Below the pieces are notes generated by a model. It did no database searches. It was not told the DNA's origin and saw only the letters and a list, made by a program, of their open reading frames with translations. The position numbers were made by a program, and so were the translations under genes. Positions 1-35,103 of a DNA stretch of 35,103 nucleotides are shown here, one piece after another. The first letter of the stretch is position 1. The number at the start of each line of letters is the position of its first letter. The stretch spans positions 1-35,103 of the forward strand of contig VBEG01000041.1 in NCBI GenBank assembly GCA_005882115.1. Direction: 5' to 3'. The DNA comes from Chloroflexota bacterium. Its GTDB lineage: Bacteria; Chloroflexota; Dormibacteria; Dormibacterales; Dormibacteraceae.

Positions 1-1626
1 TCGTTCATGGAGCCGCACGTTTCCGTGGTCCGTCCAGAGCCCGATGGAGGACTGACCATCTGGTCGTCCACACAAGGTCCGTTTGTGGTTCGCGACGACA
101 TCGCACAGCTCACCGGGCTTCCGACCCGCAAAGTCCGCGTGATGCCGATGCCGGTCGGCGGCGGGTTCGGGGGCAAGATCGAGCTGCTCGAGCCGCTGCT
201 CGCATTGCTCGCCCTGCGGCTGAGACGGCCGGTGCGCCTGGTCCTCGCGCGATCTCACGAGTTCGTGGTCGGGCGGCCTGCTCCCTCTGCCCACTTCGAG
301 CTCGAGCTCGGTGCCCGCCGAGACGGCACGCTCGTCGCCCTGCGCGGGCGCTTTCGTTACGACAACGGCGCCTCCGCCGGATGGCACGGTGGACTCACGG
401 CCGGCTTCCTAGCAGGGACGTATCGCATCCCGAACTTCGACCTGCAGGGTTTAGAGGTCGCGACCAACAAGACGCCGGTCGACGCGTACCGGGCCCCGGG
501 CGCGACGCAGGCTTTCTTCGCCCTCGAGTCGGCGATGGACGAGCTGGCCCTCGCGCTGAACATCGACCCCATCGAGCTGCGTCTCCTTAACGTCTCGCGT
601 GAAGGGGACCCGACCCCGGACGGCAATCAATGGCCGAGGGTCGGGTCGGTGGAGGTGCTCGAGGCAGTGAAGACGCATCCCCTTTACGCAGCTCCAATTG
701 GCGACCACGAGGCAGTCGGCGTGGCGCTTGGTTCGTGGGGCGGCGCGCGGACGCCTTCGGCCGCCGGTTGCCGCGTCGAACCAGACGGAACCGTCGCGAT
801 CACGGTAGGTTCGCCCGACATCAGCGGCACCGCAACGGGTCTCGCGTTGATCGCCGCCGAGGCTTTCGGGGTCACGGCGGACAAGGTTCGTGTCGAGACC
901 GCGGACACGGCGAATGCTCCATTCAGCGCCACCTCGAGCGGCAGCCAGGTCACCTACAGCGTCGGCGGCGCGGTCTACGAAGCCGCCCAGGAAGCACGCC
1001 GCCAGCTGCTCGAGATCGCGACCGAAGAGCTCGAGGCAGCGGCCGAGGACCTCGACATCGTCGACGGCCGCGTCGCTGTGAAGGGCGCGCCGAATCGCTC
1101 GGTCGAGATCACCAGGCTCGTCCAGGTGAGCCGCGAGTTCATGGGCCGGCACAAACCGATCGAGGCTGTCGGGCGGTCCGCTGTCCAGGTCGCATCACCC
1201 ATGTTCACGGTGCAGATCGCGCGGGTGAAAGTGGACCCGGACACGGGCGCGTACCAGCTCACGGGCTACGCGGCGATCCAGGACGTGGGTCACGCGATCA
1301 ATCCGCCCGAGGTCGAGGGACAGATCCACGGCGGCGCGGTGCAAGCGCTGGGTCGCGCGCTCGGCGAAGAGCTCGTGTACGACGGTGACGGTCAGCTTCG
1401 CAGCGGATCGTTTCTCGACTACGAGCTGCCGGCCGCGGATCAGATCCCCAACATCGATGTGCGCCTGATCGAGGTCCCCTCGCCAGTCGGTCCGCTGGGC
1501 GCCAAAGGGGTCGGTGAGCCGCCGGCGATTCCAGGCACCGCCGCCCTTGCGAATGCAGTCTCGCGTGCGGCGGGCGTGCGCGTTAGAAACGCGCCGATCG
1601 ACCGCTCGCTACTCGTCAGGTCGTAA
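1..1626 (+). CDS. Xanthine dehydrogenase/aldehyde oxidase family molybdopterin-binding subunit, 5' truncated
   Basis: This is the C-terminal part of a molybdenum hydroxylase large subunit. The reading frame is open to the window edge, and about 541 residues are visible of a family that usually has 750-800, so the N-terminal part lies outside. Counting from the Met at position 7, the glycine-rich cofactor motif GGGFGGKIE is at 51-59, an AYRAPGATQ loop at 161-169, and GAKGVGEPPAIPG near 498-510, whose Glu504 corresponds to the catalytic base of the family. Enzymes of this family hydroxylate carbon centres using molybdopterin cytosine dinucleotide and work with FAD and 2Fe-2S subunits, which would lie upstream. 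The loop does not read AYRCSFR as in form I CO dehydrogenase or AYRGAGR as in form II, so the substrate is unknown and coxL is not assigned. A hairpin repeat follows the stop codon. Confidence 0.92.
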   Translation, partial: SFMEPHVSVVRPEPDGGLTIWSSTQGPFVVRDDIAQLTGLPTRKVRVMPMPVGGGFGGKIELLEPLLALLALRLRRPVRLVLARSHEFVVGRPAPSAHFELELGARRDGTLVALRGRFRYDNGASAGWHGGLTAGFLAGTYRIPNFDLQGLEVATNKTPVDAYRAPGATQAFFALESAMDELALALNIDPIELRLLNVSREGDPTPDGNQWPRVGSVEVLEAVKTHPLYAAPIGDHEAVGVALGSWGGARTPSAAGCRVEPDGTVAITVGSPDISGTATGLALIAAEAFGVTADKVRVETADTANAPFSATSSGSQVTYSVGGAVYEAAQEARRQLLEIATEELEAAAEDLDIVDGRVAVKGAPNRSVEITRLVQVSREFMGRHKPIEAVGRSAVQVASPMFTVQIARVKVDPDTGAYQLTGYAAIQDVGHAINPPEVEGQIHGGAVQALGRALGEELVYDGDGQLRSGSFLDYELPAADQIPNIDVRLIEVPSPVGPLGAKGVGEPPAIPGTAALANAVSRAAGVRVRNAPIDRSLLVRS

Positions 1627-1670
1627 CTCCTCCCCATTCATTGGGAGGTGGCCCCAAGGGCCGGAGGGGC
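1625..1670. repeat. Hairpin repeat, family A copy 1, between convergent genes
   Basis: The first arm CCTCCC (1629-1634) pairs with GGGAGG (1643-1648), and a second hairpin GGCCC-CAA-GGGCC follows. Nearly the same block recurs at 29837-29882. It sits between the convergent ends of the molybdenum hydroxylase and otsB, so it could end transcription from both sides. There is no T-tract typical of an intrinsic terminator. Confidence 0.7.
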
Positions 1671-1681
1671 AGGGGAGGGCC

Positions 1682-2455
1682 CTAGCTCGACTCTCTAGCC
1701 CACTCCACGATCTCTTCGAGCACCGCCGCCGCACCGGAGGGGCCCGGCACGACCATGTCGCACTTGTCGAACAGGCCCGGCGGAGCTTCGGGCGACCAAA
1801 CTCCGACGCATGTGTGCGGGATGTCGAGACTGCATATGTACTCGAACATCGAGCGATCGTTCTCGTCGTCACCGAAGCAGATCACGGCGCCGGGGTCTTC
1901 GCTCGGGATGAGCGCGGCCAGGGCGGTGCCCTTTCCAGCCTTTGGCGCATGCACCTCGATGACCTTGCGGCCCAGGGCGCCGGCCAGGCGCGCACCGTCG
2001 AGCAACGGCTGAAGCAGCGCAAGCATCTGGTCGCCGGTCATGTCGGTATTGCGGAAATGGATCGCGGTGCTGGCCGGTTTGACCTCGAGCCATGCGCCCG
2101 GTATGCGTTCGAGCATCTTGCTCGCGTCGGCGTTGAAACGATCGAGCGCCTCCTTCAACGCATGACGCGGCGGGGCGAGCCCGCTGTCGCCGATCAGCCT
2201 CACCCCGGATAGCGGGATGAGCGACTCCAGCTGGGCGGGCGGACGGCTGCTGAGCACGACCACGTCGGCGAGGAGCGGGACAAGCTCATGGATGGCGGCG
2301 AGCGCTTCGGGTGTGGCCCGCGCGCCGGCAGGATCTTGAACGATCTCGGCGAGGGTTCCGTCGAAGTCGGTAACCAGCAAAACCTCGGCCGGCTGTATTC
2401 GGGCGACGGGCGACTCTTTCCAGGCGTGCGTAATCTGTTCGGCTTCTTGAATCAT
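1682..2455 (-). CDS. otsB: Trehalose-6-phosphate phosphatase
   Basis: The 257-residue protein has HAD-superfamily motifs arranged as in OtsB: TDFDGTLAEI at about 29-38 with nucleophile Asp30 and acid Asp32, the motif II region VVVLSSRP, the GKGTAL segment with the conserved lysine, and CFGDDENDRSMFEY carrying the magnesium-binding acids. It removes phosphate from trehalose 6-phosphate to give trehalose, a compatible solute, in the cytoplasm. The start is the ATG at 2455: it overlaps the stop of the upstream gene as ATGA and has GGAGAGGG just before it. Starting further upstream would add 37 residues that only overlap aidB. It is the last gene of a coupled run. The partner synthase otsA is not in the window. 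Confidence 0.9.
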   Translation of the reverse strand: MIQEAEQITHAWKESPVARIQPAEVLLVTDFDGTLAEIVQDPAGARATPEALAAIHELVPLLADVVVLSSRPPAQLESLIPLSGVRLIGDSGLAPPRHALKEALDRFNADASKMLERIPGAWLEVKPASTAIHFRNTDMTGDQMLALLQPLLDGARLAGALGRKVIEVHAPKAGKGTALAALIPSEDPGAVICFGDDENDRSMFEYICSLDIPHTCVGVWSPEAPPGLFDKCDMVVPGPSGAAAVLEEIVEWARESS

Positions 2456-4074
2456 CCCTCTCCATGAAAATGCGGACGGTGGCGCTCGATCACCGATTGC
2501 AGCCTTTGTCCCTTTGGCAACACACCAAACGTATGTCCCCATTCGCCGCCCAGGCGCGAGGCGCAAAAGAGCTCGGCCGCCGCCGGATCGCCGAAGCGCA
2601 GCATCAGCGAGGCCTGAAGCGCGACGGCCATTCGTTCGACCAGTCCCCGAGCTCGGGACTCGCCATCGGGATCAGGGATTTCCCTCTCCAATTCCTCGAC
2701 TGCACGACGTAGGCGCGCGTCGTTCGGCGCGGAGGTCACCTCTCCAAAGTACGCCGAAAGCGAATCCGGCTCGCGCTGCATGGCGCGCAACACATCGAGC
2801 GCATTGACGTTGCCCGAACCTTCCCAGATCGAGTTGAGCGGGGCTTCCCGGTACAGGCGAGGCAGGATCGACTCCTCGACGTAGCCGTTTCCACCGTGAC
2901 ATTCGAGGGCCTCGGCCACGACGGAGATCGCGCGTTTGCAGGTCCAGAACTTGGCGATTGCGACGCCGATCCGTTTGAAGTGCGCCTCGCCGGGTTGGTC
3001 TGCGCGGTCGAACGCACCGGCGAGCCTCATCATCAGGATCGTCGTCGCCTCCGACTCGACCGCAAGGTCCGCAAGCACGCTCACCATCAAAGGTTGTTCG
3101 CTGAGGAGCTTGCCGAACGCACTGCGGTGCGCGGCGTGATGGGTCGCCTGCGCGACGGCCTGCCGCATCAGCGACGCCGAGCCGATGACGCAGTCGAGTC
3201 GGGTGTGGTTGACCATGTCGATGATCGTCCGTACCCCTCTCCCCTCTTCGCCGACCAGCACTGCCCAGGCCTCGTCGAGCCCGACCTCCGATGAGGCGTT
3301 GGACCTGTTGCCCAGCTTGTCCTTGAGCCGCTCGATGTGGAAGTTGTTGCGGGTTCCGTCCGGCAGCACACGCGGAAGCACGAAGCACGACAGGCCGCCA
3401 GGCGCCTGCGCAAGGACGAGAAACGCGTCGCACATGGGTGCGGAGCAGAACCATTTGTGGCCGGTGAGCAGATGCTCGCCGTCGGCTCCAGTGGGCACGG
3501 CGGTCGTGGTGTTAGCGCGCACGTCCGACCCGCCCTGGCGCTCCGTCATCGCCATGCCGAAGAGCACACCCTTCTTGGCGGCGGCTGGGCGGAGCCCGGG
3601 GTCGTAGTCGAGTGTCGTCATCAAAGGCTCCCAGTGCGCGGCGAGCTGCGGCTCTCTGCGCAACGCGGGCACCGCGGCGTAGGTCATCGAGACCGGGCAT
3701 CCGTGGCCCCCCTCGACCTGCGACCACACGTAGAAGGCGGCGGCGCGAGCGGCATGCGCGCCGGGCCGGGGATCTCGCCACGGCAGCGCGTGCAGGCCGT
3801 GGCCGATCGCGACCTTCATCAGCTCATGCCAGGCCGGGTGAAACTCGACCTCGTCGATCCGGTTGCCAAACCTGTCGTGCGTGCGCAGGCGCGGCGGATT
3901 GTCGTTGGCCTGAAAGCCCCAGTTGATCGCTTCCTCAGTGCCGGCCAGGGCCCCCAGCTCGTGGACGAGGTCATGCGCCCAGGAGGCGCCCTCGCGCTCG
4001 AGCGACTCACGCAGCGGCGCGTCGGATGTGAACAGGTTGTAGTCGACGAGCGGCGGCGGCTGATTGCTACTCAC
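2452..4074 (-). CDS. aidB: AidB-type acyl-CoA dehydrogenase family flavoprotein
   Basis: The 540-residue protein matches the AidB branch in length (about 541 in E. coli) and wording: MTERQGGSD at 176-184, GHKWFCSAP, GGLSCFVLPR, ERLKDKLGNRSNASSEV, and the C-terminal IWEGSGNV segment. AidB is an FAD protein of the acyl-CoA dehydrogenase fold that binds DNA and is induced by alkylation damage in E. coli; its true reaction is unsettled. The start is GTG at 4074, which overlaps the end of the upstream LLM gene by 8 bases; the ribosome site is weak, so translational coupling is likely. Its place in a run headed by a manganese regulator and transporter suggests a stress role. A plain acyl-CoA dehydrogenase is less likely, given the NRSNASSEV signature. 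Confidence 0.9.
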   Translation of the reverse strand: MSSNQPPPLVDYNLFTSDAPLRESLEREGASWAHDLVHELGALAGTEEAINWGFQANDNPPRLRTHDRFGNRIDEVEFHPAWHELMKVAIGHGLHALPWRDPRPGAHAARAAAFYVWSQVEGGHGCPVSMTYAAVPALRREPQLAAHWEPLMTTLDYDPGLRPAAAKKGVLFGMAMTERQGGSDVRANTTTAVPTGADGEHLLTGHKWFCSAPMCDAFLVLAQAPGGLSCFVLPRVLPDGTRNNFHIERLKDKLGNRSNASSEVGLDEAWAVLVGEEGRGVRTIIDMVNHTRLDCVIGSASLMRQAVAQATHHAAHRSAFGKLLSEQPLMVSVLADLAVESEATTILMMRLAGAFDRADQPGEAHFKRIGVAIAKFWTCKRAISVVAEALECHGGNGYVEESILPRLYREAPLNSIWEGSGNVNALDVLRAMQREPDSLSAYFGEVTSAPNDARLRRAVEELEREIPDPDGESRARGLVERMAVALQASLMLRFGDPAAAELFCASRLGGEWGHTFGVLPKGQRLQSVIERHRPHFHGEG

Positions 4075-5104
4075 TTGCCAGCTCTGCGACGAGACGCAGT
4101 TGCTCCTTCCTCTCGTCTTTGTCCGGCAATACGGGCCAGACGATCAGCGTGTCGACGCCCGCGTCGCGAAAGGCGCCGATCTTGGCCTTCGCGCGGTCGC
4201 GAGGTCCGACGATCGAGACGAGGTCGATGAGCTCGTCGGGGAGCGCGAACATTGCCTCGGTCTTCTGGCCGGCGAGATACAGGTCCTGCACCTTTTCGGC
4301 CTCACGCTCGAATCCGTAGCTCGAAACCAGGCGGTTGTAGAAGTTCTGCTCCCGCGAGCCCATGCCACCGATGTACAGCGCAAGGATCGGCCGCATCACG
4401 TTGCGCGCGTTTTCAATATCGTCGCTGATCATCACGTTGACCGACGGGCAGATCCGGAAATCGTCGAGCGAGCGGCCGGCCCGCGCGGCGCCTTCCTCGA
4501 GCGGTCCGCGAAGGGATGTCGTGTGCTCGGGCGAGAAGAAGACAGGCAGCCAGCCGTCGGCGATCTCACCCGCCAGCGCCACGTTCTTCGGGCCCAGCAC
4601 CGCCAGGAGGATCGGGATCCGGTCCTGAACGGGCCTGATTGTCAGCTTGAGCGCTTTGCCCGGACCATCCGGCAGCGGCAGGTCGATCGTCTCGCCGTGG
4701 AACTCGATCTTCTCGCGGTTGAGCGCCTTGCGCAGAACCGCCACGTACTCACGCGTTCGTTGCAGCTGCTTGGCAAACCGAACGCCGTGAAACCCCTCCG
4801 AGACCTGCGGCCCGGAAGTGCCGAGCCCGAGCAACATGCGGCCGCCCGACAGGTTGTCGATCGTCGCCGCGGTCATCGCGGTCATGGCGGGGCTGCGCGC
4901 AGGGATCTGGAAGATGCCCGCACCGAGCTTGATCTTCGTTGTCCCCGCGGCCAGCCAGGCCAGCACCGTGGCGGCGTCGGACCCGTAGGCCTCCGCAGTC
5001 CAGACGGAGTCGTAGCCGAGCGATTCGGCGGTCTGCGCGATGTCGAGCTGGTCGGCGGCGGTGAGCCCGAGGCCCCAGTAGCCGACGCTCACGCCGAGCT
5101 TCAC
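4067..5104 (-). CDS. LLM class F420-dependent oxidoreductase
   Basis: The 345-residue protein is a luciferase-like TIM barrel. The N-terminus MKLGVSVGYWGLG, the segment GYDSVWTAEAYGSDA near 30-45, and NLSGGRMLLGLGTSGPQVSEGFHG near 85-110 are typical of actinobacterial F420-dependent enzymes that move hydride to or from coenzyme F420. The substrate cannot be read from sequence. It starts at GTG 5104, 17 bases after the mntH stop and without a visible Shine-Dalgarno sequence, and runs 8 bases into aidB, so it is probably co-translated within the mntR-mntH run. FMN dependence is the alternative, as in bacterial luciferases, but overall similarity favours F420. Confidence 0.88.
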   Translation of the reverse strand: MKLGVSVGYWGLGLTAADQLDIAQTAESLGYDSVWTAEAYGSDAATVLAWLAAGTTKIKLGAGIFQIPARSPAMTAMTAATIDNLSGGRMLLGLGTSGPQVSEGFHGVRFAKQLQRTREYVAVLRKALNREKIEFHGETIDLPLPDGPGKALKLTIRPVQDRIPILLAVLGPKNVALAGEIADGWLPVFFSPEHTTSLRGPLEEGAARAGRSLDDFRICPSVNVMISDDIENARNVMRPILALYIGGMGSREQNFYNRLVSSYGFEREAEKVQDLYLAGQKTEAMFALPDELIDLVSIVGPRDRAKAKIGAFRDAGVDTLIVWPVLPDKDERKEQLRLVAELASE

Positions 5105-5121
5105 GAGACGAGCTTAGGCGG

Positions 5122-6459
5122 TCACGATCCCCCGAACAGCGTCTGGTAGAGCAGGAACACGTTCAGGCTGATGATCAGTGCCGCAACTCCGTAAGACGCG
5201 TAGTTGGTGAACCGGCTGTTCGTGAGATTGCCCATCAGCTTTCTATTGCGGGTGAACAGCACCAGCGGGATCATGGCGAACGGAATCCCGAACGAAAGGA
5301 AAACCTGGCTCAGCACCAGCGCGCGCGAAGGGTCGAAGTTGATCCCGATCACGATCAGCGCCGGCACCATAGTGATGGCGCGGCGCAGGAAAACCGAGAT
5401 CCTGCGGTGGATGAAGCCTTGCATGACGACCTGGCCCGCCAGCGTGCCGACCGACGAAGACGAGATGCCCGAGGCGAGCAGCGCGATGCCGAAGATGAGG
5501 CCGCTGTTCGACCCGAGGTAGTGCTCGAGGCCGTCGAAGACCTGGGTCAGGTCACTGCCTACGCCGCCCAGGCCTCGGGAGTTGAAAACGGCCGCCGCGG
5601 TCGTGAGCATCGCCATGTTGATCACGCCGGCGATGCCCATCGCGATCACCACGTCGACCATCTCGAAGTGGAAGATCTTTCGCCTGGCCTCCGGGTTGGC
5701 GCCGACGATCCGCTTTTGCGTCAGCGCGGAGTGCAGGTAGATGACATGGGGCATGACGGTCGCGCCGAGGATGCCGGCTGCGAGCAGCACGGAGTCACGC
5801 CCGTCGAGGTGTGGAATGAGCGCACTGCCGGCGACTGAGCCCCACGATGGATCAGCCCGGAAGACTTCAAGTCCGAACGCGATCACGATCAGGCCGACCA
5901 GCGCGGTGATCGTCGCTTCAAGGCGGCGAAAGCCCCAGGCCTGCAGACCGAGAATGCCGAAGGCGGCGACGCCGGTCAGCAGGGCCGCGCTGAAGAGCGG
6001 GATCCCGAATATGAGGTTCAGGCCAAGCGCCGCGCCGACGAACTCGGCGAGGTCGGTCGCCATGGCGATGAGCTCTGCCTGGACCCACAGGAACCAGACG
6101 ACCGGACGCGGAAAACGATCCCGGCAGACCTCCGGCAGGTTGCGCCCGGTCGCGATGCCGAGCTTGGCGCTCATCGACTGGATGAGCATCGCCATCAGGT
6201 TCGCGGACAGCACGACCCACAGCAGCATGTAGCCGTACTGCGAGCCGCCCGCCATGTTGGTCGCGAAGTTGCCGGGGTCGACATAGGCGACGGCGGCGAT
6301 GAAGGCGGGCCCAAGGAAGGGAGCTACCGCTCGCAGGCCGCGGCGCTGGCCGTTCAGCGATCGCTCCGCGGCGCGCAGCACCCGGAGCTCGCCGGGGAGG
6401 GCGTTCTCGGCGCCAATGACCATGGGCTTGGCGACGACGGCCCTTACCAGCTCGGCCAC
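5122..6459 (-). CDS. mntH: Nramp family divalent metal (Mn2+) transporter
   Basis: The 445-residue polytopic membrane protein carries the Nramp metal-binding signatures: DPGN at 61-64 in the first transmembrane helix and MPH at 236-238 in the sixth. About eleven hydrophobic helices are visible. It imports Mn2+ (or Fe2+) by proton symport across the cytoplasmic membrane. The hydrophilic N-terminus of about 45 residues is somewhat long. The start GTG overlaps the stop of mntR by one base (TAGTG), so the two are translationally coupled. The mntR operator upstream should make it manganese-repressed. Confidence 0.95.
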   Translation of the reverse strand: MAELVRAVVAKPMVIGAENALPGELRVLRAAERSLNGQRRGLRAVAPFLGPAFIAAVAYVDPGNFATNMAGGSQYGYMLLWVVLSANLMAMLIQSMSAKLGIATGRNLPEVCRDRFPRPVVWFLWVQAELIAMATDLAEFVGAALGLNLIFGIPLFSAALLTGVAAFGILGLQAWGFRRLEATITALVGLIVIAFGLEVFRADPSWGSVAGSALIPHLDGRDSVLLAAGILGATVMPHVIYLHSALTQKRIVGANPEARRKIFHFEMVDVVIAMGIAGVINMAMLTTAAAVFNSRGLGGVGSDLTQVFDGLEHYLGSNSGLIFGIALLASGISSSSVGTLAGQVVMQGFIHRRISVFLRRAITMVPALIVIGINFDPSRALVLSQVFLSFGIPFAMIPLVLFTRNRKLMGNLTNSRFTNYASYGVAALIISLNVFLLYQTLFGGS

Positions 6460-7142
6460 TAACGCGCCTCGGTGACGAAGATGGCCCTAGCAAGGCCGAG
6501 AGGCACGCTCTCGCGCCGGCCCTTGATCCTGACCTCGATCGGCCCTTCGAACTCGCTGCCAGCGGTGACCGCGATGCGGGTGCCCGGCAGCAGGCCGCGA
6601 CGCTCGAGCTCGCGCAGCTTGCCGGCGTCGTCGTCCGAAACCCCCGCGACGACGAGCTTCTCGCCGGGATGGCAGTCGCTGAGGGCGCGGTGGCTCACGG
6701 AGCGGACCTTGCCGCCAAGGGTCGGAATGACATGGCCGTGGGGATCGAGCTCGGGTCTGCCGAGCAGCTCGAAGATGCGCTGCTCCATGCGCTCGGAGAT
6801 CACGTGCTCCAGTCTCTCCGCCTCGTCGTGGACCTCATCCCAGCGGTACCCAAGCACCCGGACCAGGAACATCTCGAGCAGGCGGTGGTGCCGGACGAGC
6901 TCCAGGGCGGCCTTGCGGCCTTCGCGGGTCAGCTGCTGGCCGCGGTATCGGTCATGCTCGACGAGGCCCTGCGCGGAGAGTCGGGTGACCATCTCGCTGA
7001 CGCTGGGGGACGAGATCCCAAGCCTTTGGGCGAGCTCGCGAGTCGGGACCGGACGCTGGTCGCCGCCGAGCAGGTAGAGGGCTTTGAGGTAGTCCTCCTG
7101 CGACCGGGTGAATGTACCGCGATGCTCGAGTTGCTCGACCAT
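6459..7142 (-). CDS. mntR: DtxR/MntR family manganese-dependent repressor
   Basis: The 227-residue protein has an N-terminal winged helix (about 12-75), a metal-binding dimerisation region (about 76-150) and a C-terminal FeoA/SH3-like domain (about 153-225), the length of actinobacterial MntR. The residues that bind metal in B. subtilis MntR can be placed here: Asp17 in SQEDY (Asp8), His86 in HHRLLE (His77), and Glu109, Glu112 and His113 in EAERLEH (Glu99, Glu102, His103). The position that is Cys102 in iron-sensing IdeR is Glu109, which favours manganese. It is followed directly by mntH and preceded by a DtxR-like palindrome, so autoregulation with Mn2+ as co-repressor is inferred. Confidence 0.88.
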   Translation of the reverse strand: MVEQLEHRGTFTRSQEDYLKALYLLGGDQRPVPTRELAQRLGISSPSVSEMVTRLSAQGLVEHDRYRGQQLTREGRKAALELVRHHRLLEMFLVRVLGYRWDEVHDEAERLEHVISERMEQRIFELLGRPELDPHGHVIPTLGGKVRSVSHRALSDCHPGEKLVVAGVSDDDAGKLRELERRGLLPGTRIAVTAGSEFEGPIEVRIKGRRESVPLGLARAIFVTEAR

Positions 7143-7179
7143 CGTGCCCTAGGGCTTCCTAATTCGAATTGCGGGGTTG

Positions 7180-7211
7180 CCTATCACGAAAGATAGGATA
7201 GCCTAACTCTA
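7180..7211. promoter_or_regulatory. mntR operator: Probable MntR/DtxR operator upstream of mntR-mntH
   Basis: Positions 7193-7211 read ATAGGATAGCCTAACTCTA, which agrees at most positions with the DtxR/IdeR box TTAGGTTAGCCTAACCTAA, including the central TAGCCTAAC. An overlapping inverted repeat CCTATC-ACGAAA-GATAGG lies at 7180-7197. The site ends 38-69 bases before the mntR start. A 10-base palindrome AATTCGAATT at 7161-7170 lies between the site and the gene. Confidence 0.65.
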
Positions 7212-7252
7212 GGTTGGGCAGCGAACCTTAGCGAAAGTGTGGCTCCAAGCCC

Positions 7253-7285
7253 CTCGCCCCATCCCTCTGGCTTGCAGGGAGAGGT
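7253..7285. repeat. GC-rich imperfect hairpin downstream of a hypothetical gene
   Basis: CCTCT (7264-7268) can pair with AGAGG (7280-7284). The block sits just after the stop of the minus-strand gene ending at 7289. It resembles the widespread GAGGG-type intergenic repeats and may help end transcription. The stem is short and there is no T-tract. Confidence 0.4.
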
Positions 7286-7288
7286 GTT

Positions 7289-8059
7289 CTAGGCGCAGAC
7301 GCCTGTTGCTTTCGATGCCGGGTTGTACGTGACGCTTATGTTCGGGGTCACGGTGACGGCCGAGGCCGCGGTGAACACCGTCACGTAATCGGCGCAGCCC
7401 TCGGCGAGATGGAAGTCGTACTTCACGCTGGTGACGCTCAACCAGCTCATGACGGCGCCCGAGTAATGCATGCAGTAGTTGGCGGAACCTGCACCCGAAG
7501 TGATGCACTGGACCGCCTTTGCCCACTGTTCCAGAGTCAGGATGCTGACCGACATCTGTCCCGTCGATGTCGCCTGGAGATGAAGCGTGAAGGTGTCAGG
7601 CACGCTGCCGGCGAGATACCAGGTTCGGTCTTTGATCTTGATGGGTGCGTTGGAGATCACAAGGTGCGGGTGCTCGAGGTCCGCCTTCGTCTGGGCCAGC
7701 TCGCCGAGGGTGGCCGTCAGGTTCGCCTGGGTCTTGTCCAGCTGGTTCTGGAGGATGAGGTTGCGGCCGGTGAGGGACTCGTTCTGCGTCGTGAGCGATC
7801 GGATCGACGCCTGGTTGCTCGAGTCGTCGATGTACAAGAAGCCGACGCCAAGCGCCGAGATCAAGACGGTGGACGTCAGCGCCGTGGCCCACCAGCGCCG
7901 TTCCCGAGTTTGGAATAGCGGCACTCGCGCGGGCGGCGCCGCGGTGTGAACCGCTGGCGCCTCGTAGGGGTCAACCGGTTGAAGCGATGCCGGTTCGGAC
8001 GTGATGTGCTCCATCTCGGTCGCCGCCATGATGGCACCACCCGGAGCCTCGGTTGTCAT
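7289..8059 (-). CDS. Membrane-anchored coiled-coil protein of unknown function
   Basis: The 256-residue protein has a proline-rich cytoplasmic N-terminus (about 1-55), one transmembrane helix around 60-78 (ALTSTVLISALGVGFLYI), a heptad-like coiled coil of about 45 residues rich in Gln, Asn and Leu, and an extracellular C-terminal domain with four cysteines (CITSG, NYCMHY, EGCADY and the terminal GVCA) that could form two disulfides. I do not recognise the family. The ATG at 8059 is chosen because it overlaps the stop of the upstream lipoprotein gene as ATGA; a start at 8080 would add seven residues. Pairing with a secreted lipoprotein suggests that both act at the cell envelope. Confidence 0.75.
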   Translation of the reverse strand: MTTEAPGGAIMAATEMEHITSEPASLQPVDPYEAPAVHTAAPPARVPLFQTRERRWWATALTSTVLISALGVGFLYIDDSSNQASIRSLTTQNESLTGRNLILQNQLDKTQANLTATLGELAQTKADLEHPHLVISNAPIKIKDRTWYLAGSVPDTFTLHLQATSTGQMSVSILTLEQWAKAVQCITSGAGSANYCMHYSGAVMSWLSVTSVKYDFHLAEGCADYVTVFTAASAVTVTPNISVTYNPASKATGVCA

Positions 8060-9276
8060 ACCTGGCCAGGTCTTGGCCACGCGCTGTAGACCTGGCTGAT
8101 CTTGGAGGCGGTTTCCGCCTGCGCGGCGACATCAAACGTGAAGGTCTTTCCGTCGGGCTGCCAGGCCGGCCCGATGCCGCAGTTGGTCGAGCACACCGCC
8201 TCCTCGGCGTAGAAGAGCTCCGTCGAATTGAGCCAGATCGGGGACGACCGCACGTTTGGAAGCTGGCCGCCTGAGCGCCCGCCGTGCCCGTACAGCCAGA
8301 CGTGAGGCGTCCCGGCGGTGTCGCGAACGGTGAAGGCGATGTTGTCGTCGCCTGCATCGGCGCGCGGCCGGATCCACGACAGCTGCTTGGCCAGAGCCTG
8401 AGAAACACCGGCCTTGGAGTCCCAGACCTGGACGAGGCCTGAGTTGGGCATACGGTAGTAGAGCCGGCTGCCTGTGCTTCCCCAGGTCGCCATGGTTCCC
8501 TTGGAGAGGCTGAACGCAAGGCTGCCGTCGATCGTTCTCCGAACCTGGAGCTGGTCGCCGGAGCTCGTGAACGTCTGGACGAGCGCGAAGTAAGCACCGT
8601 CCGGTGAGAAGGCGAGGTATGCATCGTCCTGGTTGGGGTCGGGGCCGCGGCCCGGGACAGGGCCGAGGGAGGCCACGACGCGATCGCCGCCGCCGCTGAG
8701 CAGGTGAAGCTCGACCGAGCTGGCGTTGGAGGCCATGTAAGCGAGGAATCCGCGGTCTGGGCTCCACGCGTGAAGTCCGTCCATGATGCTGCCACCCGAC
8801 CACGTGGCCACGACTGACGACCCGCCGGTGAAGAGATCGAGCGCCGCGATGACGCTGGTCGCCGCGGTGGTCGGGTTGCCCTGCGTCGCGTACCAGGAGA
8901 TCATCGTCTGGGTCACGAGCTGCGGTTGGAACGAGCCACCGCTGATCCCGCAGACGGTGCGTGGGCTCTTCGCGTTGGAAACGTCCGCCAGCACGGGGTT
9001 CGCAGCGCCCTGAAGCTTGAGGACCGCCTCCTGCGCCGCGGGTGAACCCGCGCAGCTGGCGTGCAGGGCCGCCCACGCCGGCACCGCGACCGGGCTGGGC
9101 GGTGTGATCGGAGAGGGTGACGGGCTGGGAGTCGGGCTCTCGAGGGGGGTCGGCGTCGGGCTCGAGGACGCCGTGGGCGAGGCCGGCGAGTGCCTCGCCT
9201 GGGGCGCCAGCGGGCCGTTGGCCGTGCAGGACGCGACCGCCGCCAGGGCGACGAGGAGAACTACCCCTTTCCTCAC
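8056..9276 (-). CDS. Secreted lipoprotein with proline/serine stalk and probable beta-propeller domain
   Basis: Starting at GTG 9276 the protein of about 406 residues begins with a compact lipoprotein signal (MRKGVVLLVALAAVASC), then a low-complexity Pro/Ser/Thr stalk of roughly 50 residues, then a domain with repeated segments such as SPDRGFLAYMAS, SPDGAYFALVQ and STGSRLYYRM, the pattern of WD40/TolB-like propeller blades. It is probably anchored outside the cytoplasmic membrane and may bind a ligand or protein. The frame stays open to a GTG at 9342; that start would put about 22 extra charged residues before the signal peptide, so it is less likely. No Shine-Dalgarno sequence is visible at either start. 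The end overlaps the following coiled-coil gene by four bases. Confidence 0.75.
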   Translation of the reverse strand: MRKGVVLLVALAAVASCTANGPLAPQARHSPASPTASSSPTPTPLESPTPSPSPSPITPPSPVAVPAWAALHASCAGSPAAQEAVLKLQGAANPVLADVSNAKSPRTVCGISGGSFQPQLVTQTMISWYATQGNPTTAATSVIAALDLFTGGSSVVATWSGGSIMDGLHAWSPDRGFLAYMASNASSVELHLLSGGGDRVVASLGPVPGRGPDPNQDDAYLAFSPDGAYFALVQTFTSSGDQLQVRRTIDGSLAFSLSKGTMATWGSTGSRLYYRMPNSGLVQVWDSKAGVSQALAKQLSWIRPRADAGDDNIAFTVRDTAGTPHVWLYGHGGRSGGQLPNVRSSPIWLNSTELFYAEEAVCSTNCGIGPAWQPDGKTFTFDVAAQAETASKISQVYSAWPRPGQV

Positions 9277-9385
9277 GGTAGATTGCAACGAAAAGACGTA
9301 CGGCCGGGTTACGCGCTTCCGCTCCTGGCGCAAGTCGCACACAATAGCGGGTGGTCGTTTAGTAGTGGGTTAAGGATCGACGACG

Positions 9386-9823
9386 ATGACCCGCTCGATT
9401 GTTATGTTTGTGTTCCTGGCCACCGGTTTGTGCTCGACGCCCGAGCCCCTTACCGCGATCGTCGATGCCGTGGCGACCCAATCCGCGAAAGTCGGCGGCA
9501 CTGTTGAGCTGGTGGTCGCGGTGAAGAACACGGGGCCTGCCATCCCCCACCTCGCCCTTGTGTTCCGGACGCCGGACCGCTGGTACGAGCGCCACGAGAT
9601 GACCGACCTCGGCGGATGCACCATCGCCGAAGATGCGTCCGGATTCGATTGCGGCGATCTGCCTGCGAACGAGTCGAAGACGTATTCCTTCCGCGGCATC
9701 GCGAGCACCGCCGGGACATTCCACTTCGAGCTTGCCCTGCGTGCGCTCGTCCATCCGTTCGGATACGTCAACAACCACTCCGACGGAGCGGACGCGAGCG
9801 TCTGGGACGAGACCGTCAGCTAG
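9386..9823 (+). CDS. Small exported protein of unknown function, possibly Ig-like
   Basis: The 145-residue product starts with a short signal peptide (TRSIVMFVFLATGLCS). Its mature part resembles an extracellular beta-sandwich of the CARDB/DUF11 sort: VGGTVELVVAVKNTGPA near 36-52, a Cys pair (GGCTIAE and FDCGDL) and LPANESKTYSFRGIAS. These features are seen; the fold is an inference. AAGGAT lies about nine bases before the ATG. It diverges from the lipoprotein gene, and its stop overlaps the stop of the next gene on the opposite strand (CTAG at 9820-9823). Confidence 0.65.
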   Translation: MTRSIVMFVFLATGLCSTPEPLTAIVDAVATQSAKVGGTVELVVAVKNTGPAIPHLALVFRTPDRWYERHEMTDLGGCTIAEDASGFDCGDLPANESKTYSFRGIASTAGTFHFELALRALVHPFGYVNNHSDGADASVWDETVS

Positions 9824-10167
9824 GAGTCTGTCTGCGCTTTCCGCTCGAAGACGAGATCGCCGAACGTGACCGTCGGTTCTTCGGGCTGGAAGACATCGGC
9901 ACGCTGGTTGTAATCCTCGAAGCCTCGATCGTGATCGTGCTCGTGATGCGCATCCTCGTCGGCGGTCACCACCTGGAGCACGTAATCCTGGATCGCCTCC
10001 GAAGCGAGCGCGCTGTACCGGCATCGGATCAGGCGAGCCTCGACGAATCGACCTCGCGCGGTGAAGTCGTCCCAGCGCTTGAGCTCGTCATTCTCGAACA
10101 GCTCTTCGAACTCTTTGGCGCGGTCCTTCGCGATGTGCAGAACAATCGTGGTGTATTCACGGGCCAC
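9820..10167 (-). CDS. Small His/Asp-rich protein at the end of the sugar operon
   Basis: The 115-residue protein begins MAREYTTIVLHIAKD, reminiscent of small ferredoxin-like alpha/beta-barrel proteins, and carries a striking acidic/histidine run DEDAHHEHDHDRG at about 69-81 that could bind metal. I do not recognise the family. It begins 7 bases after the stop of the zinc-type dehydrogenase gene, so it is probably the last gene of the sugar transport operon. It could be an accessory protein or simply be carried along. Confidence 0.6.
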   Translation of the reverse strand: MAREYTTIVLHIAKDRAKEFEELFENDELKRWDDFTARGRFVEARLIRCRYSALASEAIQDYVLQVVTADEDAHHEHDHDRGFEDYNQRADVFQPEEPTVTFGDLVFERKAQTDS

Positions 10168-10174
10168 GACCGAA

Positions 10175-11176
10175 TTATCGCGTTGGGCTCACCTGCGTCT
10201 TGAGTCCGCTTCCCGCCAGAAAGGCGTCGATCGCCTTCGAGTAGTCGTCCAGGCCGAACTGGGCCGTGATCATCGCCTCGCAGTCGATCACGCCCTTGAC
10301 CAGCAGCGCGAGCGCTCGCTCGAAGCTGTGCAGGACGGCCATCGAGCCGACGATCTTGATCTCATCGTTGTAGACACGAAAAGGCGAGAACGTGGCCGTC
10401 GCGTCGGCCCGCGCCACCCCGAACATCAGGAACGTGCCGCCGCGGGCGACCCTCCCCAATCCGTCCTCGATGGCCGGCACCACGCCGGTTGCGTCGATCA
10501 CCACGTCCCAGCCCTGGGGGCGGTCTAGGTCAGCCGCGGAGACCGCGACACGGTCCGCGGCCAGCCGCAAGCCAAGCGCGTGGCGTTTGGGGTTCGTCTC
10601 CACCATGTCGATCCCGCTCGCCCCGCTGTGCTTGATGAGCTGCCCCAAGAGAAGGCCCATCGTGCCGGCGCCGTAGATGAGGTAATTGCCTGCGACCTGG
10701 GCGTCGATCATGTCCAGGCCGTGGACGGCGCAGGAAAGCGGCTCGACTAACGCGCCCCATGGGCGTGCGAGGTCGGCGGGCAACCGAAACGCATTCGCCG
10801 CCGGTACGGCCACGAACTCGGCGCACGCGCCGTTCGCCGATCCCACGCCGATTGCGTTCCAGTTCTCGCACAGATTGAAACGACCGGCCCGGCACTGGCG
10901 GCATGTCCCGTCGAACAGGGATGGGTCGACCGCCACGAAATCGCCGGTTTTCAGTTGACCGACGCCCGACCCCAGCGCGACGACCTCGCCGCAGAACTCG
11001 TGACCGGGCACGATCGGGTACCGCGTAGGGGCGAACTCGCCGCGGAGGACGTGGATATCGGTTCCGCATATCCCGCACGCGTCGACCTTGACAACGACCT
11101 CCCCGATCTTGGGCGAAGGATCGTCGATCTTTTTGACCTTCAGGTCGTTGGGGGCCTCGATGACGACGGCTTTCAC
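10175..11176 (-). CDS. Zinc-dependent medium-chain dehydrogenase (sorbitol/polyol dehydrogenase-like)
   Basis: The 333-residue enzyme has the catalytic zinc ligands Cys37 (in CGICGTD), His59 and Glu60 (in PGHE), and a Rossmann motif YGAGTMG. It should oxidise a polyol or sugar hydroxyl to a ketone with NAD(P)+. The structural-zinc lobe reads DGTCRQCRAGRFNLC, so three of the usual four cysteines are present and the first is Asp. The start is the GTG at 11176, with AGAGGG five bases before it; a start at 11197 would overlap the permease gene. It lies 7 bases after the second permease gene, so the imported substrate is probably its substrate. Confidence 0.88.
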   Translation of the reverse strand: MKAVVIEAPNDLKVKKIDDPSPKIGEVVVKVDACGICGTDIHVLRGEFAPTRYPIVPGHEFCGEVVALGSGVGQLKTGDFVAVDPSLFDGTCRQCRAGRFNLCENWNAIGVGSANGACAEFVAVPAANAFRLPADLARPWGALVEPLSCAVHGLDMIDAQVAGNYLIYGAGTMGLLLGQLIKHSGASGIDMVETNPKRHALGLRLAADRVAVSAADLDRPQGWDVVIDATGVVPAIEDGLGRVARGGTFLMFGVARADATATFSPFRVYNDEIKIVGSMAVLHSFERALALLVKGVIDCEAMITAQFGLDDYSKAIDAFLAGSGLKTQVSPTR

Positions 11177-11183
11177 TTGCCCT

Positions 11184-12005
11184 CTATTTGACAGCACCCA
11201 TGGTCAGGCCGCGGATGAGCTGCTTCTGTGCGATCCAGCCGGCCAGCAGGACCGGCAGGCTGGCCAGGGTGGCGGCCGCGGCGAGCTTGGCATAGAAGAG
11301 ACCCCGGCCGCTGATGAAGCTCACGAGGAACAGCGGCGCCGTGGCCGCCTCCGAAGACGTGAAGTTCACGGCGTAGAAGAACTCGTTCCAGCTGAAGATA
11401 AGGCAGATCAAGGAAGTCGCCGCGATGCCGGGTGCAATCAAAGGCACGACGATGCGCAGGATCTCGTGGCGGAACTGCGCGCCGTCGACGCGAGCCGCCT
11501 CGAACAGGTCGGGTGGGATCTCGAGCAAGAAAGACCGCAGCAGCCACACGCCTAGAGGCAGGTTGATCGTCGTGTAGATCAGGGCGAGGGCGAAGATGTT
11601 GTCGAGCAGTTGGAGGTCGCGCGCGAGCAGGTAGAGCGGCACCAGGCTCGCCGCGAACGGCAGAAATCGGGTCGAGATGAAGAAGAAGAGCACGTCGCGC
11701 GTCCTCTTCACCGGCCGGATGGCGAGCGCGTACGCGGCGGGCAGCCCGAGCGCGACGACCAGGAAGGTCGAGAGGATGCTCGCGATCGCTGAGTTGATGA
11801 AGAACGGCGGAAAGTCGCCGGACAGCACGGTCTGAAATTCTTCGAGGGTCGGAACAAAGAAGATGGTGGGCGGGCTGCTGGCCGCCTGGGGCTCGGTCTT
11901 GAGGGCTTCCAGCCACATCCATAAGACAGGGAAAAAGAAGATGAACACGACGAGCCAGCCGAGAGCCGATTTCAGGAGCTTGGAGCGGAAGCCGGTGGAT
12001 TCCAT
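11184..12005 (-). CDS. Carbohydrate ABC transporter permease, MalG type
   Basis: The 273-residue protein has about six transmembrane helices and the cytoplasmic EAA loop EAARVDGAQFRHEIL..PLIAPGI near 185-210, which docks the ATPase. It forms the membrane channel of a CUT1-type sugar importer with the neighbouring MalF-type permease. Its ATG overlaps the upstream stop by one base (TGATG), so the two permeases are translated together. No ATPase gene is in the operon. Confidence 0.93.
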   Translation of the reverse strand: MESTGFRSKLLKSALGWLVVFIFFFPVLWMWLEALKTEPQAASSPPTIFFVPTLEEFQTVLSGDFPPFFINSAIASILSTFLVVALGLPAAYALAIRPVKRTRDVLFFFISTRFLPFAASLVPLYLLARDLQLLDNIFALALIYTTINLPLGVWLLRSFLLEIPPDLFEAARVDGAQFRHEILRIVVPLIAPGIAATSLICLIFSWNEFFYAVNFTSSEAATAPLFLVSFISGRGLFYAKLAAAATLASLPVLLAGWIAQKQLIRGLTMGAVK

Positions 12006-12907
12006 CAGCGCCTGGCCTCGATCTGAAAGATGGAGAAGAGCGTTCGTAGGGCGAGCGTCGCGACGATGGTCGTGATGATCACAGCGACGACACCGATCGC
12101 CGACGCCTCGCCGATGCTGAAGCCCTGGAAGGCGACGAGATAGAGCAGGAACGGGATGTTGGTCGTGTCCTCCCCGGGACCCCCGAAGGTCAGCATGAAG
12201 ATCGAGTCAAACGTCTGGACCACGAAGAGCGATCCCAGGAGCGCGCCCAGCTCGATGAACGGCCGGACCAACGGCAAGGTGATCCGCCGAAAGGACTGGA
12301 CCGCATTGGCGCCGTCGACCCGCGCGGCCTCCAGCACCTCGGGGTTCTGCGACTGGAGCCCGGCCAGGATGATCAGCATCATGAAGGGCGTCCAGCGCCA
12401 GACTTCCACGGTCACCACCGTCACCATCGGGTACTGGTTGACCCAGTCGACCCGGCCCAGCCCGAACGGCGTCAACAGATAAGGAAGCAGTCCGAACAGC
12501 GGGTTGAGCAGCGTGTCCTTCCAGATCAGAGCACCGGCCGTCGGCATGATGAGGAAGGGCGCGATCATCAGCGTCCGCATCAGGCCCTTGCCGAAGACTT
12601 CTGAGTTGAGAATCATGGCGACCGCGAGCCCCAGGACGACCGAGATCCCGATCACCGAGATAGTCAGGAGCACTGTGTTCCAAACCGCGATACGGATGCT
12701 CTCGTTGGTGAAAATCGACCCATAGTTTTCGAGTCCGGCGAAGTGAAAGCTGCCGGGCTTCAGCAAATTCCAGGAAAAGAAGCTGTAGTAGATCGTCAGC
12801 ACGAACGGGATCTGCGTGACGAGAAAGACATAGATGAAGGCCGGCAGCAAGGGCAGCCGGCGCGCCCATGCCTCCCGGCCGAGAGCGGAAGCGGCGGTCG
12901 CCCGCAC
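12005..12907 (-). CDS. Carbohydrate ABC transporter permease, MalF type
   Basis: The 300-residue integral membrane protein has about six helices and the EAA loop EAARVDGANAVQSF..TLPLVRP near 205-230. It pairs with the downstream MalG-type permease. It starts at GTG 12907, 35 bases after the binding-protein stop, and the first 15 residues are hydrophilic. Together with the lipoprotein it makes a CUT1 importer for a sugar or polyol. Confidence 0.93.
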   Translation of the reverse strand: MRATAASALGREAWARRLPLLPAFIYVFLVTQIPFVLTIYYSFFSWNLLKPGSFHFAGLENYGSIFTNESIRIAVWNTVLLTISVIGISVVLGLAVAMILNSEVFGKGLMRTLMIAPFLIMPTAGALIWKDTLLNPLFGLLPYLLTPFGLGRVDWVNQYPMVTVVTVEVWRWTPFMMLIILAGLQSQNPEVLEAARVDGANAVQSFRRITLPLVRPFIELGALLGSLFVVQTFDSIFMLTFGGPGEDTTNIPFLLYLVAFQGFSIGEASAIGVVAVIITTIVATLALRTLFSIFQIEARR

Positions 12908-12942
12908 GCCTCCGCCCTTGTTTGCGGAACCGACCAGCGTTG

Positions 12943-14310
12943 CTATGTCTGGTACTTCTTGCCGACGGCGGTCGCGAGCGACTGCGCCCTTGCAATCGCT
13001 TGATCCACCGTCTGTCCGCCGGCGATCACTTTGGCGAACTCCTGCGAGACCTGGTCGCCCAGCTGCTGGAACTCGTCGATATCGACGTACTGGACGCCTA
13101 CGTAGGGCACCGGCTGCACGGTGGGGTGCGTGACGTCGGCATGAGCGATCGAGTCCAAGGTGACCTGCGCGAAAGCGCCGGCCGCCTGCTGGTACTCGGG
13201 GATCGAGTAGGTCGAGGTTCGTGTCCCAGGGGGCACGTGCGCCCAGCCGAGCTTCTGGCCCACGAGCTTGATGTATTCCTTGTTGGTCGCCCAGTCAGCG
13301 AAGGTCCACGCGGCGTCCTTCTTCTTGCTGCTGGAGGGCATCCCGAGAGCCCACGCCCACAGCCAGCCCGACCAATCCTTGACCACGTGGGGAGCGAATG
13401 CGTAGCCGGAGTTGGCGGCAGCTGCGCCCGTGAAGTTGCTCGCGGCCACGGTGGCGTCGTACCACATCGCGACCTTGCCGCTGTTGTAGGCGTTCAGGCA
13501 CTCGGTGAACCCGGCGTTGCCCGCGCCCGGCTCGCCGGCCGTCTTGATGAGGTTGATGTAAAAGCTGACGGCCGCCTTGAATTCCGGCTGGGTGAGCTGC
13601 GCGTTCCACTTCTCGTCGAACCAGCGCCCGCCGTAGGTGTTGACGACCGTGTCGAGCGGAGCCAGCTGCTCGCCCCAGCCCGGTAGACCGCGCAAGCAGA
13701 TGCCGGAGACGCTGGATGTGTGGACGGCCTTGGCGGCGGCCGCGACCTGGTCCCACGTCGGGTGGTCGGACAAAGTGATGCCTTTGGCCGAGAGCATGTC
13801 CTTGCGGTACATCAGCATCGACGACTCGCCGTAGAACGGCACCGCGTAGAGGTTGTTCTGATAGCTGAGGGCACCACGGATACCGGGGATCAGGTCGTTC
13901 GCGTCATACGACGAGTCCTTGGCGATGTAAGGGCTGAGGTTCTCGATCCATCCCTTCTTCGCCCACAGCGGCACCTCGTAGGTCCCGATGGTGAAGAGGT
14001 CGTAGCGTCCGCTGTTGGCGGCCACGTCCTGGGTGACCTGCTGCCGAAGCTGGTCCTCGGGCAAGGTCACGATCTTCACCGTGATGTCGGAGTGCTTGCT
14101 CTGGAAGTCGGAGACGAGGGTTTTCAGGTCCGCCATCTGCGGGTTGTCGACGGCGGCGAGGGTGATCGTCTTCGAGCCGCCGCCTCCTCCTGTCCCTCCC
14201 GCGCCGGAGCAAGCGGCGCCGGCCAGCGCAACGATCAAGCCGATGCCCGTCATGGCGAAGAATCGCCATTGTGTGCGCGTAACCGGAGAACGAAGCCTTC
14301 TCTCACTCAT
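12943..14310 (-). CDS. Extracellular sugar-binding lipoprotein of an ABC importer
   Basis: The 455-residue protein begins with a lipoprotein signal: basic N-region, hydrophobic core MTGIGLIVALAGAAC, and lipidated Cys34 followed by a Gly/Ser linker. The rest is a family 1 solute-binding protein, with NPQMADLKTLVSDFQSKHSDITVK near the start and WAWALGMPSSSKKKDAAWTFADWATN later. It captures the substrate outside the cell and delivers it to the two permeases. The ATG at 14310 is chosen because AAGGGGTGA stands about seven bases before it; the longer frame to 14361 would run through operator DNA. It is the first gene of the operon, downstream of two LacI-type operators. Confidence 0.93.
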   Translation of the reverse strand: MSERRLRSPVTRTQWRFFAMTGIGLIVALAGAACSGAGGTGGGGGSKTITLAAVDNPQMADLKTLVSDFQSKHSDITVKIVTLPEDQLRQQVTQDVAANSGRYDLFTIGTYEVPLWAKKGWIENLSPYIAKDSSYDANDLIPGIRGALSYQNNLYAVPFYGESSMLMYRKDMLSAKGITLSDHPTWDQVAAAAKAVHTSSVSGICLRGLPGWGEQLAPLDTVVNTYGGRWFDEKWNAQLTQPEFKAAVSFYINLIKTAGEPGAGNAGFTECLNAYNSGKVAMWYDATVAASNFTGAAAANSGYAFAPHVVKDWSGWLWAWALGMPSSSKKKDAAWTFADWATNKEYIKLVGQKLGWAHVPPGTRTSTYSIPEYQQAAGAFAQVTLDSIAHADVTHPTVQPVPYVGVQYVDIDEFQQLGDQVSQEFAKVIAGGQTVDQAIARAQSLATAVGKKYQT

Positions 14311-14355
14311 GCAGTCACCCCTTTTGAAACCTTCGCCAAGGCGGCCGAAAGCAAA

Positions 14356-14385
14356 TGACAACGTTGTCAGAAGACAACGTTGTCA
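14356..14385. promoter_or_regulatory. Paired LacI-family operators in the divergent promoter region
   Basis: TGACAACGTTGTCA at 14356-14369 is a perfect 14-base palindrome, and GACAACGTTGTC at 14373-14384 repeats it with centres 16 bases apart. The central CG and the AACGTT core are typical of LacI/GalR sites. The pair lies between the binding-protein gene (minus) and the lacI-type gene (plus). TTGTCA at 14380-14385 could also serve as a -35 box for the regulator, with TAGACT about 19 bases downstream. Repression of both sides is inferred. Confidence 0.85.
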
Positions 14386-14462
14386 TTAATAGCACAGATC
14401 GGTTTAGACTGCAACAAGAGAATTTGGAGCGCCGCGGCGCGGCCCTCGAGCCGATTTCAGGA

Positions 14463-14476
14463 GACGAACGTTGTCA
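14463..14476. promoter_or_regulatory. Third, degenerate operator overlapping the lacI-type start codon
   Basis: GACGAACGTTGTCA differs from the perfect operator mainly in its left arm. It covers the spacer after the Shine-Dalgarno sequence and the TTG start at 14471. Binding here could tune the regulator's own synthesis. The match could also be chance, as only one arm is intact. Confidence 0.45.
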
Positions 14477-15535
14477 AAGGCCCCTGTCAGCCGATCTCGA
14501 GCCACGATGCGCGACGTCGCCGCGCTCGCCAAGGTCAGCCTGAAGACCGTCTCGCGCGTGGTCAACGGCGAGACGGGCGTCTCTCCCCGGCTGGCGAAGC
14601 GCGTGATGACGGCCCGCGACCGCCTGGGCTACCGGCACGACCTGACCGCGAGCAGCCTGCGCCGGTCCGACGGCCGCAGCCTCACGATCGGAGTCGTTCT
14701 CGAGGACGTCTCCAACCCCTTTGCCTCGACGCTGCACAGGGCGATCGAGGACGTCGCCGTGGAGCGGCGCGTGCTTGTGCTTGCGGGAAGCTCGGACGAG
14801 GACGAAGATCGCGAACGCCAGCTGGTTTCCGCCTTCGTCTCGCGTCGTGTCGACGGATTGATCATCCAACCTTCCAGCCATGACCACAGCTACCTGCACA
14901 CGGAACGCCGTGCCGGCACGCCGGTCGTATTCGTGGACCGGCCGCCCTCATTCCTGGACGCCGACGCGGTCGTGACGGACAACGCAGCGGGCATCCGCGG
15001 TGCGGTCCGGCACCTCGTCGAGCAGGGCCACCGGCGAATCGCATACCTGGGCGATATGCGCTCCATCGCGACCGCGGCCGAGCGCCACCAGGGTTACGTC
15101 GAAGAGCTTGCCGAGCAGAAGATTGGCGTCGACGCGACGCTGGTACGGCTCGACCTGCGAGGAATCGAGAAGGCCGAAGCAGCCGCGCGGGAAGTCCTTG
15201 CACGGCCGCAGCGTCCGACCGCGATCATCGCCGGCCAGAACCTCATCACCATCGGTGCTTTTCGGGCGCTGCGCGCCCTGGACCTGCACCGACGGGTGGC
15301 GTTGGTGGGATTCGACGACTTTCTGCTCGCGGACCTCCTCGAGCCGGGGATCACGGTCATCGCTCAGGACCCGGCCGCGATCGGCCGAACGGCGGCCGCG
15401 GTACTTTTTCGACGCCTCGATGGAGATCGCTCTCCGTCGCAAGTGCACACCGTGCGGACCCGGATGATCACGCGTGGCTCAGGAGAGATACGTCCCTACC
15501 CACCTGGTGGGGAGGGTCGGGGTGGGGCCCCGTGA
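14471..15535 (+). CDS. LacI family transcriptional regulator
   Basis: The 354-residue repressor has an N-terminal helix-turn-helix and hinge helix (MRDVAALAKVSLKTVSRVVNGE at 13-34, then SSLRRSDGRSLTIGVV) followed by a periplasmic-binding-protein-like effector domain ending in FDDFLLADLLEPGITVIAQD. It should bind the palindromes just upstream and release them on binding the substrate or a derivative. The TTG start is supported by AGGAGA at 14459-14464, six bases before it. The last residues (PYPPGGEGRGGAP) are encoded by a GC-rich hairpin and look like a late addition to the usual C-terminus. The stop overlaps the GTG of the kinase gene. Confidence 0.93.
   Translation: MSKAPVSRSRATMRDVAALAKVSLKTVSRVVNGETGVSPRLAKRVMTARDRLGYRHDLTASSLRRSDGRSLTIGVVLEDVSNPFASTLHRAIEDVAVERRVLVLAGSSDEDEDRERQLVSAFVSRRVDGLIIQPSSHDHSYLHTERRAGTPVVFVDRPPSFLDADAVVTDNAAGIRGAVRHLVEQGHRRIAYLGDMRSIATAAERHQGYVEELAEQKIGVDATLVRLDLRGIEKAEAAAREVLARPQRPTAIIAGQNLITIGAFRALRALDLHRRVALVGFDDFLLADLLEPGITVIAQDPAAIGRTAAAVLFRRLDGDRSPSQVHTVRTRMITRGSGEIRPYPPGGEGRGGAP
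15499..15530. repeat. GC-rich hairpin inside the 3' end of the lacI-type gene
   Basis: CCCACC (15499-15504) pairs with GGTGGG (15506-15511) around one base, followed by GGGAGGGTCGGGGTGGGGCCCC. The composition resembles the intergenic hairpin repeats elsewhere in the window. Here it encodes the protein's C-terminal tail. Confidence 0.45.
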
Positions 15536-16452
15536 TCGTCGTTTGCGGCGAAGCGCTGATCGACATGATCTACAACGGCGACGGAACGCAGCGCGCAGCG
15601 CCGGGGGGCGGTCCGTTCAACACCGCTCGCGCTCTCTCCCGACTTGGGGTGCCGACCGCCTTTCTCGGCCATCTGTCGCGAGACAAGTTCGGCCGCGAGC
15701 TCGCGGATCTTCTTGTCGCGGACGGCGCGAGCCTGGAGATGGCGACCATTGGAGCCGAACCCACGACGATCGCACTCGCGGACGTCGGCAGCGAAGGGTT
15801 CGCGGAATACCAGTTCCTGATCCAGGGGACGTCGGCGCCCAACCTCACCCTCGAGATGCTCCCGGTCCAGCTGCCGCCTGAGGTCAACGCTCTGCACGTC
15901 GGCACGCTGGGACTTGTGCTCGAGCCGATGGCGTCAACCCTGGTCGAGCTGGTAAGGCGCGAACGAGACGGGCGCCTCATCATGCTCGACCCCAACATCC
16001 GTGTTGGCATGGTCGACGAGGCCGAGTACCGGGATCGCATGCTGACCCTGGTTTCGGAAAGCACCATCGTCAAGGCGAGCAACACCGATCTCGCCTGGCT
16101 CTATCCCGATGGCGATTACAAGGCCGCGGTCGACCGGATCCTCGCTTCAGGCGTGAAGCTGGCTGTCGTCACGCTCGGGGCGGACGGAGCGTTCGCCGGC
16201 CATCGCGATCTCAGGGTCCACGTGCCGGCTCCTCCGGTGGATGTCGTGGACACGATCGGCGCCGGCGACGCGTTCGGCGCGGCCCTGCTTGCCTGGCTCT
16301 ACGACCACGCCGCCATCCGACCGGACCTGTCGCTCGAGCCAGAGGAGCTGAACGCGGCTCTCGCGTACGCGTGCCTCGCCGCATCGCTGACATGCGCACG
16401 TGCGGGTGCCGACCCGCCGACGAAAGCGGAGATGCTCGAGTTCAGCGCGTAG
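15532..16452 (+). CDS. PfkB family carbohydrate kinase, fructokinase-like
   Basis: The 306-residue protein has the two PfkB signatures: the N-terminal GGGPFNTARALSRLG near 25-40 and the C-terminal DTIGAGDAFGAALL with catalytic Asp at about 246. It phosphorylates a sugar, probably a ketose, with ATP in the cytoplasm. The GTG start overlaps the lacI-type stop by four bases (GTGA), so they are co-translated. Set beside a polyol-type dehydrogenase and importer, the simplest pathway is import, oxidation to a ketose, then phosphorylation. The 3' end overlaps the convergent NPD-family gene by 11 bases. Confidence 0.9.
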   Translation: MIVVCGEALIDMIYNGDGTQRAAPGGGPFNTARALSRLGVPTAFLGHLSRDKFGRELADLLVADGASLEMATIGAEPTTIALADVGSEGFAEYQFLIQGTSAPNLTLEMLPVQLPPEVNALHVGTLGLVLEPMASTLVELVRRERDGRLIMLDPNIRVGMVDEAEYRDRMLTLVSESTIVKASNTDLAWLYPDGDYKAAVDRILASGVKLAVVTLGADGAFAGHRDLRVHVPAPPVDVVDTIGAGDAFGAALLAWLYDHAAIRPDLSLEPEELNAALAYACLAASLTCARAGADPPTKAEMLEFSA

Positions 16453-17434
16453 CAGCTTTTCGCGCGACTAGCGGCGGCAAGCGTTCGGTCAAGATCGTTT
16501 CGGCTTCTGCGACCAGATCGGTCACGACTCTGGCGGCCGGCGTGATCTCGTCGATCAGACCCGCTCCCTGGCCCCAGTAAAGGATCGACTCTTGAACGTC
16601 GCCCCTCTTGCGAGCCTCGAACATGTCTGCCAGAAGTTGCTCCCGATGCCTTCGGACGTCGTTCGGACGGCCCAGCCAGCGCTCGATCAGCCGGTTGCGC
16701 GCGACCCGCGCGTAGGCGCCTGGCCACTCGCCTCCCATCAGGATGTCGCTGACGTCGGTGACGATCGTGTCCGTGCCGTCGCTGTCGAGGATCGCCTTCT
16801 TGAAAGGATCGGCGAGCGCGGCCTCCGGTGTGGCGAGGAAACGCGTGCCCAGCAACACCCCGTCCGCGCCGAGCGCCAGCATCGCGGCCAGACCGCGGCC
16901 GTCGCTGATCCCACCCGCGGCGAGCACCGGGATCGGCGATACGGCCTTCACCACCTGAGGCACGATGGCGACCGTGCCTATCAGGCCGATGTGGCCGCCC
17001 CCATCTGTGCCCTGGGCCACGATCACGTCCGCGCCGGCCGCCGCGGCTTGGACGGCGTCGGCGACGGTCGGCACCATGTGCATGACCTTGAGGCCGCGGT
17101 CGTGAGCCATCTCGAAGATCGCTTTCAGGTCCTGGTTGTCACGCGGCCACGCAGTCGAATAGACAGCCGGCTGAGCGTCGAGAACGGCGCGGATCTCGTC
17201 GTCTTCCGCGAACGCAAGCAGCTGGTTCAGGCCAAACGGTCCCTTGGTCAGCCGGCGGACCGCATCAACAGCCTCAGGAATGAGGTCCGCGGTTTTGTCG
17301 CTGAGGCCGCGGATGCCCAGGCCTCCGGCGTTTGTGACCGCTGCCACCAGCTCGGGCGAGGTCTGACCGCTCATCCCGGCAAGAACGATGGGGTGGTCGA
17401 TCCCCATCAGCTCGGTGAACCTGGTCTTGATCAC
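16442..17434 (-). CDS. Nitronate monooxygenase / NPD-family FMN protein (FabK-like)
   Basis: The 330-residue TIM-barrel flavoprotein shows IDHPIVLAGMSGQTSPELVAAVTNAGGLG at the N-terminus, AAAGADVIVAQGTDGGGHIG in the middle (its His is the usual catalytic position) and PVLAAGGISDGRGLAAMLALGADGVLLGTRF near 175-205, which forms the FMN phosphate site. Members oxidise nitronates such as propionate 3-nitronate or reduce enoyl-ACP (FabK). The sequence does not separate these with certainty; nitronate monooxygenase is the usual call for this shape. It is convergent with the kinase gene and lies 10 bases upstream of the truncated haemoglobin's stop codon region on the map, so it is not in an operon with it in the reading order (haemoglobin first). 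Confidence 0.82.
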   Translation of the reverse strand: MIKTRFTELMGIDHPIVLAGMSGQTSPELVAAVTNAGGLGIRGLSDKTADLIPEAVDAVRRLTKGPFGLNQLLAFAEDDEIRAVLDAQPAVYSTAWPRDNQDLKAIFEMAHDRGLKVMHMVPTVADAVQAAAAGADVIVAQGTDGGGHIGLIGTVAIVPQVVKAVSPIPVLAAGGISDGRGLAAMLALGADGVLLGTRFLATPEAALADPFKKAILDSDGTDTIVTDVSDILMGGEWPGAYARVARNRLIERWLGRPNDVRRHREQLLADMFEARKRGDVQESILYWGQGAGLIDEITPAARVVTDLVAEAETILTERLPPLVARKAATR

Positions 17435-17444
17435 CGCAGGACTG

Positions 17445-17867
17445 CTAGTTGCGCATGGCAGGCGCCGCCTGGAAAGCGTCGGGCAGCGGCGTGCCCACCT
17501 CCTTGGACGTGACCTCCACGATTTCGGATTTCATCGGTCCCAGCAATCCCAAAAGATCGTCCTGTTCGGCCTTTCCGACGTTGAACTGGTTCAGCGTCGC
17601 GACCAGGTCTTCGACCAGAGCGTCGAACTCACCGTTCGTGACGCCCATCGACGCGTGAGCCTCTTTCATGCTCCGGCCGGTGTACCGGCAAGGTCCGCCG
17701 GTCGCCTCACAGACCTGGTCGATTAGCATCTTGGTCAGTCGAGCCAGGTCCGTCCTCGCAAACTTCAGGTTGATCCGATCGTCACCGGCCACCCGATCGC
17801 GGAAGCTGCCGACAACGGCCGTGATCGCGTCGATTCCACCGAGGCGGTCGTACAGCGAATCTGCCAT
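17445..17867 (-). CDS. Group 1 truncated haemoglobin
   Basis: The 140-residue protein has the 2-on-2 globin pattern MADSLYDRLGGIDAITAVV at the start, then CEATGGPCRYTGRSMKEAHASMGV with proximal His71. It binds O2 or NO at haem and may detoxify NO or support respiration. The ATG at 17867 is preceded by GGAGG eight bases upstream; the open frame continues to 18515 but that part is antisense to the hydrolase and is not expected to be translated. The gene is read before the NPD-family gene, with 10 bases between them, so the two are a likely operon. It diverges from the alpha/beta hydrolase. Confidence 0.92.
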   Translation of the reverse strand: MADSLYDRLGGIDAITAVVGSFRDRVAGDDRINLKFARTDLARLTKMLIDQVCEATGGPCRYTGRSMKEAHASMGVTNGEFDALVEDLVATLNQFNVGKAEQDDLLGLLGPMKSEIVEVTSKEVGTPLPDAFQAAPAMRN

Positions 17868-17925
17868 GGATCCCACCTCCACCGTGAGCGTTGCCCAAAG
17901 GCATAGGGGACGCGTCGCCCCATCA

Positions 17926-17954
17926 GATATTGCTCGCTTGCACAGCCATGTCAA
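17926..17954 (-). promoter_or_regulatory. Candidate promoter for the truncated haemoglobin gene
   Basis: On the minus strand a consensus -35 box TTGACA (17954-17949) is followed after 17 bases by AATATC, or after 18 by ATATCT, which are weak -10 boxes. It would give a leader of about 50 bases ending in GGAGG and the start codon. Confidence 0.4.
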
Positions 17955-17996
17955 TAGGCGGCTAGGCGTAGAACACATAGATAAAGGAGTCCTCGC

Positions 17997-18839
17997 ATGA
18001 CCACCGCGACCACCACGACCACGCGATCTCTGACTGTCGAGCGAATCGGCGATGTCGATCTGACTTTTACGGAGCGTGGTGGGGGGCGTCCGTTCGTGAT
18101 CCTCCACGGCGGCGCCGGGCCGCTCTCTGTCAGCGGATTCGCCGACCTGCTCGCCGAAACCGAGAAGGTCAGGGTCATCGCGCCAACCCATCCCGGTTTC
18201 GGCGGCACGCCCCGGCCCAACGCGCTGGACAGCATTCGCGGGCTGGCCGCGCTGTATGTCGCGTTGCTCGACGAGCTCGAGCTGACCGACGTCACCGTGA
18301 TCGGGAATTCGATCGGTGGCTGGATCGCCACCGAGATGGCGCTGCGTGGGTCGCCGAGGGTCGCTCGCGTCGTCCTTGTCGACGCGGTCGGGATCGAGGT
18401 CCCAGGCCATCCGGTCGCGGACTTCTTCTCCCTCACCATGGACCAGGTCGCGGAGCTCAGCTATCACCACCCGGATTCGTTCCGCATCGACGTTTCCCGC
18501 ATGGCGCCGGCTCAACAGGCAACCATGGCCGGCAACCGGGCCGCGCTTGCGGTTTACGGCGGAACGCCGTCGATGGTCGATCCGACGTTACGCGAGCGTC
18601 TCAGCTCGATCGCTGTGCCGGCGCTCGTGCTGTGGGGCGAAAGCGATCGGATCGTCGACCCTGACTACGGGCGCAGCTACGCCGCCGCGATTCCGACCGC
18701 GCGGTTCCAGCTTCTGAACAGAACCGGTCACGTGCCGCAGATCGAGACCCCGCAGCTGTTGCTGTCGGCGGTGACGGCCTTCGCCGGGCCGGGGGCTATT
18801 CCTCTCTCTGCGACGGGGGAAGACTCAGGTATTCCTTGA
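17997..18839 (+). CDS. Alpha/beta fold hydrolase
   Basis: The 280-residue protein has the oxyanion segment ILHGGAGP near 35-42, the nucleophile elbow GNSIGG with Ser105, the acid in WGESDRIVDP and the base in NRTGHVPQIE. It hydrolyses an ester, lactone or related bond; substrate unknown. AAGGAG stands before the ATG. The first ten residues are a Thr run with little conservation. The 3' end overlaps the convergent VWA gene by 44 bases, so the last residues (ATGEDSGIP) are probably not conserved. Confidence 0.9.
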   Translation: MTTATTTTTRSLTVERIGDVDLTFTERGGGRPFVILHGGAGPLSVSGFADLLAETEKVRVIAPTHPGFGGTPRPNALDSIRGLAALYVALLDELELTDVTVIGNSIGGWIATEMALRGSPRVARVVLVDAVGIEVPGHPVADFFSLTMDQVAELSYHHPDSFRIDVSRMAPAQQATMAGNRAALAVYGGTPSMVDPTLRERLSSIAVPALVLWGESDRIVDPDYGRSYAAAIPTARFQLLNRTGHVPQIETPQLLLSAVTAFAGPGAIPLSATGEDSGIP

Positions 18840-19527
18840 CGCTTCCCCCCGCGAGCTTGTGCACGGCGGCTACCGTCGCGGCGACCTTGGTCGCGATCTT
18901 GTCGAAGACGGCGAGGATCTGAGCAAAATCGCCTCCGGTGTCGACGTTCCACCATTGGCCCCCGGTATCGGTGGCCATCGAGCGGAAGTACTTGATGTTC
19001 GGCGACAGCACAAAAGTCATGGCCCCGGCCTCCCGCAGGCGTCCGGTCATCGTCGCGGGCTGGAGCTTGCGCTGCAACGCAGGCTCATCGGTGATCAGGA
19101 CGACCACTTTCATCGCATCTGCCCGGTAACCGGGCTGGGCGAGAGCTGCCGACAAGGCCTCGAGGGACGATTCCCCCTCGTTGCCTCCGCCGGAATAGCG
19201 CGGCAGTCCGCGAAGCAGAGATTTGACCCGCTCGGCGCTGGAGCTGAAGGGCGTCGCCACGATCCGGTCGCCTTCGACCGTGAGATCTCCGAATCCCACG
19301 ACCGCCGCCACCCAATCGATGCGCCGTGTCGCCAGCCTGTCGACGAAGGACTGGCAGCTCTCGATCAGGCCGTCGATCTTGTCGTTCATGCTGCCGGTCG
19401 TGTCAATCACGAAGACCAGGTCGGCGCGGGCTTTGGCCGAGTCCCGGCCGACCTCCATGCGCACGACCTTTGCCCCGCTCGCTAACGGCTTGTCTGAGCG
19501 CGACGGATTGGGAACGATCTTGCTCAC
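18796..19527 (-). CDS. VWA domain protein paired with a J-domain protein
   Basis: The 243-residue cytoplasmic protein is almost wholly a von Willebrand factor A domain. The metal-ion-dependent adhesion site begins DTTGSMND at 42-49, and a later acidic loop reads VLITDEP. There is no signal peptide or membrane helix. VWA domains bind partner proteins through a bound Mg2+. The GTG at 19527 is chosen because it follows the J-protein stop by 5 bases and has AGGTAGAAG before it; the longer frame to 19656 would overlap the J-protein in an arginine-rich shadow. The tail SLPPSQREE overlaps the hydrolase gene. The pair suggests a J-protein/VWA partner complex, possibly with an Hsp70 encoded elsewhere. 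Confidence 0.85.
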   Translation of the reverse strand: MSKIVPNPSRSDKPLASGAKVVRMEVGRDSAKARADLVFVIDTTGSMNDKIDGLIESCQSFVDRLATRRIDWVAAVVGFGDLTVEGDRIVATPFSSSAERVKSLLRGLPRYSGGGNEGESSLEALSAALAQPGYRADAMKVVVLITDEPALQRKLQPATMTGRLREAGAMTFVLSPNIKYFRSMATDTGGQWWNVDTGGDFAQILAVFDKIATKVAATVAAVHKLAGGSVKEYLSLPPSQREE

Positions 19528-19532
19528 AACTT

Positions 19533-20051
19533 CTACCTGGCAGTCACGGTGAGGTCGATGTCGCCGCTGAGCGTGGCGCCGGGCTCGAGGACGCCGTCGC
19601 CGAAGGCAAGCGTGAAGTCGACGTCGGCGGGAAGGCTGTCGTGGCTCCAGTGCCAATGGACGTCGGCCAGATGCCAGGGCGGCGCGAGCGTGAGATCGAT
19701 GCGATGGATCGAGGGATCAAACGGAGGACCGCCCACCTGGCTCAAGCGCACTGAGAAGTTGATCTCATGCGCGCTCGAATCGAATGCTCGGAGGACGACC
19801 TCGGCGGGAAGGATCTCCAGCTCCGGCAGGCGAGCGCCGCTCCGCGCGTCGTAATCGGCGCGAAGGTCAGCTCTGCCGAGCACCCGAAACGCCTCGTTGA
19901 TGCGCTTCATGCGCTCCTCGGCACGAATGTCTCCCCTGTTGTGATCGGGGTGGTACTTGTGTGCCAGGCGCTTGTAGGCGGCCTCGATCACGTCAGGATC
20001 GGCTGATGGATCGACCTGGAGCACGCGGTAAAGATCCTCGTCAGCGGGCAA
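19533..20051 (-). CDS. J-domain protein with a C-terminal beta-rich domain
   Basis: The 172-residue protein opens with a J domain (about 5-68): DLYRVLQVDPSADPDVIEAAYK, then the HPD tripeptide at 34-36 and NEAFRVLGRADLRADYDAR. J domains stimulate the ATPase of Hsp70. There is no Gly/Phe region or zinc finger, so it is not DnaJ itself. The remaining 100 residues are beta-rich (PPFDPSIHRIDLTLAPPW, GDIDLTVTAR), unfamiliar to me, and may recognise the client. The start is TTG at 20051, preceded by GGGAG about eight bases away. It is transcribed first, with the VWA gene 5 bases after it, and diverges from the carboxypeptidase gene. Confidence 0.85.
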   Translation of the reverse strand: MPADEDLYRVLQVDPSADPDVIEAAYKRLAHKYHPDHNRGDIRAEERMKRINEAFRVLGRADLRADYDARSGARLPELEILPAEVVLRAFDSSAHEINFSVRLSQVGGPPFDPSIHRIDLTLAPPWHLADVHWHWSHDSLPADVDFTLAFGDGVLEPGATLSGDIDLTVTAR

Positions 20052-20088
20052 CTATCCGTCTCCCAACTCGGGTACAAGATAAGCGGAA

Positions 20089-21420
20089 TTGGCTCGCTTC
20101 CGGCTGACGGTAGAAGTCCGCGCGGCACCTTCGGCCTCCCGCAGAACCGTGCGGAGACCGAGGCCGGCATCGCCCGCTTACGCGGGGCGGCGGTGGGTCG
20201 TTTTGTCGCCGGCGTGGGCGAGGCGGCTCCGGAGATTCGGGCTCCCGCTGGCGGCGCTGCTGGTGGTGGCCGGCACGATCAACTACCTGAGGCCGATCCC
20301 CGACGTGGCGGCGACAACCTCGAGTCCTGTCCAATCCACGATTCCAGGCACGCCGCCCAGCCTGCCGTGGCCCGGTGTCGGCTCCGCGGCGGTGGGCGCT
20401 TCGGGACTTGGCCTCATAGCCACCTCGGGCGACGCGTCTCCCGTACCCGCGGCGAGCATCGCGAAGGTGATGACGGCGATGGTCGTGCTCGCCGACAAAG
20501 CCCTCGTCAGGGGCGACTCGGGCCCGACCCTGGTCATCACCGACCAGGATGTGGCGACCTACAAGGCTGATGTGGCCGACCAGCAGTCGGTCGTCCCTGT
20601 TGTGGTGGGTGAACAGCTGAGCGAGTTCCAGGCCCTCGAGGCTCTGCTCGTTCCGTCCGGCAACAACATCGCCGAAACCCTCGCCCGATGGGACGCCGGT
20701 TCGGTGACCGCTTTCGTCGCCAAGATGAACCAGCGGGCCGCGGCGCTGCACCTCACGCACACCGTGTTCGCGGACCCGGCCGGTGTTTCGATTCAGACCG
20801 TGAGCACCCCCACCGACCTGCTTGCGATGGGGATGGCGGCCATGCAGCAAGAGGTCCTCGCGCAGATCGTCAATCTGCCGCAGACCACGCTGCCCGTGGC
20901 GGGCACGCTCTACAACGTCAATTCGGTCCTGGGTCAGAGCGGGATCGTCGGGATCAAGACCGGCTCGGGATTGAATTTCGGCGCCAACTTCCTTTTCGCG
21001 GCCACCGCCACCGTCGACGGCGCCGTCGTGACGCTCTATGGCTGCGTCATGGGCCAACCGACCCTGGACGCGGCCTTCCACGAGGCCGAGGCGCTCCTCG
21101 CTGTAATGAAGGGGGCGCTGACGGTGCACCAGGTCATCAAGCGAAACGACGTCGTGGGCATTTATGAGACACCGTGGGGAAGCCGTTCGGACCTCGTGGC
21201 GACTGACGATGTCGCCCTGGTCGAATGGCCCGGCATGATCCTGCGACAGCGCCTCGACGCCCCGACTCTCCCCATCGACAGGCCTGTAGCGGGTAGAACG
21301 CCCGCAGGCAATGTGCATCTGGTCCTCGGTGATCAGCAGGCTGACGTGCATCTGATCACGACGGCGACGCTCGATCCGCCAGGCTTCAGTTGGCGTTTGT
21401 TGCGAATCAATTTGTTCTAG
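20089..21420 (+). CDS. D-alanyl-D-alanine carboxypeptidase (peptidase S11, low-molecular-weight PBP)
   Basis: The 443-residue protein has an arginine-rich cytoplasmic N-terminus, one signal-anchor helix near 51-66, and an S11 domain with all three active-site motifs: SIAK at 123-126, SGN at 190-192 and KTG at 290-292. It trims the terminal D-Ala from peptidoglycan stem peptides outside the membrane. A C-terminal beta domain of about 100 residues follows. The listed start is TTG at 20089 without a strong Shine-Dalgarno sequence; the GTG at 20149 is an alternative, and either keeps the anchor. It leads a short plus-strand run with two small membrane proteins. Confidence 0.88.
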   Translation: MARFRLTVEVRAAPSASRRTVRRPRPASPAYAGRRWVVLSPAWARRLRRFGLPLAALLVVAGTINYLRPIPDVAATTSSPVQSTIPGTPPSLPWPGVGSAAVGASGLGLIATSGDASPVPAASIAKVMTAMVVLADKALVRGDSGPTLVITDQDVATYKADVADQQSVVPVVVGEQLSEFQALEALLVPSGNNIAETLARWDAGSVTAFVAKMNQRAAALHLTHTVFADPAGVSIQTVSTPTDLLAMGMAAMQQEVLAQIVNLPQTTLPVAGTLYNVNSVLGQSGIVGIKTGSGLNFGANFLFAATATVDGAVVTLYGCVMGQPTLDAAFHEAEALLAVMKGALTVHQVIKRNDVVGIYETPWGSRSDLVATDDVALVEWPGMILRQRLDAPTLPIDRPVAGRTPAGNVHLVLGDQQADVHLITTATLDPPGFSWRLLRINLF

Positions 21421-21444
21421 TCCACACAGGAGATTGGCAGGGAG

Positions 21445-21918
21445 ATGTTCGACCAGCAACGCACAGCCCTGAACCCTGGGGCTGTGGAGGCGAATCGGGC
21501 CGGAAGGATCACGCGAGGCCAGCGCTTCCAGTTGGGTGCGCGCGCGACCGGAGCTGTCCTGGGCTGGGTGAGCATGACGGCGTTCGCGGCGATCGCCTGG
21601 TGGTTTGTCTTCGTCGCCGAAACGCGATGGCTTGCGTTACCGGGTCTGATCGCCACGGTCGTCGCTCCAATCGCCCTGTGGGCGCTGTACCTCATCGTGG
21701 CGGACATGCGCAGCGGCGCGGTCGTGAGCGAGACGGGCCAGCTGGTCATCCTTCGGGAAGGCGACAGCGAGAGCAAGTTTCTGGTGCGCCTGGCCGGCCG
21801 GAAGCTCAGATTGCCGTCCACCTTGGCCGACCTACTTCATCGCTCCGGCAGCCTGACAGCGTTCTACACCCGCTGGTCGCACATGCTGGTGAACCTCACC
21901 GCGGCGGACGACGGGTGA
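21445..21918 (+). CDS. Small membrane protein of unknown function, two helices
   Basis: The 157-residue protein has two transmembrane helices (about 35-57 and 62-86) and a C-terminal cytoplasmic region with SETGQLVILREGDSESKFLVRLAGRK. I do not recognise the family. GGCAGGGAG stands directly before the ATG. It begins 24 bases after the carboxypeptidase gene, so it is probably co-transcribed and may act at the envelope. Confidence 0.7.
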   Translation: MFDQQRTALNPGAVEANRAGRITRGQRFQLGARATGAVLGWVSMTAFAAIAWWFVFVAETRWLALPGLIATVVAPIALWALYLIVADMRSGAVVSETGQLVILREGDSESKFLVRLAGRKLRLPSTLADLLHRSGSLTAFYTRWSHMLVNLTAADDG

Positions 21919-21997
21919 TGAGAGTAGGGTCCGGCCTTCCAGTGAGGCGCGAATGCATGGCCCGCCGGATAGGCTGAGCAGCAAGGAGACCTGAACC

Positions 21998-22474
21998 GTG
22001 ACCGCACGCTTCGCCAAGATTTATTCGGTGGTCGGTGCATTGATGCTGCTCGAGTTTCTTGCTCAGTTCTACACGATCGCCTCATCGGGGTTCACCACCG
22101 TCGCCGGCCAGATCGCAAACTCCGCGAACGGCAGCGAGACACGCTCAGCAGTACAGGAAGTAGACCTCTTCGCCGCGGCCCACGCGGTGATCGGAGTCTT
22201 CATCGTTCCACTCACCATCCTGGCCCTCATCGCCCTGTCCTGGCTTGCACGACTTCCGAGACGGACGAGGGTACTCACAAGCCTGCTCTTTCTCTTGTGG
22301 CTCTTCCAGTTCGGCCTGGCTTTCATAGGCTTCGCCGGAATCGCTCCGATCGCCGGGCTGCATGGCCTCAACGCTCTGGCCCTGGTTGGGCTCGGGATTT
22401 ACCTGGTGAGAAGGAACTGGGCGTTCGGGGGCCGCGGCTCCGCATCGACCGCCACTCTCACCGCTGGCCACTAG
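21998..22474 (+). CDS. Four-helix membrane protein (DUF6220-like)
   Basis: The 158-residue protein has four hydrophobic segments near 8-28, 58-82, 90-112 and 118-138. The ending IAGLHGLNALALVGLGIYLVRRNWAFG resembles small DUF6220-type proteins; this is a recollection, not a search result. The start is GTG at 21998 with AAGGAG about nine bases before it. A 79-base gap separates it from the preceding membrane protein, so it may have its own promoter. Function unknown. Confidence 0.7.
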   Translation: MTARFAKIYSVVGALMLLEFLAQFYTIASSGFTTVAGQIANSANGSETRSAVQEVDLFAAAHAVIGVFIVPLTILALIALSWLARLPRRTRVLTSLLFLLWLFQFGLAFIGFAGIAPIAGLHGLNALALVGLGIYLVRRNWAFGGRGSASTATLTAGH

Positions 22475-22505
22475 CCCGCCGGAGCGGTAGGCCCTCCCCG
22501 ATTCC

Positions 22506-22573
22506 AACCCGCAAGTGTGCGCAATTGCGGGTTTCCAGTTCGCTGATTTGCCGCCACTGTGCGCACTGGCGGC
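22506..22573. repeat. Twin hairpins with identical loop core TGTGCGCA
   Basis: Hairpin 1 has arms AACCCGCAA (22506-22514) and TTGCGGGTT (22525-22533) and the ten-base loop GTGTGCGCAA. Hairpin 2 has arms GCCGCCA (22550-22556) and TGGCGGC (22567-22573) and the ten-base loop CTGTGCGCAC. The stems are unrelated, but the loop octamer TGTGCGCA is the same and holds the self-complementary TGCGCA. It lies between the convergent four-helix and ACT-domain genes; 22475-22609 holds no gene. Confidence 0.75.
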
Positions 22574-22609
22574 TCGTACCTCAACCCAGAGAGGTGCGAC
22601 GGCGTCCGG

Positions 22610-23023
22610 CTAGGCCCCTAACACCTCGGCGGCCCGCTCGTATTCGTCCGGAGCGACCCAGAGGATCATCCCGTAGCGCCCCGACCCAGCACTGGTCGCG
22701 GCCGCTGCGGTGATGTTGATGTTCGCCTCGGCGAGCTTCGCAGCCGTGTTCGTCACGGCACCTACGCGGTCGTCGCCCTGGATCAGAAACGCTCGCTTCG
22801 CATCGCTGAGTGTCAGACCGGCCCGCTCCGCCGCTTGGCGGAAAGAGGCGGGGTCTTCCGGTACGAGATCTACCTGGGATTGGCCGCCGCCGCTCGGAAA
22901 GCCAAGGTAGGCGAGCAGGTTTATCTCGCTCTCCTTTAGCGCGGACAGGATCCGCTCGCCTTCGCCCGGCTTGTCTGGAACGGTCACGTAGTAATAGTCG
23001 ACCCGCCGCACCGTGTCAGCCAT
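22610..23023 (-). CDS. Tandem ACT-domain protein
   Basis: The 137-residue protein consists of two ACT-like units: YYYVTVPDKPGEGERILSAL at about 8-27, and a second with LIQGDDRVGAVTNTAAKLAEANINITAAAAT near 80-110. ACT domains bind amino acids or other small ligands and often pair as dimers. No catalytic domain is attached, so it is probably a stand-alone sensor or regulatory subunit. The ATG at 23023 follows AAGGAG by seven bases; the GTG directly before it is too close. It is monocistronic by position. Confidence 0.85.
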   Translation of the reverse strand: MADTVRRVDYYYVTVPDKPGEGERILSALKESEINLLAYLGFPSGGGQSQVDLVPEDPASFRQAAERAGLTLSDAKRAFLIQGDDRVGAVTNTAAKLAEANINITAAAATSAGSGRYGMILWVAPDEYERAAEVLGA

Positions 23024-23083
23024 CACACTGCTCCTTCTCGAACCCGCCGGCCAATCACCACTTTACGCCGCTAGAGAATCACC

Positions 23084-23317
23084 TCAGGCGTCGAGCAAAC
23101 AGTGGTATGGACGAGCCGAGCGGCCACAACGCAAATTCGCGAACTGCACAGCGCGCTCCCCTCCCAGCGGAGGGCGGTGAGCAACGGGTAGCCAGCGGCG
23201 ATGGTCGTACAGAGCCCCGCCAACGACTACCAGTGGACGACCCTGCCCGATCCGAACGTACGCGATCCGCACACCGTCGGCGGAGAGTGTTGTCAGAAGC
23301 GGGCCACCGTTGTCCAT
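23084..23317 (-). pseudogene. N-terminal remnant of an alpha/beta hydrolase
   Basis: The 77-residue frame reads LSADGVRIAYVRIGQGRPLVVVGGALYDHRRW at 11-42 (here cited by position; key residues are IAY, GQGRPLVVVGGAL and HRRW), which is the usual opening of alpha/beta hydrolases up to the oxyanion region. After residue 45 the similarity stops, and no nucleophile elbow is found in any minus frame downstream. It is most likely a decayed fragment; a short real protein is less likely. The 316 bases between 23024 and 23339 hold nothing else that I can see. Confidence 0.4.
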
Positions 23318-23339
23318 CGGCGAAGTCTAGGGTTCACCG

Positions 23340-23996
23340 ATGACGACGCGAGCCTGTGAGCTGGACCACCTGGTCGTCACGTCGCCAACCTTGGCGGCTG
23401 GAGTGAAATGGCTGCAGGAGGCGCTGCGGGTTGCACCCCAAGCCGGCGGAGATCACCAGCGAATGGGAACTCACAATGCATTGGTGCGACTCGGCGGCGC
23501 TACCTATCTGGAAGTTATCGCGTCTAACCCTGCAGCCCCACCCCCACGTCGGCCTCGCTGGTTCGAACTTGATCGTATGGCGCCTGACGCCACGCCTGGT
23601 CTGGCGACGTGGGTCGCGCGCACGGACGACCTGAAGTCCACGGTAGCGGACTGCCCCTCACAGTTCGGAGCCATCGAGCCGATGAGCCGAGGGTCACTAA
23701 ACTGGCTGATCACCGTTGCGCCTGACGGCAGCCTTTCCGGCGGCGGCGTCTTCCCGACTCTCATCGAGTGGCAGACCCAGGAGCATCCGGCAAGCAGCCT
23801 CGAAAAACAGGGCTGTGCGTTAGAGCTCCTGGAGTTGTTCCATCCAGAGCCGAGCTCGCTGCGCGGATTGTTGGAATGTCTGGGCCTTCACGACAAGGCG
23901 ACGATACGCGAGACACGTCTTGGAGAACGGCCCTATCTGGTCGCCCACATCGATACGCGTCACGGTATTCGGTCGATCGGCGGTCCGCCAATCTGA
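23340..23996 (+). CDS. VOC superfamily protein, glyoxalase-like domain
   Basis: The 218-residue protein matches the Glyoxalase_3-like group: LDHLVVTSPTLAAGVKWLQEAL at 8-29, QRMGTHNALVRLGGATYLEVIA near 41-62, then RPRWFELD and ATWVARTDDL. His10 and Glu59 are likely metal ligands. Reaction and substrate are unknown. TCTAGG lies eight to nine bases before the ATG and no clear Shine-Dalgarno sequence is seen, so a leaderless or nearly leaderless transcript is possible. Confidence 0.85.
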   Translation: MTTRACELDHLVVTSPTLAAGVKWLQEALRVAPQAGGDHQRMGTHNALVRLGGATYLEVIASNPAAPPPRRPRWFELDRMAPDATPGLATWVARTDDLKSTVADCPSQFGAIEPMSRGSLNWLITVAPDGSLSGGGVFPTLIEWQTQEHPASSLEKQGCALELLELFHPEPSSLRGLLECLGLHDKATIRETRLGERPYLVAHIDTRHGIRSIGGPPI

Positions 23997-24056
23997 AGGG
24001 GGACTATCACCGCGCACAAGGGCAGAAGAGCGTCGTGGTACGGCCTATTCGGGAGG

Positions 24057-24512
24057 TCAAGTGCCGGGGCGCTGCACCCAACCCAGGTGACCCAACCGCT
24101 GCAATAACGTTTCGTCGGCAGTTATGAAATCAGTGCCGACCGCCTCGGCGGTCGCGGCGTAGAGCATGTCGTAGACCGGGTGGTTGTCGTAACGGCGCGA
24201 CAGCTCCCATGCTCGATCGAGATATCGTCCATCGGTTACGGCCCTCACCGGCAGCCGCACCAGGAGTCCATATGCGCTGTCCGCGTCCGATCCGGTCCAC
24301 CGACTGCTACGGACTCCGGCGACCAAGGCGCTGGCACATTCGACGTAAAGGAGCTCCGGAGCGATTACCGGATCATTTGCCCTGATCAAGCGGTGGAGGG
24401 TTTTCATCGAGGGTGACGAGGGATCGGCGCCTGGCGCGATCCAGTCGATGACGACGCTGGCGTCAACGACCGCGATGACCGCCCACCTCCGCCAGCCTGC
24501 GCCGGCGTTCAT
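24057..24512 (-). CDS. PIN-domain toxin, VapC family
   Basis: The protein of up to 151 residues has the full PIN active site: Asp17 in VVDASVVIDW, Glu in LLYVECASAL, Asp in VYDMLYAATA and Asp in FITADETLL. Such toxins are Mg2+-dependent RNases, often cutting tRNA or rRNA, and are silenced by a bound antitoxin. The gene overlaps the upstream HTH gene. The only ATG (24512) has no Shine-Dalgarno sequence and adds a non-conserved WRRW leader; GGAGG at 24490-24486 instead points to an unusual start (GTC 24479 or ATC 24476) just before the conserved AVVDAS. Coordinates follow the ATG. Confidence 0.85.
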   Translation of the reverse strand: MNAGAGWRRWAVIAVVDASVVIDWIAPGADPSSPSMKTLHRLIRANDPVIAPELLYVECASALVAGVRSSRWTGSDADSAYGLLVRLPVRAVTDGRYLDRAWELSRRYDNHPVYDMLYAATAEAVGTDFITADETLLQRLGHLGWVQRPGT

Positions 24513-24780
24513 CGATCACGAGATCGGCCGCGGATTCATGGGGTCCCCGCCGACCGCGCATGGCGGCTTCAGCCAGCCGTGCCCACTCACCGAGGGAAAG
24601 CAGGCGTCGTCCCCCTCCGGCGAGGGCCTCGACGTCGGCGCGGGCTACCACGAGTCGATTGCCACGCTTGCGCGCCGACAGTCGGCCAGACCACACCCAT
24701 CGACGAATCGTCTCCGCGGTTCGGCCGCTCAGCGCCGCCGCCGCCTTGACGTCCAGCTCGTCACCTGAAGATGGCTTCAC
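24463..24780 (-). CDS. HTH (MerR/excisionase-like) antitoxin partner of the PIN toxin
   Basis: The 105-residue protein has an N-terminal helix-turn-helix of the MerR/excisionase type: LDVKAAAALSGRTAETIRRWVWSGRLSARKRGNRLVVARADVEAL at about 9-53 (key residues ETIRRWVWSGRL and RGNRLVV). The C-terminal half is basic and helical and would wrap the toxin. It starts at GTG 24780, 6 bases after a TAGAAT -10 box and with no Shine-Dalgarno sequence, so it is probably leaderless. A palindrome covers this promoter, which fits autoregulation. The end overlaps the toxin gene. Confidence 0.8.
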   Translation of the reverse strand: MKPSSGDELDVKAAAALSGRTAETIRRWVWSGRLSARKRGNRLVVARADVEALAGGGRRLLSLGEWARLAEAAMRGRRGPHESAADLVIDERRRRLAEVGGHRGR

Positions 24781-24786
24781 GCCGGT

Positions 24787-24822
24787 ATTCTACTACACCA
24801 TGGCTGAACCATGGAGTAGAAG
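24787..24822. promoter_or_regulatory. Toxin-antitoxin promoter and palindromic operator
   Basis: Arms CTACTACACCATGG (24790-24803) and CCATGGAGTAGAAG (24809-24822) match at 12 of 14 paired positions around the spacer CTGAA. The minus-strand -10 box TAGAAT (24792-24787) lies at the edge of the left arm, six bases before the antitoxin GTG. The right arm ends exactly where the tRNA-Glu gene ends (24823). Confidence 0.7.
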
Positions 24823-24896
24823 TAGCCCCGGCGGGATTCGAACCCGCGATCTCAGCCTTGAGAGGGCTGCGTCCTAGGCCACTAGACGACGGGGCC
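24823..24896 (-). tRNA. tRNA-Glu (anticodon CUC)
   Basis: The 74-base minus-strand sequence folds as a tRNA: acceptor GGCCCCG with CGGGGCT (G1 pairs with U72), D-arm GTCTAGTGGCCTAGGAC, anticodon arm CAGCC-CTCTCAA-GGCTG with anticodon CTC, and T-arm GCGGG-TTCGAAT-CCCGC. The discriminator base is A and CCA is not encoded. It reads GAG codons, which are common in these genes. Confidence 0.95.
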
Positions 24897-25167
24897 GTGC
24901 CGGCGACAGGCGCGGGGCTTGGATCAACGATGCTAGCAAACAGAGGCTAATCGCCCCTCCCGCCAAATCGCCTCGAAGGCCGCCAACCGCCGACGTTCAA
25001 GTGGCGAAGTTACGCCGAGCACCCACCCGCCGCGCCCGGCGCCGTGGCACCGCTGCCTCAGCGAGGCGAAAGCAGATACATCCCCGGGCGGAAGGTGATC
25101 GGGAGGCGGGCGATCGTCGCGGCGGCGACGGCCCAGGGCTTGACCCAGGATCGCGCTGGGGCGGGGT
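24897..25167. other. Non-coding spacer between two tRNA genes
   Basis: No protein or RNA gene is visible in these 271 bases. Short arginine-rich frames on both strands are GC shadows of each other. A promoter for tRNA-Glu must lie near 24897-24950, but I cannot point to clear boxes. Confidence 0.6.
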
Positions 25168-25242
25168 TGGTGGGCGGCATTGGGTTTGAACCAATGACCT
25201 CTTGCGTGTGAAGCAAGCGCTCTCCCACTGAGCTAGCCGCCC
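25168..25242 (-). tRNA. tRNA-Val (anticodon CAC)
   Basis: On the minus strand the acceptor GGGCGGC pairs with GCCGCCC. The anticodon arm is CTTGC-TTCACAC-GCAAG with anticodon CAC, and the T-arm is ATTGG-TTCAAAC-CCAAT. The discriminator is A and, unlike the tRNA-Glu, the 3' CCA is encoded (25170-25168). Confidence 0.95.
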
Positions 25243-25285
25243 GTGGGACGAATCATTCTACCCACCACTCGTACGATGTCACCCG

Positions 25286-25630
25286 ATGGCCGCCCCGCTC
25301 GCCGAACGCCATTGCGTGGTGTGCAAGCCGGGGACGCCGACCCTACCGCGCGAAGCCGTTGATACCATGCTCGGGCAGCTGTCGGATTGGGCGGTGATCG
25401 ACGCGGGCGACCACCTCGAGCTGACCAAGACCATCCGGTTCAAGGGCTTCATGCCGGGCGTCGACCTCGTCGACGCCATCGCACCCATCGCGGAGGCCGA
25501 AGGCCACCACCCCGACCTTCACCTCAGCTACGGGTCGCTGAAGGTCGATCTCTGGACTCATGCGGCCCAAGGCCTGACCGAGAACGACTTCATCCTGGCG
25601 GCGAAAATCGACCGAATCACCCCCTCCTGA
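25286..25630 (+). CDS. phhB: Pterin-4a-carbinolamine dehydratase
   Basis: The 114-residue protein carries the family signature EGHHPDLHLSYGSLKVDLWTHAAQGLTENDF at about 72-102, with the active-site pair His73-His74, Pro75 and the later His91. It dehydrates 4a-hydroxytetrahydrobiopterin after pterin-dependent hydroxylation, or acts in molybdopterin and folate-related metabolism where no hydroxylase exists. No Shine-Dalgarno sequence precedes the ATG; TACGAT at 25272-25277 lies eight bases before it, so the transcript may be leaderless. About 13 extra N-terminal residues include HCVVCKPG, a CxxC-like pair. Confidence 0.92.
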   Translation: MAAPLAERHCVVCKPGTPTLPREAVDTMLGQLSDWAVIDAGDHLELTKTIRFKGFMPGVDLVDAIAPIAEAEGHHPDLHLSYGSLKVDLWTHAAQGLTENDFILAAKIDRITPS

Positions 25631-25704
25631 GGGACTTTCACAAGTTCTTTACCGCATTTCCTTTGTTTTGTCGCCGAATTCCCGATACAGTCGTCGGCGG
25701 CTTG

Positions 25705-25893
25705 ATGCACTTCATCATCTGCTGGGCGCTCCACCAAAAGGAGCGCGAGGTGCTGCTTGGCGGGATTCTTCCTTGGGGGATCGACGCTGTCGTCTTCTGC
25801 TGGCGCTGCGACCGTATGCGCGGCCGCGCCGTCCGAGTCCTCCAGATGACGCCGCAGGGCCTGCACGCCTGCAGCGCCCACTCAGCGCACTAG
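25705..25893 (+). CDS. Possible small Cys/His protein
   Basis: A 62-residue frame starts at ATG 25705 and contains FCWRCDRMRG (33-36 as CxxC) and HACSAH near the end, which together could hold one zinc ion. An AT-rich stretch upstream (25640-25690) with TTGTTT and GATACA could be a promoter. There is no clear Shine-Dalgarno sequence and I do not recognise the protein. The 3' end overlaps the convergent GT-C gene by 12 bases. It may be a chance frame. Confidence 0.3.
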   Translation: MHFIICWALHQKEREVLLGGILPWGIDAVVFCWRCDRMRGRAVRVLQMTPQGLHACSAHSAH

Positions 25894-27210
25894 AACCACC
25901 GCGGGGTAGTACGCGTCCAGGGTCGTCAACTTCGGGAACTCCCTAGCGGCTTCGTCGCGCAACCCAAGGTCGACCCCCCAGCTCACCACCACCACCGCGT
26001 CGCAATCTGCCAGTTGATCCGGCCGCGTGACCACGGTGAACCCGGTCGTATAACCGGCTAGGACCTGCTCGTCGCTATGGATCACACAAGCCCGCCCGCC
26101 CGACGAGTGGATCCTCTCCACCGCCGCCGCTGCCTGCGGTAGCGCCAGGGGATCCCGGTTGTAGTCCGTCGCCTGGCCCACGATGGCGGCGGCCGCGCCA
26201 AGCGCAACAACTGGCGCCAGCACCCACCAGCGCGCGATGGCGGCCGCCATCAGGTAGCCGAGCGCCGGGACCAGGAACACGAAGAACCGCGGGTAGAGAA
26301 ACCCAGGTTGGAGGGCGAGCCAGAGCAATCCCAAGACGAGCGCCAGCACCCCGACAGCCGCCCACAACCATGCCTCCTTGCGCACCACCCATAGGCCCAG
26401 CAGCGCCACGGCGAGCCACAGGCCGACGGGCAGCAGCACCGGCGCCCCCAGCAGAAACAGGAGCAGGTCGCGCGGAAACGTGGGATAGAAAAGTGGCGGC
26501 GGAAGTCCGTGCCGGACAAGCTCCGTGACCAGGACGCTCGCGTTCGCCGCCAAACCGATGAGCGCGGCGCCGATCCAGGCCGGCGCCAGCTCCACCAGCT
26601 GGGCGCGCGAGCGGCGCGTTAGGATCCACGTCAGGTGGCATAGCAGGACCACCGCGGCAAAGAGGTGGGCGGCGAGCGCTAGGCCCATGACGACCGCGTA
26701 TCCAACCAGCCTCCAGCGGGTCCGCGGGCCGGCGAGCAGTACCGTTCCCGCCACCGAGCCGAGCGCTGCGAGGCTGTAGCCGCGCAGGTCGCGGCTGTTG
26801 TCGACGAACAGCGGATCGGTCGCGATGTACAGGCCGGCGCACAGCCCGGCGAGCAAGCCGAAACGGCGCACGAGAACCCCGGTCGATAACCCCACCGTCG
26901 CTCCCCCGCCAAACGCCGGCAGCAGGCGGTAGACCACCTCGTTGCGCGAGCCCGTCGCGGAATAGATCACGTGACTCAGAAGCGAGACCAGCACGTGGTC
27001 GTTGCCCGCGACCTGCGTCACGGGAATCGTCGGGATCACGGAGCGGACAGCGAACGCGTCCCAAAGGGACGGCGTGGCGACGAAGTTGGCGAACGTCGCC
27101 GCGGCGTCATAGCCGAACGATCGGTTGGAGCCGATCATGTAGACGGCGAAAGTGGCGACGCCCAGCAGGGCGCCGGTCAGCAGGCTGCGGTTAGCCGACG
27201 TCCCCGACAA
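25882..27210 (-). CDS. Polytopic membrane protein, GT-C (GT39/PMT-like) glycosyltransferase fold
   Basis: The protein of about 442 residues has some ten transmembrane helices and a soluble C-terminal segment. The first loop after helix 1 begins SNRSFGYDAAATF, with the acidic residue expected of lipid-linked-sugar glycosyltransferases, and DNSRDLRGYSLAAL lies after the fourth helix, as in family 39-like enzymes. The acceptor is unknown. The start is uncertain: TTG 27210 is chosen because it leaves a nine-residue lead to the first helix and overlaps the ABC gene by 20 bases; an ATG at 27267 would overlap by 77 bases. It is read directly after the ABC exporter gene and is probably co-transcribed. 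Confidence 0.8.
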   Translation of the reverse strand: MSGTSANRSLLTGALLGVATFAVYMIGSNRSFGYDAAATFANFVATPSLWDAFAVRSVIPTIPVTQVAGNDHVLVSLLSHVIYSATGSRNEVVYRLLPAFGGGATVGLSTGVLVRRFGLLAGLCAGLYIATDPLFVDNSRDLRGYSLAALGSVAGTVLLAGPRTRWRLVGYAVVMGLALAAHLFAAVVLLCHLTWILTRRSRAQLVELAPAWIGAALIGLAANASVLVTELVRHGLPPPLFYPTFPRDLLLFLLGAPVLLPVGLWLAVALLGLWVVRKEAWLWAAVGVLALVLGLLWLALQPGFLYPRFFVFLVPALGYLMAAAIARWWVLAPVVALGAAAAIVGQATDYNRDPLALPQAAAAVERIHSSGGRACVIHSDEQVLAGYTTGFTVVTRPDQLADCDAVVVVSWGVDLGLRDEAAREFPKLTTLDAYYPAVVLVR

Positions 27211-29266
27211 GCTCTTCGATGTCTTCGCCCGTGTAGGCCGCGGCCTGCATGCGGAAGAGCCTCGCATAGCGGCCGCCCAAACGCATCAATTCCTCGTGCG
27301 TTCCTTCCTCGACGAGGCGCCCGTGCTCGAGGAAGACGATCCTGTCCGCGCGCCGAACCGTGGAGAACCGGTGCGAGATGTAGACCGCCGTCCGGCCGTG
27401 GGTCAGCGAGCGCAGCCGCTCGAACAGGTCGTATTCGGCCTGCGCATCCAGGGCTGAAGTGGGCTCGTCGAGGAGCAGGATCTTGGCGTCCTCTCGCATG
27501 AAGGCGCGGGCCAGGGCAACCTTCTGCCACTCGCCACCAGACAGGTTCACGCCCGCGTCGAACCATTTGCCCAGCGCGGTGTCGTAACCGTCGGGTAACG
27601 CCGCGATCAGCTCGTCAGAGCCCGCCTGCTTGCTCGCGCTGACGATGGCTTCGCGGTCGCTGATCTCCGGCACGTTGCCCAACCCGATGTTCTCCGAGGC
27701 CGTCGCCTGGTAGTCGACGTAGTCCTGGAACATCGCGCCGATCTGACGCCTCAGCTCGGTTGGCTCGAAATCGCGGATGTCAACGCCATCGATGAGGATG
27801 CGCCCCTCCATGGGGTCGTACAGGCGGCAGATCAGCTTGAACAGCGTCGTCTTGCCGGCGCCGTTGCGGCCCACGACCGCCAGCGTCTCCCCCGCCTTGA
27901 TCGTGAAGGAGACGTCTGTGAGCGCCGGGTTTTCGGCGCCCGGGTACGCGAAGGTGACGTTCTCAAACCGGATCTCCCCCCGCAGCGGTTGGGGGACCGG
28001 CTTCGGCTCGGCAGCGACCGGCATCGACGGCTGCTTCGCCATCAGCTCGACGAGGTTGTTGAGGTAGAGGTTGTGCTCGTACATGCCCGAAAAGCCGCTG
28101 AGGATGCTCTGGATCGAGTTCTGCACCGACACCGCGGCCTGGGTGTAAGCGGTCAGCGCCCCGATCGAAAGGTGGCCGGCGATCGCCTGCAGCGCGATGT
28201 AGAGATAGGTGAACGACGTGACGATCGTGCTGATGTTGCCCAGCGCGAACCCGGTCAGGTAGCGACGAACCATCTGCGACCGCTGGCTCTCGTAGAAGGC
28301 GCTGGCGATGAGACGGTAGCGCTCGATGAAGTACTGGCCGAGACCGAAGAGCTTGACTTCCTTGGCGAATGAGTCGGTCGTGACCAGGTTGACCATGTAG
28401 GTCATCCGGCGCAGGAGACGCGAACCCCAGCGCGCGATGTTGTAGCCGCGCCATCCGTATCGGGTGTCGGCGATGAAGGCAGGGATCGGAGAGATGAGGA
28501 CCACGATCCCCAGGATCCAGCTGACCCCGAACAGCAGGACGATCATCGTGCCCAGGGTGAGGATGGTCTGAAGCAGGCCGAAGGCCGTCGCGATCATCAA
28601 CACAGGCCTGTTGATGGAGTCGTTTTGCGCGCGCCGCAGCAGGTCGTAAGAAGCGGGGTCTTCATAGAACGGAAGGTCAAGCGACGCCGCCTTCTCCATG
28701 ACCATCAGCTGGATTCGCATAGAGACCGAGTTCTGCAGGAGCTGCTGCGTGATGTTGCGCAGCGTGTTCAGCAAGGCGCTGATGACAAAGACGGCGAACT
28801 GCAGCGCCGCGAGCAAGACGATCATCTGCACGGCGGTCAGAGTCGGGCCCGGCAGCCATGGAACGCCCAGCGTGGAGAATGCGACCCGGTCCGGTAAATG
28901 AAACGCGTTGATGCTGATGCCGGCGACGACCGCGTTGGTCAGCATCAGCGTGATCCCGACCGAGATCGTGGGGATGATGCCGGCGATGGCGGTCGTGGCG
29001 AACAGGCCGATGGTGGTCGGGCGGCTTGCCTCCCACACCAGGCGCAGGACCTGTGGCAGTGCCGCGGTGGTCCCGACCACCGACTGCTTCAGGTTTTCCC
29101 ACCGGCCTCGGAGGTCTTTGGGGCCTTCGGGCAGCTGCGGCGGCTCGATGGTCGGGTCGCCCGTCAGGCCGCTGTTGGCGGGTCCGCCCTCAGGCTTGCG
29201 CCGCCCGCGATTCCACCCTCCCCACCAGATCACGGGCCCGTGCGAGCCCGGCGGCATCATTCCCAT
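27191..29266 (-). CDS. ABC transporter with fused membrane and ATP-binding domains
   Basis: The 691-residue half-transporter has an unusual hydrophilic, Pro/Gly-rich N-terminus of about 70 residues (PPGSHGPVIWWGGWNRGRRK), six transmembrane helices at about 80-350, and an ATPase domain: Walker A GRNGAGKTT near 462-470, Q-loop MFQDY, signature LSGGEWQ near 575, Walker B ILLLDEPTSAL near 598 and H-loop YISHR near 630. It exports a lipid, peptide or drug as a homodimer or heterodimer. The TMD type resembles exporters with lipid or glycolipid substrates. The start has no clear Shine-Dalgarno sequence, and Met residues at 3 and 4 are alternatives. Confidence 0.93.
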   Translation of the reverse strand: MGMMPPGSHGPVIWWGGWNRGRRKPEGGPANSGLTGDPTIEPPQLPEGPKDLRGRWENLKQSVVGTTAALPQVLRLVWEASRPTTIGLFATTAIAGIIPTISVGITLMLTNAVVAGISINAFHLPDRVAFSTLGVPWLPGPTLTAVQMIVLLAALQFAVFVISALLNTLRNITQQLLQNSVSMRIQLMVMEKAASLDLPFYEDPASYDLLRRAQNDSINRPVLMIATAFGLLQTILTLGTMIVLLFGVSWILGIVVLISPIPAFIADTRYGWRGYNIARWGSRLLRRMTYMVNLVTTDSFAKEVKLFGLGQYFIERYRLIASAFYESQRSQMVRRYLTGFALGNISTIVTSFTYLYIALQAIAGHLSIGALTAYTQAAVSVQNSIQSILSGFSGMYEHNLYLNNLVELMAKQPSMPVAAEPKPVPQPLRGEIRFENVTFAYPGAENPALTDVSFTIKAGETLAVVGRNGAGKTTLFKLICRLYDPMEGRILIDGVDIRDFEPTELRRQIGAMFQDYVDYQATASENIGLGNVPEISDREAIVSASKQAGSDELIAALPDGYDTALGKWFDAGVNLSGGEWQKVALARAFMREDAKILLLDEPTSALDAQAEYDLFERLRSLTHGRTAVYISHRFSTVRRADRIVFLEHGRLVEEGTHEELMRLGGRYARLFRMQAAAYTGEDIEELVGDVG

Positions 29267-29352
29267 GCGTTGGTGAGCTTACGAGACAAGGGCTTCACCT
29301 CCCCGCTTGCCGCGGAGGTCGAGGGCAAAACCGTCGAGAGGCGACGTCGGCC

Positions 29353-29387
29353 TTGACATCTGATTTATTACAGTGTAATTATGTAAT
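29353..29387 (+). promoter_or_regulatory. Promoter with overlapping TTACA/TGTAA half-sites before 29390
   Basis: TTGACA at 29353-29358 is a perfect -35 box, and TAATTA at 29376-29381 (17-base spacer) can serve as the -10. The inverted repeat ATTACA-G-TGTAAT covers 29367-29379 and a further TGTAAT follows at 29382-29387. Transcription would start within a few bases of the ATG at 29390. A regulator binding the half-sites would block the polymerase. Confidence 0.65.
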
Positions 29388-29389
29388 GC

Positions 29390-29806
29390 ATGGATGAGAA
29401 AGAGCTCGGTTCGATCAAAGGTTGGTTTACCGGAAGGCTCCCGGACGGCTGGTTCACGGGAGTAGAAGTCGCCGTCGAGGACGACCAGATCGTGGTCATC
29501 GGCAACCTGCCGGAGATCAACGTCGGCTCCACGCCCGAGGAGAAGGAGGGCGCGGCGGCGGGCCGGATCGCTCGTTTCCGGGAGGAGACACGCGGTAACC
29601 GGATCGGCATCGCGCAGGAGGCGGAGGAGCGCTTCAAGAAGTACGTCACCTGGGGCGCCAAGCTGGGCGGAGTGACCAAGCGGTTCAACGCCGGCGGCGG
29701 CGGTCGCGGCGGGGACGACCGGCGAAGCGTGATGATCCGGCGCTGGATGCGTCGCCACCGCGGACGTCGCGAGCAGCAAGCTGAGAGGCAGTCCCAGGTC
29801 TTCTAG
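29390..29806 (+). CDS. Small conserved-looking protein with basic C-terminus, probably leaderless
   Basis: The 138-residue protein has a compact N-terminal part (GSIKGWFTGRLPDGWFTGVEVAVEDDQIVVIGNLPE at 7-42, key residues GWFTGRLP and DDQIVVIG), a helical middle with IARFREETRGNRIGIAQEAEERF, and a Gly/Arg-rich tail. It resembles a family of small actinobacterial proteins beginning MDEK..GWF.GRLP whose function I do not know; in those the C-terminal part is a helical regulatory-type segment that here is replaced by the basic tail. The ATG lies directly at the expected transcription start and has no Shine-Dalgarno sequence. Confidence 0.75.
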   Translation: MDEKELGSIKGWFTGRLPDGWFTGVEVAVEDDQIVVIGNLPEINVGSTPEEKEGAAAGRIARFREETRGNRIGIAQEAEERFKKYVTWGAKLGGVTKRFNAGGGGRGGDDRRSVMIRRWMRRHRGRREQQAERQSQVF

Positions 29807-29807
29807 C

Positions 29808-29882
29808 AACTCTTCCCCATTCATGGGGAAGTACCCAACTCCTCCCCATTCATGGGGAGGTGGCCCGAAGGCCCGGAGGGGC
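29808..29882. repeat. Hairpin repeat, family A copies 2 and 3 in tandem
   Basis: Copy 2 (29808-29833) has arms CTTCCCCAT and ATGGGGAAG around TC. Copy 3 (29837-29882) has arms CCTCCCCAT and ATGGGGAGG, then a second hairpin around GGCCCGAAGGCCC. The two differ by a T-to-C and matching A-to-G change that keeps the pairing. Copy 3 matches copy 1 at 1625-1670 with few differences. The block lies between two convergent genes and runs into the 3' end of the methyltransferase frame. Confidence 0.8.
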
Positions 29883-30396
29883 GCCCGGGATGGGGCGGAG
29901 CCTCGCTGACCGCGGAGTACATGCTGCCGAGCCAGCGGCTCGGGACGGTGCGCAGGAGTCGCGTGCCTGTGAAGCCGGCCCGAGCCGCCATCGTCTCCCA
30001 TCGCTGATAGCTGAACGGGTACGGCACCCACGCGTTGCCGCGGTCGGTTCCGTACTCGACGACGATCAACCTGCCGCCTTCTCGAAGCATCGCGTGCACC
30101 GCGGTCAAGACCGGCTCTTTGTCGCGCACGTAGTGGAGCGAGTTCGCCATCAGGACGCCATCGAGGTCCTTAAGGTCCAGCGGGCGTGTGAAGTCGGCGA
30201 CTCGGGTCTCGAAGCGCCCCGCGATCGCCCGCAGCGCGTGGGAATCCTTGTCCACCGCGACGATGTGGGCCTCGGGTCCAAGGACGTCCGCGAGGGCGAG
30301 CGTGAAGGCGCCCTCGCCGGACCCGAGGTCGGCCCACCGGCCGCCCCTCCCTTCGACGCCGTCCTCAATGAGCGCTACGTGATCGGCGTGATTCAA
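29821..30396 (-). CDS. Class I SAM-dependent methyltransferase
   Basis: The protein of about 191 residues has motif I DLGSGEGAFTLALAD, the acidic motif II end IVAVDKD, DGVLMANSLHYVRD and LREGGRLIVVEYG. It transfers a methyl group from S-adenosylmethionine; substrate unknown. The TTG at 30396 is chosen because homologues begin close to NHADHVALI; the ATG at 30456 would add 20 residues inside the upstream LLM gene. The last 20 or so residues (PSGPSGHLPMNGEELGTSP) are encoded by the family A repeats and are unlikely to belong to the fold. It overlaps the LLM gene by 32 bases, so the two are coupled. Confidence 0.82.
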   Translation of the reverse strand: MNHADHVALIEDGVEGRGGRWADLGSGEGAFTLALADVLGPEAHIVAVDKDSHALRAIAGRFETRVADFTRPLDLKDLDGVLMANSLHYVRDKEPVLTAVHAMLREGGRLIVVEYGTDRGNAWVPYPFSYQRWETMAARAGFTGTRLLRTVPSRWLGSMYSAVSEAPPHPGRPSGPSGHLPMNGEELGTSP

Positions 30397-31204
30397 CTTG
30401 CTCGCGGACCCTCGGCGCGACCTCTGACATGAAGATGCGCATCTCGTCAGGATCATCGGTGACGAGGAACGTGTCTATCCCGTAGTCGACCACCAGCGAG
30501 ACCAGGATTTCGGCCTCGAGCTGCCCCGCATTCAGCACGCGCCGGATCGAACGCGGGTCGCGACCCACGGCGGTGGCCGCTTCGTCGATGCGCTTGTTGC
30601 CTTCCAGGAGTTCGGGCTCCTTGAGGTAGCCGTAGGAGGGCACCCATCCGTCGGCGAGCCGGCCGATGATCGACAGCATCCTCGGCCTGTAGGCGCCGAG
30701 CCAGATGCCGATCGGGTGCTTCGGCACCGGACCGGAATGCGCACCCGCAAGACGATAAAACTTGCCCTCGAAGCGGATGCCGTGCTGTCCGCTCCACAAA
30801 AGGCGCATCACCTGGATGGCTTCCTCGACCGCGGACACGGACTCGCCGGGCGTCCGCACAGGCCCGTCGTACGCCTTGATCCCGTCCCAGAAGCCGCCCG
30901 CGCCCAGTCCCAGCTCGAGACGGCCATCGCTCAATATGTCGAGCGTCGCCGCGGCCTTGGCGAGCATGGCCGGCGGGCGAAGCGGCACGTTGGCGACATC
31001 GGGAAAGACGGTGATGTGCGCGGTCCGCGTCGCGATCGCGGTCAGGAGCGTCCAGGTGTCGAAGAAGCGGCGCTGATACGGGTGGTCCTGGATGCCAATG
31101 ATGTCGAACCCCAGCTCGTCCGCCGCAATTGCCTGCCGCATCGGGTCCTCGGTCGCCACAGGGGTGACGAAGACTCCGAACTGGACCGGCTGCCCGTAGT
31201 CCAT
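30365..31204 (-). CDS. LLM class F420-dependent oxidoreductase (second copy)
   Basis: The 279-residue luciferase-like TIM barrel has FGVFVTPVATEDPMRQAIAADELGFDIIGIQDHPYQ at the start (key residues IGIQDHPYQ), DILSDGRLELGLGAGGFWDGI near 90-110, and the C-terminal LADGWVPSYGYLKEPE. It probably moves hydride with F420. It is not a close copy of the enzyme at 4067-5104. TCTAGT at 31217-31212 lies seven bases before the ATG and there is no Shine-Dalgarno sequence, so the message is probably leaderless. The methyltransferase gene follows. Confidence 0.87.
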   Translation of the reverse strand: MDYGQPVQFGVFVTPVATEDPMRQAIAADELGFDIIGIQDHPYQRRFFDTWTLLTAIATRTAHITVFPDVANVPLRPPAMLAKAAATLDILSDGRLELGLGAGGFWDGIKAYDGPVRTPGESVSAVEEAIQVMRLLWSGQHGIRFEGKFYRLAGAHSGPVPKHPIGIWLGAYRPRMLSIIGRLADGWVPSYGYLKEPELLEGNKRIDEAATAVGRDPRSIRRVLNAGQLEAEILVSLVVDYGIDTFLVTDDPDEMRIFMSEVAPRVREQVESRRSRSAH

Positions 31205-31235
31205 CTCGTGGACTAGAAGGCGGCGAGAGTGCCTG

Positions 31236-31502
31236 CTATTTCCTGCCCCGGAAGAGCAGCCGCCAGATCAGCAGCAGGATGACCGCTCCGACGAAGGCGA
31301 CGATGATCTGGTTGAGGATCGACGGGCCGACGTTGATGGAGACGTGCAGCAGCCCCGCCAGCCAGCCGCCGATGATCGCGCCGATGATGCCGATCACGAT
31401 GTCCATCAGCCAGCCGCGGCCCTTGCCGAGCACGATCCGGCTCGCCAGGAACCCGGCAATAAGTCCGACGACCAGGTAGACGACGACGTCCCCTAGGCTC
31501 AC
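31236..31502 (-). CDS. GlsB/YeaQ/YmgE family stress-response membrane protein
   Basis: The 88-residue protein has three transmembrane helices: VVVYLVVGLIAGFLASRIV, DIVIGIIGAIIGGWLAGLL and IIVAFVGAVILLLIWRLLF, with the family glycine pattern GKGRGWLMDIVIGIIGA. Members are induced by envelope or acid stress; their mechanism is unknown. It starts at GTG 31502, seven bases after TTTAAT (31515-31510, five of six matches to the -10 consensus) and without a Shine-Dalgarno sequence, which suggests a leaderless message. It diverges from the ferritin-like gene across 63 bases. Confidence 0.92.
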   Translation of the reverse strand: MSLGDVVVYLVVGLIAGFLASRIVLGKGRGWLMDIVIGIIGAIIGGWLAGLLHVSINVGPSILNQIIVAFVGAVILLLIWRLLFRGRK

Positions 31503-31565
31503 TCAGGGTATTAAAGCGCCCAGCACCCGATTCCTTGCCGTCTTAACTTCCGGGAGAATTGCGAT

Positions 31566-31895
31566 ATGCCCACTGACCAGTACCACGAGCCCGCCGGCGA
31601 GCTGAGCCAGGAGACCCGGACCTTCGCCCGGGTGGCGGCGTCGTTGCAGGAGGAGGCGGAGGCGATCGGCTGGTACGAGCAGCGCCTGTCGCTCGAGAAG
31701 GACCCGGACGCCCGAGCGATCATGGAGGACGCCCAGGAGGAGGAGTTCAAGCACTTCGCGATGGCGCTCGAATTCCTGTCCCGCCGCAAGCCGAAGTGGC
31801 GCGCCGTCCTGCAGGCCGTCCTCTTCAAGCCCGGAGACATCGTCGAGCACGGTGAGATGGGCGAATCGGACGAGAAGAAAGCCCCGGGCTCTTAG
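31566..31895 (+). CDS. Encapsulated ferritin-like protein (EncFtn family), no cargo tag seen
   Basis: The 109-residue protein matches the two-helix EncFtn family: YHEPAGELSQETRTFARVAASLQEEAEAIGWYEQR at 6-40 and DAQEEEFKHFAMALEFLSRR at 55-74. The ferroxidase residues known from Rhodospirillum rubrum (Glu32, Glu62, His65) correspond to Glu30, Glu60 and His63, and Glu32 and Trp36 are also kept. These proteins form a ring that oxidises Fe2+ and normally sit inside encapsulin shells. The C-terminus (GEMGESDEKKAPGS) shows no encapsulin-targeting motif like GSLGIGSL, and no encapsulin gene is in the window. GGGAGA lies nine bases before the ATG. Confidence 0.85.
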   Translation: MPTDQYHEPAGELSQETRTFARVAASLQEEAEAIGWYEQRLSLEKDPDARAIMEDAQEEEFKHFAMALEFLSRRKPKWRAVLQAVLFKPGDIVEHGEMGESDEKKAPGS

Positions 31896-32522
31896 CTAGA
31901 TCGACTCCACGAGCGCCAGGACCTGGTCGAGCTCCTCGACGCTGACCGTGTGCGCCATCCCGGGGTAGAAGCGTAGCGCCACGTCCGCGCCCATCCTTTT
32001 GAGGACCTCGCCCGCCTCGACGACGCGGTGCATCGCGATGTGGGGGTCGACGTCGCTGCAGCCGAGAAAGAGCGGGGTTGCGTCAAAGGTTCCTGGGTAG
32101 TCGCGCGGCGTGCCGTCGGGGCCGATCAAGCCTCCGCTCAGCCCGACCACTGCACCGTAACGGCGGGCGTTCCGCGCCGCCCATTCGAGAGTCAGGCAGG
32201 CGCCCTGAGAGAATCCGAGCAGGATGATTCGCTGCGCCGGCACGTGCGCTTCGACCCTTTCCACCAGCTTCGAGACCATGTCGAGGGCGGCGCTCAGGTA
32301 AGGCTCGTTGCTCTCCAGCGGCGCGGTGAATGGATTCGGATACCACGCGTTGCCGGACGCCTGAGGGGCGAGGTATGCCCAGCCTGGCCGCTCGACCTCG
32401 GCAGCGAGGGTCATGATGTCTTCCGCCGACGCACCGCGGCCGTGCAGGAGGACCATCGCCGCCCGCGCCGCCGTCAGCGGCTCGCCCGCCTGCAATACGC
32501 GCTGACCATGTGCGACAGCCAT
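31896..32522 (-). CDS. Phospholipase/carboxylesterase family hydrolase
   Basis: The 208-residue alpha/beta hydrolase has VLLHGRGASAED near 24-35, the nucleophile elbow LGFSQGACL, the acid in GCSDVDPH and the base in PGMAHTVS. It belongs to the small carboxylesterase/thioesterase group that cleaves acyl esters. Its stop directly abuts the stop of the ferritin-like gene on the other strand. CATACT at 32536-32531 lies eight bases before the ATG and no Shine-Dalgarno sequence is present, so the message may be leaderless. It diverges from the alcohol dehydrogenase gene. Confidence 0.9.
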   Translation of the reverse strand: MAVAHGQRVLQAGEPLTAARAAMVLLHGRGASAEDIMTLAAEVERPGWAYLAPQASGNAWYPNPFTAPLESNEPYLSAALDMVSKLVERVEAHVPAQRIILLGFSQGACLTLEWAARNARRYGAVVGLSGGLIGPDGTPRDYPGTFDATPLFLGCSDVDPHIAMHRVVEAGEVLKRMGADVALRFYPGMAHTVSVEELDQVLALVESI

Positions 32523-32545
32523 CGCGATCTAGTATGACCAGAGGC

Positions 32546-33604
32546 ATGCTCCATCCCTCCGCTGCGCGGAGTACGTCCCCACAAGTGGGTAAGAGTTCGT
32601 CTTTCACATATGCGAATCCGCGCGTGATTCACTGGGGTCGCGGGTCGGTGGCCCACCTGGAGCCTGAGCTCGCTCGCCTCAAAGCGGACAGTGTTGCCCT
32701 GGTCACAACGCGGTCTTTGCTGACGGCAGTTGAAGCGTTGCCGATCAAGGCGATGGCCACCGTCGTGATCGCCCAGCACGCGCCGATGTCGCAGATCGAC
32801 GCCGGTGTCGAAGAGTGCGCCGGCGCGCGCGGCATTGTGAGCTACGGCGGCGGAAGTGCGATCGACGCCGCGAAGATTATCTCGGTCCGACTCGCGGGCG
32901 GCGGCTCCCCTCCACCCCACGTCGCGATCCCGACGACGCTCTCGGTGGCCGAGCTCGCGGCGGGGGCCGGCTACACGAACGAGGCCGGCGACAAGGCGGG
33001 CATGCGAGACCCGCGACTCATGGTCGAGAGCGTGATCTACGACGCCGACCTGACACTGGCAACGCCTATGCAGCTCTGGCTGTCAACCGGCGTCCGCGCG
33101 CTGGACCACGCAGTGGAAGGGTTTCTCGCGCCAGGCGAGCATCCCTTCAACGACGTGATGGCATTGGAGGCGATCCGCCGCCTGTTCGATTCGCTGCCCC
33201 GGGCCAAGGCCGCGCCGAACGATGCAGACGTGCGCACCGAGAACCAGCTGGCTGCCTGGTTCTCGTTCACGCTGCCGAGCGCATCGGCCGGCGGCCTGAG
33301 CCACACGATGGGCAAGCAGATCGGCGCCAGGCACGGCATCCCGCACGGCGTCACCTCGTGCCTGCTCTTGCCGCACGTCATGCGCTATCTGACAAAGAAG
33401 TTGCCCGACCGCATGGGAGTTTTGTCCCAGGCCATGGGCGGAAGTCCCGCCGACCTAGTCCAGGACCTGATCGCGTCGCTCAGCCTGCCGCAACACCTGG
33501 GCGCATTTGCGGTCCGCGAGCCCGAGCTTAGGCGCGCGGCGGCCGAGTGCTCCGGCAAGCATTCGGTCGAAGACCTAACTCACATATATATCTCCGCCCT
33601 CTGA
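32546..33604 (+). CDS. Iron-containing alcohol dehydrogenase (maleylacetate reductase-like)
   Basis: The protein of about 352 residues opens its fold with FTYANPRVIHWGRGSV, then the NAD-binding GIVSYGGGSAIDAAKII, the AIPTTLS loop, and the metal-site region with RALDHAVEGF, GLSHTMGKQIGARHGIPHG. Such enzymes reduce maleylacetate or oxidise an alcohol using NAD(P)H and Fe2+ or Zn2+. The start is uncertain: ATG 32546 is given, but residues 1-14 are encoded by a hairpin repeat and the GTG at 32585 (just before the conserved part) may be the real start. An upstream frame to 32510 overlaps the divergent gene and is unlikely. Confidence 0.85.
   Translation: MLHPSAARSTSPQVGKSSSFTYANPRVIHWGRGSVAHLEPELARLKADSVALVTTRSLLTAVEALPIKAMATVVIAQHAPMSQIDAGVEECAGARGIVSYGGGSAIDAAKIISVRLAGGGSPPPHVAIPTTLSVAELAAGAGYTNEAGDKAGMRDPRLMVESVIYDADLTLATPMQLWLSTGVRALDHAVEGFLAPGEHPFNDVMALEAIRRLFDSLPRAKAAPNDADVRTENQLAAWFSFTLPSASAGGLSHTMGKQIGARHGIPHGVTSCLLLPHVMRYLTKKLPDRMGVLSQAMGGSPADLVQDLIASLSLPQHLGAFAVREPELRRAAAECSGKHSVEDLTHIYISAL
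32557..32589. repeat. Double hairpin repeat at the start of the alcohol dehydrogenase gene
   Basis: CTCCGC-TGC-GCGGAG (32557-32571) is followed by CCCAC-AA-GTGGG (32578-32589). The arrangement resembles the other GC-rich dispersed repeats in the window. It either lies in the leader or encodes the non-conserved N-terminus of the dehydrogenase. Confidence 0.55.
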
Positions 33605-33688
33605 CCCTCCTGACTGCTGGCCGCGAGCTCGCGCGCGAGGGGAGGTGCCAAGACTGAGCCCAGGAGCATCGGACCCGGCGGCGCGCCG

Positions 33689-34629
33689 ATGTACCATCGG
33701 CCCGTGCTACACAGATGCTCGTCCGACGAGGCCGTGCGGCGCCTTCGTGAGAACCCGGCCTCGCGCTGGCAGAGCGGCTGGGAGATCGAGCCGGCCGAAG
33801 GCACCGCGTGGCAGCGCATCACCAGCGAGCCGTTCTTCACGCCACGGGTGGACGCCGGGTTCACGGTCGAGGCCAGCGACCGCATCTTCGCCCTTGGCTC
33901 GTGCTTCGCGCGCGAGGTCGAATCGGCGCTCAGTGGGCTCGGGTTCACCGTCGACAGCATCACGGACGCGTTCAAGGGCCTGGAAACCTATGGGCCCAGG
34001 CATCCCCAAGGGTTCCTGAACAAGTACAACCCGGAGTCGATCTACCAGGAGCTGCGGTGGGCGCTCGACCCCGTCAGCAAGTTCCCGCCAGAGGCGTTCC
34101 AGGAACTCCCGAACGGACTATGGCGCGACGTCATGGCCGATCCTGTTTTCGGCGACGGGGACTTCGACCGGACCCTGGATCTGCACGGCCGCTTGACCGA
34201 CGTAATGCGGCGCGCGGCCGACTGCCGAATCGTCGTGATCACGCTCGGCCTCGTCGAGGTCTTCCACGACACCAGGACAGGCTTGTATGCCAACACGACG
34301 CCACACTTGACAGGCACGGCCACCCGGACGTCGAGATCCTCGTCACCGTGTCGCCCGTCCCCTTGGACGCCACGTTCACTGGCACGGACATCGTCATGGC
34401 TACCACCTACTCGAAATCGCTGCTGCGCAGCGCGGCGGGCGAGTGGTCACAGAGCAAACGGAACGTGCACTACTTCCCGAGCTACGAGATCGTCATGAAC
34501 TCGGCCCGTGATCGGGCGTGGTTCATGGACGGTCGGCATGTCCGGCAAGACATGGTGGCGCACATCATGCAGACGTTCGCCAATGCCTACGCGCCGCACC
34601 CGGCCCTGGGGGGCCAGCGGACGGGATAA
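33689..34629 (+). pseudogene. GSCFA family protein disrupted by an internal deletion and frameshift
   Basis: The first frame (from ATG 33689) carries IFALGSCFAREVESAL with the Ser-Cys active loop, FLNKYNPESIYQELRWAL and VVITLGLVEVFHDTRTGLYANTTPHL. At about 34305 the similarity moves to another frame, which continues RHGHPDVEILVTVSPVPLDATF, VMATTYSKSLLRSAAGEW and YFPSYEIVMNSARDRAWF to the stop at 34629. The stretch normally joining GLYANTTPHL to the RHGHP helix (from memory, some tens of residues) is missing, so a deletion that also shifted the frame is the best explanation. GSCFA proteins are SGNH-like hydrolases, often in polysaccharide loci. The product is probably non-functional. Confidence 0.8.
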
Positions 34630-34695
34630 CACTGACTCCAGCTCGGCGGCCGCAGGAAAGTGGAGAGCGTTATCAAGAGTTGGCGGCACTGCGTT

Positions 34696-35103
34696 TTAGC
34701 GTAATTTGCTGAGCCAGCTCGTGTATTGCGCCGAGTAGGGGATGAGCACCGGCGCGTAGGTTGGGTCGCTCGGATTCTGGCCAGACCGCACTGCCCAAGC
34801 GACCAATCGGCGGCTCGCGTTCGAGGTTGGCCCCGGAAATGCCGTTTGCAAATCTGGCCGCTGCTCGTAGACCGAACTCAGAGCCAGCCACGCACGCCAT
34901 TGGGTCGCATCGGATCGGATGTCGCCTAACTCAGGTGGAACAGGAAGTGGAAATCTAACGACTCCTCCGGCCAGGACACCTGTCTTTCGGTATGCCGCGC
35001 TCTCGTCGTCGCCGAACACGTTCAGGTGATTCGCTTCCAGGAACGCTGCCTCCGACTTGAAGTATGCGTATGACGGCGGATAAGCAAATGCTTTCACCAG
35101 ACT
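34696..35103 (-). CDS. C-terminal part of an unidentified protein leaving the window
   Basis: The frame is open to the window edge and about 136 residues are visible. The GTG at 35097 is only the first possible start inside the window. Visible features are an aromatic-rich opening (AYPPSYAYFKSEAAFLEANHLNVF, here by key residues PPSYAYFKSE and NHLNVF), a Pro-rich turn VRFPLPVPPELGD and a basic end SWLSKLR. No transmembrane helix or known motif is seen. It may be the soluble tail of a larger membrane enzyme, but I do not recognise it. Confidence 0.6.
   Translation of the reverse strand, partial: SLVKAFAYPPSYAYFKSEAAFLEANHLNVFGDDESAAYRKTGVLAGGVVRFPLPVPPELGDIRSDATQWRAWLALSSVYEQRPDLQTAFPGPTSNASRRLVAWAVRSGQNPSDPTYAPVLIPYSAQYTSWLSKLR

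Follow-up and report, generated by a model that had tools for sequence, protein, structure and literature searches.

The two hairpins between positions 22506 and 22573 of the window (the whole stretch of DNA analysed here, 35,103 nucleotides from a Dormibacteraceae genome) are probably a solo copy of a repeat in a REP/RAYT-like DNA system that works with an unrelated AbiEi-like/DUF559 nuclease. The system appears to be a new relative of the bacterial REP/RAYT repeats, and the hairpins do not look like an RNA kissing loop, the role suggested for them in the initial annotation. Directly observed are a dispersed family of such elements, its geometry, its genomic position, its association with one gene family, the match between the pairs flanking a single gene, and the alternative states of one orthologous site.

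The element (22508..22573, + strand) is a solo copy lying between two convergent genes and consists of two 24-bp units separated by an 18-bp spacer, which gives a period of 42 bp. Unit A (22506..22533, + strand) has a perfect 9-bp stem, AACCCGCAA-GTGTGCGCAA-TTGCGGGTT, with the core TGTGCGCA at 22516..22523. Unit B (22550..22573, + strand) has a perfect 7-bp stem, GCCGCCA-CTGTGCGCAC-TGGCGGC, is oriented as A, and carries the same core at 22558..22565. The spacer between the stems (22534..22549) belongs to a class that is fixed in length and variable in sequence throughout the family. Upstream, a membrane protein gene with a weak DUF6220 match (21998..22474, + strand) has its stop codon 33 nt before the element, and a convergent gene for an ACT-domain protein (22610..23026, - strand) ends 36 nt after it. 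The G014 ortholog of the ACT-domain protein (82% identity) likewise has palindromes behind its stop.

The initial annotation placed both hairpins correctly, with TGTGCGCA at the same register in each, and described their stems as completely different. Compared in register, however, CCGCAAGTGTGCGCAATTGCGG and CCGCCACTGTGCGCACTGGCGG, which lie 42 bp apart, agree at 18 of 22 positions and have CCGC...GCGG in common; this match was also recovered by the lag scan. Between the units, an A-T pair is replaced by C-G, a G.A mismatch by C.C and, just outside them, a C-G pair by G-C. The self-match exceeds that of all 300 shuffles (maximum 16). When the 135-nt intergenic stretch is shuffled 20,000 times under a first-order Markov model, two separate hairpins arise 43 times and two hairpins sharing an 8-mer loop never. 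The hairpins are not a product of chance. Nor are the ten central bases free loops as had been described, because in the predicted fold of each unit a TGCG tetraloop is closed by pairing between TG and CA. For the + strand of the whole region, the predicted fold favours pairing of unit A onto unit B. Rfam models match only tRNAs in the window, the 135-nt stretch has zero matches in plasmid DNA, and no remnant of a DUF559 gene lies beside the pair.

The expectation that the element would recur was borne out by dispersed relatives, but not by further stemmed copies of TGTGCGCA in this genome. This 8-mer occurs at 71 places there (59 for a reversed-pattern control), and each of the 69 sites outside the window has at most 5 paired bases. 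The initial annotation had held that a lack of further copies would count against it, so by its own measure the question would have been closed at this point. A relaxed consensus search across the genus instead reveals near-copies with the core TGCCGGCA, paired exactly 42 bp apart (for example, G014:C75:787/829 and G014:C198:5933/5975). A covariance model, R1, was built from nine pairs that include the window pair, and the score of 72.1 bits for the window element is therefore not evidence. R1 pairs are present in 13 of 17 genomes of the genus (E 0.1), in 18 of 42 genomes of the family (E 0.01), and at about nine places in the window's genome, for which statistics combine a 435-kb sample with whole-genome searches. 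Beyond the genus, no R1 pair was found in a 201-genome sample of the phylum at E 1e-4.

A constant property of these elements is their spacing. When exact TGCCGGCA pairs are collected from the genus with a gap left free between 18 and 48, 14 of 18 lie 42 bp apart, with the others at 43 (two), 35 and 30 bp. When noncoding DNA is scanned for self-similarity without a model, the peak again falls at a lag of 42. The palindrome itself differs between species and subfamilies, with the cores GCCGGC, TGTGCGCA, TCCGGA, GTATAC and GGCGCC sharing a constant geometry. Behind one glutamate dehydrogenase (GDH) gene, for example, different species carry different pair sequences with the same 42-bp period. 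The palindrome GCACGNCTGNCGNCANNCGTGC occurs in 58 forward copies in G007 and in 10 in G008 but is absent from the window's genome, and all 20 spacings measured for the G007-type palindrome (20 fetched loci) equal 42. Units of the main family are in the same orientation in 18 of 19 informative pairs and opposite in one; for the G007 type, the numbers are eight and four. By inspection, the flanks of 75 elements are mostly AAA/TTT or ATTCC/GGAAT. Several pairs hold orthologous positions in different species, which indicates that movement is not frequent. In one locus (L196, G014:C198, around 1500-1740), a longer tandem repeat (CCTCACCCCGACCCTCTCCCGCTGCGCGGGAGAGGGAGACCG) is present in several copies straight after a paired palindrome.

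At two loci (G000:C17 and G009:C160), pairs lie on both sides of a single gene. Its product fuses an AbiEi-like region (models to 5e-16) to a DUF559 domain, and PF04480 (DUF559) is matched by all 23 member proteins. The nuclease-type D...ExD residues D239, E250 and D252, together with H256, are invariant in these proteins, and the endonuclease-like structure PDB 3hrl is a distant match to a family protein (E 7e-5). The G000:C17 gene is the only copy in the 435-kb sample of the window's genome. Relatives are present in 31 of the 42 genomes of the family, with several in each and many of them broken. None was found on plasmids or viral contigs. In G005, 17 matches to the DUF559 family, many fragmentary, suggest that the gene has repeatedly been gained and has decayed.

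Pairs with the 42-bp period are strongly concentrated beside these genes. Among 34 genes, with at least 16 of 22 matches required and an N run in L391 left out, lag 42 is present in 26 of 64 flanks, compared with 15 of 748 flanks of control genes (p 2.5e-21), and every other lag is found in at most 3 DUF559-gene flanks. Eight genes have pairs on both sides, and 13 of the 34 have none beside them at the threshold used. Upstream pairs lie approximately 15-50 nt before the gene, and others are located downstream. The palindromes are gene-specific (GCCGGC, TCCGGA, GTATAC, GGCGCC, GCACG...CGTGC, GGCCCTTTGCCGGCAAAGGGCC and others). For a given gene, the upstream pair resembles the downstream pair with a score of 22.2, compared to 7.9 between genes, and palindrome similarity tracks protein similarity (Mantel r 0.25, 1 of 2000 permutations). 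The gene at G007:C338 carries exactly the palindrome that is dispersed across G007. A DUF559 gene is present in all 18 genomes with R1 pairs, and the 11 genomes without the gene hold none; the p value of 0.0008 for this co-occurrence ignores phylogeny and is confounded by shared ancestry. The nearest units to those of the window (20 of 22 positions) are of the CCACAAGTGTGCGCACTTGCGG type in G005, where another pair of this type lies directly upstream of a DUF559 gene. The window's TGTGCGCA type may likewise belong to such a gene.

Two further features of these loci were recorded. A motif, CTTAAC(A/G)GGCNGNGTTG, is conserved about 15 nt past the upstream pair at the start of most DUF559 genes, including those at L198:2178, L173:18033, L201:1413 and L199:1890; a promoter, a start region and the end of an element are candidates for its role. 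In the window's genome, L163:18664 and L170:1970 are solo pairs with the core GTCCGGAC, at 43 and 42 bp, respectively. The same palindrome flanks DUF559 genes in G010 and G016, and G000:C119:44168 holds a gene of about the identity of these two, whose flanks are predicted to carry GTCCGGAC. Other copies of the gene lie on G000:C140, C73 and C14.

One orthologous site has been captured in several states. The stop-to-stop gap between convergent GDH and ABC permease genes is empty in G019 (1 bp) and G008 (16 bp). It is 85-104 bp long with a solo pair, of differing sequence types, in G007, G014 (where the units are 41 bp apart), G063 and G064. In G000 and G009, the gap is 1087-1092 bp long and contains the DUF559 gene, alone between its neighbours, with two pairs. 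The 117-bp gap of G004 retains a decayed unit together with a gene remnant of 40 aa. These states resemble an empty site, a solo copy and a full element. No target-site duplication was found.

Pairs favour the ends of genes. Convergent gaps hold 31 of the 74 main-family pairs (background 11%) and divergent gaps hold 5 (background 31%). Of the 99 facing 3' ends, those of tRNAs included, 84 are no more than 40 nt away, versus 28% of random placements. Signals of selection on RNA structure are absent. Across 60 aligned elements, pairing shows no excess over column composition (851 versus 840 ± 8.8, with within-genome shuffles, which are conservative). There is no excess of transcribed-strand wobble pairs (G-T 34 versus A-C 44; 34 versus 36 at codirectional sites). 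At codirectional sites, T tracts have no direction (T downstream 129 versus A upstream 124), and a scan finds no T tract at the window element. Together, these results argue against an RNA-selected structure. Between subfamilies the core changes fully while the 42-bp spacing holds, which points to recognition at the level of DNA.

Several known systems share parts of this organization. REP and REPIN sequences, like the pairs described here, are short extragenic palindromes that are often paired, reside behind genes and are species-specific (PMC2817692, PMC3733652). RAYT genes are flanked by REPs whose types follow RAYT groups (PMC2817692), a counterpart to the gene family described above with its flanking repeats that track protein phylogeny. 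A Y1 (RAYT) transposase was ruled out as the partner: the HUH tyrosine transposase domain PF01797 is absent from all 17 genomes of the genus, whereas five control genomes were positive. The partner here is instead the AbiEi/DUF559 protein. Inspection of the 75 flanks reveals no constant GTAG or CGTC tag, and the pairs are mainly head-to-tail with a fixed 42-bp period, unlike known REP dimers, which are mainly head-to-head with spacers of 20-100 bp. Given these differences in transposase, tags and orientation, the system works like REP/RAYT but is not REP/RAYT.

In AbiE type IV toxin-antitoxin systems, as here, paired repeats lie upstream of a gene whose product has an AbiEi-like N-terminal region. 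An AbiEi-like gene is directly downstream of paired repeats in relatives of the window copy, but not at the window copy itself. The published operators consist of two inverted repeats of 23 bp separated by 3 to 13 bp (PMC7319586), whereas the repeats described here are each palindromic with a 42-bp period, the C-terminal part of the protein is a predicted nuclease, and many solo copies lie elsewhere. DUF559 belongs to the Vsr-like PD-(D/E)XK group, in which the Caulobacter protein VsrA has a functional link to YGCCGGCR sites (PMC12907096). Those sites include the commonest core found here, TGCCGGCA, although other subfamilies have other cores. In the literature searched, which excluded many subscription papers, no report linking DUF559 to palindromic repeats was found.

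In the mechanism we favour, two near-identical palindromes would lie on the same face of the DNA, since 42 bp corresponds to about four helical turns, and would be bound as a pair by the AbiEi-like winged-helix region. Such binding is plausible, because known AbiEi proteins bind repeat pairs that precede the genes encoding them, although the published spacings differ. The DUF559 part, as a predicted PD-(D/E)XK (Vsr-like) nuclease, would act at or near the pair, and its activity may spread and remove copies as RAYT does for REPs. Alternatively, flanking pairs may recombine to leave a solo pair behind, as in solo LTRs. Copies at 3' ends would be retained because insertion there does little harm, and their hairpins may aid transcript ending. 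A more far-reaching version is put forward tentatively. The AbiEi-DUF559 protein may recognize, and mobilize or home with, its own 42-bp-period pair, leaving solo copies of the pair behind genes throughout a bacterial family while protein and palindrome co-evolve. It would then be a new class of chromosomal selfish element, equivalent to RAYT/REPIN but based on a PD-(D/E)XK nuclease.

Other explanations account for parts of these observations. It is conceivable, if unlikely, that the pairs are immobile operators and that the AbiEi-like protein, by binding them, represses both its own gene and a set of other loci. The genes for Streptococcus agalactiae AbiEi and Rv2827c are preceded by paired 23-bp repeats to which their products bind (PMC7319586, PMC3985639), and the distance of about 15-50 nt to the DUF559 genes suits an operator. 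Yet pairs also occur downstream of these genes, the solo copies avoid divergent promoter regions and follow stop codons and the 3' ends of tRNAs, and known AbiEi repeats lie 3, 4 or 13 bp apart with no 42-bp period. The upstream pair alone could still serve as an autoregulatory operator. Somewhat harder to accept is that each pair is a tandem bidirectional terminator of convergent genes and the family a lineage-specific terminator type. Like tandem intrinsic terminators, the pairs place two stable hairpins behind genes, with A and T triplets at their flanks, and they fill convergent sites edge to edge. However, they are without directionality, T tract, covariation or wobble signal, and the window's genome holds only about ten copies. 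Nor does termination explain a repeated sequence at a strict 42-bp period, the within-pair match or the link to a gene. Termination of transcripts may be a side function of the pairs.

The other two explanations are far less probable. That the hairpin is an ordinary local duplication without function gains something from the resemblance between the A and B units of one element (0.790, versus 0.750 when permuted) and from tandem triplicate palindromes at G014:C205. This account is very doubtful, since the dispersed families already contradict it: the same geometry is built from unrelated sequences in many species and at many loci, beside one gene family. RNA kissing or dimerization through TGCGCA loops can scarcely be credited. 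TGCGCA is self-complementary and the cores GCCGGC, TCCGGA and GGCGCC are palindromic too, but the centre of each unit is self-complementary by construction, because the unit is a palindrome. The predicted folds engage part of the loop, or pair A with B on one strand, and the conserved loop with a covarying stem that would mark a kissing RNA is not what the alignments display; all three RNA-level tests were negative.

We know of no role assigned to solitary AbiEi-DUF559 fusion genes. If these genes own the palindromes that flank them, they gain a recognition sequence and a directly testable function. REP-type repeats that lack a RAYT, a puzzle already raised for the CGTC REPs (PMC3733652), would on the same condition acquire a candidate kind of enzyme. 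The approximately two dozen natural combinations of protein and palindrome would also form a data set for changes in winged-helix specificity.

The window contains two other repeats with symmetrical arrangements. Hairpins at 29812-29831 and 29841-29860 (CTTCCCCATTCATGGGGAAG and CCTCCCCATTCATGGGGAGG), 29 bp apart, keep the same inner sequence with changed outer pairs and are located immediately behind a stop codon between convergent open reading frames. A 29-bp lag is also found behind GDH in G021 (L339), and these two hairpins are possibly another pair geometry. At 14354-14387, two ACAACGTTGT palindromes form a 15-bp perfect inverted repeat (AATGACAACGTTGTCAGAAGACAACGTTGTCATT), followed by a further AACGTTGTC at about 14468; this repeat looks like a paired operator.
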